NCBI RefSeq assembly: GCF_023554255.2
Contig: NZ_JAMJWD020000007.1
Location: 1-64,000, forward strand
DNA length: 64,000 nt
Direction: 5' to 3'
Origin: Phyllobacterium sp. 21LDTY02-6
GTDB lineage: Bacteria; Pseudomonadota; Alphaproteobacteria; Rhizobiales; Rhizobiaceae
The translations under genes and the position numbers were made by a program. Shown in pieces: positions 1 to 64,000 of the stretch (its first letter is position 1; every line of letters begins with the position of its first letter). The notes under the pieces are model-generated. The model was not told where the DNA came from. It ran no database searches and saw only the letters and a program-made list of their open reading frames with translations.

Positions 1-548
1 TCGCCGATCGTCTTGTCGGAATCTTCCAGCGCGGCAAGCGCCGAACCCTTGATGATCGGAATGTCGTCGCCCGGGAAATCATACTTCGACAGCAGTTCGC
101 GAACCTCGAGCTCGACCAGTTCCAGAAGCTCGGCATCGTCAACCTGGTCGACCTTGTTCAGGAAAACCACGATCGCAGGAACGCCAACCTGGCGGGCGAG
201 AAGAATGTGCTCGCGCGTCTGCGGCATCGGGCCATCGGCAGCCGAAACGACCAGGATCGCGCCGTCCATCTGCGCAGCGCCGGTGATCATGTTCTTCACA
301 TAATCGGCGTGGCCGGGGCAGTCGACGTGGGCGTAGTGGCGGTTCTCCGTCTCGTATTCGACGTGCGCCGTCGAAATCGTGATGCCGCGAGCCTTTTCCT
401 CAGGCGCAGCGTCAATCTGGTCATACGCCTTGAACTCACCAAAATACTTCGTAATCGCTGCCGTCAACGACGTCTTGCCATGGTCGACGTGACCAATCGT
501 GCCAATGTTAACGTGCGGCTTGTTACGTTCAAACTTGCTCTTAGCCAT
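1..548 (-). CDS. tuf: elongation factor Tu (5' part, runs off window)
   Basis: EF-Tu is the GTPase that delivers aminoacyl-tRNA to the ribosomal A site. Reading the minus strand from the ATG at 548-546 gives an uninterrupted start [20 protein letters not shown], with the P-loop GHVDHGKT at residues 19-26, the switch I sequence GITIS, DCPGH (G3) near residue 81 and NKVD (G4) near residue 136. Only about 182 of the usual ~391 residues lie in the window; the 3' part is beyond base 1. It lies downstream of tRNA-Tyr and tRNA-Gly on the same strand, the arrangement known from the E. coli tRNA-tufB operon, so co-transcription is likely. Confidence 0.97.
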
Positions 549-780
549 ACTGTCGTTCTCTCGTCATCACAACCGGCTGCACCGGTCCCATATTTGCAGT
601 CAGACGAGACAGCGAACCGTCCGTCAGCACAGTTAACCGCTCCGCCTCAAGGCCTTGCGGCTCGATTCGTCCCGGCGTTCGGCTCGTCATATGGGGACAC
701 ATGAGCGGCGTACTATGCTCAAGACAAAAAACGAAGAGCACCAATACGCGCTCTCGCATGTACGCGGTGCTCTCTATATC

Positions 781-854
781 TGGAGCGGGTAGCGGGAATC
801 GAACCCGCGTATTCAGCTTGGAAGGCTGCTGCTCTACCATTGAGCTATACCCGC
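781..854 (-). tRNA. tRNA-Gly (anticodon TCC)
   Basis: The reverse complement folds into a full cloverleaf: acceptor GCGGGTA pairs with TACCCGC, the T-loop GGTTCGATTCC is present, the anticodon loop holds TCC, and the 3' CCA is encoded (781-783). Total length is 74 nt with CCA. It sits 25 nt after tRNA-Tyr and upstream of tuf on the same strand. Confidence 0.97.
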
Positions 855-879
855 ACATCGTGGCGTCCGGTTCCGGCAA

Positions 880-964
880 TGGTGGAGGGGGTTGGATTCG
901 AACCAACGTAGGCCAAGCCAACGGATTTACAGTCCGTCCCCTTTAACCACTCGGGCACCCCTCC
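880..964 (-). tRNA. tRNA-Tyr (anticodon GTA)
   Basis: The 85-nt reverse complement forms a class II tRNA with a long variable arm. The acceptor GGAGGGG pairs with CCCCTCC, the anticodon loop CTGTAAA contains GTA, the T-loop GGTTCGAATCC is standard, and CCA is encoded at 882-880. It is the first gene of the tRNA-Tyr/tRNA-Gly/tuf transcript. Confidence 0.97.
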
Positions 965-1042
965 GGCATTGCCGATGGAACCGCACCACAAGGCACTCTG
1001 CAGTCAACCGGACCAGTTCGTCAGCGGCTGCTTGCGGAGGGC

Positions 1043-1071
1043 CTTATGCCGACTAGGCCACGTGGTGTCAA
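1043..1071 (-). promoter_or_regulatory. sigma-70-type promoter of the tRNA-Tyr/tRNA-Gly/tuf unit
   Basis: On the minus strand a perfect TTGACA (1071-1066) is followed after 17 nt by CATAAG (1048-1043), four of six matches to TATAAT. This places transcription start near 1036, about 70 nt before the tRNA-Tyr 5' end. No other good -35/-10 pair was seen in the 235-bp divergent gap to rlmB. Confidence 0.65.
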
Positions 1072-1199
1072 CACCTCGCTTCACAAAATGCGCGGCCTTC
1101 ACAAAATGAGCCGTTCAAGGCCGACAAAAATGCAGCCGGCGCGCAAATTGCGGTAAAACTCCTGTATCGAACTTGCCCGCGAAGGAGTATATCGCGGGC

Positions 1200-2099
1200 A
1201 TGACCGATCAAAAATCATCCCGCACGCCCAAAGACACCCATTACGCCAATCTCCGGCGGCAGTTCCGCGACCAGAAGGCCGGTTCCGTCGGCAAAGGTCC
1301 AGTCGGCAAAGGTCCGGCCGGCAAGCCCCAGCGCCCGCAGCGGCCGGCGACCGACGCCACTCCGGTGCCGGAAGGCCTGATCCGCCTCTATGGCCTTCAC
1401 ACGGTGCGCGCCGCGCTGGACAATCCCGCCCGGCAGATCAGGCGCATGCTGGTGACGAGGAACGCCCTCGACCGGCTGGAGATCGCCGACGTCGGCGCCC
1501 TGCCCTTCGCCGTCGAGATCGTCGAGCCGCGCGCCATCGACCGCGAAACCGGTTCCGAAGCGGTGCATCAGGGCGTCATGATCGAAGCAAGGCCGCTGAA
1601 GACGCATTCGCTGAAGGCATTGCAGGACAGTTCGCTGCTGCTGATTCTCGACCAGGTGACCGATCCGCACAATGTCGGCGCCATCATGCGCTCGGCCGTC
1701 GCTTTCGGCGCCGGCGCCATCATCACCACCGCGCGGCACAGCCCGCAGGAATCCGGCGTGCTGGCGAAGGCGGCTTCCGGCGCGCTCGAACTCATCCCGC
1801 ATATCGAGGTGCGCAACCTCGCCGATGCGATCGGCGAACTGCACGATCTCGGCTTCGTCACCATCGGTCTCGATTCGGAAGGACCGCTCGAACTCGAGCA
1901 GACGATGACGCCCGGCCGCATCGCGCTGGTGCTCGGCGCGGAGGGCAAGGGATTGCGACAGAAGACCCGCGAGACGGTCAGCCATCTCGCCCGCCTCGAC
2001 ATGCCCGGCGCCATCAAATCGCTCAATGTTTCCAACGCGGCGGCGATTTCGCTCTATGCGGCCCAGCGGTTTCTTGCCGCCGGCAGCCAGGCCGCCTGA
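1200..2099 (+). CDS. rlmB: 23S rRNA (guanosine-2'-O-)-methyltransferase, RlmB/TrmH (SpoU) family
   Basis: SpoU-family SAM-dependent 2'-O-ribose methyltransferase, most likely RlmB acting on 23S rRNA. The protein has 299 residues. After a basic, low-complexity N-terminus (residues ~25-55, with a repeated VGKGP unit) comes the substrate-binding domain (GLHTVRAAL) and the knotted C-terminal domain with the three SpoU motifs: DPHNVGAIMRSA (motif 1), LVLGAEGKGL (motif 2) and SLNVSNAAAISLY (motif 3). The ATG at 1200 is chosen because GAAGGAG lies upstream (1181-1187); a TTG at 1173 would add nine residues without support. It is transcribed divergently from the tRNA-tuf unit and converges on the next gene with only a 10-bp gap. 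Confidence 0.9.
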   Translation: MTDQKSSRTPKDTHYANLRRQFRDQKAGSVGKGPVGKGPAGKPQRPQRPATDATPVPEGLIRLYGLHTVRAALDNPARQIRRMLVTRNALDRLEIADVGALPFAVEIVEPRAIDRETGSEAVHQGVMIEARPLKTHSLKALQDSSLLLILDQVTDPHNVGAIMRSAVAFGAGAIITTARHSPQESGVLAKAASGALELIPHIEVRNLADAIGELHDLGFVTIGLDSEGPLELEQTMTPGRIALVLGAEGKGLRQKTRETVSHLARLDMPGAIKSLNVSNAAAISLYAAQRFLAAGSQAA

Positions 2100-2109
2100 C
2101 CCGGTCAGC

Positions 2110-3762
2110 CTAGGTTTCCTTCGCTGCCGCGCGCCCGGCCATGCGCCCGGAAAAGATACATCCCCCGAGGAAGGTGCCTTCGAGGGAATTGTAGCCATGG
2201 ATGCCGCCGCCGCCAAATCCCGCCGCTTCACCCGCCGCATAGACGCCGGCCAGCGGTTCTCCATCCGCGCGAAGGGCGCGCGCGCTCAGGTCGGTCTTGA
2301 TGCCGCCGAGGGATTTGCGCGTCAGTATGTTGAGGCGCACCGCGATCAGCGGCCCGTGCTTCGGGTCGAGGATCCTGTGCGGCGGAACGACACGCACCAG
2401 CCGGTCGCCGATATAGTTGCGGGCGCCGCGAATCGCCGTGATCTGCGCGTCCTTGCTGTATGGATTGTCGACCTCGCGGTCGCGCGCCACGATCTGGGCG
2501 GCAAGATGCGCCTCGTCGATGAGATTGTCGCCGGTCAGGCTGTTCATGCGGCGCACCAGATCGCCGAGATCCTTCTCGACGATGAAATCCTCGCCATGGT
2601 CGAGGAAAGCCTGCACCGGCCCGGGCATGCCGCCCAGCGCCCGTTTCGCCACCTGGCGCCAGCTGCCGCTGGTGAAATCCGGGTTCTGCTCGGAGCCTGA
2701 AAGCGTGAATTCCTTGCGGGCGATACGGGCGTTCAGCACGAACCAGGAATAATCATGGCCGGTCTGCGTCACCCGGTGCAGCGTTGCCAGCGTATCGAAG
2801 CCCGGCAGGCAGGGCGGCGGCAGGCGATTGCCCAGCGCGTCGAACCATAGCGAGCTTGGCCCCGGCAGGATGCGAATGGCGTGGTTGGACCAGATTGGAT
2901 TCCAGTTGTGGATGCCCTCGACATAGTGCCACATGCGATCGCCATTGATGAGATGGGCGCCCGCCTGCCCGGCGATGCCGAGCATCAGCCCGTCCACATG
3001 GTCCGGCACGCCGCTGATCAGCCGTTTCGGCGCCGGCCCGAGCCTCTCCGGCCAGTTCTTTCGCACGAGTGCATGATTGCCGCCAATGCCGCCGCTGCAG
3101 ACGATGATCGCCGGCGCGCGCAGCGAAAAATCGCCGACCACCTTGCGCGAACTCGCAGCGCTGCGCTCGACATCGCTCGGTTCCAGCACGTCGCCGGCAA
3201 CCTCGTCGATCCTGCCGGAAGACGATGCCAGCGCCGTAACCCTGTGCCTGAAGCGAAAGCTCAGCAGGCCGCTGCGCTCTGCCTCGCGGGCGCGCCGGAC
3301 GAAAGGCTCGACCACGCCGGGCCCCGTCCCCCAGGTGATGTGGAAACGCGGCACGGAATTGCCATGGCCCGAAGCCAGCGCGCCGCCGCGCTCGGCCCAG
3401 CCGACGATCGGGAACCAGCGCATGCCGAGGCCGCGCAGCCAGGAACGCTTTTCGCCGGCGGCAAAATCGACATAGGCCTCCGCCCAGCGGCGCGGCCATT
3501 CATCCTCCGCCCGGTCGAAGCGCGCCGAGCCCATCCAGTCCTGCATGGCGAGTTCGCGCGAGTCGCGGATGCGCAGCCTGCGCTGCTCCGGTGAATCGAC
3601 GAAGAACAGCCCGCCGAAAGACCGCCACGCCTGCCCGCCAAGCGTCTGTTCCGGCTCCTGATCGAGAATGATGACCCGCTTCCCCGCCGCGGTGAGCTCC
3701 ATCGCCGCAACGAGCCCGGCCAGCCCGGCGCCGATTATGATGGCATCCGCATCCTGGGCCAT
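2110..3762 (-). CDS. FAD-dependent dehydrogenase (COG3573-like, fumarate reductase/ketosteroid dehydrogenase superfamily)
   Basis: A 550-residue flavoprotein. The N-terminal dinucleotide-binding motif AIIIGAGLAGLVAAMEL is followed by an acidic residue (ILDQE) that would hold the FAD ribose, then a GGQAW segment; near the C-terminus GVYAAGEAAGFGGGGIHGYN closes the FAD site, as in the FAD_binding_2 family. No signal peptide or membrane segment is visible, so it should be cytosolic. The substrate cannot be read from the sequence. The start ATG at 3762 has GGGGAGG seven bases upstream; an in-frame TTG at 3783 is less likely. It stands alone on this strand. Confidence 0.85.
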   Translation of the reverse strand: MAQDADAIIIGAGLAGLVAAMELTAAGKRVIILDQEPEQTLGGQAWRSFGGLFFVDSPEQRRLRIRDSRELAMQDWMGSARFDRAEDEWPRRWAEAYVDFAAGEKRSWLRGLGMRWFPIVGWAERGGALASGHGNSVPRFHITWGTGPGVVEPFVRRAREAERSGLLSFRFRHRVTALASSSGRIDEVAGDVLEPSDVERSAASSRKVVGDFSLRAPAIIVCSGGIGGNHALVRKNWPERLGPAPKRLISGVPDHVDGLMLGIAGQAGAHLINGDRMWHYVEGIHNWNPIWSNHAIRILPGPSSLWFDALGNRLPPPCLPGFDTLATLHRVTQTGHDYSWFVLNARIARKEFTLSGSEQNPDFTSGSWRQVAKRALGGMPGPVQAFLDHGEDFIVEKDLGDLVRRMNSLTGDNLIDEAHLAAQIVARDREVDNPYSKDAQITAIRGARNYIGDRLVRVVPPHRILDPKHGPLIAVRLNILTRKSLGGIKTDLSARALRADGEPLAGVYAAGEAAGFGGGGIHGYNSLEGTFLGGCIFSGRMAGRAAAKET

Positions 3763-4124
3763 TCGAACCTCCCCCACCGCCAAATTACCTTTACGTCAAC
3801 GTTGTCACCGAATTGCCGTTTCGGCAAGCGCAATGACGGTGACGGCGGGCGGCCGTGGTTATTGCGTGGCTGGCCCCTCACCTGTGGGCGATCCATCCAA
3901 ACGATATTCATGCAGCACTGGTGGAGATTGCAGCAACGTTGCTGCGTGCTTCGACAAGCGCAGCATGAGGGAGGTGGTTTGTTGCGCCACCGGCCGAGGC
4001 ATGAAACCTGCCACTCCGGCACGGGCCCGATCCCCGGCACTATCCTGATGCCGCGCATATTTTTTCACCCCGCCCGGCATTTTTGATTTCACAGGCATTT
4101 GCTTTATGCTATGCGGACGCCGCT
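3763..4124. other. intergenic stretch with one REP-like element
   Basis: No convincing gene was found in these ~360 bases. A GC-rich, hairpin-prone element at about 3935-3980 (GTTGCTGCG followed by CTTCGACAAG and a CATGAGGGAGG tail) is a diverged copy of the REP-like family concentrated at 6.9-7.9 kb. The remaining sequence looks unique. Confidence 0.6.
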
Positions 4125-4200
4125 GCCCTTATAGCTCAGTTGGTAGAGCATCTGATTTGTAATCAGAGGGTCGGGAGTTCGAGTCTCTCTGGGGGCACCA
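4125..4200 (+). tRNA. tRNA-Thr (anticodon TGT)
   Basis: A 76-nt cloverleaf with encoded CCA (4198-4200). Acceptor GCCCTTA pairs with TGGGGGC through two G-U pairs, the D-arm is TAGCTCAGTTGGTAGAGC, the anticodon stem CTGAT/ATCAG encloses TTTGTAA with anticodon TGT, and the T-arm is GAGTTCGAGTCTC. It is a stand-alone tRNA gene between convergent genes. Confidence 0.96.
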
Positions 4201-4251
4201 TTTTCAGCTTCTGTCCGTGGAAATCGTCAACCGCCTGCCCGGCGCCGCCGC

Positions 4252-5151
4252 TCAGCCCATATATTTGGGCAGACCCGCGACCAGGGCGTCGATGGCGAGG
4301 CGCAGCTTCAGCGGCATGTGCGGCGTGCGCAGCCACAGCGCGAAATTCTCGAACACATATTCCGGCACGTCCGGCAGGAGGCGCACGAGCCTTCCCGTCC
4401 CAAGCTCCTGCCTGATCAGCCAGGACGGCAGCCAGGCCATGCCCATCCCGGCAATCGCCGCATCCATCACCGCCTCCAGATCGTCGAGCCGCATGCGGCA
4501 TGGCGGCGACACCTCGAAGGGCGGCTGGTCCTGCTGCGGAAAGAGCCATGGATGAACCCAGCCTGGCCGCGCATAGAGAACGGCCCCGTGGCGGGCGAGA
4601 TCGTCGAGATCGTGCGGCGCGCCATGGGTTTCGACATAGGCGGGCGAAGCGCAGACGACCATGCGATGGCTGCCGAGGCGGCGGGCAATCAGGCCGGCCC
4701 TGTCGGTCAGCGTGCCGGTGCGCACGGCAAGATCGAACCCGCCCTCGGCGAGGTCGAGCACAGTGTCGGCAAAGGACAGGTCGAGTTCCATGTCCGCATG
4801 TTGCCGCGCCAGCGCCGTGAGCACGGGCGCGACGCATTTGCGCCCCAGCAAGGCCGGCATGGTGACCCGCAAGCGCCCGCGCGGCCTGGAAAGCTGCTCC
4901 GCCACCAGTGCATCCGCCGCATCCGCCTCGGCGAGGACGATACGGCAGCGTTCATAATAGGCACGGCCGAAATCCGTCAGGCTCTGGCGCCGCGTCGTGC
5001 GGTTGATCAGCCGCACGCCAAGGCGATCCTCAAGAAAGCGGATATGCTTGCCGACCATCGGCGCCGAAATGCCGAACGCCTCGGCCGCAGCGGCGAAAGA
5101 CCCGGTTTCGGCCGATTTTACGAAGACTGCCATGCTCCCGAGCCTATCCAT
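4252..5151 (-). CDS. LysR-family transcriptional regulator
   Basis: A 299-residue LysR-type regulator. The N-terminal winged helix-turn-helix (residues 1-60: MDRLGSMAVFVKSAETGSFA, then SAPMVGKHIRFLEDRLGVRL and NRTTRRQSLT) is typical of the subgroup that often controls a divergent oxidoreductase gene. Residues ~90-295 form the LysR substrate-binding domain. The start ATG at 5151 has CAGGAG six bases upstream; an ATG six codons earlier (5169) lacks a ribosome site. Its neighbour 99 bp away on the other strand is an MDR-type quinone oxidoreductase, the probable target. Effector unknown. Confidence 0.9.
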   Translation of the reverse strand: MDRLGSMAVFVKSAETGSFAAAAEAFGISAPMVGKHIRFLEDRLGVRLINRTTRRQSLTDFGRAYYERCRIVLAEADAADALVAEQLSRPRGRLRVTMPALLGRKCVAPVLTALARQHADMELDLSFADTVLDLAEGGFDLAVRTGTLTDRAGLIARRLGSHRMVVCASPAYVETHGAPHDLDDLARHGAVLYARPGWVHPWLFPQQDQPPFEVSPPCRMRLDDLEAVMDAAIAGMGMAWLPSWLIRQELGTGRLVRLLPDVPEYVFENFALWLRTPHMPLKLRLAIDALVAGLPKYMG

Positions 5152-5164
5152 TCGATACTCCTGG

Positions 5165-5180
5165 TTCATACTGCAGTGAA
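5165..5180. promoter_or_regulatory. candidate LysR operator dyad
   Basis: TTCA-N8-TGAA (5165-5180), whose centre includes CTGCAG, is an imperfect dyad in the 99-bp divergent gap between the LysR gene and the quinone oxidoreductase. LysR proteins usually autoregulate from such sites. The symmetry is short, so this is only a candidate. Confidence 0.35.
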
Positions 5181-5250
5181 TGGAACCGCATTTATCATGA
5201 TCCGGCCCCATGCCAAAGCTGATTAGGTTCAATTGGTTTGGAGTGGTCGC

Positions 5251-6255
5251 ATGGCACGGGTGGTTCGTTTTCATGAATATGGTGGGCCGGAAGTCCTGCG
5301 CTTCGAGACTATGGCGGTCGCGGAGCCCGGTCCGGGCGAAATCCGCATCGCGGTACGGGCGCTCGGCCTCAATCGCGCCGAGGCTCTGATGCGCGCCGGC
5401 ACCTATATCGAAAAGCCCGCCCTGCCATCGGGCCTGGGGCTGGAGGCATCCGGCGTCGTGCAGTCCATCGGGCCGGACGTGGCGGGTTTCGCGCCGGGCG
5501 ACGCGGTCAGCATCATCCCGCCAATATCGATGGCGCGCTGGCCGGCCTATGGCGAAATCGTCACCTTCCCGGCCAGCCATGTGGTCAGGCATCCCGCCTC
5601 GCTTGGCTGGGAAGCGGCGGCCGCCTTGTGGATGTCGTTCCTCACCGCCTATGGCGCGCTTGTCGATATTGGCGGGCTGCGGCGCGGCGAATTCGTCGTC
5701 GTCACCGCCGCTTCCAGCAGCGTCGGGCTCGCGGCGATCCAGATCGCCAACATGATCGGCGCGATCCCCATTGCCACCACGCGCAGCTTTGCCAAGGCGC
5801 CCGCATTGCGCGCGGCAGGCGCGCCGCATGTCATCGCCTCCGGGGAGGAAGACCTTGCCGCGCGGCTGGAAGAAATCGCCGGGGCGAATGGCGTGCGGCT
5901 GGTGTTCGATGCGGTAGGCGGGCCGGATTTCGAGCCGCTCACGGCGGCGATGGCCAAGGGCGGCATGCTGATCGAATATGGCGGGCTGAGCCCGCAGCCA
6001 ACGCCTTTTCCGCTGTTCGACGTCCTTCGCAAATGCCTGAGCCTGCGCGGCTACCTCGTGCATGAAATCATCGCGGACCCGCAGCGGCTGCGCGCCGCCA
6101 CCACCTTCATTCTGGATGGCCTGGCTGCCGGCAAGCTCGCCCCGGTCATTGCACGCACCTTCCCTTTCGACGAGATCGTGGAAGCGCACCGCTATCTCGA
6201 ATCGAATGAACAGTTCGGCAAGGTGGTGGTGACGGTTCCGCCCCGCAGCGATTGA
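5251..6255 (+). CDS. zinc-independent MDR-family NAD(P)H:quinone oxidoreductase
   Basis: A 334-residue medium-chain dehydrogenase/reductase. The GroES-like N-terminal domain (MARVVRFHEYGGPEVLRFE, GLEASGVV) lacks the Cys/Asp zinc ligands of alcohol dehydrogenases, which points to the quinone oxidoreductase subgroup. The Rossmann domain begins near residue 145 with VVVTAASSSVGLAAIQIA, the ASSSVG variant of the nucleotide-binding loop, followed by LVFDAVGG. The expected activity is NADPH-dependent one- or two-electron reduction of quinones or enones. GGAG at 5240-5243 supports the ATG at 5251. It is divergent from, and probably controlled by, the LysR regulator. Confidence 0.88.
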   Translation: MARVVRFHEYGGPEVLRFETMAVAEPGPGEIRIAVRALGLNRAEALMRAGTYIEKPALPSGLGLEASGVVQSIGPDVAGFAPGDAVSIIPPISMARWPAYGEIVTFPASHVVRHPASLGWEAAAALWMSFLTAYGALVDIGGLRRGEFVVVTAASSSVGLAAIQIANMIGAIPIATTRSFAKAPALRAAGAPHVIASGEEDLAARLEEIAGANGVRLVFDAVGGPDFEPLTAAMAKGGMLIEYGGLSPQPTPFPLFDVLRKCLSLRGYLVHEIIADPQRLRAATTFILDGLAAGKLAPVIARTFPFDEIVEAHRYLESNEQFGKVVVTVPPRSD

Positions 6256-6259
6256 TGCC

Positions 6260-6890
6260 GAGCCAACCTCCCTCATGCTGAGGGGATCGGGTGGGTGGCA
6301 GGGGAATAGATCTGCAAGGTTTCAGATCCTGGCTCCCTGCTTTTCTGCAATCAGTCCTCGACCTCCTTAGCACGAGGGAGGTCGGGGCTTGGCAGCACTT
6401 ATCCAACTTTTTTGGATTAACCGGTAGTTTGGGGATGGATTTTGGGCCTCAAAACAATATTTTGCGGGAAGAACTCCCTGCAAGACACTGATTTTCCTTG
6501 CGGTGAGAGCGAAACGACCCGCCAAAATGCGGGGGGATAAATGGAAACTTATCCCACCACTTTGAAACCGGGTTATTTTGATTCGGTCCTTTCCAGTGGG
6601 GAGCAGCTTCCGGAGCTGTTTCGACAAGCTGGGAGAGGATGGCGTTGCCGGATAGTCGGAAGTGACAACCCCGACCATCAAGCAAACTGCAGAAGGAAAC
6701 GGAGGTAGCGCTCATGTTTCCGGGTTGTTGCGTCTGACAAACGCAATGATAGCAGGCAAAGACGTCGCGGGCGGTCTTCGGACCTCGACCCTGATACCTA
6801 CTGACGCGCTGAAGACCGCCCGTCTCCCCCCATTTCAATGACCAGACGCGATTTTCGCGGGCGTGGTGCGGGTTTTCTGTATTTAACAAG
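6260..6890. repeat. long dispersed repeat, copy 1 (homologous to 50745-51265)
   Basis: About 0.6 kb with no credible gene. Large parts match 50745-51265 at roughly 85-90% by eye: a shared left end with 'cctcatg.tgagg' and 'ggctccc.gcttttctgcaatca', a middle 'aaccgggttatt', 'aactgcagaaggaaacgg' and 'tgtttccgggttgttgcg', and a right end 'ccagacgcgatt'. Copy 1 carries a perfect 12-bp inverted repeat (6768-6779 with 6811-6822). A minus-strand open frame beginning MSATSVSFCSLL runs through both copies, but compensating single-base indels break its alignment, so the element looks non-coding. Confidence 0.8.
6768..6822. repeat. 12-bp inverted repeat (hairpin) inside dispersed repeat copy 1
   Basis: CGGGCGGTCTTC (6768-6779) and GAAGACCGCCCG (6811-6822) are perfect reverse complements separated by 31 nt. 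Arms and loop are identical in the second copy (51148-51202). No T-run follows on either strand within a few bases, so it is not a simple intrinsic terminator. Confidence 0.75.
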
Positions 6891-6902
6891 AGACTGCATC
6901 AC

Positions 6903-7250
6903 CGTTGCTGCGCCCTTCGACAAGCTCAGGATGAGGGAGAGTAGAGTTTTGCAGGGTTCTAGTTCTGCAAGGTTTCAAACCATGGCTCCCTCCACTTCCG
7001 CCATCCATAATTTCCCTCATGCTGAGCCTGTCGAAGCACGCACGATGCTTTTGCAGCGCTCCAAAGAAGGATTGCACAAACGTTGCTGCGCCCTTCGACA
7101 GGCTCAGGATGAGGGGAAATAGAGTTTTGCAGGGAGGTCGTTCTGCGATCTCTCAACACCCCGCCAACGCCACAGAACTACCACCCCTGCCAACACCAAC
7201 CTCCCTCATGCTGAGCCAACTTCCCTCATGCTGACCTTGTCGAAGCACGC
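6903..7250. repeat. cluster of REP-like elements
   Basis: At least four copies of a short family in both orientations: CTTCGACAAGCTCAGGATGA at 6915-6934, the inverted form ending CTGAGCCTGTCGAAG at 7014-7036, CTTCGACAGGCTCAGGATGA at 7092-7111, and a compound inverted pair at 7201-7250. Two copies carry the same flanks, GTTGCTGCG before and TAGAGTTTTGCAGGG after. Diverged relatives lie at 3948-3972, 7821-7844, 50757-50775 and 50850-50877. Such elements are common intergenic repeats in Rhizobiales. No gene is seen in 6890-7296. Confidence 0.8.
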
Positions 7251-7296
7251 ACGATGCTTTTGCAGCATTGTAAATAAGGGGGGGCTTGCAGCCGTG

Positions 7297-7752
7297 CTAC
7301 GGTTTGACGAGGCCTCCGTGATAGTCCAGCCGATAGACCTCCCTGTCCCCGACGTAAATGCGCTCGATGCCGACGAACTGCCCGATAGTCTCGTCGCTGT
7401 CGTCGACGTAGCGGTACTGTCCGACGACATATTCAAACGCACCGAGGAACCTGCCGAGCCGGTACAGGGCAGACAGCGACTCCTTGATGATCGCACCGGC
7501 GACAGTCGCATCGATCATTTCGGGATCGAGGATGCGACCGTAATAATTCATGGCCCATACCGGTTCGTCAGCTTTCCACACGACCTCCTGTCCGAGAAAA
7601 TCGGTACCGCCAAAATAGCTGTCCAGATAGCGCCAGGAACCACGGTCGTAGCCGATATCATGTGCCGCTGGGCGACATGCCGGTGAAGGACTGCCGCCTC
7701 CGACATAAGTCGCCGATTTCGCTTCGAGAATAAACGCCTGCAGGCCATCCAT
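7297..7752 (-). CDS. DUF5680 domain-containing protein
   Basis: A 151-residue protein matching the DUF5680 pattern as I know it: FILEAKSATYVGGG near residue 5, RPAAHDIGYDRGSWRYLDSY, FGGTDFLGQEVVW, PVWAMNYYGRIL and the C-terminal VYRLDYHGGLVK. Function unknown; the domain occurs alone or fused to helix-turn-helix domains. The start at 7752 has GGGAG six bases upstream; the frame is open for 48 more codons but that part includes a REP-like element and is unlikely to be translated. The gene is isolated between repeat tracts, consistent with an accessory acquisition. Confidence 0.75.
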   Translation of the reverse strand: MDGLQAFILEAKSATYVGGGSPSPACRPAAHDIGYDRGSWRYLDSYFGGTDFLGQEVVWKADEPVWAMNYYGRILDPEMIDATVAGAIIKESLSALYRLGRFLGAFEYVVGQYRYVDDSDETIGQFVGIERIYVGDREVYRLDYHGGLVKP

Positions 7753-7820
7753 GATAGACTCCCATGAGAACATATCACGAACATTGCATGGTTCTGCACA
7801 GCTGCCAAGGGGCGGTCGTG

Positions 7821-7844
7821 CTTCGACAGGCTCGGCATGAGGGA
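7821..7844. repeat. REP-like element, isolated copy
   Basis: CTTCGACAGGCTCGGCATGA followed by GGGA, a single-mismatch relative of the copies at 6915 and 7092. It lies in the 211-bp gap between the DUF5680 gene and nadK. A further CATGAGGGAA half-copy follows at 7856-7866. Confidence 0.75.
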
Positions 7845-7963
7845 GCTGGCCTCCGCATGAGGGAAATTTGGCCCCGGGGCGACCAGCGCCAAGCATGTTC
7901 TTTGCCAGATGCCGTGTGACATGCTAGCCCTTGTGCCGACACGTCGCAGCAAGCAGGCATTCC

Positions 7964-8737
7964 ATGAACCGGAAAGTTCAATCTCTCGCTTTTTTATCTT
8001 CCGGCACGCCGGAATCCGACCTCGCAATGCAGGAACTGACGGCGATCTACGGCCAGGCCGAGGCGCGCGATGCCGATGTGATCGTGGCGCTGGGCGGCGA
8101 TGGCTTCATGCTGCAGACGCTGCAGAACTACATGAACCAGGGCAAGATGATCTATGGCATGAACCGCGGTTCGGTCGGTTTCCTGATGAACGAATTCGAC
8201 AGCGAGGGGCTGCGGGAGCGCGTCGAGGCGGCGCATTCCGAGACGATCCGCCCGCTGAAGATGACGACGGAATCGGTCGAGGACGGCAGCGTCACCGCCT
8301 TTGCGCTGAACGAAGTGTCGCTGCTGCGCCAGTCATACCAGGCGGCGAAGCTGCGGATCACGGTCGATGGCAAGGTCCGGCTGGAGGAGCTGATCTGCGA
8401 CGGCGTCATGGTGGCGACGCCGGCCGGCTCCACCGCCTATAATCTCTCCGCCCAGGGGCCGATCCTGCCGCTCGACGCCAAGCTGCTGGCGCTTACGCCC
8501 GTCTCCGCATTCCGTCCGCGGCGCTGGCGCGGCGCGCTGCTGCCCAACCGCGTCACCGTGCGCTTCGACGTGCTCGAACCGGAAAAACGCCCGGTCAACG
8601 CCGTCGCCGACCATACGGAAGTAAAGTCGGTCCTGTCGGTCACGGTGCAAGAATCCTCACAGCTGCGCGCAACTATTCTGTTTGACAAAAATCATTCGTG
8701 GAACGAGCGAATTCTCAAGGAGCAGTTCCTTTATTGA
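7964..8737 (+). CDS. nadK: NAD kinase
   Basis: ATP-dependent NAD kinase, which makes NADP+ from NAD+ in the cytosol. The 257 residues match the short rhizobial form. The catalytic GGDG motif is in [15 protein letters not shown] (about residues 40-54), the conserved NE/S region is [10 protein letters not shown], and the glycine-rich [19 protein letters not shown] is the C-terminal diagnostic segment. The ATG at 7964 gives the family-typical start [13 protein letters not shown]; the upstream open frame (to 7931) looks spurious. The ribosome site is weak (AGCAGG). Confidence 0.95.
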
Positions 8738-8923
8738 CACGCTGCGAATAAAATCACGGATAAATGAAACGAACTCTTGAATGTGACTGGCCGAAAGAGT
8801 TGACTTTTGCTGGCATGCGCCGTAACGCCATGCGAAGCAACACTGCGCAATTCACGCTGCCGGAAGCTTTTTACGGATGACGGTTTGTGCGGCAATGACT
8901 GCAGATAGAAAGTTAAACCTCCA

Positions 8924-10432
<1,509 letters not shown>

Positions 10433-10436
10433 ACCG

Positions 10437-10865
10437 ATGGACCGCCCCGGCCTTGGCTGCGGCCTCGTCTTTCTGAAGGATGACCGCATCCTGCTGCTGC
10501 AGCGCCTGAAAAGCCCCGAAGCGGGCAGCTGGGGCATACCCGGCGGCAAGGTGGATTTCCTCGAACGGGCGGAAAACGCGGTGCGCCGCGAAGCGCTGGA
10601 AGAAACCGGTCTTCTTGCCGGCCCTGTCGAGCTACTCGGCCTGAGCGAACAGCTTTTTCATGAAGAACAGCAGCATTGGATCGGGATATTGTATCTGGCC
10701 GCGAGTTTCAGCGGCCAAGAAAGCCTGATGGAACCGGAAAAACATGGCGGCATCGGCTGGTTTCCGCTTGGCAACCTGCCTCCGAAGGTGACCCTGCCGA
10801 CGCTGCATGCGGTCGAACTGATCCGCAAGCGCGCCTATTTGCCCGCCCGCAAAGAGGCCTCGTAG
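10437..10865 (+). CDS. Nudix hydrolase
   Basis: A 142-residue Nudix hydrolase, starting four bases after the helicase stop and so probably co-transcribed. The complete Nudix box GX5EX7REUXEEXGU is visible as GGKVDFLERAENAVRREALEETGL-type spacing near residue 41 (GGK...E...RREALEETG), binding Mg2+ for nucleoside diphosphate cleavage. The overall shape resembles small (d)NTP/NUDT15-like pyrophosphatases, but the substrate is not evident. The ATG at 10437 has a poor Shine-Dalgarno, consistent with translational coupling. Its 3' end overlaps the convergent TfoX-like gene by 31 nt. Confidence 0.88.
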   Translation: MDRPGLGCGLVFLKDDRILLLQRLKSPEAGSWGIPGGKVDFLERAENAVRREALEETGLLAGPVELLGLSEQLFHEEQQHWIGILYLAASFSGQESLMEPEKHGGIGWFPLGNLPPKVTLPTLHAVELIRKRAYLPARKEAS

Positions 10866-11152
10866 GCGCGGCGCGCCCAATCGGTCATGATCTCCGGATC
10901 GTCGAATGCGTCCACCGGTACCGACCAATAGGGCATGTGGACCGAACGGCCCTTGCCTTCGTAATGCCATTGGCGGCACCCGGCCGCTTCGAATTCCGGC
11001 GCGGATAGCCTGTCTGCCTTGAGGAGGATTTCCTCGTCCACCTCGAGCGCTATGATCAGGCCCTGGTGATAGATGCCCTTGCCGCCGAACATGCGTTTGA
11101 TGACGACCGGCCCGAGGCCGGCGAAAAGATCGCGAATGGCGTCATTGTCCAT
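10835..11152 (-). CDS. TfoX/Sxy N-terminal domain protein
   Basis: A 105-residue protein consisting only of the TfoX N-terminal domain: IRDLFAGLGPVVIKRMFGGKGIYHQG at residues 6-31 is the family signature, and FEAAG...YWSVPVDAFDDPE the second half. In gammaproteobacteria TfoX/Sxy activates competence genes; single-domain forms in alphaproteobacteria have no established role. It starts 13 bp after the sufA stop on the same strand and is probably read through from it. It overlaps the 3' end of the convergent Nudix gene by 31 nt. Confidence 0.85.
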   Translation of the reverse strand: MDNDAIRDLFAGLGPVVIKRMFGGKGIYHQGLIIALEVDEEILLKADRLSAPEFEAAGCRQWHYEGKGRSVHMPYWSVPVDAFDDPEIMTDWARRAYEASLRAGK

Positions 11153-11165
11153 GACGCTGCGCCGG

Positions 11166-11540
11166 TCAGGAACCGGCAGCAGCCAGCGCTTCGGGGCGAG
11201 CCGGCGTCAGTTCGACGGATTCGCCGCAGCCGCAGGCCGATGTCTGGTTGGGATTGTTGAAGACGAAGCCGGTGCGCAGCGTCGTCGCTTCGAAATCCAT
11301 CGTCGTGCCAAGCAGATAGAGCACCGCTTCCGGCGCCACATAGACCCGGGCGCCATCGTGCTCGACGAGGTCATCCCCCGCCCGTGCCTCGGTGACGAGG
11401 TCGATCGTATATTCCATACCGGCGCAGCCGCCCTTCTTGACGCCCACGCGGATACCGAGCGCGCCTTCGCGCGTGTCGGTGATTTCATGGACACGCCGGG
11501 CTGCGGCTTCTGTTAGGTTGATGACAGAAAATCGACCCAT
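11166..11540 (-). CDS. sufA: HesB/IscA-family Fe-S cluster assembly protein (SufA-like A-type carrier)
   Basis: A 124-residue A-type carrier that accepts Fe-S clusters from SufBCD and delivers them to apoproteins. The three ligand cysteines are visible: Cys39 in KKGGCAGMEY and Cys103/Cys105 in SACGCGES. In related rhizobial genomes this gene directly follows sufT; here about 2.25 kb of accessory, repeat-rich DNA lies between them, so sufA may need its own promoter. A TfoX-like gene follows by 13 bp. Confidence 0.92.
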   Translation of the reverse strand: MGRFSVINLTEAAARRVHEITDTREGALGIRVGVKKGGCAGMEYTIDLVTEARAGDDLVEHDGARVYVAPEAVLYLLGTTMDFEATTLRTGFVFNNPNQTSACGCGESVELTPARPEALAAAGS

Positions 11541-11658
11541 TTTTCTTTTCTCATGTTCGAGACCGGTAATTCGTACTTTCTATAAGTAGTGTTATGCGTC
11601 CGTCACCGCAAGAGTTCAGACTGTGCAAGAGCAAACAAACCAAAGGTCAGGGCAAACC

Positions 11659-12432
11659 ATGAAACGCCGCCTTCCTGTTCTTTTGACCCCGCTTACCCTC
11701 GCGCTTACCTCCCCCTTGGGCTACCCCTTGGCCGCCCGCTTGGCCGCCCCCTTGGCGCTCCCTTTGGGGCTCGCGCTTACCGCCCCCCTGGGCTTCGCGC
11801 TTACCGTCCCCCTGGGCTTCGCGCTTGCCGTCCCCCTGGGCTTCGCCCGGCCGGCAATGGCACAGGAGCCCGGCGCCGCGCCGGCGAAGCCAGCCGAGAA
11901 GCCGGCAGCCGCCACACCGGCGCAGCAACCAGAAACGACGGCGCAGCAGCCTGACGCGAAGAGCGCAGCTCCGGCGGCCGAACCGAGCGCCGCCGAACAG
12001 AAGCCGACGCAGACACCGGCGGATTATACCGACAATCGCAGCACGCCCGATGCGCTGGTGCGCTCCTATTACAATGCCATCAACCGCCAGGAATATGCCC
12101 GGGCCTATGGTTATTACGAACCGGAAAGCGTGCCCCAGCCCTTTCCGCAGTTTCAGGCCGGATATGAAAACACCGTTTCCGTCGAGGTCCTGCTTGGCAA
12201 GGCCGAAGGCGAAGGCGCGGCGGGTTCGGTCTATTGGAGCCTGCCCATCGCGATCAAATCGACCTTGAAAGATGGCAAGACCAGCATATTCAATGGCTGC
12301 TACCGGCTGAAACTCGCCAATCCCGCCATTCAGGGCGTGCCTTTCGTGCCGCTATCGCTGATCGGCGGCACGCTGGAGAAATCGGAACAGCCCTTCGAGC
12401 AGAGCGTCCCCGAGGGTTGCGAAGCGCCCTGA
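11659..12432 (+). CDS. exported hypothetical protein with repeat-expanded signal peptide
   Basis: A 257-residue secreted protein of unknown function, opposite in orientation to the suf genes around it. Positive residues MKRR precede an exceptionally long hydrophobic stretch (residues 5-62) built from eight-residue units such as ALTAPLGF and ALTVPLGF, ending in a signal peptidase site AMA|QEP (after residue 68). The normal hydrophobic core is 10-15 residues. Residues 70-115 are an Ala/Pro/Gln-rich linker; the globular part follows (STPDALVRSYYNAINRQEYARAYGYY), somewhat like an NTF2-type fold, with two cysteines (NGCYR and PEGCEAP) that could pair. The ATG at 11659 has GTCAGGG upstream. Confidence 0.7.
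   Translation: MKRRLPVLLTPLTLALTSPLGYPLAARLAAPLALPLGLALTAPLGFALTVPLGFALAVPLGFARPAMAQEPGAAPAKPAEKPAAATPAQQPETTAQQPDAKSAAPAAEPSAAEQKPTQTPADYTDNRSTPDALVRSYYNAINRQEYARAYGYYEPESVPQPFPQFQAGYENTVSVEVLLGKAEGEGAAGSVYWSLPIAIKSTLKDGKTSIFNGCYRLKLANPAIQGVPFVPLSLIGGTLEKSEQPFEQSVPEGCEAP
11701..11844 (+). repeat. 24-bp tandem repeat inside a signal-peptide coding region
   Basis: Six consecutive 24-bp units in frame. Units at 11773-11796, 11797-11820 and 11821-11844 are nearly identical (ALTAPLGF, ALTVPLGF, ALAVPLGF); 11701-11724 is a clear fourth copy, and the intervening 11725-11772 is two diverged units (PLAARLAA- and PLALPLGL-type). Each unit adds eight hydrophobic residues to the signal sequence. Confidence 0.85.
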
Positions 12433-12445
12433 CCGGGCCAGCCAG

Positions 12446-12512
12446 CCCTGATCGCCCTTGATCGCCCTGATCGCCCCTTGATCGCCCTGACCGCCCTTGA
12501 TTGCCCTGGGCG
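12446..12512. repeat. 9-10-bp tandem repeat (CCCTTGATCG type)
   Basis: Seven units of CCCTGATCG / CCCTTGATCG / CCCTGACCG run from just after the stop codon of the exported gene to just before the stop of the convergent small membrane ORF. The spacing alternates between 9 and 11 bases. No hairpin is evident. Confidence 0.8.
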
Positions 12513-12517
12513 ACTTC

Positions 12518-12796
12518 TCAGCCCTGGCCGATGCACCAGGCCAGCATCGCCAGGCAGCAGGCAATGAACACCCAGACGACGGTCTTTGCCCGCGCCGTGG
12601 CAAGTTCGGCAAAGCTTTCAGCGGCAATGTCTTCGGCGATTCCCGCCATGAACGACCGGCCATGTGCCTGCGCCTCGGCTGCGGCCGGAAATTCCGCCGA
12701 GCAATGGAGATACCACGCGGCGGAAAGGAGCGCGAGAACCGCGCAAGCCGCAGCGACGACCGCAATCAGGTCAGCCAATGAAAAAGCGTACAACAA
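12518..12796 (-). CDS. putative small membrane protein, two predicted transmembrane helices
   Basis: A 92-residue open frame with two hydrophobic segments, ADLIAVVAAACAVLALLSAA (residues ~8-27) and TVVWVFIACCLAMLAWCIG (residues ~72-90), separated by an Ala/Glu-rich soluble stretch. I do not recognise a family. It would start at TTG (12796) with AGCGGAG about 11 bases upstream; no ATG is available. The membrane pattern and the convergent arrangement support a gene, but it lies in a tract full of tandem repeats and other frames are open, so it could be spurious. Confidence 0.45.
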   Translation of the reverse strand: MLYAFSLADLIAVVAAACAVLALLSAAWYLHCSAEFPAAAEAQAHGRSFMAGIAEDIAAESFAELATARAKTVVWVFIACCLAMLAWCIGQG

Positions 12797-12822
12797 TGGA
12801 ATGCTCCGCTAGCGGATGAAAT

Positions 12823-12897
12823 CGGCAGATTAAAATTCAGCAGGTCAAAATACGGTAGGTCAAAATACGGCAGGGCAAAATTCGGCAGGTCAAAATA
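12823..12897. repeat. 15-bp tandem repeat, five units
   Basis: Five exact-length units of CGGCAGGTCAAAATA (12823, 12838, 12853, 12868, 12883) with one to four substitutions each. Because 15 is a multiple of three, the minus strand reads as a pentapeptide-like series (FDLPY, FALPN), but that frame has no start signal. Confidence 0.85.
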
Positions 12898-12929
12898 CGG
12901 CATGTCCGGCGCGGGCGTGCCACTTGGCC

Positions 12930-13042
12930 ACGACAGTTTAGTCCCGCGACAGTTTAGTCCCGCGACAGTCTCGCCCCACAACAGTCTGGTTCCCCGACAG
13001 TTTTAGTCCCGCGACAGTCTGGTTCCACAACAGTGCCAACCC
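12930..13042. repeat. 16-bp tandem repeat, seven units
   Basis: Units of GCGACAGTTTAGTCCC and the variant ACAACAGTCTGGTTCC begin at 12930, 12946, 12962, 12978, 12994 (17 bp), 13011 and 13027. All keep the core ACAGT. The array starts 32 bp after the 15-bp array and its unit is unrelated to it. Confidence 0.85.
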
Positions 13043-13046
13043 GCGT

Positions 13047-13132
13047 CTTGGCGGGCTCACTTCCGTGGGACGCTCACTTTCTTGGGGCGCTCAGTTCCTT
13101 GGCGGGTTCACTTCGTTGGGCGGGTTCACTTG
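13047..13132. repeat. 16-18-bp tandem repeat, five units
   Basis: Units of the type CTTGGCGGGTTCACTTC begin at 13047, 13064, 13082, 13098 and 13115, each with the core GCTCACTT or GTTCACTT. The array follows the 16-bp array almost without a gap. Confidence 0.8.
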
Positions 13133-13214
13133 CCGCACCATGCTCGCCAGACACCCCCGAGAGCTCCACGGTAGCACCAGTTTTTCCCGACTTCGGTAGT
13201 TTCAGCCCGCCGGT

Positions 13215-13409
13215 CTAGAAATAGCAGATCGACATGCCGAGGATGGCGGCGGCGCAAAGCACCAGCGTCATCATCGATGTTGTCGCGCGGCGCTCGCGGC
13301 GGCTTTCGCAATGGGCGGCAATGCGGTTCAGGGAAATTCTCCCATCGGATGGGCCGGAAGCACGATGCTGAACGGGCCGTTCCGATGGGATCGCAAGTGA
13401 TAAAATCAT
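13215..13409 (-). CDS. possible small single-pass membrane peptide
   Basis: Open frame of 64 codons ending in a hydrophobic C-terminus, MMTLVLCAAAILGMSICYF, after an Arg/Glu-rich segment (CESRRERRATT). The nominal ATG at 13409 has no ribosome site; GGGAG lies in front of a non-ATG codon halfway in, so a shorter product is possible. The positive-inside, one-helix layout is what small membrane proteins look like, but length and context give little support. Confidence 0.25.
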   Translation of the reverse strand: MILSLAIPSERPVQHRASGPSDGRISLNRIAAHCESRRERRATTSMMTLVLCAAAILGMSICYF

Positions 13410-13500
13410 TTTAACACCATAGTCAGCGTTAGAAATTTACAGTTATATTCGCGGTAGAGAGGCAATAAATTTCGTAATTCTCGTTCCGGCAGACTTAAAC

Positions 13501-13580
13501 TTGCCATCTGCCTGTTTAACTTGACATCTGCCTGTCAAACCTGACATCTGCCTGTTTAACTTGGCATCTGCTTGCCGGAA
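13501..13580. repeat. 20-bp tandem repeat, four units
   Basis: Units at 13501, 13521, 13541 and 13561, of the type TTGACATCTGCCTGTTTAAC, each exactly 20 bp, with a partial unit just upstream (13484-13500). Each unit contains TTGACA-like and TTTAAC-like blocks, so chance promoter matches occur in it. Confidence 0.85.
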
Positions 13581-13793
13581 CCTGCATCAGCAGCGTGGTT
13601 GTGTTATGCCGAAGTTCATTGCGATACACAATCCAGACTTTAGTAGCATACGTTCCGCCCGCCGCGTCCCCGTGGCGCCCCCTCCCCAAGTCCCAATGGA
13701 ACCCGGCCCTGGCGGCAGGCGGCAAGATACGAATCCGGCCACCCTTTCGAGCAGCCGGACAAAATATTCATTCATGAGAAGGAATGTGGCGCG

Positions 13794-14249
13794 TCAGTAC
13801 CAGCCGACGGCGACCTGCGCTTCTTCGGACATGCGGTCCGGCGTCCAGGGCGGATCGAACGTCATGGTGACGTCGACGAAGCTCACGCCTTCGACGGTAC
13901 CGACGGCATCCTGTACCCAGCCGGGCATTTCGCCGGCGACCGGGCAGCCCGGCGCGGTCAGCGTCATCTCGATCTTCACCGAGCGGTCGTCCTCGATGTC
14001 GATCTTGTAGACAAGGCCGAGTTCGTAGATGTCGGCGGGAATTTCGGGATCATAGACCGTCTTCAGGGCGGCGATGATATCGTCGGTCATTCTCGCCAGC
14101 TCGTCGGCGGGAATAGCCGAAACGGGCCCATCTTCAACAGACTTGCCTTCGACTGGCTTGCCTTCGAGGGACTTGCCTTCGCCCTGCCCGGTGTCCGTGG
14201 CCATTGCGGCCTCCGGTGTTTCGAGAGTCTCTGCCTTGTCGGTCATCAT
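13794..14249 (-). CDS. sufT: SUF system Fe-S assembly protein SufT (DUF59/MIP18 family)
   Basis: A 151-residue DUF59 protein of the suf operon, thought to help cluster maturation or transfer. The DUF59 core spans residues ~50-150: MTDDIIAALKTVYDPEIPAD, IYELGLVYKI, the conserved cysteine in LTAPGCPVAGEMP, and TFDPPWTPDRMSEEA. The N-terminal ~45 residues are a low-complexity extension with a repeated five-residue unit (GKSLE, GKPVE, GKSVE). The start at 14249 is two bases after the sufS stop, with GGGTGA upstream; an ATG at 14246 is equally possible. Confidence 0.92.
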   Translation of the reverse strand: MMTDKAETLETPEAAMATDTGQGEGKSLEGKPVEGKSVEDGPVSAIPADELARMTDDIIAALKTVYDPEIPADIYELGLVYKIDIEDDRSVKIEMTLTAPGCPVAGEMPGWVQDAVGTVEGVSFVDVTMTFDPPWTPDRMSEEAQVAVGWY

Positions 14250-14251
14250 TG

Positions 14252-15493
14252 TCACCCGAAGAATTTCCGCGCTTTTTCCAGCGCATCGGCGAGAGCGTCG
14301 ATCTCGGCCCTCGTATTGTACATCGCCAGCGATGCCCGACATGTGGAGGTCACGCCGAACCGTTTCAAGAGCGGCTGGGCGCAATGGGTGCCGGCGCGGA
14401 CGGCGACGCCGGCGCGGTCGATCACCATTGACACGTCATGGGCATGGATTCCCTGCAGTTCGAATGAGATGATGGAGCCCTTGTCCCTGGCCTCGCCGAA
14501 GATGCGCAGCGAATTGATCTCGCGCAGTCGGCGATGGGCATAGTCGCGAAGATCTTCCTCATGCGCGAGGATCGCGGCCCGGCCGATACGCTCGACATAT
14601 TCGATCGCGGCGCCAAGCCCGATCGCCTGCGCGATCGGCGGCGTACCCGCCTCGAAGCGGTGCGGAGGATGATTGTAGGTGACGATATCCTCCGTCACCT
14701 CCTCGATCATCTCGCCGCCGCCCTGGAACGGACGCATGGCCTCCAGCATGTGCTTGCGGCCATAGAGGACACCGATGCCGGACGGGCCATAGAGCTTGTG
14801 CCCGGTGAAGATATACCAGTCGCAGCCGAGGTCCTGCACGTCGACCGGCAGGTGCACCGCGCCCTGGCTGCCATCGACGAGCACCGGAATGCCGCGGGCA
14901 TGGGCGATGCGCACGATCTCCTTGATCGGCGTGACGGTGCCGAGCACGTTGGACATGTGGGTTATCGCCACGAGCTTGGTGCGCTCCGTCAGGCGCTGCT
15001 CGAATTCCTCGATGTGGAAGGCGCCATCCTCGTCCACCGGCACCCAGACGAGCCGGGCGCCCTGGCGCTCGCGGATGAAATGCCACGGCACGATGTTGGA
15101 ATGGTGCTCCATGATCGAAAGGACGATCTCGTCGCCCTCGCCGATCTCAGGCATGCCATAGCCATAGGCGACGGTATTGATCGCCTCGGTGGCCGATTTC
15201 GTAAAGACGATCTCGTCGACGGAAGCGGCGTTCAGATATTTCCTGACGATCCCGCGCGCCTTCTCATAGGCGTCGGTGGTCGCATTGGAAAGAAAGTGCA
15301 GGCCCCGGTGCACATTGGCATATTCATGGCCGTAGGTATTGGCGACGGCGTCTATGACGGCCTGCGGCTTCTGCGCCGAGGCGCCGCTGTCGAGATAGAC
15401 GAGCGGCTTGCCGTGGACCTCGCGCGACAGGATCGGAAAATCCTGCCGCACCCGATCCACATCATAGGAACCCTGCATCAGTTTCGTGTCCAT
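14252..15493 (-). CDS. sufS: cysteine desulfurase SufS (group II)
   Basis: PLP-dependent cysteine desulfurase that supplies sulfur for SufBCD. The 413 residues show the PLP lysine in TGHKLYGPSGIGVLYG, the PLP-contacting EHHSNIVPW, and the catalytic cysteine in RAGTHCAQPLL near residue 365, with the short loop typical of group II (SufS) enzymes. It lies between sufD (37 bp upstream) and sufT. A second, group I-type desulfurase heads the locus (19421-20596), so two sulfur donors are available. No sufE gene is in the window. Confidence 0.96.
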   Translation of the reverse strand: MDTKLMQGSYDVDRVRQDFPILSREVHGKPLVYLDSGASAQKPQAVIDAVANTYGHEYANVHRGLHFLSNATTDAYEKARGIVRKYLNAASVDEIVFTKSATEAINTVAYGYGMPEIGEGDEIVLSIMEHHSNIVPWHFIRERQGARLVWVPVDEDGAFHIEEFEQRLTERTKLVAITHMSNVLGTVTPIKEIVRIAHARGIPVLVDGSQGAVHLPVDVQDLGCDWYIFTGHKLYGPSGIGVLYGRKHMLEAMRPFQGGGEMIEEVTEDIVTYNHPPHRFEAGTPPIAQAIGLGAAIEYVERIGRAAILAHEEDLRDYAHRRLREINSLRIFGEARDKGSIISFELQGIHAHDVSMVIDRAGVAVRAGTHCAQPLLKRFGVTSTCRASLAMYNTRAEIDALADALEKARKFFG

Positions 15494-15530
15494 GATAACC
15501 GCACTTTCTGTGCCCGAAAGCCTCGTCCGT

Positions 15531-16802
15531 TCAGATGTGAGCGGCGAGCCACTTTTCGAGTATGGCTTCCAATGCCTCGACGAGCTGCTCGTCTTCGAGT
15601 TCCTCGATGATCTCGGCGACGAAAGCCTTGATCAGCAGGCCCCTCGCCTCGTTCTCGGGAATGCCGCGCGCCTTGAGATAGAACAGGTGGTTGGCGTCGA
15701 TCTCCGTCACCGTCGCCCCATGGCCGCAGGCAACGTCGTCGGCGAAAATCTCGAGCTCGGGCTTGGCGTCGAATTCGCCATCGTCCGACAGCAGCAATGT
15801 GTTGCAGGCCATGCGGGCATCGGTCTTCTGGGCGATCCTGTTGACCTTGATCTGGCCCTGGAAAACGCCGCGGGCGCGGTCGGTGACGACATTGCGCACC
15901 ACCTGCACCGACGTGGTGTTCTCGACCAGATGGCCGAGCGTCATGGTAACGTCCGTATGGCTGTCGCCCGCGAGGAGATTGACGCCGCGCAGCTGGAAAT
16001 CCGAGCCTTCGCCCTTCACCAGCACGTGCACCTCCTGGCGGATGAGCTTGCCGCCGGCATTGACCACATAGAGCGTCAGCTTCGCATTGGTGCCGAGCGT
16101 TGCGATGAACTGCGCCAGCTGCGCCGCATCCGGCCCGTGCTCGCGCAGGATGATCCAGGTGATCTCGGCGTCGTCGGCAATGGCGACATTGCTGACGCTG
16201 GTCGAGAAACCCTCGCCCTCGCCGCCGGACTGGCGCTCGATGATCGTCGCCTTCACGCCCTTGCCGAACTGGACCGGAAAGCGCACATGGCTCTGCCCGC
16301 GCAGTTGCGTGTTCTGCAGCTCGACCGGCGCCGCAAGTTCCGTGCCTTCGGCGAAGACCAGGCTCCAGCCATCGGTCACATAGGCCGCATTGATCTGGCC
16401 TATGGCGTCGTCGCCATCGCGAATGGCGAGATCGCGGATGAGCGAGCCATTGGCCAGCTGCTCCGAAACCTTGGCGAAGCTGACGCCTTCGACCTGCGGC
16501 GCGGCGAGCGCCACGCCATTGGAGACGGTCGCTACCGCCGAACCCGGGATCACCGCGTTGAGCGCGTTGCTTCCCGCCGCCGGGTCGAAGCCGGGGATGG
16601 CGCGCAGCAGCGTGCGCAGGTCCGTGTAGTGCCAGGCCTCGACGCGGCGCGAGGGCAGGCCCCGCTGCTTCAGCGCTTCAACGGCGTTGTCGCGGGCACT
16701 GATGACCTCGCCGTCGCCCGGCAATTCGCCCATGCGTTCGGCGAATGTGTCGACCAGAGCGGCTTCTGCCGCCGTAGGCTGACGTCCTGTATGAACATTC
16801 AT
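15531..16802 (-). CDS. sufD: Fe-S cluster assembly protein SufD
   Basis: Component of the SufBC2D scaffold complex. 423 residues with the SufBD-type right-handed beta-helix core in the middle and the conserved C-terminal segment CNTLLLSDDGEFDAKPELEI, followed by CGHGATV and FYLKARGIPENEARGLLI. The ATG at 16802 is preceded by GAGGA, which overlaps the sufC stop region (sufC ends at 16813), indicating translational coupling. An upstream in-frame extension to 16856 lies inside sufC and is not used. Confidence 0.95.
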   Translation of the reverse strand: MNVHTGRQPTAAEAALVDTFAERMGELPGDGEVISARDNAVEALKQRGLPSRRVEAWHYTDLRTLLRAIPGFDPAAGSNALNAVIPGSAVATVSNGVALAAPQVEGVSFAKVSEQLANGSLIRDLAIRDGDDAIGQINAAYVTDGWSLVFAEGTELAAPVELQNTQLRGQSHVRFPVQFGKGVKATIIERQSGGEGEGFSTSVSNVAIADDAEITWIILREHGPDAAQLAQFIATLGTNAKLTLYVVNAGGKLIRQEVHVLVKGEGSDFQLRGVNLLAGDSHTDVTMTLGHLVENTTSVQVVRNVVTDRARGVFQGQIKVNRIAQKTDARMACNTLLLSDDGEFDAKPELEIFADDVACGHGATVTEIDANHLFYLKARGIPENEARGLLIKAFVAEIIEELEDEQLVEALEAILEKWLAAHI

Positions 16803-16812
16803 CGAATTATCC

Positions 16813-17568
16813 TCAGGCTGCCTCGCCGATGATGTCGGCATAACCATTTTCTTCAAGGTGAAGCGCCAGGTTCTTGTCGCCGGACTTGATCACCTGGCCC
16901 TTGTAGAGAACATGGACCGTATCGGGCACGATGTAATCGAGCAGGCGCTGGTAATGGGTGATGACGATGACCGCGCGATCGGGCGAACGCAGCGCATTGA
17001 CGCCGTCGGCGACGATCTTGAGCGCATCGATGTCGAGGCCGGAATCGGTCTCGTCGAGAACGCACAGCTTCGGCTCGAGCAGCTTCATCTGCAGGATCTC
17101 GGCGCGCTTCTTCTCACCGCCGGAGAAGCCGACATTCAGCGGCCGCTTCAGCATGTTGATGTCCATGTCGAGCGAGCCTGCCGCGGTCTTGACGCGCGCG
17201 ATGAAGTCCGAAACCTTCAGCGGCTCCTCGCCGCGGGCCTTGCGCTGCGAATTCAGCGCCACCTTCAGGAATTCCATCGTGGCGACGCCGGGGATTTCCA
17301 TCGGATACTGGAAGGCGAGGAAGATGCCCTTGGCGGCGCGCTCGGCAGGATCGAGCTCGAGGATGGATTCGCCATTGTAGAGAATGTCGCCTTCGGTGAC
17401 CTCGTAATCCTCGCGGCCGGCGAGAATGTAGGAAAGGGTCGACTTGCCGGAACCGTTCGGCCCCATGATGGCGGCGACTTCGCCGGCATTGACGGTGAGA
17501 TTGAGGCCGCGGATGATCTCCGTGTCCGTATCCGCGATCTTCGCGTGAAGGTTTCTGATTTCCAGCAT
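16813..17568 (-). CDS. sufC: Fe-S cluster assembly ATPase SufC
   Basis: ABC-type ATPase of the SufBCD scaffold; its ATP hydrolysis drives opening of the SufB-SufD interface. 251 residues: Walker A GPNGSGKST (~39-47), Q-loop AFQYPMEIPG, ABC signature FSGGEKKRAEI, Walker B LCVLDETDSGLD and the H-loop VITHYQRLL. The start ATG at 17568 has AAGGGTAAG upstream and gives the family start MLEIRNLHA. A 157-bp gap separates it from sufB. Confidence 0.97.
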   Translation of the reverse strand: MLEIRNLHAKIADTDTEIIRGLNLTVNAGEVAAIMGPNGSGKSTLSYILAGREDYEVTEGDILYNGESILELDPAERAAKGIFLAFQYPMEIPGVATMEFLKVALNSQRKARGEEPLKVSDFIARVKTAAGSLDMDINMLKRPLNVGFSGGEKKRAEILQMKLLEPKLCVLDETDSGLDIDALKIVADGVNALRSPDRAVIVITHYQRLLDYIVPDTVHVLYKGQVIKSGDKNLALHLEENGYADIIGEAA

Positions 17569-17725
17569 GTTCTTACCCTTTGACGTCCCGGGATCGACCG
17601 CAGCGATCCGCATAATGTTTAAGTCGCGTCGATCGCAGGCTTGGCGATCGGAAATGATGATCTGCCCGGCGCGGCGGACAGGGAGCGGCGAAAGGGGATG
17701 AGCCCGCGCCGCCCGTGGCCGGCCG

Positions 17726-19255
17726 CTATCCGACGCTTCCTTCCAGGCTGATGCCGATGAGCTTCTGCGCCTCGACGGCGAACTCCATCGGCAGTTCCTG
17801 GATGACTTCCTTGACGAAACCATTGACGATCAGCGCAATGGCCTCTTCCTCGGGAATGCCGCGCTGCATCACGTAGAACAGCGCATCCTCGGAGATTTTC
17901 GAAGTCGTCGCCTCATGTTCGAACTGGGCGGTGGCGTTCTTCGCCTCGATGTAAGGCACCGTATGCGCGCCGCAATCATTGCCGATCAGCAGCGAGTCGC
18001 ACTGGGTGAAGTTGCGCGCATTCTCCGCCTTGCGGTGCGCCGAAACCTGGCCGCGATAGGTATTGTTCGACTTGCCGGCCGAAATACCCTTGGAGATGAT
18101 GCGGCTGGAGGTGTTCTTGCCCAGATGCAGCATCTTGGTGCCGCTGTCGATCTGCTGATGGCCGTTGGAAACGGCAATCGAGTAGAACTCGCCGCGGGAA
18201 TTGTCGCCGCGCAGGATCACCGACGGATATTTCCAGGTGATCGCCGAACCGGTTTCCACCTGCGTCCACGAGATCTTCGAGTTCTTGCCCCGGCAGTCGC
18301 CGCGCTTGGTGACGAAATTGTAGATGCCGCCCTTGCCCTCGGCATCGCCGGGGAACCAGTTCTGGACGGTCGAATATTTGATCTCCGCATCGTCGAGCGC
18401 GATCAGCTCGACCACCGCCGCATGCAGCTGGTTCTCGTCGCGTTGCGGCGCCGTGCAGCCTTCGAGATAGGACACGTAGGCGCCCTCCTCGGCAATGATC
18501 AGCGTGCGCTCGAACTGGCCGGTGTCACGCTCATTGATGCGGAAATAGGTGGAAAGCTCCATCGGGCAACGCACGCCCTTCGGCACGTAGACGAAGGAAC
18601 CATCGGTGAACACCGCCGAATTCAGCGTCGCGTAGAAATTGTCCGACACCGGAACGACCGATGCCAGGTATTTCTGCACGAGCTCGGGATATTCGCGGAT
18701 CGCCTCGGATATCGAGCAGAATATGACGCCGGCCTTCGCCAGCTCCGCCTTGAAGGTGGTGACGACGGACACGCTGTCGAACACGGCATCCACGGCGACG
18801 CGTCCGGACTTGTAGACATTGTCGCTGGCTTCCTCGTCGCCATCGGACGGGCTCGGCTCGCCGGCCTTGCGCACGCCGGCCAGAATCTCCTGCTCCTTGA
18901 GCGGAATGCCGAGCTTTTCATAGGTGCGCAGCAGCTCCGGATCGACATCGGCAAGCGACGAGGGTCCCGTCTGGTTCTTCGGCCCGGCGAAATACACCAT
19001 GTCCTGGAAGTCGATCTTCGGATAATCGACGCGCGCCCAGGTGGGCTCTTCCATGGTCAGCCAGCGCTCATAGGCCTTCAGCCGCCATTCCAGCATCCAT
19101 TCCGGCTCGTTCTTCTTGGCCGAGATGAAGCGGATGATATCTTCATTGAGGCCCTTCGGCGCCTTATCCATCTCGATAAGGGTCTCAAAGCCATACTTGT
19201 ATTGGTCCACGTCAAGCGTACGGACCCGGTCAATGGTTTCCTGCACTGCAGGCAT
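17726..19255 (-). CDS. sufB: Fe-S cluster assembly protein SufB
   Basis: Scaffold subunit on which the nascent cluster is built. 509 residues, longer than E. coli SufB as is usual in alphaproteobacteria. Recognisable segments are [41 protein letters not shown], the beta-helix core ending in [20 protein letters not shown], and [16 protein letters not shown] with its conserved cysteine, then the C-terminal [27 protein letters not shown] about seven bases upstream supports the ATG at 19255. Confidence 0.97.
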
Positions 19256-19343
19256 TGGCGTTCTCCATCCTCGCGGGGTTCAAGGTCCCGCAGTTGCAAA
19301 CGTCAAGGCAGTATGTCGTCTTGAATATTTGCCTATAATGTAG

Positions 19344-19357
19344 TGTGCAACTGCACA
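19344..19357. promoter_or_regulatory. short palindrome upstream of sufB
   Basis: TGTGCA-AC-TGCACA (19344-19357) is a perfect 6-bp-arm dyad about 90-100 bp upstream of the sufB start, in the 165-bp gap after the first desulfurase gene. On the minus strand a TTGCAC inside it and a TATTCA 17 bases later could be a weak promoter, so the dyad would overlap the -35 box. The binding factor is not known. Confidence 0.35.
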
Positions 19358-19420
19358 TTTTAACACCGGTTGCACCGGATTTTTTACAAAGGCGCCGGCC
19401 ATTGGCCGATCGCCCCGAAT

Positions 19421-20596
19421 TCATGCGGCACTTGCGGCTGCCGCGGCCGAGCGATCGCGGCGCGAGACGATCTGCGCCAGCGCGTCGAGAAACAGTTTCA
19501 TCTCCGCTTCCGGCGTGTCGGGCGCGGTCGATACCCGCAGCCCGCCCGTGCCCTTGCCGAAACCCATGGCGGCCAGTACATGGCTGGGGCCGACCTTGCC
19601 CGAAGAACAGGCCGAGCCAGCCGATAGCGCAATTCCGGCCAGATCGAAAGCGATTTGAACGGTTTCCGCCTTCAAATCGCGCAAGCCGAACATCGTCGTG
19701 TTCGGCAGTCTTTCCGCTGCCGCGCCAAAGACAATCGCATCGGGCGCAATTTCGCGGATCGCCAGTTCCAGATTGCGGTGCCTGTCGGCAGGCCAGCCGC
19801 CGGAAGCGAGCAGGTCGCGCGCGCTGCGCGCCGCCGCGCCAAAACCTGCGATCAACGGCAGGGCCTCGGTGCCGGCGCGATGGCCCTTCTCCTGGCCTCC
19901 GCCGCGAACGAGCGCGTCGGGCATGACCAGATCGGAACCGGCAATGATGGCGCCGACGCCCTTGGGACCGCCGATCTTGTGCGAGGAAAGAATCAGGTAA
20001 TCGCCGTAACCCTCTGATATATCCAGAGGAATTCGGCCCGCCGCCTGAACGGCATCGACGATGAACAGGCCGCCGAACTCCTTGACGACGGCGCCGATGC
20101 GGCCGACGGGCTGCACCACGCCGGTTTCGTTGTTCGCCGCCTGCACTGCCACCAGCGGCAGGCCCGCACTGCGGTCATGGGCGCCGAGCAACGCGCGCAA
20201 TCGCTCGATATCGATGATGCCATCCTGATCGACCGGGACGGTTTCGATCTGATCGGCCGGAAACTGGCCGCCGGCCAGAATGCAGGGATGCTCGCTGGCC
20301 GAGACATAGAGCCTGGAAAGGCGCAAGGGCGCCCTGCCCATGGTGAAATGCGGCGTCAGGAGGGTTGAAGCAGCTTCGGTCGCACCCGATGTAAAGACCA
20401 CATGATCGGCTTTCGCATTGACCAGCGCGGCGACATCGCGCCGGGCCGCTTCGAGAATAGCCTTGGCGGCGCGGCCTTCCTGATGAACCGAGGATGGATT
20501 GCCGACCTGCTGCAACGCGTCGATCACAGCCTGCCGCGCCGCCGGAAGCAGCGGTGCGCTGGCATTGTAGTCGAGATAGGCGCGGTTGAGGCCCAT
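19421..20596 (-). CDS. cysteine desulfurase, NifS/IscS-like (group I)
   Basis: First gene of the suf locus: a 391-residue PLP enzyme converting cysteine to alanine plus enzyme-bound persulfide. The N-terminal YLDYNASAPLLPAAR, the PLP lysine in SSHKIGGPKGVGAI, the RAGTEALPLIAGF segment and the active-site loop SAGSACSSGKVGPSHVL (catalytic Cys near residue 330) place it in group I with NifS/IscS. ATG 20596 gives the conserved start; the frame extends to 20638 without a ribosome site. It precedes sufB by 165 bp, and its own upstream region carries the Irr-like box. Confidence 0.93.
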   Translation of the reverse strand: MGLNRAYLDYNASAPLLPAARQAVIDALQQVGNPSSVHQEGRAAKAILEAARRDVAALVNAKADHVVFTSGATEAASTLLTPHFTMGRAPLRLSRLYVSASEHPCILAGGQFPADQIETVPVDQDGIIDIERLRALLGAHDRSAGLPLVAVQAANNETGVVQPVGRIGAVVKEFGGLFIVDAVQAAGRIPLDISEGYGDYLILSSHKIGGPKGVGAIIAGSDLVMPDALVRGGGQEKGHRAGTEALPLIAGFGAAARSARDLLASGGWPADRHRNLELAIREIAPDAIVFGAAAERLPNTTMFGLRDLKAETVQIAFDLAGIALSAGSACSSGKVGPSHVLAAMGFGKGTGGLRVSTAPDTPEAEMKLFLDALAQIVSRRDRSAAAAASAA

Positions 20597-20694
20597 GCGA
20601 TTCTGCTCTTTTGCACTCTGTGGGGTCTTGAAGCGCAATTTCCTTGAAATTGAGCTTCAGACCAGCCTATTAAGCCAATTCGATATGGTTTCCA

Positions 20695-20719
20695 CCAGTT
20701 TTGAACGGTTCTAAACTGG
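20695..20719. promoter_or_regulatory. putative Irr/ICE iron-response box
   Basis: A 25-bp dyad with arms CCAGTTT and AAACTGG; only the centre and one symmetrical pair of positions deviate. Its 17-bp core, TTTTGAACGGTTCTAAA (20699-20715), differs at one position from the ICE consensus that I recall for the rhizobial iron regulator Irr (TTTRGAA-N3-TTCYAAA). It lies 99 bp upstream of the cysteine desulfurase that opens the suf locus and 74 bp upstream of the divergent hydrolase gene, so it could control one or both. Irr control of suf operons is known in Rhizobiales; here it is inferred from the site alone. Confidence 0.7.
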
Positions 20720-20792
20720 TTTTATGAGTGCAACCGACCGCCGTCAACCCCGACTGGCGTCGATGCGCTCGGTGGTGATGACTGGAGTATAC

Positions 20793-21467
20793 ATGCCTGA
20801 AGTAATTTTCAATGGACCAGCTGGCCGTCTCGAGGGTCGATATCAGCCCTCGATGGAGAAAAATGCTCCCATAGCAATCATCCTGCACCCTCATCCACAG
20901 TTCGGCGGGACGATGAACAACAAGATCGTCTACGACCTGTTCTACATGTTCCAGCAGCGCGGCTTTACCACGCTGCGTTTCAACTTCCGCGGCATCGGAC
21001 GCAGCCAGGGCGAATTCGACCATGGTTCGGGCGAACTTTCCGACGCTGCGGGCGCGCTGGACTGGGTGCAGTCCCTGCATCCGGACTCGAAGACCTGCTG
21101 GGTGGCCGGCTATTCGTTCGGCGCCTGGATCGGCATGCAGCTCTTGATGCGCCGTCCGGAGATCGAGGGCTTCATCTCCGTTGCGCCGCAGCCCAACACC
21201 TATGATTTCTCGTTCCTCGCGCCCTGCCCGTCCTCCGGCCTCATTCTGCATGGCGACCAGGACAAGGTCGCGCCGCCCAAGGATGTGCAGGGGCTGGTGG
21301 ACAAGCTGAAGACGCAGAAGGGCATCACGATCACCCAGAAGACGATGGTCGGCGCCAATCACTTCTTCACCGGCATGGTGGACGAAGCCGTCGCCGAATG
21401 CGCGGATTATCTCGACCGCCGCCTGAATGGCGAACTCGTCGAGGCAAAGCCGAAACGGCTCCGCTAG
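20793..21467 (+). CDS. alpha/beta hydrolase
   Basis: A 224-residue serine hydrolase of the COG2945-like group. The nucleophile elbow is AGYSFGAWIG (G-Y-S-F-G), the oxyanion region is ILHPHPQFGGTMNNKI near residue 30, the acid is probably the Asp in LHGDQDKVAP, and the catalytic histidine is in VGANHFFTG. No signal peptide, so cytosolic; the substrate is unknown. The start at 20793 has GGAG five bases upstream; the frame extends to 20724 but that part lies beside the ICE-like box. The gene is divergent from the suf locus and ends at an intrinsic terminator. Confidence 0.85.
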   Translation: MPEVIFNGPAGRLEGRYQPSMEKNAPIAIILHPHPQFGGTMNNKIVYDLFYMFQQRGFTTLRFNFRGIGRSQGEFDHGSGELSDAAGALDWVQSLHPDSKTCWVAGYSFGAWIGMQLLMRRPEIEGFISVAPQPNTYDFSFLAPCPSSGLILHGDQDKVAPPKDVQGLVDKLKTQKGITITQKTMVGANHFFTGMVDEAVAECADYLDRRLNGELVEAKPKRLR

Positions 21468-21502
21468 ACTTTTCGGAACACGGTTCCATTATGCGGAACT
21501 CG

Positions 21503-21532
21503 ATGCCACTCCTCCGGGGGTGGCATTTTTTT
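21503..21532 (+). terminator. intrinsic terminator of the alpha/beta hydrolase gene
   Basis: ATGCCAC (21503-21509) pairs with GTGGCAT (21520-21526) around a GC-rich loop, followed at once by a run of seven T. It lies 36 bp after the stop codon. Confidence 0.85.
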
Positions 21533-21592
21533 GGCGTGGCTCCCCTCGATCAAGGGGCTGGCCCCGCAATCGTGCCAGCCCGATAACCGCGC

Positions 21593-22717
21593 TCAGCCGA
21601 TGAGCACGCCGCCCGAGACCGGGGCGGAGCAGCCGGTGGTGCTTGGCCAGGTCAATGGCAGGCCCGCCAGCGAGCGCACCGCCAGATAGGCCCAGGCCTC
21701 GGCTTCCATCGAATCGCCGTTGAAGCCGAGTTCCTCGGCGGCGGCGACCTGCATCCCCATGGCGCCGGCGCTGGCGGTCAGATCGGCCATGATGACGGCG
21801 TTCTTCCGCCCGCCGCCGCAGATGATCCACAGCGAGGGCTGTTCCGGCGCGTGGCTCGCGCCCTTGAGAATCGCATCGGCGGTGATGCGCGCCAGCGTCC
21901 GCGCGCCGTCGGCAAGCGGCACCTCGCCGAGGTCGTCGAGGGTGAAATCGGCGCGATCCAGCGATTTCGGCGGTTTCAGCTCGAAAAACGGCTTGGCAAG
22001 ATAATGCGCGACGATGGACGCCACCACATGGCCGCTGCCGGCAATCGTGCCGCCCGCATCATAGGCCATGCCGGCCCTGGCGGCGACCCACTGGTCGATG
22101 AGGCCATTGCCCGGCCCGGTATCGAAGGCGATCGGCGCAGCTGACGGCGCGACGATGGTAATATTGGAAATGCCGCCAATATTGACGAAAACAACGGGTC
22201 GCCCCCTGGAAAGCTCCGCCGGCACCCGTGCGGCAAGCGCCTGGTGATAGGCCGGCACCAGCGGCGCGCCCTGGCCGCCATGGGCCATGTCGTTGGCGCG
22301 CATGTCATAGACCACCGGAATGCCGGCCAGCTGGCGAAGCAGCGCCCCATCGCCGATCTGCACCGTCAGCGCCTGTGCCGGGCGGTGCAGCATGGTCTGG
22401 CCATGAAACCCAATGACATCAATGGCTTCTTGCGAAATGCCGTTAGCGGAGATGAACTCCGCCAGCGCCTCGCCATGGCGCCGCGTCAGGTCGGTCTCCA
22501 GCTCGGCGAGCGAACCCGGCCGCTCGTCGCGGGCGGTGATCTGCGCCGCCTCGGCGAGACCGGCTTCGATCCTCTTGCGGAACGCCTCGTCATAGGCAAA
22601 GAAGCCGCTCGGGCCCGCCTGCACATGGGCTTCGCCGTCGGTTTCGACCAGCGCAATGTCGATCCCGTCCATCGATGTGCCGCTCATGAGGCCGATCGCC
22701 CGCCGTATCGCTGCCAA
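21593..22717 (-). CDS. anmK: anhydro-N-acetylmuramic acid kinase
   Basis: Kinase that phosphorylates and opens 1,6-anhydro-MurNAc to MurNAc-6-phosphate during cell-wall recycling. 374 residues: the ATP-binding start [31 protein letters not shown], the catalytic-acid region [32 protein letters not shown], and [14 protein letters not shown] are all diagnostic. Translation appears to start at TTG (22717), giving the conserved residues before AIGLMSG; the first ATG (22687) would cut into the nucleotide-binding loop. Divergent from tyrS with an 87-bp gap. Confidence 0.95.
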
Positions 22718-22804
22718 AACGCTGCCCTTTCTTGTGATTCAACGGAGAATGATGTTAAACGGCTCCGTCTGTTTCGGACCATCGATAAAATCAGGAAAAT
22801 CTTA

Positions 22805-24058
22805 ATGTCTGCCTTCAAATCCGAATTCCTGCACACGCTTTCGACGCGCGGCTTCATCCATCAGACCTCCGACGATACGGGTCTGGATGCGCTCTTCGCC
22901 AGGGAGACGGTGTCGGGCTATATCGGCTTTGACCCGACGGCATCGAGCCTTCATGCCGGCGGTCTCATCCAGATCATGATGCTCTACTGGATGCAGCAGA
23001 CCGGCCACAGGCCCGTCGCGCTGATGGGCGGCGGCACGGGCATGGTGGGCGATCCATCCTTCAAGGACGAGGCGCGCAAGCTGATGACGCCCGAGACCAT
23101 CCAGAGCAATATCGACGGCATCAAGCAGGTATTCGCCAAATACCTCACCTTCGGCGACGGGCCGAAGGATGCGCTGATGGTCAACAATGCCGAGTGGCTG
23201 ATGCCGCTCAACTACCTGGAATTCCTGCGCGACGTCGGCCAGCATTTCTCCGTCAACCGCATGCTTTCCTTCGACTCCGTCAAGCAGAGGCTGGATCGGG
23301 AGCAGTCGCTCTCCTTCCTCGAATTCAACTACATGATCCTGCAGGCCTATGATTTCGTCGAGCTGAGCAAGCGCTACGGGCTGCGCCTGCAGATGGGCGG
23401 ATCCGACCAGTGGGGCAATATCGTCAATGGTATCGACCTCGGGCACCGCCTCGGCACGCCGCAGCTCTACGCCCTCACCTCGCCGCTCCTGACGACATCC
23501 TCGGGCGCGAAAATGGGCAAGTCCATGAATGGCGCGGTCTGGCTCAATGCCGACCTGCTCAGCCCCTATGATTTCTGGCAGTACTGGCGCAATACGGAAG
23601 ACGCCGATGTCGAGCGCTTCCTGAAACTGTACACGACATTGCCGCTGGACGAGATTGCACGCCTCGCAGGGCTGGGCGGAGCCGAAATCAACGATGCGAA
23701 GAAGGTGCTCGCCACCGAAGTGACGGCGCTGCTGCATGGCCGCGAGGCGGCGACAGAGGCAGCGGAGACGGCGCGCAAGACTTTCGAGGAAGGCGCGCTG
23801 GCGACCACGCTTCCGACCGTGGAAATAGCCTCTGCCGAACTTGGCGAGGGCGTCGGCATCCTGGCGCTCATGGTCCGGGCCGGCCTTGCCGGTTCGAATG
23901 GCGAGGCCCGGCGGCACGTCCAGGGCGGCGCCGTGCGCATCAACGATGCGGCGATCTCCGACGAGAAGGCGCGGATCGGCACGGCTGAAGTCACGCAGGA
24001 CGGGGTCATCAAGCTTTCGCTCGGCAAGAAGCGGCACATATTGCTCCGCCCGGTCTGA
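22805..24058 (+). CDS. tyrS: tyrosyl-tRNA synthetase
   Basis: Class I aminoacyl-tRNA synthetase charging tRNA-Tyr. 417 residues with the HIGH-equivalent in [14 protein letters not shown], the tyrosine pocket [27 protein letters not shown], the KMSKS-equivalent SSGAKMGKS, and a C-terminal S4-like RNA-binding domain ([21 protein letters not shown]). AGGAAAA upstream supports the ATG at 22805; the long upstream open frame is a shadow of anmK. Confidence 0.97.
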
Positions 24059-24091
24059 TGCGGGCCGGTGGGGAGGCAGTCGTGCCAGCCC

Positions 24092-27000
24092 CTACTGGAA
24101 CTCGAATATCGAGCGGAAGATGCCTGGGGCGATGGCGGAGATCGGGTTGACGATGATCTGCGGCTGCTTGATCGGCCCGACCAGCTTGTAGGTGATGCCG
24201 ATCAGGCCGCGGTCGCGGCCATTGCCGAGGAACAGCCCCAGTACGGGCAGGTCGCCGAACAGGCGGTTCAGCCCGTAGGCGGGCATGAAGGTTCCGGTCA
24301 GCGACATATTGCCGTTCGGATCGCTGAGCACGCCCTGGAACGTCGTTCCGATCGTGGAGCCGCGAATGACGCCATTGGCGAGATTGATGTAATTTCTGCC
24401 TTTTTCGATCTGCGAGAAGCCGCGCTCGAAGGTGACGGTCGACACGTCTATGTTGCGCTTCACCGCATCGTTCAGGCTGGTGCCGTTCGGCGACGACGAG
24501 ACGAGCTTGGCCAGGCGCGGCTCGTTGACGAGGGTGAAGTTGCGGGCGTCGATCTGGCCGCGCAGCGGCCCATCGCCCTTGGAATCGAGCGCGACGCTGA
24601 TGTTGCCGCCCTGCATCTTGTCATAATAGCCGAAGAAGCGCAGCACCGCGCCGGCATCCTTCGATTGCAGGCTGATCGACCGCGCGCCGCTCTCGGAACT
24701 GTCGACCGCGGCGATCTTGTTGCCGGATTTGCTGGTGGCGTTGAAGGCGAGGCCGGAAACATTCGAGCCGACGCCCTCATAGGATAGCGAGACGTTGCTG
24801 AAATCCTCCGAATAGAAGCCGGTCACGCTGCCGATATCGGCATTGACCAATATGCGCTGCTTGCCGCCATCGCCCTCGCCGCGCCGCCTCGCATCGGTGA
24901 TCTGGTTGAGCAGCGGGCGGGCGTCGAACGAATCGCCCTTCACATCCACCCGGTAACCATATGGCGTGCGCGCCACCTTGACCGCGATCTTGTCGCCGCG
25001 ATTGAGCCGGACAGTGTTGAAATCGGCCGAGCTCATCTCGCCGTCGACGACCTTGATATCGCCCTGCAGGCGGAACGTCTCGCCGTTGATGTCGAGATTG
25101 TCGATCCGGACATTGTCGTCGTTCTGCACCAGCGAGAACTTGGCCAGGGCCTTCACGCCGGCGCCCTTGGTCCAGCCGATCTGGGCGATCTTGATTTCCG
25201 CCTTGGTCAGATCGGCCGTGGCGACGCGGCCGCCATCGCCATTACGCTCGATATCGACGGAAATCGGGCCGGAAAGCAGCGGATCGAGCGCCGGAAACAG
25301 TTCGTTGCGCGTCTTGTCGTCGAGCTTGAGCGTCACTTTCTGCTCGCGCTTGCCGTCATTGTCGCCAAGCGGCTCCAGGAGGCTGACGCTGGCCGGAATA
25401 CCGTTCAGCTTCGCATCCGCCTCGACCTTCGCCGCGGATTGCGTAACGGAGATGGAGCCATCGGCATCCGTGATGAGCTGGCCGTCGATCTTCCTGGCGA
25501 TGGAAACATTGGAAAGCTCCATCTCCGCCGACCATTTGACGCTGCCGTCCGGCGCATTGCGCGAAACGGGAAAGGTCACGAGGACATTGGTCTTCACATT
25601 GCCCTTGATGTCCGCCGCCCCGAAAGGCAGGCTCTTCAGCCCGTTGATCGGCTTGTAGCCGATGATCTCGGCCACCGCCGACGCATCGCCTTCGAGATCG
25701 AGGTCGAGCTCCGACAGCACCGGCCGCTGCGGGCCCCAGGGAATGACCAGCGTGCCGCCGACGACGCGCGCCCGGCGCTTGCCGGGGGTGATCGCGACGC
25801 CCTTCTGCAGCTTGATCGTGGTGTGGGCGCCCCGGACGCTGATCGTGCCGTTGGCCTCGCTGATCGGCGGCAGGTCGCCGACCGTGTGAAAACGCGAATT
25901 CTCCACTGTGAAATCCACCTGGACTTCATCGGCGGTCAAGGGCGGCGGCCGGCCCGGGCCATCGAAATGGCCGGCGGCAAACAGCACCTCGATGCGGCTC
26001 TGGCGGGCGCGGCCCTCGAACATGCGGTCGATGACCCATCGGCGCGCGCCGGTCGCCACCCAGACGGGCCAGAGCTGCTTGACCTGCGCCACCGGCATTT
26101 CCGGTATCTGCAGCGAAAGCGACAGCTCGGGCGAACCATCCCCGAAAACAGCGCCGGCCCGGCCGAGCAGCGCGCTCTTGTCGTCCGGCCGCACCGCGAT
26201 ATTGGCGACGTCCAGCGTCTTCGTGCCGACATCGTAGCGGCCGGAAACCTCGGCATCGAAGGGCAAGGGCGGCTCCGGCGAGTCGGCCGGGGCGGAGGTG
26301 GCGCGCCTGGTGGCAAGTTCGAAACGATAGCCGGGCGCCCCTTGCGCTTCAGGAACGAGGCTGCCTTCGACGACGCCGTCAAAGGCGCCGAAATGCAGCC
26401 GGGAGGGCTTGATGGCGATCCGGTTGGACCCGTTCACGTGCTCGAAGATCACATTGGTGCCGACCCTGATGTCATCGACATTGCCGAGCGCGATCGGCCC
26501 TTCGGCCAGCGCGACCGAACCCCATATGCGCTGCGGTTCGCTGCCGGTGGCCGCCATGCCGTCCAGCTGCAGGTCCGCCGTATTGTCGAATGCCAGATAG
26601 GATGCGTCGGGCTTGAAGCCGTCGCGATCGGCGACCGGAGCCGTGCCGACCTCGCCCTTCAGCGGGATCTTGCCGATGAAAACCGAGAACGCCTCGATGG
26701 TTCCGCCGGCGATCGCGCGCCTGACGCTGGCCGCCAGCTCGATCTGCCGGCCCTTCCATTCGACGCTGCCCTTGATCGAGACCGGCCCGCCGGTCTCCTG
26801 CAGGTCGAGCCTGACGATCTTCAGCGTCTCCGGGGCACCGTTGACCGTGAAATTGAAGGCGGTGTCGCTGATCGAGATGTCGCTTGTTTCGCGCTGGTCC
26901 AGCAGGGAAACGGCGCTGGCAAGACTGTCGAAGATCGCCCGCGACGAACCGTCGAGATCGACCAGCCCGCGATCGTCGACGGGCACGAGCGTCATGAAAT

Positions 27001-27499
27001 CGAACGGGCCCTGCGACGAGACGGCAATCGTCGCGCCCTCGATCTCCAGCCGTTCGACGCGCACGTCGCCGCGCAGCAGCGGCAGCGTCGCAAGACCGAT
27101 GCGCACGGCGCGGACGTCCTGGACCTTGAGGCCGCGCTTCGCATCGTCGATATTCACGCCCCTCGCCTCGAGCGCGATATGATGGCGCTGGTCGAGCGAT
27201 ATCTGGGCGGACTGGATAGTGGCGTTCGCATCCGCACCGGCAACGGATTTGAGGGCATCTTCCGCCCGCTGCGTCAGCATCTTTCCGCCGATGCCGACGC
27301 TGAGAAAGACAAAGGCCGCGCCGCACAGGAGAAGGATGAGCAATGCCGAAGACAGGCATGCGCCGGTGAGCCGCCGCAGACGCGGACGGTGCCTGGGAGT
27401 ATCGACGGGAGTCCCGGCTTGCTCGGTGGCAGACGGATAATGGTGGAGTTCAGTGAAATCGCGCTTTGTGAAGCGGATCTTTTCCGGTTTCTTTGTCAA
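24092..27499 (-). CDS. large AsmA-like/DUF3971 protein with N-terminal membrane anchor (YhdP-type)
   Basis: An 1135-residue protein anchored in the inner membrane by one helix (residues ~48-70, GACLSSALLILLLCGAAFVFL) with a large periplasmic part of repeating beta segments, as in AsmA/YhdP/TamB-like proteins that bridge the envelope and help move phospholipids to the outer membrane. The C-terminal AsmA-like domain (SLTGTFMPAYGLNRLFGDLP, then GLIGITYKLVGPIKQPQIIVNPIS) is characteristic. It starts at TTG (27499); no ATG is near and the ribosome site is weak, so the start is less certain than the gene. It converges with tyrS and is divergent from bcp. Confidence 0.85.
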   Translation of the reverse strand: MTKKPEKIRFTKRDFTELHHYPSATEQAGTPVDTPRHRPRLRRLTGACLSSALLILLLCGAAFVFLSVGIGGKMLTQRAEDALKSVAGADANATIQSAQISLDQRHHIALEARGVNIDDAKRGLKVQDVRAVRIGLATLPLLRGDVRVERLEIEGATIAVSSQGPFDFMTLVPVDDRGLVDLDGSSRAIFDSLASAVSLLDQRETSDISISDTAFNFTVNGAPETLKIVRLDLQETGGPVSIKGSVEWKGRQIELAASVRRAIAGGTIEAFSVFIGKIPLKGEVGTAPVADRDGFKPDASYLAFDNTADLQLDGMAATGSEPQRIWGSVALAEGPIALGNVDDIRVGTNVIFEHVNGSNRIAIKPSRLHFGAFDGVVEGSLVPEAQGAPGYRFELATRRATSAPADSPEPPLPFDAEVSGRYDVGTKTLDVANIAVRPDDKSALLGRAGAVFGDGSPELSLSLQIPEMPVAQVKQLWPVWVATGARRWVIDRMFEGRARQSRIEVLFAAGHFDGPGRPPPLTADEVQVDFTVENSRFHTVGDLPPISEANGTISVRGAHTTIKLQKGVAITPGKRRARVVGGTLVIPWGPQRPVLSELDLDLEGDASAVAEIIGYKPINGLKSLPFGAADIKGNVKTNVLVTFPVSRNAPDGSVKWSAEMELSNVSIARKIDGQLITDADGSISVTQSAAKVEADAKLNGIPASVSLLEPLGDNDGKREQKVTLKLDDKTRNELFPALDPLLSGPISVDIERNGDGGRVATADLTKAEIKIAQIGWTKGAGVKALAKFSLVQNDDNVRIDNLDINGETFRLQGDIKVVDGEMSSADFNTVRLNRGDKIAVKVARTPYGYRVDVKGDSFDARPLLNQITDARRRGEGDGGKQRILVNADIGSVTGFYSEDFSNVSLSYEGVGSNVSGLAFNATSKSGNKIAAVDSSESGARSISLQSKDAGAVLRFFGYYDKMQGGNISVALDSKGDGPLRGQIDARNFTLVNEPRLAKLVSSSPNGTSLNDAVKRNIDVSTVTFERGFSQIEKGRNYINLANGVIRGSTIGTTFQGVLSDPNGNMSLTGTFMPAYGLNRLFGDLPVLGLFLGNGRDRGLIGITYKLVGPIKQPQIIVNPISAIAPGIFRSIFEFQ

Positions 27500-27607
27500 A
27501 TTCCCGAGCCAATTGAGGAATCAATTGGGAAACCGTAGACGATTTCCGTGCCTCTCTATAGTTGCGTATGTGTGGCGCGGATACAATAATGAAAGAAAGG
27601 CATTCCT

Positions 27608-28081
27608 ATGACGATTCCCGACGTTGGCAGCGAGGCACCGAATTTCACCCTTCCGAGGGATGGCGGCGAGACACTTACCCTTTCGGACCTGCGCGGACAC
27701 CCCGTCATCCTCTATTTCTATCCGAAGGACGATACGAGCGGCTGCACCCAGGAGGCGATCGAATTTTCGCAGCTGAAGCCGCAATTCGAGAAGCTCGGCG
27801 CGCGGGTGGTCGGCATGTCGCCGGACCCGGTGAAGAAGCACGACAAGTTCAAGACCAAGCATGAACTGACCATCGACCTCGTGGCGGACGAGGACAAGGC
27901 GGTGATCGGCGCCTATGGGCTGTGGGTGGAGAAGAGCATGTATGGCCGCAAATATATGGGCGTCGAACGCACCACGTTCCTGATCGGGCCGGACGGCAGG
28001 ATCGCCCGCGTCTGGCAGAAGGTGAAGGTCCCGAACCATGCGGCGGAAGTATTGGAGGCGACCCGCGGCCTTGCCGCCTGA
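27608..28081 (+). CDS. bcp: thioredoxin-dependent peroxiredoxin, Bcp/PrxQ family
   Basis: A 157-residue thiol peroxidase reducing H2O2 and organic hydroperoxides in the cytosol. The N-terminal VGSEAPNFTLPRDGG and the peroxidatic motif YPKDDTSGCTQEAIEF (Cys46) identify Bcp/PrxQ; RTTFLIGPDGRI and VPNHAAEVL complete the fold. There is no second cysteine at Cys+5 nor anywhere else, so it would work by a 1-Cys mechanism with an external thiol. AAAGG upstream supports the ATG at 27608. Confidence 0.95.
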   Translation: MTIPDVGSEAPNFTLPRDGGETLTLSDLRGHPVILYFYPKDDTSGCTQEAIEFSQLKPQFEKLGARVVGMSPDPVKKHDKFKTKHELTIDLVADEDKAVIGAYGLWVEKSMYGRKYMGVERTTFLIGPDGRIARVWQKVKVPNHAAEVLEATRGLAA

Positions 28082-28134
28082 CGGCAGCGATCACCGGCGC
28101 GTGGATCAGACTTTATTAACCCTAATAAAGTCTA

Positions 28135-29427
28135 ATGGACGATAGTCGAATCCCACGAGCCGGTGAGCACGCCGTGACCAGAAAGCCCAGCAAAAACACC
28201 CTGTTCGGCCGTAATGATCAACCGCATACGATCATCATCGCCCGCGGAGAGAGCGTGCGCCATTTCACCATACGGCCATGGGCCGCGCTGGCCATGGGCG
28301 GCGTGCTTGCGACGCTTGCCCTCAGCTATTTCAGCGCCACCGCCTATCTCATGTTCCGCGACGACCTCATCCATGGCAGCGTCGCCAGCCAGGCGCGGCT
28401 CCGCCAGGCCTATGAGCAGCGCATCGCCTCCCTGCGCACCCAGCTGGACCAGGCGACCAGCCGCCAAAAGCTGGAGCAGAAGCAGATCGAGGCGAAGATG
28501 GCCGAGTTGCTGGAACGACAGAAGACCCTGGCAAACCGCAGCAAGCGGCTCGCGCCCGTACTTGAGACGATAGGAGAAAGCACGCTGGAGAAAGGCGTGG
28601 CGCGCCCTCTCGTCCCGGCGACCGACAGCCTCGTCAATTCGGACGATGAAGGCTTCTACGGCATCGACCCGATCATCACCGGGCCGACCGGGCCGCGCCA
28701 ACCATCGAGATCGCCGCGCATTGGCCGCGGCAGCACCGACAAGGCCGAATTGCTGGATGCCGTCGAAGATTCGCTGCATGCCGCCGAGACGACGCAGAAC
28801 CAGCATATCCTCGCGCTGTCGACCAAGGCCTATCGGCGCATGGATCGCATCAAGCAGGCCCTCGCCTCCTCCGGCATTGCCGCCTTGCCCGCTGCCTCCG
28901 GCCTTGGCGGGCCGTTCCTTCCGGCCAGCCCGATCTCCGATGCCGATGCGCGGCTTGCCGAACTGGAACAGGCCACGGCCCAGCTCAATGCGGCGCAGTC
29001 GCTGTTGCAAGGCCTGCCACTGGCCGATCCCGTCGCGGAGAGCTATGTTTCGAGCAGTTTCGGCAAGCGGCGCGATCCCCTGCTTGGCATCCAGGCCTTT
29101 CATTCCGGCTTGGACTTTGCCGCGCGGACCGGCAGCAAGGTGCGCGCCGCCGCGAAGGGACGCGTGATAGCGGCCGAATATAGCGGCGGCTATGGCAATA
29201 TGGTGGAAATCGACCATGGCAATGGCCTCGCGACCCGCTACGGCCATCTCAGCGCCATCCTCGTCGAACCCGGTACGGAGGTGGCGCCCGGCGACATCAT
29301 CGGCAAGGTCGGCAGCACCGGGCGCTCGACGGGGCCGCACCTGCATTACGAGGTGCGCAAACATGGCAGTCCGGTCAATCCCGCGCCCTATCTGAGAGCA
29401 GGCCGGTCCCTCGTCGCCGAACTCTGA
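28135..29427 (+). CDS. M23 family peptidase (LytM/EnvC-type) with membrane anchor and coiled coil
   Basis: A 430-residue membrane-anchored peptidoglycan endopeptidase or divisome activator. One transmembrane helix (residues ~52-72, ALAMGGVLATLALSYFSATAY) follows a cytosolic N-terminus; residues ~85-145 are a coiled coil (RQAYEQRIASLRTQLDQATS); the LytM domain is at residues ~310-420. The zinc ligands look intact, HxxxD at 323-327 (HSGLDF) and HLH at 402-404, so it may be catalytic. The start at 28135 lacks a clear ribosome site; a GTG some 13 codons later is an alternative. Its 3' end is convergent with prfB, six bases away. Confidence 0.88.
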   Translation: MDDSRIPRAGEHAVTRKPSKNTLFGRNDQPHTIIIARGESVRHFTIRPWAALAMGGVLATLALSYFSATAYLMFRDDLIHGSVASQARLRQAYEQRIASLRTQLDQATSRQKLEQKQIEAKMAELLERQKTLANRSKRLAPVLETIGESTLEKGVARPLVPATDSLVNSDDEGFYGIDPIITGPTGPRQPSRSPRIGRGSTDKAELLDAVEDSLHAAETTQNQHILALSTKAYRRMDRIKQALASSGIAALPAASGLGGPFLPASPISDADARLAELEQATAQLNAAQSLLQGLPLADPVAESYVSSSFGKRRDPLLGIQAFHSGLDFAARTGSKVRAAAKGRVIAAEYSGGYGNMVEIDHGNGLATRYGHLSAILVEPGTEVAPGDIIGKVGSTGRSTGPHLHYEVRKHGSPVNPAPYLRAGRSLVAEL

Positions 29428-29433
29428 CTGCCT

Positions 29434-30562
29434 TCAGGCGATATCCTCGACCTGCACGTCGGCGCCGTGGATGCGGTGCGCCAGCGCTGCTTCCATGAAC
29501 ATGTCGACGTCGCCGTCCAGCACGTCCTGCGGGCTGGTGCTCTCGACGCCGGTGCGCAGATCCTTGACCAGCTGGTAGGGCTGCAGGACATAGGACCTGA
29601 TCTGGTGGCCCCAGCCGATGTCGGTCTTCGATGCCGAAACCGCGTCGGCGGCCTGCTCGCGCTTCTCCAGCTCCGCCTCGTACAGGCGCGCGCGCAGCAT
29701 CGACCATGCGGTAGCGCGGTTCTTGTGCTGCGAACGTTCCGCCTGGCACTGCACGACGATGCCGGTGGCGATATGGGTGATGCGGACGGCCGAGTCGGTG
29801 GTGTTGACGTGCTGCCCGCCTGCACCCGATGCGCGATAGGTATCGATGCGCACATCGGATTCGCTGACCTCGATGTCGATATTGTCGTCGACCACCGGAT
29901 AGACCCAGACGCTCGAAAACGAGGTATGCCGGCGCGCATTGGAATCATAGGGCGAAATCCGCACCAGGCGGTGGACGCCGGATTCGGTCTTCAGCAGGCC
30001 ATAGGCGTTGTGGCCCTTCACCAGGATCGTCGCCGACTTGATGCCCGCTTCTTCGCCGTCATGGATTTCGAGAAGCTCGACCTTCATGCCCTTGCGTTCG
30101 GCCCAGCGCGTATACATGCGCAGCAGCATGTTGGCCCAATCCTGGCTTTCCGTACCGCCGGCGCCCGAATGGATTTCGAGATAGGTGTCGTTGGCATCGG
30201 CTTCGCCTGATAGCAGCGTATCGATCTGGCGCCGGTCGACATCGTTCTTGATCTCGCGGATCGCGGCCTCCGCCTCGGCGATGATGGATTTGTCGTTCTC
30301 CTCCTCGCCCATGGCGATGAGTTCGACATTGTCCTCCAGCGATTGCGTCAGCTGCCGGATGGAATTGATGCTGTCTTCCAGCTGCTGGCGCTCGCGCATC
30401 AGCTTCTGGGCTTCCTGGGCATCGTTCCAGAGTGCGGGATCTTCTGCGAGCTGGTTCAGATAGCCGAGGCGCTTGATTGACGTATCCCAGTCAAAGATGC
30501 CTCCTCAGCAGGCTTATGGCCTGCTTGATCTCGTCGACCAGCGTCTCGATTTCGGCTCGCAT
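29434..30562 (-). CDS. prfB: peptide chain release factor 2, with programmed +1 frameshift
   Basis: RF2 recognises UGA and UAA and releases the finished peptide. The coding sequence is split: a short first frame ([14 protein letters not shown]...) reaches CTT-TGA at 30496-30491, where ribosomes shift +1 and continue as [15 protein letters not shown]. An AGGAGG element (30505-30500) sits three bases before CTT, as at the E. coli prfB site. The fused product has 375 residues and carries GGQ in [10 protein letters not shown]. The E. coli tripeptide SPF reads SPY here ([14 protein letters not shown]), the form I know from other alphaproteobacterial RF2. The start at 30562 matches homologues; another ATG at 30574 is in frame. 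Confidence 0.95.
30490..30505 (-). promoter_or_regulatory. prfB programmed frameshift site
   Basis: On the minus strand: AGGAGG (30505-30500), CAT, CTT, in-frame TGA (30493-30491), then C. This is the classical RF2 autoregulation cassette: low RF2 leaves the UGA unread, and the internal Shine-Dalgarno pushes the ribosome into +1. The UGA-C context is the poorly terminating one. Confidence 0.95.
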
Positions 30563-30676
30563 TCGGGTATCCATTCCTGAAGATATTCAAATTTCGCGGG
30601 ACCATATTGTCTGGTCCGGCGGATGTAAAGTGCGCAGGTCCCGGGATTTTGCCTGATCCGCAAACCGGCGGAGCGA

Positions 30677-33136
30677 TCAGAAAAGACCGCCGCCGCCGCC
30701 CTGGATGGCCCTGTTCACATTCGGAGATTGCACCTCGACCGGCGCGCCTTCCGAGAAGCTGTCCATGCCGATGACCGAATAGCTGTCGGCCGGACCGGTG
30801 CCGGGCTTGAATGCTTCCATGATGACGTTGGGCTGGCCCTCGGCGGCGCGCATTCCGGTCTTGCGGTTGATCGGAATGATCGTCATGCCTTCCGGAACGC
30901 GGAAATCGACCGAACGCTGGTCCTTCAACGCGGCTTCCATGAAGCTCTTGAATACCGGCGCGGCAAGCCCGCTGCCGGTAAAGCCCTTGCCCATGGGAAT
31001 GGGCGTGTCATAGCCGAGATAGACGCCGAAAACGAGATCGGGCGTGAAGCCGATGAACCAGGCGTCCTTCTCTTCATTGGTGGTGCCGGTCTTGCCGGCG
31101 ATCGGACGGTCGAGGCTCTTCAGGATGGTCGCCGTGCCGCGCTCGACGACGCCCTCCATCATCGAGGTGATCTGGTAGGCCGTCATCGGATCAAGCACCT
31201 GATCGCGCTCGTCGACCAGTTCCGGCTCGTCCTGTCCCGTCCAGGAATCGGCCGAGCAGGCGGCGCATTTGCGCTCGTCATGCTTGAAGATCGTACGCCC
31301 ATAGCGATCCTGGATACGGTCGATCATCGAAGGCGTGATCTTGCGGCCGCCATTGGCGATGATCGAATAACCGGTCACCATGCGCAGGACCGTGGTCTCG
31401 CCCGAGCCGAGCGACATGGCGAGCACCGGCAGCATCTTGTCGTAGATGCCGAAGCGTTCGGCATATTCGGCGACGAGCTTCATGCCCATGTCCTGCGCCA
31501 GGCGGACAGTCATCAGGTTGCGCGATTGCTCGATGCCGTAGCGCAGCGTCGAGGGGCCGGCGAACTTGCCGCCGTAATTCTTCGGCGCCCAGACGCCGAG
31601 GCTACCACCCTGGTCGACCGAGATCGGACCGTCGAGCACGACCGAGGCCGGCGTATAGCCATTGTCGAGCGCCGCCGAATAGACGAAAGGCTTGAACGAG
31701 GAACCGGGCTGGCGCATGGCCTGCGTGGCGCGGTTGAACTCCGATTCGGCAAAGGAGAATCCGCCCACCATGGCGAGCACGCGCCCCGTATGCGGGTCCA
31801 TCGCCACGGCGCCGCCCTCGATCTTGGGGATCTGGTGCAGGTCGAACTGCGTCTCCGATCCTTCCTTCTTCTGGACGAAGACGACATCGCCGACATTGAA
31901 GACCGATTCGAGCGATTTGGCGTTGACCCGCTTGTCATCGGTGATGACGCGGAAAGCCCATTTGATATCCTCGGCGCTGATCGTGCCCTGCTTGCGCTCC
32001 GATACGATCTTGCCCGAGGCATCCCTGTCAGGCTGCAGCCCGATCACGGCCTGCTGCGGCGAAACTTCGAGGATGACGGCAAGCTCCCAGTCCGGAACAT
32101 CCGAGAACGCCTTGATTTCCGAAAGCGGCACGCCCCAGTCGCCCGCGGTCGAGATCGTCTTGTAGGCGCCGCGATAGCCGCGCGCCTCGTCATATTTGAA
32201 CAGGCCGTGCTGCAGGGCGGCGCGGGCCTGAACCTGCAATTTCGGATCGAGCGTCGTGCGCACCGAAAGACCACCCTCGTAGAGCGCGTTCTCGCCATAG
32301 CGCTGGATCAGCTGGCGGCGCACTTCCTCGGTGAAATATTCGGATGCGAACAGATAATTGCCCGTGTGGCGCGGGGTTACGCCGAGCGGCTCGGCCTTTG
32401 CCTCCGTCGCCTCCTCCGCCGTCACATAGCCATTCTCGGCCATGCGGTCGATCACCCAGTTGCGGCGCTCGACGGCACGATCGGCCTGGCGGAACGGATG
32501 ATAGTTGGACGGGCCCTTGGGCAGCGCGGCGAGATAGGCGGCCTGCGCGATGGTCAATTCATTGACCGACTTGTTGTAATAGGTCAGCGCGGCGCCGGCG
32601 ATACCGTAGGAATTCAGGCCGAAGAAGATTTCGTTGAGATAGAGTTCGAGGATGCGGTCCTTGGAATAGGCCTGCTCGATCCGGAAGGACAGGATAGCTT
32701 CCTTGACCTTGCGGCCGATGGTCTGGTCGTTGGTCAGGAGGAAGTTCTTGGCAACCTGCTGCGTGATGGTCGATGCGCCCACCGGCCGGCGCGAACCCCA
32801 GTTCTGCAGATTGGTCACCACGGCACGCGCCAGACCACTGATATCCACGCCCGGATGCTGGTAGAAATTCTTGTCTTCCGCCGAGATGAAGGCTGCCTTG
32901 ACCCGGTCCGGAACCGCCTGGATCGGCAGATAGAGCCGGCGTTCGCGGGCGAACTCCGACATCAGCTGGCCATCGGCGGAGTGTACGCGCGTCATCACCG
33001 GCGGCTCATATTTCGACAGGACTTCGTAATCCGGCAAGTCCTTGGAAATATTGACGACATAGAGCGCAACGCCAGCAGCCGCCAGAAGCGCCATAACCGT
33101 GCCGATCCCGAAAAAATAACCGATCAAGCGTATCAT
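30677..33136 (-). CDS. mrcA: penicillin-binding protein 1A (bifunctional transglycosylase/transpeptidase)
   Basis: Class A PBP that polymerises and cross-links peptidoglycan in the periplasm. 819 residues: N-terminal membrane anchor (residues ~5-28), GT51 domain with EDKNFYQHPGVD (catalytic Glu), ASTITQQVAKN and RKVKEAILSFRIEQ, then the transpeptidase with SSFK (GSSFKPFVYS), SRN (EQSRNLMTVR) and KTG (IAGKTGTTNEEKDAW). An OB-like insertion lies between them, as in other long PBP1a proteins. It ends in a Gly-rich tail. The AMIN amidase gene is upstream on the same strand, with a 281-bp gap. Confidence 0.96.
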   Translation of the reverse strand: MIRLIGYFFGIGTVMALLAAAGVALYVVNISKDLPDYEVLSKYEPPVMTRVHSADGQLMSEFARERRLYLPIQAVPDRVKAAFISAEDKNFYQHPGVDISGLARAVVTNLQNWGSRRPVGASTITQQVAKNFLLTNDQTIGRKVKEAILSFRIEQAYSKDRILELYLNEIFFGLNSYGIAGAALTYYNKSVNELTIAQAAYLAALPKGPSNYHPFRQADRAVERRNWVIDRMAENGYVTAEEATEAKAEPLGVTPRHTGNYLFASEYFTEEVRRQLIQRYGENALYEGGLSVRTTLDPKLQVQARAALQHGLFKYDEARGYRGAYKTISTAGDWGVPLSEIKAFSDVPDWELAVILEVSPQQAVIGLQPDRDASGKIVSERKQGTISAEDIKWAFRVITDDKRVNAKSLESVFNVGDVVFVQKKEGSETQFDLHQIPKIEGGAVAMDPHTGRVLAMVGGFSFAESEFNRATQAMRQPGSSFKPFVYSAALDNGYTPASVVLDGPISVDQGGSLGVWAPKNYGGKFAGPSTLRYGIEQSRNLMTVRLAQDMGMKLVAEYAERFGIYDKMLPVLAMSLGSGETTVLRMVTGYSIIANGGRKITPSMIDRIQDRYGRTIFKHDERKCAACSADSWTGQDEPELVDERDQVLDPMTAYQITSMMEGVVERGTATILKSLDRPIAGKTGTTNEEKDAWFIGFTPDLVFGVYLGYDTPIPMGKGFTGSGLAAPVFKSFMEAALKDQRSVDFRVPEGMTIIPINRKTGMRAAEGQPNVIMEAFKPGTGPADSYSVIGMDSFSEGAPVEVQSPNVNRAIQGGGGGLF

Positions 33137-33417
33137 GTGTATCCGGAATCCATTCCAACAATTGGCATCATACTATCGCAGCATGCTTCGACAAACTATG
33201 CAGATTGCGTCGCAGGATCAATTAAACTCCTGCAAGTACTTCTCTTTATCTGCGCCTAAAGCCGTAGAGTCTTTATCGCTGACGCAATTGAGCGACAAAT
33301 GTGACAAAGGCAAGGACAACCCTCCGTCACACACAATTTTAACCATCCATTGTGGGCTTTGGGCAACGCAACATGCCAAGATCGTTTCGTTACTCATTCC
33401 CTGGCGCGTTTCCGGGC

Positions 33418-34647
33418 TCAATTGGAGCGGCGCGCGGTCTTCAGCCCGATATAGTCCTGCACGGCGGCAGCAAGGCGCGTCGCCACGTGGCCACGCCAGT
33501 TCGGATCGGTCATCAGCTTCTCGTCCTCGGCATTCGACAGATAGCCGATCTCGACGAGGACCGAGGGAACGTCGGGCGCCCTCAGCACCTGGAAACCCGC
33601 GAAGCGATGCGGGTTGTTGATCATGTTGACATCCTTCTTCAGCGAATCGACCACCGACTTGGCGAAGCTGAGCGAAAAAGTGTGCGTCTCGCGGCGCGTG
33701 AGATCCATGAGGATATCGGCAATCTCCGGCGCTTCCGTATCGAAGCTGATTCCGGCGACGGCATCGGCGCGGTTCTCGCGATCCGCCTTGGCGCGCGATT
33801 CCGCATCGGACGCCCGGTCGGACACCGTATAGACGGTGGCGCCCCGGATATCGCCGCGGCGGATCGTATCGGCATGGAGCGAGATGAACAGGTCGGCCTC
33901 ATATTGCCGGGCGATGCGCACGCGCTCGCTCAGCCGCAGGAAACTGTCATCGCTGCGGGTCATCTCGACCCGGGCGCCCGGAATCCTGGCAAGCTCGGCC
34001 TGCAATTGCTGGGCGAAGAGCAGCGTCACATCCTTCTCGCGCACGCCGCTCGGGCTTTCCGCCCCGCTATCGATGCCGCCATGTCCCGGATCGACGACGA
34101 TGGTGAACGGTTTCGGCGCCGCGCTGACATCCTTGGGCGCGGGCGCCGCGACACGGTCGCCCTTCGGCGTCGCTTCGGTCGAGGCGGTCGTCGCGTTCTG
34201 GTTCTTGAGGTCCTCGGCGAATTTCCGGTCGGACGATGCGACGATATCGGCAACCATCCGGTAGCCGGGGCTGGTTTCGTTCTTCACCACCTCCAGCCGC
34301 TCGACCGCGAACGGGCCCTTCATGCTGAAGATGAGCCGGGCCCGCGTCTCGTCGATCAGGCCATAGCGCAGGTCGGTGATTAGGCCGCGAGGCTCGACCG
34401 ATTCCCTGGAGAAGGCGAAAACGGCCTTCTGCATGTCCACCACCAGCCGGTGCGGATTCTGCAGCAGCATCGTCGAGACATCCGGCTCCCGGTCGAAATT
34501 GATGACGACGCGCGTGCGCAGCTCGTCGCCGGCCGCCTGGTAGGTCAGCGCGGCAAGGCCCTCCTCGGCAAGCGCCGGCATGGCGGCATGCACCGAAGCG
34601 ACGATGCCCAGACAGAGAGCGAAGATAATGCGGTAGATTGCGTCCAT
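33418..34647 (-). CDS. N-acetylmuramoyl-L-alanine amidase with AMIN domain (AmiC-type)
   Basis: Periplasmic amidase that removes stem peptides from peptidoglycan, chiefly at the septum. 409 residues: Sec signal peptide (residues 1-~27, ending ALAEE), AMIN domain that targets murein (residues ~30-140), a Thr/Pro-rich linker, and Amidase_3 with its zinc ligands in VDPGHGGIDSGA, GVREKDVTL and FISLHADTI, plus the catalytic Glu in VLVEIGYLSN. An extra segment follows HADTI, as in AmiC enzymes. The M23 protein at 28135 is a plausible LytM-type partner. Confidence 0.93.
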   Translation of the reverse strand: MDAIYRIIFALCLGIVASVHAAMPALAEEGLAALTYQAAGDELRTRVVINFDREPDVSTMLLQNPHRLVVDMQKAVFAFSRESVEPRGLITDLRYGLIDETRARLIFSMKGPFAVERLEVVKNETSPGYRMVADIVASSDRKFAEDLKNQNATTASTEATPKGDRVAAPAPKDVSAAPKPFTIVVDPGHGGIDSGAESPSGVREKDVTLLFAQQLQAELARIPGARVEMTRSDDSFLRLSERVRIARQYEADLFISLHADTIRRGDIRGATVYTVSDRASDAESRAKADRENRADAVAGISFDTEAPEIADILMDLTRRETHTFSLSFAKSVVDSLKKDVNMINNPHRFAGFQVLRAPDVPSVLVEIGYLSNAEDEKLMTDPNWRGHVATRLAAAVQDYIGLKTARRSN

Positions 34648-35333
34648 CACTTTGCCGGTGCGGCCCTAGCGGACCAGTTTCCCCTCAGCGTATCCCTGTG
34701 TACCAGATCATCGGCGCGCTTGCACGGCAAAGACGATCCGCCATCCACTACCAATAGGTAAGGAAGCATAGTTAATATTGTCTTGCGCAACACCCATATG
34801 GCCCAAGGATCGACGTGAATATCAAGAAGGTCTTGTCAGAAGGCGACACACCTCCTAAAAGCAGAGTTGGATTACCCTCTGCCCCTTGGAATCGGGCGCT
34901 TTGATGTCACGGCTAAGGACCGAGCGACTATAAGGCCCGAATGGGAGCGGCGATGGCGAACAGCCTCGACGGTGTAACCGAAAAGAATTTGGCGCTGGTG
35001 GACAGGGATTGTCGATAGCGCTTTTTGCGAACGGCGGATGGCGCAGACAAGGCGCATCAAGCCAGCCCCTCTGGGGTGTTAACAGTGTCGGCACAGCTGG
35101 AAAGCGTGCCATTGATGAGGTCGTTTCGTCAGGAACAGGAATGTTTTTAACAGATAGGATTTTTACCGGCCTGCAAGCCGCGGCTGCCCAAAGGCAGCTT
35201 CGCGCGACGCCGTATCTGTCTGTTTCTGCGAACTTTAATGTATCCGGCAAATGTGAAGATGCGGCGCCAGGCCCCCAGCGGGGTCCCTGGCTGTTCCGCA
35301 TGGAGCGCATTTCAGCCGGGGAGAAGAATCATA
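34648..35333 (+). other. long leader/intergenic region of rne
   Basis: About 690 bases between the divergent amidase gene and rne without a credible gene. Long 5' leaders that let RNase E regulate its own mRNA are known for rne. Here a T-rich patch is at 35141-35162 (GTTTTTAACAGATAGGATTT) and a GC-rich hairpin at 35266-35291 (GCCAGG with CCTGGC, CCCC with GGGG inside) lies 43 bases before the start codon. I could not assign the promoter. Confidence 0.5.
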
Positions 35334-38333
35334 ATGTCGGACAAAATGCTAATCGACGCCTCCCACCAGGAGGAAACACGGGTTGTCGTGGTTCGCGGCA
35401 ATCGAATTGAAGAGTTTGATTTCGAATCTGAACACAAGAAACAAATCAAAGGCAATATCTACCTGGCGCGGGTCACGCGCGTCGAGCCGTCGCTCCAGGC
35501 GGCCTTCGTAGAATATGGCGGCAATCGCCATGGCTTTCTGGCGTTCAGCGAAATTCACCCCGATTACTACCAGATCCCGGTTGCTGACCGGCAGGCGCTG
35601 ATCGAGGCGGAAGCCGCGGCGGCCAGCCAGGAAGAGGATCACGAGGACGGCGAGCCGAGAACGCGCGAGCGCAGCGGCGACCGCGACAAGCGCAATCGGC
35701 GCCGCGGACGGCGTGGATCGCGCCAGGGCGACGAATCGACGAAGCTCGAAGCCTCCGACGAGGAAGGCGCAGCCAATGTCGAAGGCGAGGAAGCCGCGAC
35801 CGGCGCCGATGCTGGTAACGATATTGGCAGCGAAAACACTGACAACGACAATCCGTCCGGCGACGACAATGGCGGCAGCCAGTCCATGGCGGCGGCCATC
35901 GATGCCGATGTGGTTTCCGAGGCAGTCTCGCTCGACCAGGACGACGAGACGGACGAGGACGACGCCAAGGCCCCTGCCCGCAAGCCTTCCCGCGCAAGAA
36001 AGAGCCGTTCCAACGACAGGGACGACGACGCGCAGGACGAACTCGACGAGGTCGAATCCGTCGGGGCGGAAGATGCGATGGAGGAAGTTCCGACGCATCA
36101 GCGTTTCCAGCGCCGCCACTACAATATCCAGGACGTGATCAAGCGCCGGCAGATATTGCTGGTACAGGTGGTCAAGGAAGAGCGCGGCAACAAGGGCGCG
36201 GCTCTCACCACCTATCTTTCGCTTGCCGGACGGTATTCCGTGCTCATGCCCAATACGGCGCGCGGCGGCGGCATTTCCCGCAAGATCACCAATGTCCAGG
36301 ACCGCAAGCGGCTGAAGGACATCGTCAAGGATCTCGAAGTGCCGAAAGGCATGGGGGTGATCCTGCGTACCGCCGGCGCCAACCGGACCAAGCCGGAGGT
36401 CAAGCGCGACTATGAATATCTGATGCGCCTGTGGGAGAACGTCCGCAATCTGACGCTCTCATCGACCGCGCCGACCCTCGTCTACGAGGAAGGCAGCCTC
36501 ATCAAGCGCTCCATCCGCGACCTCTACAACAAGGATATCACCGAGATCCAGGTTGCCGGCGAGAACGGATATCGCGAGGCCAAGGATTTCATGCGCATGC
36601 TCATGCCGAGCCATGCGAAGGTGGTGCAGCCCTATCGCGACATGACGCCGATCTTCGCCCGCAACGGCATCGAGGCGCAGCTCGACCGCATGCTGCAGCC
36701 GCAGGTGACGCTCAAATCCGGCGGCTACATCATCATCAACCAGACCGAAGCGCTGGTTGCCATCGACGTCAATTCCGGCCGCTCGACCCGCGAACATTCG
36801 ATCGAGGACACGGCGCTGCAGACCAATCTCGAAGCAGCGGAGGAAATCGCCCGCCAGCTGCGCCTGCGCGATCTCGCCGGGCTGATCGTCATCGACTTCA
36901 TCGACATGGAGGAGAACAGGAACAACCGCGCCGTCGAGAAGCGGATGAAGGAATGCCTGAAGGACGATCGCGCCCGCATCCAGGTCGGCCGCATCTCGCA
37001 TTTCGGCCTGCTGGAAATGTCGCGCCAGCGCATCCGGGCCAGCGTGCTCGAAAGCACGACGCAGGTCTGCTCCGTCTGCGGCGGCACCGGCCATGTCCGT
37101 TCCGCCTCGTCCATCGCGCTGCATGTGATGCGGTCGATCGAGGAATATCTGCTGCGCCATTCGCAGAACAACATCATCGTGCGCACGACCGTGCCGACGG
37201 CGCTTTACGTTCTGAACCACAAGCGCCAGAACCTCGCCGATCTGGAGGCCCGCTTCGGCCTGACGATCAGCATCGAGGCCGATGACAGCGTCGGCGCGCA
37301 GCATTTCGCCATCGACAAGGGTTCGGTGGCGCTTGGTCCCATCGTGCCGCTGCAGGATACGCTCCCCGTCGGCATTTCCGATGATTACGACGATAATGAT
37401 CCGATCGTCGAAGAGATCGACGACGAGGCCGACGACGTTTCGGCGGAAGCGCCTAAGACCATCGATGGCGACGACAGCCGCAAGCGCAAGCGCAAGCGGC
37501 GGCGGCGCGGCGGCCGCGACCGGCAGGAGAATGCCGGTGCCGAACAGCGCCAGCCTGCCGTGCGTGAAGACATTGCCGAGGGCGAAGGCGAAGGCGAGGC
37601 TCCGGGCGAGGACGCCGCTGCGGCCGCGGCACGCGAGGAAGAATATCGCAAGAAGCGCCGGCGTGGTCGGCGCGGCGGCCGCAAGAACAAGCGCTTCGAC
37701 GACGAGAGCGCGGCAAAGGCAGTGCCCGATGCGGAACCGGTCTTCGTGACCATTCCCCTGCCCGATTTCGCCAAGGCGAAACAGGCCGGCGTCACCGATG
37801 TGATCGCCGAGGCACCGGTCGCGCCGCAGGAAGCCGCGCCGCAGGAGGCCGGGCCGCAGGCAGCTGCGCCTCTGGTCGAAGCCGAAGCTGAGGTCGAAGC
37901 ACCCAAGGCCCGCAAGGCGCCGGCCAAGCGCAAGTCGCGGGCAAAGGCTGCGGCAGAACCCGCCGATACCGTCGCTGCCGATGCCGTGGTTGCGGACAGC
38001 GTGGCCGAGGAGAGCGTAGCTCCCGCGGCGGAGGAAGCACCGGCGAAGCCAAAGCGTGCTCCGCGCAAATCGACCAAGAAGGCAGCCCCTGAGGCGAGCG
38101 AAGCCGAAGCGACCAGCGCTCCCGCCGAGGTGACGGAAACCGCCGCCCCGGCGCCAGAAACGCCGGAAGCCGAGACTCCGGAAGCCGAGACTCCGGCAGT
38201 TGAGACGCCAGCAGCCGAGACGCCGGCGGAACCGGCCGAGCCGGCAAAGCCTGTCGTCACATCGACGAGCAAGGCCGCCGAGGGCGCACCGGCGCCGAAG
38301 CGCGGCTGGTGGCAGAAGAAGGGCTTCTTCTGA
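35334..38333 (+). CDS. rne: ribonuclease E
   Basis: Endoribonuclease that starts mRNA decay and matures rRNA and tRNA. 999 residues. The S1 domain (GNIYLARVTRVEPSLQAAFV...) is split by a ~155-residue acidic/arginine-rich insert (residues ~95-250) and resumes at RRQILLVQVVKEERGNKGA, an alphaproteobacterial hallmark. The catalytic DNase I-like region carries the two metal aspartates (VAIDVNSGRST near residue 477, IVIDFIDM near 518), and the zinc-link CSVCGGTGH near 580 holds the tetramer. Beyond ~680 comes a disordered degradosome scaffold with Arg-rich blocks (RKRKRKRRRRGGRDR) and a TPEAE repeat, ending KRGWWQKKGFF. GGGGAGA supports the ATG at 35334. Confidence 0.96.
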   Translation: MSDKMLIDASHQEETRVVVVRGNRIEEFDFESEHKKQIKGNIYLARVTRVEPSLQAAFVEYGGNRHGFLAFSEIHPDYYQIPVADRQALIEAEAAAASQEEDHEDGEPRTRERSGDRDKRNRRRGRRGSRQGDESTKLEASDEEGAANVEGEEAATGADAGNDIGSENTDNDNPSGDDNGGSQSMAAAIDADVVSEAVSLDQDDETDEDDAKAPARKPSRARKSRSNDRDDDAQDELDEVESVGAEDAMEEVPTHQRFQRRHYNIQDVIKRRQILLVQVVKEERGNKGAALTTYLSLAGRYSVLMPNTARGGGISRKITNVQDRKRLKDIVKDLEVPKGMGVILRTAGANRTKPEVKRDYEYLMRLWENVRNLTLSSTAPTLVYEEGSLIKRSIRDLYNKDITEIQVAGENGYREAKDFMRMLMPSHAKVVQPYRDMTPIFARNGIEAQLDRMLQPQVTLKSGGYIIINQTEALVAIDVNSGRSTREHSIEDTALQTNLEAAEEIARQLRLRDLAGLIVIDFIDMEENRNNRAVEKRMKECLKDDRARIQVGRISHFGLLEMSRQRIRASVLESTTQVCSVCGGTGHVRSASSIALHVMRSIEEYLLRHSQNNIIVRTTVPTALYVLNHKRQNLADLEARFGLTISIEADDSVGAQHFAIDKGSVALGPIVPLQDTLPVGISDDYDDNDPIVEEIDDEADDVSAEAPKTIDGDDSRKRKRKRRRRGGRDRQENAGAEQRQPAVREDIAEGEGEGEAPGEDAAAAAAREEEYRKKRRRGRRGGRKNKRFDDESAAKAVPDAEPVFVTIPLPDFAKAKQAGVTDVIAEAPVAPQEAAPQEAGPQAAAPLVEAEAEVEAPKARKAPAKRKSRAKAAAEPADTVAADAVVADSVAEESVAPAAEEAPAKPKRAPRKSTKKAAPEASEAEATSAPAEVTETAAPAPETPEAETPEAETPAVETPAAETPAEPAEPAKPVVTSTSKAAEGAPAPKRGWWQKKGFF
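38160..38234 (+). repeat. 15-bp tandem repeat in the rne 3' region
   Basis: Five in-frame 15-bp units starting at 38160, 38175, 38190, 38205 and 38220 encode TPEAE, TPEAE, TPAVE, TPAAE and TPAEP in the disordered RNase E tail. The first two units differ by a single base. Confidence 0.85.
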
Positions 38334-38360
38334 GAGCTTCCAGACCGCTGATTCCTGAAG

Positions 38361-38386
38361 AAACCGGCAGCGATGCCGGTTTTTTC
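38361..38386 (+). terminator. intrinsic terminator of rne
   Basis: AAACCGGC (38361-38368) pairs perfectly with GCCGGTTT (38375-38382) around a 6-nt loop, running into TTTTTTCTTT. It lies 27 bp after the rne stop codon. Confidence 0.9.
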
Positions 38387-38503
38387 TTTATCGGACGCCC
38401 GGAATCCTGACGCGAATTTGCCCGATTCATACGATTTTCACGAATTAGGGAGTGTCATTGTTGCTCCCTTTCATTCGTGGTTCGATTTGGTTAGGTATAG
38501 GCG

Positions 38504-39904
38504 ATGGTCACTCCTCTGAAAGCCGCAACGTCGCGATCCCTGGCAGCGTTTGCACGCGCCGCAATCGTCACACTGGCCGCCGCTTCCGTCAGCCTGCTGC
38601 CGGTCAACACCGCCATGGCGCAGTCGCGAAGCGTGCCCATCGTGCGCGATGCGGAGATCGAGGCGCTCGTCAGCGACTATGCGGCGCCGGTCATCAAGGC
38701 GGCGGGATTGAGCCGGCGGGCGATCAAGGTCGTCCTCGTCAACAGCAACAGCTTCAATGCCTTCGTCGACGGCCGGCGCATCTTCATCAATACCGGCGCC
38801 CTACTGCAGGCCGAGACGCCCAACGAGATCATCGGCGTGCTGGCCCATGAGACCGGGCACCTTGCCGGCGGCCATCAATTCAAGCTGCGCGAACAATTGG
38901 CGGCGGCGCGGACGATGGCGATCGTCGCCGGTCTCCTCGGCATCGGTGCGGTCGTTGCCGGCGCGGCGAGCAAGCAGGGAGGCCTGGCGCAGGCTGGTTC
39001 CGGCCTCGCCGTCGGCGGCCCGGAAGCTGCGATGCGCAATCTGCTGAACTATCAGCGCACCGAGGAAATGGCGGCGGATCGCTCGGCGATCACCTATCTT
39101 GCCAGCACGGGCCAGTCGGCGAAGGGCATGCTGACGACGTTCGAGCGCTTCTCCAACGCGCTGGCGCTGACCGGGACGCGGGTCGATCCCTACCGGATAA
39201 GCCATCCGATGCCGCGCGAGCGTATCGCGAACCTCGAGAACCTGGCCCGCGCCAGCCCCTATTTCGACAAGACCGACAGCCCGGCCCTGCAGCGGCGGCA
39301 CGATCTCATGCGCGGCAAGATCGCCGCCTATACGGGCGGCGGCGCGAGCGTCATCCAGTCGTTCCGCAAGGATCCGCGCAACATCGGCGCACGCTATGGC
39401 GACGCCATCGCCACCTATCTCAACGGCTCGTCGCAATCGGCGCTCGCCAAGATCGGCGCCTTGATCAAGGAAGACCCAAAGAACCCGTATTTCTACGAGA
39501 TCCGCGGCGAAATCCTGATGAAGATGAACAAGGTTGCGGATGCGGCGAAGGCATTCCAGAAGGCCGGCAGCCTCGATCCGCGCAAATCCGCCCTCATCCG
39601 CATGAATTACGGCCGTACGCTGATGCTGACGGGTTCGAAGGACAACCTCAAGACCGCCATTGCCGAACTCAAGGCGAGCATCGCGCGCGAGCGTGAATAT
39701 TCGACGGGCTACGGCTATCTGGCGCAGGCCTATGGCCAGCTCGGCGAGATGGCGCATTCGGATCTGGCAAGCGCCGAGGAGAAATATTATTCGGGCAAGA
39801 TCCAGGAGGCACAAATCTTCGCCACGCGCGCGCAACGTGGCTTGCCAAAGGGCTCGCCCGAGTGGATACAGGCGCAAGACATCATCAATACCAAGCGGAA
39901 ATGA
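38504..39904 (+). CDS. periplasmic M48 family metalloprotease with TPR repeats (BepA-like)
   Basis: A 466-residue secreted zinc protease/chaperone for outer-membrane protein quality control. Signal peptide residues 1-~39 ending AMA|QS; zinc motif HETGH in GVLAHETGHLAGGH near residue 114 with the third ligand in the downstream EEMAADRSAI helix; TPR-like helices from ~330 to the end (KNPYFYEIRGEILMKMNKVADAAKAFQKAG). The layout matches E. coli BepA. The ATG at 38504 is the only one that precedes the signal peptide. The DsbA-like gene follows by 40 bp and may share its transcript. Confidence 0.92.
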   Translation: MVTPLKAATSRSLAAFARAAIVTLAAASVSLLPVNTAMAQSRSVPIVRDAEIEALVSDYAAPVIKAAGLSRRAIKVVLVNSNSFNAFVDGRRIFINTGALLQAETPNEIIGVLAHETGHLAGGHQFKLREQLAAARTMAIVAGLLGIGAVVAGAASKQGGLAQAGSGLAVGGPEAAMRNLLNYQRTEEMAADRSAITYLASTGQSAKGMLTTFERFSNALALTGTRVDPYRISHPMPRERIANLENLARASPYFDKTDSPALQRRHDLMRGKIAAYTGGGASVIQSFRKDPRNIGARYGDAIATYLNGSSQSALAKIGALIKEDPKNPYFYEIRGEILMKMNKVADAAKAFQKAGSLDPRKSALIRMNYGRTLMLTGSKDNLKTAIAELKASIAREREYSTGYGYLAQAYGQLGEMAHSDLASAEEKYYSGKIQEAQIFATRAQRGLPKGSPEWIQAQDIINTKRK

Positions 39905-39944
39905 AACGAGTCTCACTCGTTCCTGAGCGAAAAAGGAAAGTTCC

Positions 39945-40754
39945 ATGAGCAAGACCGCCCTGATCGGAGCCGCGGCCGGCATTATCGGCATCGCCGCTCT
40001 CGGAGCCGGTTACCAGGCCGGCCGCACGACAGCGGTGTCAGCGCCCGCAGCGCCCGTACCGGCGGCCGCACAGGCGCAGGCGGCGGCGCCTGCCATCGAC
40101 AAGAGCGAGATCGAGGGCATCGTCCGCAACTACCTCATCAACAATCCGGAAGTGATGATCGAGGTGCAGACGGCGCTGACCGAGAAGCAGGAGGCCGCGC
40201 AGCTCGCCGCTTCGACCGAGATCATCGACAAGAACAAGGACCAGATATTCCAGTCGCCGATGGATGCCGTCTTCGGCAATCCGCAGGGCGACGTTACCAT
40301 CGTCGAGTTCTTCGATTACAATTGCGGCTATTGCAAGCGCGCCCTGCCCGACATGGACGCCCTGTTGAAGAGCGATCCGAAGCTGCGCTTCGTCATGAAG
40401 GAATTCCCGATCCTCGGTCCGGATTCGACCCGGGCGCACCTCGTCGCCAAGGCGTTCAAGACGGCAATGCCCGACAAATACCTCGAATTCCACCGCGCCC
40501 TGCTTGGCAGCGAGGGCCGCGCCACCGAGGAGACGGCGATGGCCGTTGCGGTGAAGCTCGGCGCCGACGAAAAGCAATTGCGCGAAATCATGCAGAAGCC
40601 GGAAATCGCCGGCGCCTTCCGCACCAATTTCGAGCTGGCCAGCAGCCTCAACATCACCGGCACGCCCTCCTACATCATCGGCAGCGAGGTGGTTCCGGGA
40701 GCCATGGGCGCGGACGTCCTGGCGGAGAAAATCAGCCATATTCGCAACAAATAA
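39945..40754 (+). CDS. DsbA-family thiol:disulfide oxidoreductase, membrane anchored
   Basis: A 269-residue periplasmic thioredoxin-fold protein of the Com1/ScsC-like DsbA group. An uncleaved or lipoprotein-free hydrophobic anchor (residues ~5-25) is followed by an Ala/Pro linker, a helical segment (IVRNYLINNPEVMIEVQTAL) typical of the trimerising ScsC-like stalk, and the thioredoxin domain with active site CGYC (DYNCGYCKRALPD) and cis-Pro loop TGTPSYIIG. It probably oxidises or isomerises exported proteins. AAAGGAAAG supports the ATG at 39945. Confidence 0.92.
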   Translation: MSKTALIGAAAGIIGIAALGAGYQAGRTTAVSAPAAPVPAAAQAQAAAPAIDKSEIEGIVRNYLINNPEVMIEVQTALTEKQEAAQLAASTEIIDKNKDQIFQSPMDAVFGNPQGDVTIVEFFDYNCGYCKRALPDMDALLKSDPKLRFVMKEFPILGPDSTRAHLVAKAFKTAMPDKYLEFHRALLGSEGRATEETAMAVAVKLGADEKQLREIMQKPEIAGAFRTNFELASSLNITGTPSYIIGSEVVPGAMGADVLAEKISHIRNK

Positions 40755-40862
40755 TTGTTGCTACGTGCCAAAACGCGTTGTGGACAAGCGATATGCCATA
40801 TTTGCAGGCTTTTCGCTTGCCGATAAGGCGTCTATATGGGACCAGCATTCCTACAGGACATC

Positions 40863-41306
40863 ATGAAACAGCTCGTCTTTATCCTCAATGGACCCAACCT
40901 CAACATGCTCGGCAAGCGTGAGCCCGGTATCTATGGCGGCGATACGCTGGAAGACATCGAGGCGCTCTGCCGTGCCGAGGCGGAGGCGCTGGGCGTGGAT
41001 ATCGAGTTTCGCCAGTCCAATCACGAGGGCGACCTCGTGGAATGGGTGCAGGAGGCCGGCGGGCGCAAGGCGCTCGTCCTGATCAACCCGGCCGCCTATA
41101 CCCATACATCGATCGCGCTTCACGACGCCTTGCGGGCCGCTGCGGTCACCGTCGTCGAGGTTCACATCTCCAACATTCACGCGCGCGAGCCATTCCGGCA
41201 CCATTCCTATGTTTCCTCTTTGGCCAAAGGGGTGATATGTGGCTTCGGTATCGAAGGCTACGCGATGGGCTTGCGCGCACTGGTAAAGTCGGCACAGGCG
41301 CAATGA
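40863..41306 (+). CDS. aroQ: 3-dehydroquinate dehydratase, type II
   Basis: Third enzyme of the shikimate pathway (3-dehydroquinate to 3-dehydroshikimate). 147 residues: LNGPNLNMLGKREPGIYG with the catalytic loop Arg and Tyr, RQSNHEGDLVEWVQEA, LINPAAYTHTSIAL and VEVHISNIHAREPFRHHSYVS are the family signatures. The ATG at 40863 (AGGA just upstream) gives the usual start. It precedes accB by 35 bp in an aroQ-accB-accC arrangement common in proteobacteria. Confidence 0.96.
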   Translation: MKQLVFILNGPNLNMLGKREPGIYGGDTLEDIEALCRAEAEALGVDIEFRQSNHEGDLVEWVQEAGGRKALVLINPAAYTHTSIALHDALRAAAVTVVEVHISNIHAREPFRHHSYVSSLAKGVICGFGIEGYAMGLRALVKSAQAQ

Positions 41307-41341
41307 CGCCGCTGCCAAAGTAACAAGGGGCTTGAAAAAGC

Positions 41342-41812
41342 ATGGCAACCAAAACCAACGGGATCGACAAGGTCATGATCCGCGACCTCGCGGAAATCCT
41401 GAACGATACGGATCTTACCGACATCGAGATCGAACAGGGCGACCTTCGCATTCGCGTATCTCGGCAAGTCACCGTCCAGGCTGCCGCCAGCCAGCCATAT
41501 TATGCGCAGGCCCAGGCGCCCGCTCCCGCCGCAGCCGCCGCGCCGGCCGCCCCGGCAGCGCCCGCGGTGGACATATCGAAGAATGCCGTGCCCTCGCCCA
41601 TGGTGGGCACCGTCTATCTCGCCCCGGCTCCCGGCGCCCGTGCCTTCATCGAGGTCGGCACCCAGGTCAAGGAAGGCCAGACGCTTCTCATCGTCGAAGC
41701 GATGAAGACCATGAACCAGATACCTTCGCCGCGCGCCGGCACGGTTACTTCCATTCTCGTCACCGACGGCCAGCCCGTGGAATATGGCGAGTCCCTGGTG
41801 GTGATCGAATAG
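41342..41812 (+). CDS. accB: biotin carboxyl carrier protein of acetyl-CoA carboxylase
   Basis: Carries the biotin that moves CO2 from AccC to the transcarboxylase in the first step of fatty acid synthesis. 156 residues: N-terminal helix ([22 protein letters not shown]), an Ala/Pro-rich flexible linker (residues ~50-78) and the biotinyl domain with the biotinylated lysine in [10 protein letters not shown]. Followed by accC after 16 bp. Confidence 0.96.
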
Positions 41813-41828
41813 GCAGATCGAGAACGTG

Positions 41829-43190
41829 ATGTTTCAGAAGATTCTCATAGCCAATCGCGGCGAAATTGCATTGCGCGTGCTGCGCGCCTGCAAGGAGCTC
41901 GGCATCCAGACCGTCGCCGTCCATTCCACGGCCGATGCCGATGCAATGCATGTGCGCCTCGCGGACGAGAGTGTCTGCATCGGGCCGCCTCCCTCGCGGG
42001 AGAGCTACCTGAACATTCACCAGATCGTCGCCGCATGCGAGATAACGGGCGCCGACGCCATTCATCCGGGCTATGGCTTCCTGTCGGAAAACGCCAAGTT
42101 CGCGGAGATTCTGGAAGCACACAACATCACCTTCATCGGCCCCACCGCTGCCCATATCAGGGTGATGGGCGACAAGATCGAGGCGAAGCGCACCGCGAAA
42201 CGGCTCGGCATCCCGGTCGTGCCCGGCTCCGATGGCGGCGTGACGGACGACAAGGAAGCCGCCCGCATCTGCGCCGAGATCGGCTATCCGGTCATCATCA
42301 AGGCCTCGGCCGGCGGCGGCGGCCGCGGCATGAAGGTGGCGATGAACGAGGAAGAACTGTCGGTCGCGCTCTCCACGGCGCGCACGGAAGCCGGCGCGGC
42401 CTTTGGCGACGACGCCGTCTATATCGAGAAATACCTGCAGAAGCCGCGGCACATCGAGGTCCAGATCATGGGCGACGGTTTCGGCAATGCGGTCCATCTC
42501 GGCGAGCGCGACTGCTCGCTGCAGCGCCGCCACCAGAAGGTCTGGGAGGAAGCCAATTCCCCGGCGCTCAATTCCGATGCCCGCGAGCGGATCGGCATGA
42601 TCTGCGCCAATGCGATGGCCGACATGGGCTATCGCGGCGCCGGCACGATCGAGTTCCTCTACGAGAATGGCGAATTCTACTTCATCGAGATGAATACGCG
42701 CCTGCAGGTGGAGCATCCGGTGACGGAGGCCATCACCGGCATCGATCTGGTGCATGAGCAGATCCGCATCGCTTCCGGCGGCGGGCTCTCGGTGCGGCAG
42801 GAGGATATCCGTTTCTCCGGCCATGCCATCGAATGCCGCATCAATGCGGAAGACCCGCGCAATTTCACGCCTTCGCCGGGTCTCATCACCCATTATCATA
42901 CGCCCGGCGGCCTCGGCATTCGTGTCGATAGCGGCGTCTATAGCGGCTACAAGATCCCGCCCTACTACGACAGCCTCATCGGCAAGCTGATCGTCCACGG
43001 GCGCAACCGCGTCGAGTGCATGATGCGCCTGCGCCGCGCGCTGGACGAGTTCGTGGTTGACGGGATCAAGACCACCTTGCCGTTGTTCCAGGACCTGATC
43101 AACAATCCGGACATCGCCAACGGGGATTACGACATTCACTGGCTCGAAAAATACCTGGCCGGCGACGCGCCCGACAACGCAGAAGAATAG
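41829..43190 (+). CDS. accC: biotin carboxylase subunit of acetyl-CoA carboxylase
   Basis: ATP-dependent carboxylation of BCCP-biotin. 453 residues: [21 protein letters not shown], the ATP-grasp glycine loop [72 protein letters not shown] and the C-terminal [10 protein letters not shown]. The frame opens with GTG-ATG; the ATG at 41829 matches homologues. Two bases separate it from aat. Confidence 0.97.
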
Positions 43191-43192
43191 GC

Positions 43193-43807
43193 ATGACGGG
43201 TAGCGACCCGGACGGCAATATCCATATCGACCCCGCGCTGCTGCTGCGCGCCTATGCAACCGGGGTCTTTCCCATGGCCGAGGAGGCCGACAACCCGGAA
43301 ATATTCTGGGTCCGGCCCGAAAAGCGCGGCATCATCCCGCTTGAGGCCTTTCATGTCTCGCACAGCCTGCGCAAGACCGTCAGGCGCGGCCTGTTCGATA
43401 TCCGCTACGATACGGATTTCCAGGGCGTTATCGACGGCTGCGCCAGCGGCAATGGCGACCGCGCCCGCACCTGGATCAACCAGCCCATCCGCGAGGCCTA
43501 TGGCCAATTGTTCGAACTCGGCTATTGCCACACCGTGGAAGCATGGCGCGACGGCAGGCTGGTGGGCGGGCTCTATGGCATCGCCCTCGGCTCGGCCTTC
43601 TTCGGCGAGAGCATGTTCTCGCGCGAGCGCGATGCCTCCAAGGTCTGCCTCGTCCATCTCGTCGGCCGGCTGATCGAAAAGGATTTCACCCTGCTCGATA
43701 CGCAGTTCACCACCGACCATCTCGAAAGGTTCGGCGCCGTCGAGGTGCCGCGCCGTCAATACCAGAAGATGCTGGAGACCGCCCTCGCCCAGCCGGCCAA
43801 TTTCTAG
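43193..43807 (+). CDS. aat: leucyl/phenylalanyl-tRNA--protein transferase
   Basis: Attaches Leu or Phe to N-terminal Arg/Lys, marking proteins for ClpS/ClpAP (N-end rule). 204 residues: [70 protein letters not shown] and [32 protein letters not shown] are diagnostic. It starts 2 bp after accC, hence is translationally coupled to it. Confidence 0.96.
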
Positions 43808-43895
43808 CCGGGGCCCTATGGAATAATTTTTCTCACCGCCCTGTCGGTATTATGCTCGCTGTTTCGTCCTAGGGAAGATGCAAAGGAGAACATCG

Positions 43896-44312
43896 ATGCA
43901 AATCAATCCATACCTGAACTTTTCCGGACAATGCGAAGAAGCGATCAATTTCTACGTCAAGGTACTCGGCGGCAAGATCGATCACATCATGCGCTATGAC
44001 GAAATGCCCGACATGTACCAGATCACGCCGGAAACGGCCAAGCACGTCATGCATTCGCAGATCACGGTCGGCGGCAACGTCATCATGGCGTCCGATGCGC
44101 CGGCCCCCTACTTCCAGAAGGCGCAGGGCATGACCGTGGCGCTGAATGTCGACACGCCAGCGGAAGCGGAGCGCATCTATGCGGAATTGTCCGATGGCGC
44201 CGAAAGCATCATGATGGAGCTGGGCGAGACGGCCTGGGCATTGCGCTTTGCGATGTTCACCGACCGATATGGCACGCCCTGGCTGATCAATTGCTCAAGG
44301 CCGCAAGCCTGA
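43896..44312 (+). CDS. VOC-superfamily (PhnB/glyoxalase-like) protein
   Basis: A 138-residue single-domain protein of the PhnB-like branch of the vicinal oxygen chelate fold. MQINPYLNFSGQCEEAINFYVKVLGGKID is the standard start; ETAWALRFAMFTDRYGTPWLINC near the end is shared with PhnB homologues. The true substrate is unknown for most members. AAGGAG seven bases upstream of the ATG at 43896 is a strong ribosome site. Downstream is a hairpin array and the convergent DUF2155 gene. Confidence 0.88.
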   Translation: MQINPYLNFSGQCEEAINFYVKVLGGKIDHIMRYDEMPDMYQITPETAKHVMHSQITVGGNVIMASDAPAPYFQKAQGMTVALNVDTPAEAERIYAELSDGAESIMMELGETAWALRFAMFTDRYGTPWLINCSRPQA

Positions 44313-44326
44313 GCCGATGACCACCG

Positions 44327-44485
44327 GTGGGCAATGTGCCCGCCTCCCGTCTAATGTCAGGTGCGGGCATTCGTGCCCGCCTCCCATCCAATGTCAGGTG
44401 CGGGCACTCGTGCCCGCCGGGCATCTGTCGTCAGGTGCGGGCACTCGTGCCCGCCCCGGTCAGCTATTGTCAGGCGCGGGAACGT
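44327..44485. repeat. array of palindromic GCGGGCA-loop-TGCCCGC hairpins
   Basis: Three near-identical units with GTCAGGT before a hairpin: GCGGGCA TTCG TGCCCGC at 44363-44380, and with loop CTCG at 44400-44417 and 44437-44454. A weaker copy (GTGGGCAATGTGCCCGC) is at 44327-44343 and a truncated one (GTCAGGCGCGGGAA) at 44469-44482. Unit spacing is 37 bp. They lie between convergent genes; the last unit forms the 3' end of the DUF2155 coding sequence. No T-runs follow. Confidence 0.85.
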
Positions 44486-44894
44486 CCGATTTCTGCTTGC
44501 AGGTCTTGAGCCAGACATCATAGACCGGATGTTCGACCGCATTCAGCCCGGGGCTGTCGGCGAACATCCAGCCGGAGAATATCTTGCGTATCTTGCGGTC
44601 GAGCGTGATCTCGTCGACCTCGACGAAGGTGTCGGTCTTCGGCGCTTCCGTGTCCGGACGCGTGTAGCATACGCGCGGCGTCAGTTGCAGCGCGCCGAAT
44701 TGCACCGTTTCATCGATATAGACGTCGAAAGTCGTGATGCGGCCGGTGATCTTGTCCAGCCCGGAGAATACCGCGATCGGGTTCTTGATCTTCTCGTCGG
44801 CGGCCAGTCCGGCGCCCGCATGCGTTGCGACCATACCAGCGGCGAGGAGTGCGACGAGGCTGCTTCGCAGTGAACACATATTCGGACGTTTCAT
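44460..44894 (-). CDS. DUF2155 domain-containing exported protein
   Basis: A 144-residue secreted protein of unknown function, conserved in Rhizobiales beside aat and the NDUFA12 gene. Signal peptide residues 1-~32 (SLRSSLVALLAAGMVATHAGAGLAA|DE); the DUF2155 core follows: IAVFSGLDKITGRITTFDVYIDETVQFGALQLTPRVCYTRP-type sequence and FSGWMFADSPGLNAVEHPVYDVWLKTC, with two conserved cysteines that could form a disulfide. GGAAGCG upstream of the ATG at 44894. The last residues (PAPDNS) and stop are made of the hairpin-array sequence. Confidence 0.88.
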   Translation of the reverse strand: MKRPNMCSLRSSLVALLAAGMVATHAGAGLAADEKIKNPIAVFSGLDKITGRITTFDVYIDETVQFGALQLTPRVCYTRPDTEAPKTDTFVEVDEITLDRKIRKIFSGWMFADSPGLNAVEHPVYDVWLKTCKQKSDVPAPDNS

Positions 44895-44974
44895 TTCGCT
44901 TCCGGTTTCTCGAGCGTGCGTGGAATCGCGGCCTGCCTGTCGATAGGGTTCAATTATGGCAGAAGAAGAACCGA

Positions 44975-45373
44975 TCAGGAACCCGGCGTCCAGGCATCGT
45001 AGTCGCCCGTGACGGCCGGTCGGTTGTCGCCGCGCGCTATCGAGCCCTTGGGGCGATAGGCGGCGGGCGTGCCGGTCAGATTCGGCTGGTGGCTCTTTTC
45101 CCATTCCATCTGCTTGTAATCCTCGGCAGAGGGCGGCGTGTCGACACGATGGTGCATCCAGCCATGCCAGCCGGCGGGGATGGCCGATGCTTCCGCATAG
45201 CCATTATAGATGACCCAGCGGCGCTTGCGCCCTTCGGAATCGAAGGTGCCTTCGAAATAGACATTGCCGAACTGGTCTTCGCCGACCTTGGTGCCCTTGC
45301 GCCAGGTAAAGAAGCGGGTGCCGAGCGTCTGCCCATTCCACCAGGTGAAAAACTGAGTAAAGAAGGTTTTCAT
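44975..45373 (-). CDS. NADH:ubiquinone oxidoreductase accessory subunit, NDUFA12 family
   Basis: A 132-residue homologue of the mitochondrial complex I subunit NDUFA12 (B17.2), which alphaproteobacteria encode away from the nuo operon. GTRFFTWRKGTKVGEDQFGNVYFE, RRWVIYNGYAEASAIPAGWHGWMHH and KSHQPNLTGTPAAYRP are the family signatures. No membrane segment; it would sit peripherally on complex I. Genes for DUF2155 and aat nearby are the usual neighbours. Confidence 0.93.
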   Translation of the reverse strand: MKTFFTQFFTWWNGQTLGTRFFTWRKGTKVGEDQFGNVYFEGTFDSEGRKRRWVIYNGYAEASAIPAGWHGWMHHRVDTPPSAEDYKQMEWEKSHQPNLTGTPAAYRPKGSIARGDNRPAVTGDYDAWTPGS

Positions 45374-45443
45374 GGCAATCCTGCTTGCAACGAAATCATG
45401 TCGTTGTCCGGTTTATGGCCGCATCGCCGCACTATGGCAAGGG

Positions 45444-45923
45444 TCAAGTTGACGCTGGCGCCAGCTTCATCTTGAAACCGGCATGGGATTTCTCGAAGCC
45501 GAGCCGCTCGTAGAACTTGTGAGCATCGACCCGTTTCGCGTTGGACGTAAGGTGTGCATGCACCGCGCCGCGCTCGCGGCCGAGCGCCAGGCAATGATTG
45601 ACGAGGCGCGCGCCGATACCCTTGCTGCGCATGTCGGCGCGGGTCTGCACCGCCTCGATCGCCATCTTGAGCGCGCCCCTGCCGGGCAGCGAATGGATGA
45701 ATGTCAGCTGTGCCGTGGCAACCACCTCGCCGGCATGTTCGACCACCAGCAGCAGATCGCCCGGGCTCGCCATAATCGCGGCGAATGCGCGCTCGTAGTG
45801 CGGGCGCGCCGCCTCGTCCAGCGTGTCGCCATGGCCGCCGAGCGCATCGGCGGCAAACAGGCCGATCAGCGCCGCCAGATCCTCGGGCCGCGCCTCGCGG
45901 ATGTGGAAATCATCGCTGCTCAT
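45444..45923 (-). CDS. GNAT family N-acetyltransferase
   Basis: A 159-residue GNAT acetyltransferase. The acetyl-CoA loop is in VQTRADMRSKGIGARLVNHCL (R/Q-x-x-G-x-G/A as R-S-K-G-I-G-A), and the C-terminal KFYERLGFEKSHAGFK is the usual last strand. The acceptor substrate is unknown. Its ATG overlaps the stop of a second GNAT gene by four bases (ATGA), so the two are translationally coupled. Confidence 0.88.
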   Translation of the reverse strand: MSSDDFHIREARPEDLAALIGLFAADALGGHGDTLDEAARPHYERAFAAIMASPGDLLLVVEHAGEVVATAQLTFIHSLPGRGALKMAIEAVQTRADMRSKGIGARLVNHCLALGRERGAVHAHLTSNAKRVDAHKFYERLGFEKSHAGFKMKLAPAST

Positions 45924-46429
45924 GGCGCGAGTTCATAGCCGACGAGCGGCTTTTCGAGCACCAGCACCGATATTTGCGAACCCGGCTCGCCCCAGTTCTC
46001 GATGACCGCGCCGGTCCTCGCGAAGCCGCGGCTTTCGTAGAAGCGGCAGGCCTTCTCGTTGGCTTCGATCACTTCGAGCTGAAGCGTATAGACGCCGGGA
46101 AAGGCGCTTTCCATTTCCGCCAGCAACAGCGAACCGACGCCCTTGCCCTGATGCTCGGGATGCACGTAGAGCTGGTGCAGGATCGACAGCTTGTGATCCT
46201 TCTGGCTGGCATAGGCCACGCCGAGAATATCCGCGCCATCGTCGGCGACGACGAATTCGGAATAGGGCTTGGCGAGATTGCGCTTCAGCGCCTCGACGGA
46301 GTGCCAGCGGCCGGTGATCCCATCGACCTTCTGCGCGCCGTAGACTTCGTCATAGGTGGCGTGCCACGTCGCCACCAGCAATTCATGGACCGCCTGCAGG
46401 TCTTCCCTGGTGACGCTGCGGATCCACAT
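45920..46429 (-). CDS. GNAT family N-acetyltransferase
   Basis: A 169-residue GNAT protein, unlike its neighbour in sequence. IRSVTREDLQAVHELLVATW starts the fold; LYVHPEHQGKGVGSLLLAEME holds the acetyl-CoA pyrophosphate loop (Q-G-K-G-V-G), and ACRFYESRGFARTGAV the C-terminal region. Acceptor unknown. It begins one base after the gatB stop and overlaps the following GNAT gene by four bases, suggesting a gatB-GNAT-GNAT transcript. Confidence 0.88.
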   Translation of the reverse strand: MWIRSVTREDLQAVHELLVATWHATYDEVYGAQKVDGITGRWHSVEALKRNLAKPYSEFVVADDGADILGVAYASQKDHKLSILHQLYVHPEHQGKGVGSLLLAEMESAFPGVYTLQLEVIEANEKACRFYESRGFARTGAVIENWGEPGSQISVLVLEKPLVGYELAP

Positions 46430-47932
46430 CTATTCCGTGATCCCCAGCTTTGCCTTGACGAGGTCGCTCACCGCCTGAGGATTGGCCTTGCCGCCGGTCG
46501 CCTTCATCACCTGGCCGACGAACCAGCCTGCCATGGTCGGCTTTGCCCTCGCCTGCTCCACCTTGTCGGGATTGGCGGCGATGACGTCGTCGACAGCCTT
46601 TTCGATGGCGCCGGTATCGGTGACCTGTTTCATGCCGCGGCTCTCGACCACCTGGCGCGGGTCGCCGCCTTCGTTCCAGACGATCTCGAAAAGGTCCTTG
46701 GCGATCTTGCCGGAAATCGTGCCTTCCTTGATCAGGTCGATGATGGCGCCAAGCTGGTCGGGCGAAACCGGCGACTCGTCGATGCCCTTGCCGGCCTTGT
46801 TGAGGGCGCCGAGCAGGTCGTTGATCACCCAGTTCGCCGATGCCTTGCCGTCGCGTCCCCTGGCCACCGCCTCGTAATAATCGGCGATCGCCTTTTCGGT
46901 GACGAGAATGGAAGCGTCATAGACCGAGAGACCGAGATCGGACACCAGCCGCGCGCGCTTGTCGTCGGGCAATTCCGGCAGGTCGGACCGGATCTCGTCG
47001 ACATATTCCTGCGTGAATTCCAGCGGCAGCAGGTCGGGATCGGGGAAATAGCGATAATCATGCGCCTCTTCCTTGGAGCGCATGGAGCGCGTCTCGCCCT
47101 TGACGGGATCGAAAAGCCGCGTCTCCTGGTCGATCTCGCCGCCATCTTCGAGGATGCCGATCTGGCGGCGGGCCTCATATTCGATGGCCTGGCCGACGAA
47201 GCGGATGGAATTCACATTCTTGATCTCGCATCGCGTGCCGAACGCGCCGCCCGGCTTGCGCACCGAGACGTTGACGTCGGCGCGCATCGAGCCTTCGTCC
47301 ATATTGCCGTCGCAGGTGCCGAGATAGCGCACGATGGTGCGCAGCTTGGTCAGATAGGCCTTCGCCTCGTCCGAGGAGCGCATGTCCGGCTTGGACACGA
47401 TCTCCATCAGCGCGACGCCGGAACGATTGAGATCGACATAGGACATGGTCGGGTTCTGGTCGTGCAGCGACTTGCCGGCATCCTGCTCCAGATGCAGCCG
47501 CTCGATGCCGATCTCGATATCCTCGAACTGGCCCTGCTTGTCCGGCCCGACGGATATGATCATCGTGCCCTCGCCGACGATCGGCTGCTTGAACTGCGAT
47601 ATCTGGTAGCCCTGCGGCAGATCCGGGTAGAAATAGTTCTTGCGGTCGAACACCGATTTCAGGTTGATCTGCGCCTTCAGGCCGAGCCCGGTCCGGATGG
47701 CCTGGCGCACGCACCATTCATTGATGACCGGCAGCATGCCGGGCATGGCCGCATCCACCAGCGACACATTCTCGTTGGGTCCGGCGCCGAAGGTCGTCGA
47801 TGCTCCCGAGAACAGCTTGGAGTTCGACGTTACCTGCGCGTGTACTTCCATGCCGATTACAACTTCCCAATCGCCGGTCGCACCGGAAATGAAGCGTTTG
47901 GGTTCGGGTGTACGGGTATCAACGAGAGTCAT
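46430..47932 (-). CDS. gatB: Asp-tRNA(Asn)/Glu-tRNA(Gln) amidotransferase subunit B
   Basis: Kinase/tRNA-binding subunit of GatCAB, which converts misacylated Glu-tRNA-Gln and Asp-tRNA-Asn to the amide forms. 500 residues from the ATG at 47932: [46 protein letters not shown]-type and [13 protein letters not shown] segments, and the C-terminal YqeY-like tail domain. ACAGG upstream favours 47932 over an ATG four codons earlier (47944) that abuts its ribosome site. gatA and gatC are not in this window. Confidence 0.95.
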
Positions 47933-47985
47933 GCTGCCTGTCATTCCTGGGCTGGATTTTCTGACTACTGGCTAGAGCAAACCGC

Positions 47986-48630
47986 TCAGTCAGGCAAGCC
48001 CTTCCGAGCCGCCGATGCCAGCTCTCGCAGCGCCATATGCTTGAAACAGCCGACCAGCCGGTCGCCTTCCTCGCGCTCCACCGATATCGCCAGCCGCATC
48101 GTCGCCTCGCCAAGCTGCATCAGCAGGAAGCTCGACTGTTCGAGCGCCTGCCTGTCCGCGCCCGGCGAAACGCGCGCGCGCGCATCGGCCAACAAGCCGC
48201 CGGTGACGCGGCTGTCGGCGATGTCGATATTGCGCAGGGCCTTGTCCGCCTGGGTGCCGGACCAGATATCGCGCATGACCGGCTCGGCCAGGAACATGGC
48301 GTAATAGGTGTCGATCAGTTCGCCAAAGGCGCGCAGCAGCGCCGGCTCGTCATCCGCGCCCTGCAGGGCCTCGGCAATGCAGGCCTGCCCGGCCTGATTG
48401 TAGCGCTCGGCAAGCGTGCGGATGATCGCGGCCTTGTCGGGGAAATATTGATAGAGCGAGCCGATCGAAATGCCCGCCTGCGCGGCAACGTCGCTCATGC
48501 GCATGGCGTCGCTGCCGCCCTGCTCTATCAGCCGCGTCGCGCAGAGAAGAATCCTCTCTACCCTGTCGCGGCTGCGCTGCTGCGTGGGTTCGCGCCGGGC
48601 CGCGGCTTCGGGATTGGCCTGCTCGTTCAT
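47986..48630 (-). CDS. TetR family transcriptional regulator
   Basis: A 214-residue repressor-type regulator. The TetR helix-turn-helix is at residues ~20-70 (RVERILLCATRLIEQGGSDAM, VAAQAGISIGSLYQYFPDKAAII). The C-terminal part is an unassigned ligand-binding domain. It is divergent from an NmrA-like oxidoreductase 90 bp away, its probable target, and the gap holds repeated AATGTGA motifs. Confidence 0.9.
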   Translation of the reverse strand: MNEQANPEAAARREPTQQRSRDRVERILLCATRLIEQGGSDAMRMSDVAAQAGISIGSLYQYFPDKAAIIRTLAERYNQAGQACIAEALQGADDEPALLRAFGELIDTYYAMFLAEPVMRDIWSGTQADKALRNIDIADSRVTGGLLADARARVSPGADRQALEQSSFLLMQLGEATMRLAISVEREEGDRLVGCFKHMALRELASAARKGLPD

Positions 48631-48639
48631 GAGTATTCC

Positions 48640-48708
48640 TCACATTTTCACTTGACACCCATAATATGAGGATTAATCACATTTGCAAATATGATAAACA
48701 CTCACATT
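48640..48708. promoter_or_regulatory. candidate TetR operator/promoter region
   Basis: TCACATT occurs three times (48640-48646, 48677-48683, 48702-48708) in the 90-bp divergent gap, and ATTTGCAAAT (48681-48690) is a perfect 10-bp palindrome overlapping the second. On the minus strand TTGCAA and TATTAT 16 bases apart could be the tetR promoter; on the plus strand TATGAT (48690-48695) could be a -10 box for the NmrA-like gene. Confidence 0.5.
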
Positions 48709-48720
48709 TTGGAGGACGTC

Positions 48721-49557
48721 ATGACAGATAGAGATTTGGGCAAGCCGGTGCTGGTGATCGGCGGCACGGGAAAGACCGGCAAGCGCGTCGCGAGCCGGCT
48801 GGCGCAGCTTGGCATTCCGGTGAGGATCGGCTCGCGCAGTGCGGCGCCGGCATTCGACTGGAACGATCCGGCAGGTTGGCAATCCGCGCTCGATGGCGTC
48901 TCTGCCGCCTACATCACCTATTATCCCGACCTCGCGGTGCCGGGTTCGGGCGCGGCCATCCAGCGCCTGACGAGGCTCGCGCTGGAGATGGGCGTCAAGC
49001 GGCTGGTCCTGCTTTCCGGGCGCGGCGAACCGGAGGCGCAACACGCCGAAGCAATCCTGCAGGCTTCCGGGGCGGATTGGACCATCGTCCGCGCGAGCTG
49101 GTTCATGCAGAACTTCAGCGAAAGCCTGATGGCGGGCCCTATCCTGTCCGGCGCCCTGGCCTTGCCGGCAGGGGCGGTGCGCGAGCCGTTCATCGATGCG
49201 GACGACATTGCCGATGTCGTGACGGCGGCGCTGACCGATCCGCAACATATCGGGCAGATATACGAGGTGACGGGGCCGCGCCTGCTGACCTTTGGCGAGG
49301 CGACGGCGGAAATCGCCAGCGCCACCGGCCGCAGCATTGATTATCATACGATTACGCCGCAGGATTTCATGGCGGGCTTGCGGCACGAGCAGACGCCGGA
49401 GGACCTGGTGCAGCTGATCAACGAGCTGTTCACGGTCGTGCTCGACGGGCGCAACGAATATCTCGGCGATGGCGTGCAACGGGCGCTCGGCCGCGAGCCG
49501 CGTGATTTCGTGCAATTTGCCCGCGACGGCGCGGCGCAGGGCGTTTGGGGGGACTGA
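48721..49557 (+). CDS. NAD(P)H-binding NmrA-like oxidoreductase
   Basis: A 278-residue atypical short-chain dehydrogenase. VLVIGGTGKTGKRVASRLAQLG is the Rossmann start; there is no YxxxK catalytic pair, as in NmrA and azoreductase-like members that bind NAD(P) and sense redox state or reduce quinones/azo dyes. RASWFMQNFSE and REPFIDADDIADVVTAAL are typical. GGAGGA seven to ten bases upstream supports the ATG at 48721. A DUF1772 membrane protein gene follows by 3 bp; both are probably controlled by the divergent TetR. Confidence 0.9.
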   Translation: MTDRDLGKPVLVIGGTGKTGKRVASRLAQLGIPVRIGSRSAAPAFDWNDPAGWQSALDGVSAAYITYYPDLAVPGSGAAIQRLTRLALEMGVKRLVLLSGRGEPEAQHAEAILQASGADWTIVRASWFMQNFSESLMAGPILSGALALPAGAVREPFIDADDIADVVTAALTDPQHIGQIYEVTGPRLLTFGEATAEIASATGRSIDYHTITPQDFMAGLRHEQTPEDLVQLINELFTVVLDGRNEYLGDGVQRALGREPRDFVQFARDGAAQGVWGD

Positions 49558-49560
49558 GCG

Positions 49561-50049
49561 ATGAATGGCTTGCTTGCGGTGCTCAATCTTGTGGCGATCC
49601 TCGGCAGCGGGATCATGGCCGGGCTGTTCTTCGCCTTTTCCAGCTTCATCATGACGGCATTTTCGCGCCTGCCGCCCGAACAGGGCATCGCGGCGATGAA
49701 TTCCATCAATGTGACCATCCTGAACGCCACTTTCGGCCTGGCGTTCTTCGGCACGGCAATCGTCTGCCTCGTCCTCGGCATTGCCGGCTTCCTGCGCTGG
49801 GACATGCCCGGCTCGGCCTGGATGATCCTCGGCAGCCTCGCCTATCTCATCGGCACGATCGCGGTGACGATCATCTTCAACGTGCCGCTCAATGACGCGC
49901 TTGCCGCCGTCGCTCCCGCCAGCAGCGAGGGCGCGGCGATGTGGAGCCGCTATCTGGCGCAATGGCTGCCCTGGAACCATGTCCGGACCCTCGCCAACAT
50001 GGTGGCGCTCGCCGCGTTCGCCCTCGCCTTCTCGCGGCTTGCCGCATGA
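49561..50049 (+). CDS. DUF1772 (anthrone oxygenase-like) membrane protein
   Basis: A 162-residue integral membrane protein with four predicted helices (residues ~5-30, 55-75, 83-105, 140-160). GIMAGLFFAFSSFIMTAFSRLPPEQGIAAMNSIN and ATFGLAFFGTAIVCLVLG match DUF1772, whose fungal relatives are anthrone oxygenases. It starts 3 bp after the NmrA-like gene, so the pair form an operon; an oxygenase plus a reductase acting on aromatic or quinone-like compounds is a reasonable but unproven reading. Confidence 0.88.
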   Translation: MNGLLAVLNLVAILGSGIMAGLFFAFSSFIMTAFSRLPPEQGIAAMNSINVTILNATFGLAFFGTAIVCLVLGIAGFLRWDMPGSAWMILGSLAYLIGTIAVTIIFNVPLNDALAAVAPASSEGAAMWSRYLAQWLPWNHVRTLANMVALAAFALAFSRLAA

Positions 50050-50154
50050 GTGCGGGCTTGCCGTTCAGCCTAGCTGCAACCGCCTCTACAACATTCGGCT
50101 AGATACCGATCGGGCGATTCTCTGCTAGAATGCACGCGGTGGGAGGAAATGACG

Positions 50155-50739
50155 ATGTTTCTGCAAACGATCGCCGAGGACGAGGCGAAAGGAAGAGTGG
50201 CCGAGATCTATTCGGCCCAGCGCGCCCAATCGGGCATGGTCATGGAAGCCATCCGCTGCTTCACCGCACGGCCCGATCTCCTCCCCGCCTATATGGATTT
50301 CGTCATGCAGGCGCGGGGGAATTTTTCGCTCAGCCAGCGCGACTGGCGCATCATCACCTTCATCGCCGCCCGGGACATTCCCTCCACCTATTGTTCGCAT
50401 GTCTATGGCAGGCAGCTTATCGATGAACTCGGTTCGAGGGCGGCCGTCCTCGCCGTCCAGCGCGATCACCGCAATGCGGGCCTGTCGGAGCGGGACGTGG
50501 CAATGCTCGACTATGCGGAAAAGATCACGCGCGACGCGTCGAGAATCACCATCGACGACATAGGCCGGCTGCGCGATGCGGGTTTTTCCGACACGCAGAT
50601 CTGCGACATTGCCCTCTGCGCCTCGTTCCGCAGCTTCGTCAGCCGCTTTTTCGACGCCGTGGGCGCCGTGCCGGAAGATGCCTTCCTCGACAGTGACGAA
50701 GAATTCAGGACGGCGATGACCGTCGGCAAGCCGATCTGA
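50155..50739 (+). CDS. carboxymuconolactone decarboxylase-like (AhpD-fold) protein
   Basis: A 194-residue AhpD-fold protein. The family layout is visible (IYSAQRAQSGMVMEAIRCFTARPDLLPAYMDF, then LSQRDWRIITFIAARDIPSTYCSHVYG), but the region that in AhpD holds CxxC reads STYCSH, with a single cysteine and a following histidine, as in many uncharacterised CMD proteins related to peroxidase-like enzymes. GGGAGG eight bases before the ATG at 50155 favours it over ATG 50149. Substrate unknown. Confidence 0.8.
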   Translation: MFLQTIAEDEAKGRVAEIYSAQRAQSGMVMEAIRCFTARPDLLPAYMDFVMQARGNFSLSQRDWRIITFIAARDIPSTYCSHVYGRQLIDELGSRAAVLAVQRDHRNAGLSERDVAMLDYAEKITRDASRITIDDIGRLRDAGFSDTQICDIALCASFRSFVSRFFDAVGAVPEDAFLDSDEEFRTAMTVGKPI

Positions 50740-50744
50740 GCACG

Positions 50745-51265
50745 CGACCGACGCTGAGCCCCTCATGGTGAGGGAATTGGGTGTTTGGCAGGGGGATAAT
50801 TCTGCGAGGTTTCCAACCTGGGCTCCCGGCTTTTCTGCAATCAAATCAATCATCCTCATCCTGAGCTTGTTGAAAGACCCCCCAACAGTAATGCAACACA
50901 CGGCCCCTCTGGGGGGATAAGTGGAAACTTATCCCACCTGTTTGAAACCGGGTTATTCTGTGCAGGTTCTTTCCAGTGGGGGAGCAGCTTCCGGTGCTGT
51001 TTCGATTGCTGGGAAAGGATGGCGTTGCCGAAAGATCGGAAGTGACAACCCCGATTGGCCAGCAAACTGCAGAAGGAAACGGAGGTAGCGCTCATGTTTC
51101 CGGGTTGTTGCGTCTGACAAGCGCAGCAATAGCGGGCAAAGACGTCGCGGGCGGTCTTCGGACCTCGACCCTGATACCTACTGACGCGCTGAAGACCGCC
51201 CGTCTCCCCTCATTTCAATGACCAGACGCGATTTCGCGGGCGTGGTGAGGATTTTCCGTATCCAG
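50745..51265. repeat. long dispersed repeat, copy 2 (homologous to 6260-6890)
   Basis: About 0.5 kb with no credible gene, matching copy 1 in the same orientation: REP-like start, GGCTCCCGGCTTTTCTGCAA, the AAACCGGGTTATT block, the GGAAACGGAGGTAGCGCTCA block, the hairpin at 51148-51202 and a GACCAGACGCGATTTCGCGG end. It lacks the insert present in copy 1 around 6380-6510. Confidence 0.8.
51148..51202. repeat. 12-bp inverted repeat (hairpin) inside dispersed repeat copy 2
   Basis: CGGGCGGTCTTC (51148-51159) and GAAGACCGCCCG (51191-51202) with a 31-nt loop, identical in arms and loop to 6768-6822 although the surrounding sequence has diverged. Confidence 0.75.
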
Positions 51266-51502
51266 CATCTGCACAAGGGATTGCAGCCCCCAGCCCGGCA
51301 ACCATCGCATATTCACATTTTCAGCTTCATGCTCTATAGGATGGCGATCCACCCGATGGAGTGTTCATGTTCAAGCAGTCTCAGTCCCGCTGAAGCCCCA
51401 GCTTCGTTGCAAGTTGGGGCGTGAAAACAGAAGCCCCGCGCCGGTCCCTATCGGCAGCGGATGTTTTCGCATGGGCGTTTGCCCGTTTTCAGGACAAGAC
51501 AC
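51266..51502. other. unassigned stretch between repeat copy 2 and the YjhX gene
   Basis: About 240 bases. Several short frames are open here but none has a ribosome site or recognisable sequence. The first 100 bases may be the unconserved tail of the repeat. Confidence 0.5.
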
Positions 51503-51760
51503 ATGGATATTTCGCGCGACGAACAGCGCATATTGCACCTGCTCGCGCAGGGCGGGAAGATATTGCTCGACAAGGACGATCGCAAAACGATCAGGGAGGT
51601 CATCTGCCTCACACGCGACGGCTCGAGATATATGGCCTGCGATATAGGCCTGTTTCGCAAGCTCAAGCGAAAGCGGGCCATCGCCTCTTCCGGCGGCGGC
51701 CCCTACCACGTGACAAGGCGTGGGCTGCAACTGGTGCGCTCCGAGTTGGACAACCGGTAA
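51503..51760 (+). CDS. YjhX family protein (UPF0386, annotated in E. coli as putative toxin)
   Basis: An 85-residue protein matching YjhX along its whole length: MDISRDEQRILHLLAQGGKI, a middle with VICLTRDGSRYMACD, LFRKLKRKRAI and the conserved end RRGLQLVRSELDNR. E. coli YjhX is listed as a toxin of a YjhX/YjhQ pair, YjhQ being a GNAT protein. No yjhQ-like gene adjoins it here; the two GNAT genes at 45.4-46.4 kb are 5 kb away. The ATG at 51503 has AGGACAAG upstream. It sits between the repeat tract and purL. Confidence 0.85.
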   Translation: MDISRDEQRILHLLAQGGKILLDKDDRKTIREVICLTRDGSRYMACDIGLFRKLKRKRAIASSGGGPYHVTRRGLQLVRSELDNR

Positions 51761-51919
51761 GGCAAACGCGGCGCCAGCGATGGCGCCGCGTCCACGGACC
51801 GCAGCAGATCCCGGGGGGAATCTCCGGCAAGGCGACATTTTTTCCGCCTTTTCAGGTGTATTCCCCGCAAGATTTGCTCTAAGAGAACCGCTTAACGCCC
51901 AACCGAACTGGTAATCCTC

Positions 51920-54151
51920 ATGACGCTCTCGAATTCCATCCAGATCACGCCCGAACTCGTTGCCGCGCACGGGCTCAAGCCCGATGAATATCAGCGCATT
52001 CTCGACCTGATCGGGCGCGAGCCGAGCTTCACCGAACTCGGTATCTTCTCGGCCATGTGGAACGAGCACTGCTCCTACAAATCCTCGAAGAAGTGGCTGC
52101 GCACGCTGCCGACGACCGGCCCGCAGGTCATCCAGGGTCCCGGCGAAAATGCCGGCGTCGTCGATATCGGCGATGGCGATTGCGTCGTCTTCAAGATGGA
52201 AAGCCACAATCACCCCTCCTTCATCGAGCCCTACCAGGGCGCCGCGACGGGCGTCGGCGGCATCCTGCGCGACGTGTTCACCATGGGCGCACGGCCGATC
52301 GCAGCCATGAATGCGCTGCGTTTCGGCGAGCCGGACCATGCGAAGACGCGGCATCTGGTGTCGGGCGTCGTCGAGGGCGTCGGCGGCTACGGCAATTCCT
52401 TCGGCGTTCCGACCGTGGGCGGCGAAGTCAATTTCGAAGCGCGCTACAATGGCAATATCCTCGTCAACGCCTTTGCCGCGGGCCTCGCCAAGACGGATGC
52501 CATCTTCCTTTCCGAAGCCAAGGGCGTCGGGCTGCCCGTGGTCTATCTCGGCGCCAAGACCGGACGCGACGGCGTCGGCGGCGCAACGATGGCATCGGCG
52601 GAATTCGACGAATCCATCGACGAGAAGCGCCCGACCGTGCAGGTCGGCGATCCTTTCACCGAGAAGTGCCTGCTCGAAGCCTCGCTCGAACTGATGGCAT
52701 CGGGCGCGGTAATCGCGATCCAGGACATGGGCGCGGCCGGCCTCACCTGTTCGGCGGTGGAGATGGGCGCCAAGGGCAATCTCGGCATCGAGCTCAACCT
52801 CGACAGCGTGCCCGTGCGCGAGGAGCAGATGAGCGCCTATGAAATGATGCTCTCCGAAAGCCAGGAGCGCATGCTCATGGTGCTGCGGCCGGAAAAAGAG
52901 CAGGAAGCCGAGGCGATCTTCAGGAAATGGGGGCTGGATTTCGCCATTGTCGGCTACACCACCGACGATCTGCGCTTCCGCGTCCTGCATCAGGGCGAGG
53001 AAGTCGCCAACCTGCCGATCAAGGACCTCGGCGACCAGGCGCCGGAATATGACCGTCCGTGGATGGAGCCGGGCAAGCATGCGCCGCTGCCGGCGGCCAA
53101 TGTGCCGGAGGTCGAGGATTATGGCGCCGCGCTGCTGCAGATGGTCGGATCGCCCGATCTTTCCTCGCGCCGCTGGGTCTACGAGCAATATGACACGCTG
53201 ATCCAGGGCAATTCGCTGCAGGTTCCGGGCGGCGATGCGGGCGTGGTGCGCGTCGAGGGCCATGCCAGCAAGGCGCTTGCCTTCTCCTCGGACGTTACCC
53301 CGCGCTATTGCGAGGCCGATCCCTATGAAGGCGGCAAGCAGGCGGTGGCGGAGTGCTGGCGCAATCTCACCGCCGTCGGCGCCGAGCCGCTGGCCGCGAC
53401 CGACAATCTCAATTTCGGCAATCCGGAACGGCCGGAGATCATGGGGCAGCTGGTCAAGGCCATCGGCGGCATCGGCGATGCCTGCCGCGCGCTCGCCTTC
53501 CCGATCGTCTCGGGCAATGTCTCGCTCTATAATGAAACCAATGGCCAGGCCATCCTGCCGACGCCGACCATTGCCGGTGTCGGCCTTGTCCCCGACTGGA
53601 CGAAGACGGCCCGGATCGGCGGCATGAGCGATGGCGACGTGCTGATCCTCGTCGGCGGCGACGGCAGCCATCTTGGCCAGTCGATCTACCTGCGCGATCT
53701 TCATGGCCGCGCCGACGGCCCTGCCCCGGCGGTCGATCTCGCCATCGAAAAGCGCAATGGCGATTTCATCCGTTCGGCCATCCGCAACGACCAGATCACC
53801 GCCTGCCACGACATTTCCGATGGCGGGCTGGCGATCGCGCTGGCCGAGATGTGCATGGCGGCGGGCAAGGGCGCCGACGTCGAGATCGGCGAAGGCTTGC
53901 CGCATGCGCTGCTGTTCGGCGAGGACCAGGCGCGCTATGTCATCGCCGTTGCGCCCGATCTCGCCAACCTGCTGACGCTCAATGCCGAGGGCTCGGGCCT
54001 GCCCTTCCGCAAGCTCGGCACCGCCGGCGGCGATTCATTGAACATCGCCGGCCTGCTCACCATATCCGTAGCGGACCTGACAAATGCCCACGAATCGTGG
54101 TTCCCTGACTATATGGCTGGTACCGGAACCAAAAGAAGCCAGGCCGCCTGA
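51920..54151 (+). CDS. purL: phosphoribosylformylglycinamidine synthase subunit PurL
   Basis: Converts FGAR to FGAM in purine synthesis, with PurQ (glutaminase) and PurS. At 743 residues this is the small, multi-subunit form. Diagnostic parts are the start [74 protein letters not shown] and the second half's [16 protein letters not shown]. purS and purQ are not in the window. bolA follows by 11 bp. Confidence 0.97.
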
Positions 54152-54162
54152 GGAGAACGAAA

Positions 54163-54396
54163 ATGGCAATGGACGCGCGCGATATCGAGAAAATGATCCA
54201 GGACGCCATCCCGGATGCGAAGATAACGATCCGGGATCTTGCCGGGGATGGTGATCATTACGCTGCCGAGGTCGTCGCAGAGAGCTTTCGCGGCAAGTCG
54301 CGCGTGCAGCAGCACCAGATGGTCTATGATGCGCTGAAGGGCAATATGGGCGGCGTCCTGCATGCGCTGGCGCTGCAGACAAGTGCCCCGGACTGA
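54163..54396 (+). CDS. BolA family protein
   Basis: A 77-residue BolA-like protein of the short class (YrbA/IbaG type). DARDIEKMIQDAIPDAKITIRD, the HYAAEVVAESFRGKSRVQQHQMVYDAL core and the C-terminal MGGVLHALALQT are conserved; the His in QQHQMVY is the usual cluster ligand with CGFS glutaredoxins. AGGAGAACG supports the ATG. The grxD gene 144 bp downstream encodes its probable partner. Confidence 0.93.
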   Translation: MAMDARDIEKMIQDAIPDAKITIRDLAGDGDHYAAEVVAESFRGKSRVQQHQMVYDALKGNMGGVLHALALQTSAPD

Positions 54397-54540
54397 CCCC
54401 GCAACCGGGCGCCGCACGAGAGTTTGACTTGCGTTCGGGCGCCCATCGTGGTTTTTCTGGGTTAAACCATAGGCAAATCGCCTCGAAATACGTATTCTGG
54501 CTGCAGATTCCTCCCATGCGGCCGCGAAAGGAAGTCGAAA

Positions 54541-54873
54541 ATGAGCGGTATCAACGAATTCATCGATAATGAGGTCAAGAGCAACGACGTCGTCCTGTTC
54601 ATGAAGGGCACGCCGGGTTTCCCGCAATGCGGCTTCTCCGGCCAGGTGGTGCAGATCCTCGATTACATCGGCGTCGACTACAAGGGCGTCAACGTGCTGA
54701 CCTCGAACGACCTGCGCCAGGGCATCAAGGATTATTCGAGCTGGCCGACCATCCCTCAGCTCTATGTGAAGGGTGAATTTGTCGGCGGCTGCGACATCAT
54801 CCGCGAAATGTTCCAGGCAGGCGAACTGCAAACTCTCCTCAGCGAAAAGGGCATTGCCACCAAGGCAGCCTGA
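54541..54873 (+). CDS. grxD: monothiol CGFS glutaredoxin (Grx4/GrxD type)
   Basis: A 110-residue monothiol glutaredoxin that binds [2Fe-2S] with glutathione and passes clusters on, often with BolA. The CGFS active site is at residues 30-33 ([13 protein letters not shown]), with the GSH-binding KGT upstream, [17 protein letters not shown] and the cis-Pro in WPTIPQ. It ends at a double terminator. Confidence 0.96.
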
Positions 54874-54892
54874 TTACGCAATAAATTCAACC

Positions 54893-54914
54893 AATTCCGC
54901 CGAAAGGCGGAATT
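54893..54914 (+). terminator. GAAA-tetraloop hairpin after grxD
   Basis: AATTCCGCC (54893-54901) and GGCGGAATT (54906-54914) form a 9-bp stem with a GAAA tetraloop, 20 bp after the grxD stop. Only a weak T-run follows, so it may stabilise the 3' end rather than terminate. Confidence 0.7.
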
Positions 54915-54922
54915 AGATTCTA

Positions 54923-54960
54923 AAAGGCGTCGGTTCTCCGACGCCTTTCTCGTCGTTTGT
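54923..54960 (+). terminator. intrinsic terminator after grxD
   Basis: AAAGGCGTCGG (54923-54933) pairs perfectly with CCGACGCCTTT (54938-54948) around TTCT, an 11-bp stem, continuing into TTTCTCGTCGTTT. It separates grxD from the MFS transporter gene. Confidence 0.85.
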
Positions 54961-54975
54961 AATACAGGTTAGAAA

Positions 54976-56223
54976 ATGGACAGCTCGGTTCAATCGCACG
55001 CCCCCAGGCTTCAGGGGATGGGCAAGGTGGAATTCATTGCAATTGCGGCAATGCTGATGGCGCTCAATGCCCTTGCCATCGACATCATGTTGCCCGGCCT
55101 GCAGGAGATTGGCGCGAGCCTCGGCGTCTCGAACGAAAATCACCGCCAGTATGTGATCTCCGCCTACCTGTTCGGATTTGCGGTCTCGCAGCTGTTCTAT
55201 GGCCCCCTGTCGGACCGGTTCGGACGGCGCAAGCCGATGTTTGCCGGGCTCATCATCTATATTTTCTCGGCCATTGCCTGCGTCTTCGTGCCGAGCTTCG
55301 CCACGCTGCTGTTCTTCCGGCTGTTGCAGGGCGTCGGTTCCGCCGCGACGCGGGTGATCACGATTTCAATCGTGCGCGATGTCTATGGCGGGCGCATGAT
55401 GGCGGAAGTGATGTCGCTGATCATGATGGTGTTCATGATCGTTCCGGTCATCGCACCAGCCACCGGACAGGCGGTGATGCTCTTCGGCAACTGGCACCTG
55501 ATCTTCGTCTTCATGGCGGTGCTGGCGGCGGCGGTGCTGCTCTGGGTCTATATCCGCCTGCCGGAAACGCTCGATCCCGCCGATGTGCGCCCGTTCACGC
55601 TCGGCTCGGTGGCGCGCGGCTTCCGCATCGTCCTCACCAATCGCCCGGCGCTTTGCTACGCCCTTGCCAGCGCCTTCATCTTTGGCGGCCTGTTCGGCTT
55701 CATCAATTCGGCGCAGCAGATCTATGTCGGCATCTACGGGCTCGGCGTGTGGTTCCCGGTCGCCTTCTCGGCGGTCGCGATCATGATGGCGCTTTCGTCA
55801 TTCGTGAATTCCCGGCTGGTCGGACGCTTCGGCATGCGCCGGCTTTCCCATGGCGCGCTGCTGGCATTCCTGGCGATCACCGGCGCGTGGCTGTTGCTGA
55901 CGCTGTTCGGCCCGGCGCCGATGCCGTTCCCGCTCTTCCTGCTGTTCTTCGCCGCGGCGATGTTCCAGTTCGGCTGGATCGGCTCCAACTTCAATTCGCT
56001 GGCGATGGAGCCGCTCGGCCATGTCGCCGGCACCGCCTCCTCGGTGCTCGGCTTCATGGGCACGGCAGGCGGCGGGGCGATCGGCGCCATGATCGGACAG
56101 GCCTTCGACGGAACGACGCTGCCGCTGGTGATGGGTTATTTCCTGCTGGCGCTGATCGGCCTGATCTTCGTGCTCATTGCCGAGCGCGGCAGGCTGTTCC
56201 AGCCGCACAACCAGCCGATCTGA
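54976..56223 (+). CDS. MFS transporter, Bcr/CflA drug-efflux family
   Basis: A 415-residue, 12-helix major facilitator of the DHA1 Bcr/CflA group (proton-driven drug export). Helix 1 is EFIAIAAMLMALNALAIDIMLPGL; the A motif after helix 2 is FYGPLSDRFGRRKPM; helix 4 carries FRLLQGVGSAATRV and the IVRDVYGGRMMAEVMSL stretch typical of Bcr. Substrate unknown. It starts 16 bp past the grxD terminator and abuts the convergent ttcA end-to-end (56223/56224). Confidence 0.92.
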   Translation: MDSSVQSHAPRLQGMGKVEFIAIAAMLMALNALAIDIMLPGLQEIGASLGVSNENHRQYVISAYLFGFAVSQLFYGPLSDRFGRRKPMFAGLIIYIFSAIACVFVPSFATLLFFRLLQGVGSAATRVITISIVRDVYGGRMMAEVMSLIMMVFMIVPVIAPATGQAVMLFGNWHLIFVFMAVLAAAVLLWVYIRLPETLDPADVRPFTLGSVARGFRIVLTNRPALCYALASAFIFGGLFGFINSAQQIYVGIYGLGVWFPVAFSAVAIMMALSSFVNSRLVGRFGMRRLSHGALLAFLAITGAWLLLTLFGPAPMPFPLFLLFFAAAMFQFGWIGSNFNSLAMEPLGHVAGTASSVLGFMGTAGGGAIGAMIGQAFDGTTLPLVMGYFLLALIGLIFVLIAERGRLFQPHNQPI

Positions 56224-57099
56224 TTATTCCGCGGCCCCGGGAGCAGCGGCCCCGAGAGCGGCGAAATCGAAGATCTTGCGGTCGAGCAGATGGCTCGGCC
56301 GCGTATTCGCCAGGGCGCGGATCATGGTCTCCTTGCGGCCGGGCATGCGCTTCTCGATATCGGCCAGCATCGCCTTCATCATGTTGCGCTGCAGGCCATC
56401 CTGGCTGCCGCAGAGGTCGCAGGGGATGATCGGAAACCGCATCGCCTGCGCGAACTTCTCCAGATCGTCCTCGGCGCAATAGCTCAGTGGACGCAGCAGC
56501 ATCAGGTCGCCCTCGTCATTGATGAGCTTCGGCGGCATGGCAGCCAGGCGGCCGCCATGGAACAGGTTCATCATGAAGGTCTCTAATATGTCCTCGCGGT
56601 GATGGCCGAGGACGAGCGCCGAACAGCCCTCCTCGCGCGCCACGCGGTAGAGATGGCCGCGGCGCAGGCGCGAGCAGAGCGAGCAATAGGTCTGGTTTTC
56701 CGGCACCTTGTCGGTGACGATCGAATAGGTGTCACGATATTCGATGCGGTGGGCGATGCCATTGGCATTGAGATAATCGGGCAGGACATGCTTGGGAAAA
56801 TTGGGCTGGCCCTGATCGAGATTGCAGGCCAGCAGTTCGACAGGCAGCAGGCCGCGCCACTTCAGATCGAGCAGCAGCGCCAGAAGCCCATAGGAGTCCT
56901 TGCCGCCGGAAAGGCCGACCAGCCAGCGCTCGCCCGGCTTCACCATGGAGAAATCCTCCAGCGCCTGCCTTGTATTGCGCAGCAGCCGCTTGCGCAGCTT
57001 GTTGAACTCCACGCTGCCCGGCGCGCTGAGGAACATCGGGTGGCAAGCGCCCGCGGCGTCGGCATTGTCGACGGCGAAATCCTGTTCGTGAACGGTCAT
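56224..57099 (-). CDS. ttcA: tRNA 2-thiocytidine biosynthesis protein TtcA
   Basis: Thiolates cytidine-32 of some tRNAs using ATP and a [4Fe-4S] cluster. 291 residues: PP-loop [14 protein letters not shown] near residue 60, the first CxxC in [36 protein letters not shown], and the second CxxC in [19 protein letters not shown] six bases upstream fixes the ATG at 57099; a longer frame (to 57390) is without support. It is one of the Fe-S client proteins encoded in this window. Confidence 0.95.
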
Positions 57100-57187
57100 C
57101 TGCACCTCCGGATAGTCGGCCACGCGGCCCGGTGACAAGGATAGTAGCGGCACTCTGTTCGGATCGGCAAGCCGGCACGCGCCATCG

Positions 57188-58117
57188 CTATTGCCCGAAA
57201 ATCGACCAGCCCGTGCGCTGCGCCAGCAGTTCCAGCGCGGCCGAGCCGAGCAGGGAATTGCCGTTTTCGTTGAGGCCCGGCGACCATACGGCGATGGAAG
57301 CCTTGCCGGGCGCGATGGCCAGAATGCCGCCGCCGACGCCACTCTTGCCCGGCAGGCCGACGCGATAGGCGAAATCGCCCGATCCGTCATAATGGCCGCA
57401 CATCAGCATCAGCGCATTGATGCGCCGGGCGCGGCCGGGCGACACGACGCTGCCGCCGGAGAGCGGATTGCGTCCGCCGCAGGCAAGGTACAGCCCGGCG
57501 GAAGCGAGCTGCCGGCACGACATGGCAATGGCGCAATGGTGGAAATAGACGCCGAGCACATGCTCGGCCGGATGTTGCAGATTGCCGAAGCCGCGCATGA
57601 AATTCGCCAGCGCGGCATTGCGATAGCCGGTCAGCGATTCCGACCGCGCGACATTGTGGTCGATGGTGATGTCGTCATCATCGGCAAGGTAGCGCACGAA
57701 CTGGACGATCTCGCCGATCGCCTCCTTCGGCTGGTGTCCGGCGAGAACCACATCGGCGACGGCGATGGCGCCGGCATTGATGAAGGGATTGCGCGGCTTG
57801 CCACGCTCCTGCTCCAGCTGCACGATGGAATTGAAGGCATTGCCGGAAGGCTCCCGCCCGACCCGCGACCACAGGCCATCGCCGATCTTGCCCAGCGCGA
57901 GGGTCAGCGTGAAGACCTTCGACACGCTCTGGATGGAAAACGGCGTCTGCGCATCGCCGGCGAGGCAGGTCTCGCCCTCCACCGTCGACAGCGCGATGCC
58001 GAACTGCATCGGATCGACATTCGCCAGTTCCGGAATGTAATCGGCAAGCTTGCCCTCGCCGATCCTCTCGCCGAGGTCGCGGTAGACACTGTCGACTATC
58101 GCTTGCAGCTCCATCAT
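57188..58117 (-). CDS. glsA: glutaminase
   Basis: Hydrolyses glutamine to glutamate and ammonia. 309 residues with the beta-lactamase-like serine motif [12 protein letters not shown] (catalytic Ser-x-x-Lys), [32 protein letters not shown], the active-site Tyr region and the end [33 protein letters not shown] precedes the paired ATGs (58117/58114). Between rpsD and ttcA on the same strand. Confidence 0.96.
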
Positions 58118-58171
58118 TCTTCCCCAGTTTGCCGTATCAGACGTTCCGGCAATGAAGTTTTCGGCAATAAA

Positions 58172-58203
58172 AAAGCCGCCCAAGATCGCTCCGGGCGGCT
58201 TTC
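58172..58203 (-). terminator. intrinsic terminator of rpsD
   Basis: On the minus strand AAGCCGCCC pairs with GGGCGGCTT around an 11-nt loop, followed by TTTTTATTG. It starts 17 bases after the rpsD stop codon. Confidence 0.88.
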
Positions 58204-58219
58204 TCGATAAATGAACCTA

Positions 58220-58837
58220 TCAGCGCGAATAGAATTCGACGACGAGGTTCGGTTCCATCTGGACCGCATAGGGCACATCGGAGAAGGCCGGAACGCGGGC
58301 GTATTTGGCAACCATCTTGTTGTGGTCGACTTCGAGGTAGTCCGGAACATCACGCTCGGCCAGCTGTACGGCCTCGAGCACGACGACGAGCTGCTTCGAC
58401 TTCTCGCGAACTTCGATCACATCACCCGGCTTGCAGATGTAGGACTGAATGTTGGTGCGACGGCCGTTGACGTTGACATGGCCGTGGTTGACGAACTGGC
58501 GCGCTGCAAAGATCGTCGGAACGAACTTGGCGCGATAGACGATCGCGTCGAGACGCGACTCGAGCAAGCCGATCAGCTGTTCGCCGGTGTCGCCACGGCG
58601 GCGGGCAGCCTCTTCATAGGTCTTGCGGAACTGCTTTTCCGAAATATCGCCGTAGAAACCCTTCAGCTTCTGCTTCGCGCGCAGCTGCACGCCAAAGTCG
58701 GAAAGCTTGCTCTTGCGGCGCTGGCCGTGCTGGCCTGGGCCATATTCACGACGGTTTACCGGGGACTTCGGACGGCCCCAGATATTTTCGCCAAGGCGGC
58801 GGTCAATTTTATACTTGGACGATTCGCGCTTGCTCAT
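58220..58837 (-). CDS. rpsD: 30S ribosomal protein S4
   Basis: Primary 16S rRNA-binding protein of the small subunit. 205 residues: [21 protein letters not shown] start, the S4 RNA-binding domain ([39 protein letters not shown]-type) and the end [18 protein letters not shown] eight bases upstream supports the ATG at 58837; upstream frame extension to 58882 is spurious. It is a stand-alone gene with its own terminator, as usual in Rhizobiales. Confidence 0.98.
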
Positions 58838-59138
58838 CGCATTTCCTTTCAACAAAACAAACCGGGGCAAGGCCCAGGTCAAGGAAACGCGCCCTCCTCT
58901 GCCTTCCGTTTTCGAAGACTGACAGAGTGATCACGCAACGCAGCGTTCACACTCACGGGACACGTCAAATGAAACGCAGAGCTGTTAAGCCCTGCGCTGT
59001 GCGGCTTCTAGAGCGGGCGGGCGGCATTGTCAAGCGGAACGCATGTTTCATCGGCTCACATAAGTTGAACCCGATAACCGGACCCGAACGCGCGCGAATG
59101 CGTTAGGTTATGCCTTTCAGATAGGAGTAGAGCCGCTA
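58838..59138. other. divergent intergenic region between rpsD and the extensin-like gene
   Basis: 300 bases, no gene seen. An imperfect hairpin of GCAGAGC with GCCCTGC lies at 58977-58998. The rpsD promoter should be here but no pair of boxes was convincing. Confidence 0.5.
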
Positions 59139-60101
59139 ATGACCCTATTCTCCGTCCAGCGCAAGTCCGTGCTGGCTGCTTCCCTCGCCCTGCTCGTGGC
59201 GCTTGTCCCGCAACCGGGCTCCAACGGTGCCGAAGCCCGGCCACACCGCAAGCATGCGGCGAGCCGCAATTTCGTGCCGGCAAGCCCGCCGCTGCCGGCC
59301 GAGAACCCGCGGCGGCAGGCCGAACCGGCCACGCCGCAGCCGAAGGAACCGGAAAGCGCCGGGGAGGAAGGTGCTGCCGCGCCGCTGCCGGCCGCGCGCC
59401 CGCAGCAGGGACCGGTGGCGGTGCCGGACGGCAAGCCAAAGCCAGAATCCGGGCCAGAACCCAAGCCCGAATCCGGGCCGGAATCCGGCACTGAACCCAA
59501 GCCCGACGAGAAGCCGAAACAGGAGGACAAGGCGACCTCGCCGGACCGGGTCTACCAGAATGCCTGCCCAGCCATCATGCGCGGCGATGTCGATGGCGAA
59601 CTGGTGCCGCCCCTGGCGGAAGGCGCGTGCGGCGAGCGCTCGCCATTGCGTGTAAAGTCGGTCGGCAAGGACAAGCCCCTGATCTTCTCGGCCCCCGTCA
59701 CCGTGAACTGCTCGATGGCGACGGTACTCGCCGAATGGGCGCCCACCATCCAGGCCGAGGCCGTGCGCAACTTCGGCGCCGAGGTCGAAACGGTGGTGAC
59801 GGGCTCCGATTACCAGTGCCGCAAGGTCAATAATGGCCATGTCGGCCGCGTGTCGGAACACGCCTTCGCCAATGCGCTCGACATTGTTTCGTTCAAGTTC
59901 AAGAACGGCAAGAGCACCGAACTTGCCAGCGGCTGGAAGGGAAGCCCGGAGGAGCGTTCATTCTGGTCGGCGCTGCACAAGGCGAGCTGCGAGCGCTTCA
60001 TGACGGTGATCGGCCCCGACGGCGATGCGGCCCATGCGACCAATCTACATCTCGACCTCGGCTGCCACGGCCAGGCCTGCAAGTCGCGAATCTGCCAGTG
60101 A
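59139..60101 (+). CDS. extensin-like C-terminal domain protein, exported
   Basis: A 320-residue exported protein. Signal peptide residues ~1-33 (VLAASLALLVALVPQPGSNGAEA); residues ~45-135 are a Pro/Glu/Lys-rich disordered stretch with a repeated KPESGPE motif; from ~140 the extensin-like C-terminal domain has several cysteines (NACPAI, EGACGE, VNCSMA, YQCRKV) and the conserved SEHAFANALDIVSF and ATNLHLDLGCHGQ segments. In this family the HA...D and H...D pattern suggests a zinc amidase/peptidase-like site acting on the cell wall, not proven. Confidence 0.85.
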   Translation: MTLFSVQRKSVLAASLALLVALVPQPGSNGAEARPHRKHAASRNFVPASPPLPAENPRRQAEPATPQPKEPESAGEEGAAAPLPAARPQQGPVAVPDGKPKPESGPEPKPESGPESGTEPKPDEKPKQEDKATSPDRVYQNACPAIMRGDVDGELVPPLAEGACGERSPLRVKSVGKDKPLIFSAPVTVNCSMATVLAEWAPTIQAEAVRNFGAEVETVVTGSDYQCRKVNNGHVGRVSEHAFANALDIVSFKFKNGKSTELASGWKGSPEERSFWSALHKASCERFMTVIGPDGDAAHATNLHLDLGCHGQACKSRICQ

Positions 60102-60118
60102 CGACTGCCAGTAATCGT

Positions 60119-60307
60119 TCAGTGACTGCTCTTCTTCTTGGGCAGGTCCTTCCTGTCGGTCTCGGCGAATTCCTCGAGTTCCTTCTCGCTCATCGATTCA
60201 TACATGCTCTTCGAGGCGCCGCGCAGTTCACTCTTCTTCGTGTCGCCACGCTTGGCCGAAAGCGCTGCGCCCGCGGCCTTCTGCTGTGCTTGCGATTTTG
60301 CCGGCAT
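60119..60307 (-). CDS. DUF3008 family small basic protein
   Basis: A 62-residue charged protein, MPAKSQAQQKAAGAALSAKR with the family end SKSMYESMSEKELEEFA, matching DUF3008 proteins that are induced in stress or stationary phase in several proteobacteria. Function unknown. AGGAGAAATG upstream of the ATG at 60307 is a strong ribosome site; an upstream frame to 60469 is spurious. Confidence 0.85.
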   Translation of the reverse strand: MPAKSQAQQKAAGAALSAKRGDTKKSELRGASKSMYESMSEKELEEFAETDRKDLPKKKSSH

Positions 60308-60390
60308 TGCATTTCTCCTTTTCGTCATTCTTGAAACGTTACTCGGGGAGAGCAACGCGGCAGATGCGCAGGAGTTCCCGAAGCGCCGGC

Positions 60391-60813
60391 TCAGCCGCCA
60401 TTGACGTCGCGGGCTGCATCGAAGGCGGCGCGGGCCTGCCGCAATCCATCGCGATTGGTTGCCGCCCATTCGCCGAGCGCCGCGACCGGCGTCGCGATCG
60501 AATGCCCCATCTCGGTCAGGCTGTAGGTCACTTCCGGCGGCGAAGTCGGTTTCACCGTGCGCCGCACCAGACCTTCGCGTTCGAGCGAGCGCAGCGTCAC
60601 CGTCAGCATGCGCTGCGAGATGCCCTCGATCATGCGGCGCAGCACGTTGAAGCGGCGCGGCCCGGATTGCAGGTTGATGATCGTCAACAGGCTCCAGGTA
60701 TCGCCGACAATGTCGAGCACCTCGCGCATGGGGCAGCTGCCGCCCTCCTTCTCCATCGCCGGCATCGACGCCAGCAGGGAAACGCCTGTCTCGGCCTTCG
60801 CATGTATGCTCAT
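60391..60813 (-). CDS. HxlR family transcriptional regulator
   Basis: A 140-residue winged-helix regulator. CPMREVLDIVGDTWSLLTIINL is the HxlR signature with its N-terminal cysteine, the redox or electrophile sensor in several family members (YodB, HypR); RRFNVLRRMIEGISQRMLTVTLR is the recognition region, VTYSLTEMG the wing. It is divergent from an NAD(P)-binding SDR gene, the likely target. Confidence 0.92.
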   Translation of the reverse strand: MSIHAKAETGVSLLASMPAMEKEGGSCPMREVLDIVGDTWSLLTIINLQSGPRRFNVLRRMIEGISQRMLTVTLRSLEREGLVRRTVKPTSPPEVTYSLTEMGHSIATPVAALGEWAATNRDGLRQARAAFDAARDVNGG

Positions 60814-60916
60814 ATGTCCTCCATTATCGATGGTTCCCGGGCGGCTGCGGTTACCTCGATGTACCCTGAAACGGAAAAAGTGCGTTCTTCACAAGGCCGC
60901 TGCGCTGGCTTAGATA

Positions 60917-60931
60917 GTTATCAATCGTAAC
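60917..60931. promoter_or_regulatory. candidate HxlR operator
   Basis: GTTA-N7-TAAC (60917-60931) is a dyad in the 150-bp gap between the divergent HxlR and SDR genes, 33 bp upstream of the SDR start. HxlR proteins often bind such spaced GTTA/TAAC or GTAC-like dyads. The match is short. Confidence 0.45.
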
Positions 60932-60963
60932 CAACATACATAATTTTCCCACAAGGAGACATC

Positions 60964-61605
60964 ATGAAAATCGCTCTGATCGGTGCTACCGGCTTTGTCG
61001 GCAAGGAATTGTTGAACGAGGCCGTCAATCGCGGCCATCAAGTCACCGCCCTCGTCAGGAATGTCGACAAGGTGGAAAAGCGCGATGGCGTGACGGCGGT
61101 GAAGGCCGACGCCCAGAACGCCGCCGGGCTGGCCGCGGCGCTGGAGGGCCATGACATCGTGATTTCCGCCTATAATCCCGGCTGGAACGAACCGGATATC
61201 CGGCAGATTCACATCAAGGCGAGCCAGGCGATCACCGACGCGACGCGGCAGGCGGGATTGAAGCGCCTGATCGTCATCGGCGGCGCCGGCAGCCTCTACG
61301 CCGAGGACGGAACCCAGTTCGTCGATGGCGCCCACTTCCCCGCCGCCTACAAGGAAGGCGCCCTCGGCGCGCGGCAGGCGCTGGACGATCTGCGCAAGGT
61401 GACGGACCTCGACTGGACGTTCGTATCGCCGCCGTTCCAGCTCGAACCCGGCGCCCGCACCGGCAAATACCGGCTCGGCGGCGAACATCCGGTCTTCGAC
61501 GCCGATGGCAAGAGCGCAATCAGCGCTGCCGATCTCGCAGTCGCCATCCTCGACGAGGCAGAGACGCCGCGCCACGTGCAGGCACGCTTCACCGCCGCCT
61601 ATTGA
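60964..61605 (+). CDS. NAD(P)-binding SDR-like oxidoreductase (NmrA/YwnB type)
   Basis: A 213-residue atypical SDR. MKIALIGATGFVGKELLNEAVNRGHQVTALVR is the Rossmann motif (GATGFVG), followed by HDIVISAYN, LKRLIVIGGAGSLYAEDG and SAADLAVAILDE. Like YwnB/YtfG-type enzymes it lacks YxxxK and may reduce quinones or flavins. HxlR-controlled reductases of this kind often respond to electrophiles. AAGGAGACATC upstream is a strong ribosome site. It converges on recJ with 9 bp between. Confidence 0.9.
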   Translation: MKIALIGATGFVGKELLNEAVNRGHQVTALVRNVDKVEKRDGVTAVKADAQNAAGLAAALEGHDIVISAYNPGWNEPDIRQIHIKASQAITDATRQAGLKRLIVIGGAGSLYAEDGTQFVDGAHFPAAYKEGALGARQALDDLRKVTDLDWTFVSPPFQLEPGARTGKYRLGGEHPVFDADGKSAISAADLAVAILDEAETPRHVQARFTAAY

Positions 61606-61614
61606 TGATGGGCC

Positions 61615-63402
61615 TCAATAGGCCTTGGCGGCGTCGAGTATGCGGAACTGCGCCGTGGTCGAGCCATTCCAGTGGTTGAGCGAAAGATTGCCGGCGACGT
61701 GCAGGGATTGCCCGAGCTGGTTGAAGAGAAAATCGCCAAGGGCAGCGCCGCCGGCCCGAAAGGCGATGGCGCTGAGCTTCTTGCCGTCGGCCCCGACCAG
61801 CGTCGCCTTGACGTGGTTGGTGCCGATGGAGCGCGCATCCTGCAGCCGGTGATGCGGCAGGACGAGGACCGGCTGCGGATGGCCGGAGCCGAACGGCCCG
61901 GCGCGTTCCATCATCTCGAACAGGGCGACGGTCGCCCCTGAAGCGCTCAAGGCGCCATCGACGGCGAGCGACTGGTTGCTGCGCAGTTGCCCGACCATTT
62001 CGGCGGCATTCTCCTCGAAGAAGGCCCGCAGCGCGCCCAGTTTGTCGCGCTCGACGGTGATACCCGCCGCCATCGCATGGCCGCCGCCCTTGACCAGCAG
62101 GCCGCGTTCCACCGCGGCGCGCACGAGCCTGCCGAGATCGAAGCCATTGATGGAGCGCCCGGAGCCGCTGCCGACGCCATGGGCGTTGAAGGAAATGGCG
62201 AAGGCCGGCCGGCGCGCCTTCTCCTTCAGCCGCGCCGCGATCAGGCCGACAATGCCCGGATGCCAGTCGTCGCTCGCGGTGACGAGCACGGCCGGGCCGC
62301 TGGCGGCCGACATTTCCAGCATGGCCTCGGCTTCGGCCTGCTCCAGCATGATCGTTTCCATCGCCTGCCGTTCCTGGTTGAGCCGGTCGAGCTCCTCGGC
62401 GATGCGCATGGCCTCGTTGGGATCGTCGAGCGTCAGCAGCCTCGCACCGAGCCCGGCATCGCCGATACGCCCGCCGGCATTGATGCGCGGTCCTATCAGA
62501 TAGGCGAAGTGGAACGCATTGAGCGGCTCGCCGATCCTCGATACGCGCGCCAGGGCGGCGATGCCGGCATTCTGCTGCGCCCGCGCCACCAGCAGGCCCT
62601 TGACCACGAAGGCGCGGTTGAGCGCCTTCAGGGGCACGACATCGCAGATCGTCGCAAGGGCAACGAGATCCAGCATGCCGAGCAGATCCGGCGCCAGCAC
62701 GGCCGGCGAAGCGCCGGTTTCCCGCAATAGACGCTGCGTCTGCACGAGCGCGAGGAAGACCACCCCGGCGGCGCAAAGATGGCCCTGGCCGGAAAGATCG
62801 TCCTCCCGGTTGGGATTGACCACCGCCAGCGCCGAAGCGGGCAAGGCCCCGCCGACCTGATGGTGGTCGAGGACGACCACATCCGCGCCCGCCGCCTTCG
62901 CCTCATCGATGGCGGCCGCGCTGTTGGTGCCGCAATCCACCGTGACGATCAGCGACGCATGGCTGGCGAGTTCGCGCATGGCCGCGGGGTTCGGCCCGTA
63001 GCCTTCGAATATCCGGTCGGGAATATAGATGCGGTTGGCGACGCCGTAATGCGTCAGGAAACGCGACAACAGCGCCGAGGAACAGGCGCCATCGACGTCA
63101 TAATCGCCGAAGATCGCCACGCTCTCGCGCCGCGCCACCGCCTGCGCCAGCCGCCCGGCCGCCTTGGCCATGTCGGTGAGGCTGGCCGGATCGGGCATCA
63201 GGCCCTTGATCGTCGGGTCCATGAAGGCAACGGCATCATCGATGCCGACGCCCCTGCCCGCGAGGACGCGGGTGATCAGATCGGGAAAGCCATGGTTCTG
63301 CGCCATGGCAAGGGCAAGGTTCGCCTCGCGCTGGCCGAGGCGATCCACCCATTTCAGTCCGGTGGCGGACTGTTCAACGCCGAGAAAAAGCCGTTCAGAC
63401 AT
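61615..63402 (-). CDS. recJ: single-stranded-DNA-specific exonuclease RecJ
   Basis: 5'-3' ssDNA exonuclease of recombination and mismatch repair. 595 residues with the DHH-family motifs: AIFGDYDVDGACSSALL, VDCGTNS, VVLDHHQVGGALP (DHH), and PRINAGGRIGDA; the DHHA1-type half has KGGGHAMAAGITV, and the OB-fold end FGSGHPQPVLVLP. Start 63402 (or ATG 63405) is chosen from family length; the ribosome site is poor. glpX is upstream on the same strand. Confidence 0.95.
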   Translation of the reverse strand: MSERLFLGVEQSATGLKWVDRLGQREANLALAMAQNHGFPDLITRVLAGRGVGIDDAVAFMDPTIKGLMPDPASLTDMAKAAGRLAQAVARRESVAIFGDYDVDGACSSALLSRFLTHYGVANRIYIPDRIFEGYGPNPAAMRELASHASLIVTVDCGTNSAAAIDEAKAAGADVVVLDHHQVGGALPASALAVVNPNREDDLSGQGHLCAAGVVFLALVQTQRLLRETGASPAVLAPDLLGMLDLVALATICDVVPLKALNRAFVVKGLLVARAQQNAGIAALARVSRIGEPLNAFHFAYLIGPRINAGGRIGDAGLGARLLTLDDPNEAMRIAEELDRLNQERQAMETIMLEQAEAEAMLEMSAASGPAVLVTASDDWHPGIVGLIAARLKEKARRPAFAISFNAHGVGSGSGRSINGFDLGRLVRAAVERGLLVKGGGHAMAAGITVERDKLGALRAFFEENAAEMVGQLRSNQSLAVDGALSASGATVALFEMMERAGPFGSGHPQPVLVLPHHRLQDARSIGTNHVKATLVGADGKKLSAIAFRAGGAALGDFLFNQLGQSLHVAGNLSLNHWNGSTTAQFRILDAAKAY

Positions 63403-63447
63403 CATGCAGCGTTGAACCATCCGCTGGCGCGGAATGCAATGATTCCC

Positions 63448-64000
63448 TTACTGGAACTTGCTCATATCCTGATGTTTCGCCTTGATCTCGCGCACGGTCT
63501 GCGAATGCGAGCGCATGACGACCGTATGGGTCTGGATATAATCCCGCGCGAACTTGACGCCGGAGAGCATGTTGCCATCGGTCACGCCGGTCGCGGCGAA
63601 GAGCACGTCGCCCTTTGCCATCTCTTCCATCGTATAGACCTTCTTCGGGTCGGTGATGCCCATCTTGGCGGCACGGGCGACCTTGTCGTCGCTGTTGAGC
63701 TGCAGGCGCCCCTGCATCTGGCCGCCGATGCAGCGCAATGCCGCCGCCGCCAGCACGCCCTCAGGCGCACCGCCGATGCCGATATAGATGTCGATGCCGG
63801 TCTCGTCCGGATCGGTGGTGTGGATGACGCCGGCGACGTCGCCATCGCCGATCAGCCGGATCGAAGCGCCGGTGGCGCGTACTTCCTCGATCAGGCGCGC
63901 ATGGCGCGGCCGGTCCATGATGCAGGCGGTGATCTCGCTCACCGGCACGCCCTTTGCCTTGGCAACGGCATTGATGTTCTCGATCGCGGGCGCATCGAGA
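63448..64000 (-). CDS. glpX: class II fructose-1,6-bisphosphatase GlpX (3' part, runs off window)
   Basis: Gluconeogenic phosphatase making fructose-6-phosphate. Only the C-terminal ~183 of the usual ~320-330 residues are present; the frame is open to base 64000 (LDAPAIENINAVAKAKG, then PVSEITACIMDRPRH). Substrate-binding IYIGIGGAPEGVLAAAALRCIGGQMQGRL and the C-terminal RSHSQTVREI are diagnostic. It precedes recJ, the known rhizobial gene order (glpX-recJ). Confidence 0.94.
   Translation of the reverse strand, partial: LDAPAIENINAVAKAKGVPVSEITACIMDRPRHARLIEEVRATGASIRLIGDGDVAGVIHTTDPDETGIDIYIGIGGAPEGVLAAAALRCIGGQMQGRLQLNSDDKVARAAKMGITDPKKVYTMEEMAKGDVLFAATGVTDGNMLSGVKFARDYIQTHTVVMRSHSQTVREIKAKHQDMSKFQ

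Follow-up and report, generated by a model that had tools for sequence, protein, structure and literature searches.

Seven different tandem arrays lie within 2.5 kb, between and inside suf-type iron-sulfur assembly genes, in the window analysed here, which is the first 64 kb (64,000 nucleotides) of contig C10 in a genome of 4,615,711 bases and 12 contigs. Its most probable origin is recurrent tandem duplication of short stretches at the site itself, shaped by selection, in an array-prone genome. To our knowledge it is uncommon for several unrelated arrays to be clustered in bacteria; this cluster is striking, but of a known kind.

The array cluster and its genes

The gene order across the interval is sufA-like, sig, two putative small open reading frames (ORFs), sufT-like and sufS-like, with sig transcribed rightwards and all of the others leftwards. 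Apart from the sufA-like and sufT-like families, the suf names, sufS-like included, are those that we take the translations to indicate. The genes are as follows, with relatives given by their genome handles where they need to be told apart.

11166–11540, − strand: sufA-like gene (PF01521), matched in 20/20 genus genomes
11659–12432, + strand: sig, a secreted-protein gene with a predicted leader, an Ala/Pro-rich linker and a C-terminal domain, present in 20/20 genus genomes
12518–12796, − strand: putative small membrane ORF of 92 aa, uncertain, with a weak match to a spacer ORF of G011
13218–13412, − strand: putative small ORF of 64 aa with a hydrophobic C terminus, uncertain, resembling by eye spacer ORFs of G001 and G003
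13794–14246, − strand: sufT-like gene (PF01883), its N-terminal part lengthened by an array
14252–15493, − strand: sufS-like gene, at 88–91% identity in 19/19 congeners

The status of the two small ORFs is doubtful. The 92-aa ORF shares 34% identity over 73 residues with the G011 spacer ORF (E 8e-6, in a single comparison), and tblastn searches of related loci with either ORF gave zero matches at E 1e-3. A hexamer heuristic called neither of them and favoured an overlapping + strand frame over the 92-aa ORF. Small hydrophobic ORFs are present in the spacers of several congeners, and five of these align mutually. A Pfam search returned no family for the sig protein or for either small ORF.

The arrays identified by TRF are:

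11702–11846, + strand: 24-bp array with a 12-bp substructure, in the sig leader; the unit reads PLGFALTV
12445–12508, no strand: 10/19-bp array, directly past the sig stop codon
12819–12906, no strand: 15-bp array
12928–13034, no strand: 16-bp array with a 49-bp higher-order repeat
13055–13120, no strand: 17-bp array
13498–13571, no strand: 20-bp array, within an element (13484–13581) bounded by a 9-bp inverted repeat
14132–14181, − strand: seventh array, 15 bp, in the sufT-like N-terminus, about EGKSLEGKPVEGKSVE

The six arrays of the initial annotation were thus all recovered, with ends agreeing within about ten bases. The first array is represented by two non-overlapping TRF rows because its main unit of 24 bp carries a 12-bp substructure, and the cluster is therefore counted below either as eight rows or, with these two merged, as seven arrays. 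Between 11560 and 14250 the real sequence gives 13 TRF rows of score at least 50 (overlapping rows counted), compared to a total of 2 over 300 dinucleotide shuffles. Laid out copy by copy, the units stand directly head to tail without unique spacers, and with unit lengths in the range of about 9–100 bp and occurrence above chance the arrays are minisatellites. They are imperfect, with 75–94% matches in TRF and copies that differ from one another in the layout, and as the units have diverged the arrays are not demonstrably young or active. The units had been described as unrelated to each other, which is accurate for most of them; a comparison of the eight consensus units in all 28 pairs shows a likeness in two, 12 bp with 17 bp (1/100 shuffles) and 12 bp with 10 bp (2/100), which is weak after 28 tests. 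A common seed motif resembling CCTTGGG was considered on the strength of these two pairs, and the similarity was taken as chance.

Congeners and the genome background

The interval was initially described as splitting an operon, and it does so in this genome, but sig sits between sufT and sufA in 19/19 congeners, with the order sufA-sig-sufT-sufS kept throughout. In G022, from another genus of the family, sufT adjoins sufA without sig, and a sig relative lies on another contig. The spacer between sig and sufT is about 1.36 kb in this genome, compared to 3–951 bp at the corresponding site in the 19 congeners, and spacer arrays of score at least 50 are absent from all 19 by TRF; with the cutoff lowered to 30, the congeneric spacer rows peak at scores of 31–33 (G016, G003 and G015). 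The only congeneric arrays that score at least 50 in the interval are repeats in the sig linkers of G011 and G015. The matched 10-kb loci of the 19 congeners together contain 4 arrays, compared to 8 rows in window positions 9500–19500.

The array excess is largely genome-wide. The 55 stretches sampled from this genome (1,009,039 bp) contain 67 non-overlapping arrays. A home-made hexamer heuristic, used to separate coding from non-coding sequence, places 27 of them in 109,845 bp of non-coding DNA; the corresponding counts are 2 in 104,578 bp for six sampled congeners (G001, G003, G005, G007, G014 and G017; p 1.5e-6) and 3 in 50,204 bp for G022 (p 0.006). Raising the cut to score 60 and 2.5 copies leaves 15 arrays here, 1 in the six congeners and 1 in G022. 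Spacers of this genome are thus about 13-fold richer in arrays than those of the six congeners and about 4-fold richer than those of G022; the comparison with the sister clade (G004, G011, G012, G015 and G016) is at the suf locus only. GC content alone was rejected as a cause, G022 having a GC content of 64% and just 3 spacer arrays in 50 kb. A REP-like repeat, GCTCAGCATGAGGGAGG, is dispersed in the sampled spacers and sometimes forms short arrays (window 7196–7234; L031:717–758; L126:7197–7250; L139:10332–10588); dropping four REP-like arrays leaves 23 spacer arrays, and the excess over the congeners persists.

The genome is array-rich, but the cluster exceeds the genome's own rate: none of 2000 simulations, drawn from the rates observed in its coding and non-coding DNA and the sampled gene layout, gave 8 rows in 2,471 bp, and 2/2000 reached the count of seven arrays in that length. 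This local excess is real, and it rests partly on the coding arrays. The spacer arrays alone, 5 in 1361 bp, are equalled in 90/2000 simulations, which is marginal, and much of the cluster is therefore the tail of a genome-wide trait.

Several other repeats in this genome were noted. A smaller case of a similar kind is present at L135:7540–7629, where two spacer arrays with 14-bp and 13-bp units adjoin, and repeats of 42, 90 and 381 bp together with a 14-bp array fall within 3 kb at L046:801–3779, near the start of contig C7. The top-scoring array of the window (177) is a non-coding 37-bp unit repeated 3.5 times at 44329–44455, and period-15 and period-18 repeats (37820–37870, 37911–37946 and 38160–38226) occur near the 3′ end of a 1031-aa ORF at 35238–38333. 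Spacers flanked by convergent genes tend modestly towards more arrays, with 8 in 14,201 bp as opposed to 14 in 67,699 bp for the tandem and divergent classes; spacers at the edges of stretches hold 5 in 27,945 bp.

Origin of the arrays

The periods of the arrays follow the coding status of the DNA in which they lie. Within the window, periods (of at least 7) are divisible by three in 10/10 coding arrays and in 1/7 non-coding arrays; in the background the pattern is weaker, with 28/37 coding and 10/27 non-coding arrays divisible by three, such that 9/37 coding arrays break the rule. Relaxed selection had been proposed for this interval, and the distribution of arrays in the spacer agrees with it: outside the two putative ORFs 399/887 bases are array, compared to 0 array bases inside them.

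In the duplication process that we favour, small direct repeats would allow a strand to slip or the template to be switched, providing the seed from which independent minisatellites are born in place, and out-of-register copying would then enlarge them, with the 49-bp higher-order unit representing a block step. The seed step finds support in the 10-bp array, which starts just past the sig stop codon at a point where the stop region is itself unit-like; GCCCTGACCG at the stop (12426–12435) is similar to the unit of the 10/19-bp array. Small variable segments in E. coli are likewise attributed to replication slippage between short repeats (PMC2884548). The host lineage would gain or keep spacer arrays at about 13 times the frequency seen in the six sampled congeners, and selection would tolerate any period in spacers and admit multiples of three alone in genes, in tolerant segments. 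The suf interval may be the densest found because a long, weakly constrained stretch adjoins two genes with tolerant N-termini, which might also be why it exceeds the rate of the genome. From the distribution among congeners we infer birth of the arrays here, not loss elsewhere. Loss of MutS, MutL, Ku or RecJ was considered as a cause and rejected, as all are found in 20/20 genus genomes, the host included, a result that concerns their presence and not their function.

The arrays across the 2.5 kb may instead have been seeded by a local event of mutation or at a fragile site, for instance when breaks were repaired in an error-prone way or the template was switched repeatedly, a reading that we hold only tentatively. 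A local mutational process was part of the initial proposal, and that part is borne out insofar as arrays are more frequent than the genome's own rates for coding and non-coding DNA predict; they also occur in the two genes that flank the spacer, and not in the spacer alone. The 20-bp array (13484–13581) would fit such an event too, since it is bounded by the 9-bp inverted repeat GTTCCGGCA / TGCCGGAAC and folds strongly (z −3.97, with 0/200 shuffles as good), but the six other arrays fold no better than shuffles, and a search for inverted repeats returned six pairs, which show no general association with the arrays. DNA secondary structure was accordingly rejected as a shared trigger, the 20-bp array alone beating shuffles. 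The marginal excess of the spacer arrays taken alone also counts against a local event, as do the substitutions, which are not locally elevated: on a fixed tree the host branch accounts for 0.10 of total tree length in sig, 0.12 in sufT and 0.11 in a TfoX-like gene, compared to 0.32 in sufA and 0.24 in sufS. General local hypermutation was rejected on the same grounds. It is improbable that the arrays are functional and selected, with repeat number tuning the export of the sig protein or with the spacer repeats acting as regulatory or binding sites. The 24-bp array does extend the predicted leader in frame with its AxA-Q end retained, and the good folding of the 20-bp array could be read in the same way, but the spacer arrays are missing in 19/19 congeners, the units have diverged, promoter-like and terminator-like sites are at the shuffle level, and Rfam gave no match at E up to 1 across 11500–14300. 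Having no Rfam match and units that stand head to tail, the arrays do not resemble structured RNA or CRISPR-like repeats either.

Delivery of the arrays by an inserted or mobile segment, the other element of the initial proposal, is very improbable. The spacer is the longest among those compared, and it aligns with congeneric spacers over nothing beyond 21 bp (with G016), but the gene order is conserved in 19/19 congeners, the spacer at this same site is variable in length, and there is no second copy in the genome (best non-self match E 0.035). The spacer thus neither breaks up a gene order found unbroken in relatives nor has copies elsewhere, as a mobile element would, and an insertion of the spacer would leave unexplained the two arrays within the conserved genes on either side. 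Because the spacer cannot be aligned to those of the congeners, it is its position, rather than its sequence, that indicates its age, and non-array DNA could have been inserted into it long ago. An assembly artefact is the least credible of these explanations: the locus lies 11.7 kb from a contig end, but the copies differ, both coding arrays are in frame, and the contig continues for 346 kb.

Known systems and the enlarged leader of sig

Among the literature examined, the nearest described case is that of the Borg tandem repeats. The Borg report (Schoelmerich et al. 2023, PMC9879509) describes, in one case, four kinds of array in about 7 kb, seldom common to close relatives, with perfect, A-enriched units whose lengths in ORFs are divisible by three. 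The cluster resembles these in having unrelated units in both spacers and ORFs, and in that arrays can begin within the end of a gene (PMC9879509). It also shares the restriction of unit lengths to multiples of three in ORFs with free lengths in spacers, a rule that the cluster follows and that the genome background follows more weakly. However, Borgs are archaeal extrachromosomal elements, whereas the arrays here have diverged units and lie on a bacterial chromosome-type contig, and the A-enrichment described for Borgs is absent, with an A content of 0.206 in the spacer arrays compared to 0.223 in the rest of the spacer (+ strand). It is unlikely that array birth of a Borg-like kind operates here. 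In such a process some machinery or repair defect, acting throughout the genome and with a local focus, would turn unconstrained sequence, in spacers or in tolerant coding segments, into minisatellites, and would account for both the roughly threefold longer predicted signal peptide and the lengthened SufT N-terminus at this one locus.

Bacterial minisatellites (VNTRs) are similar in that the cluster likewise consists of short-unit tandem arrays, compared here with one genome per species. There is also a likeness to dispersed repeats of the REP/BIME type, in that these are short spacer repeats and arrays are at times formed by the REP-like repeat of the host genome; they differ in that the spacer units of the cluster are not dispersed through the genome, as judged from a search with the spacer and not with the sig and sufT arrays.

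The cluster documents compactly which places in a bacterial genome allow new tandem arrays to form and persist. Within it, spacers carry any period, the predicted signal peptide and a protein N-terminus carry periods of three, and conserved domains carry none. Congeners share the gene order but not the arrays, which makes the lineage well suited to seeking a genetic cause of array birth.

Both coding arrays lengthen the proteins in which they lie. The SufT-like protein has 150 residues, compared to 131–139 in the 19 congeners, with the difference located at the 15-bp array. The predicted sig leader has 68 residues and ends in AMA-Q, its extra length supplied in frame by the 24-bp array, and it is 23 residues long, about three times shorter, in the ten congeners that fit an AxA-QE rule; the remaining nine miss this rule, and their leaders look short by eye. 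These lengths are set by applying the rule to the sequence, and the signal peptide itself is a prediction. An array inside a bacterial signal peptide goes unmentioned in the titles and abstract openings among the literature matches listed, and this minisatellite-enlarged leader provides a concrete case for how export tolerates repeat number.

Relatives of sig are present in 68/151 family genomes searched, and a search with its conserved part returned ten named loci, nine from Phyllobacterium and one from a 'Rhizobiales bacterium', the genus here being very probably Phyllobacterium. Models of the conserved domain, built from 11 sequences, had a mean pLDDT of 72.6 for the best of five, a moderate confidence, and 39.0 for the worst. 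A fold search with the domain model gave mostly NTF2-like chains as its best matches, and since none has an E value of 0.001 or better, an NTF2-like fold for the C-terminal domain of sig is possible and no firmer than that. The linker past the leader carries 18-bp repeats in G011 (score 85) and G015 (score 63), a different array in another lineage.
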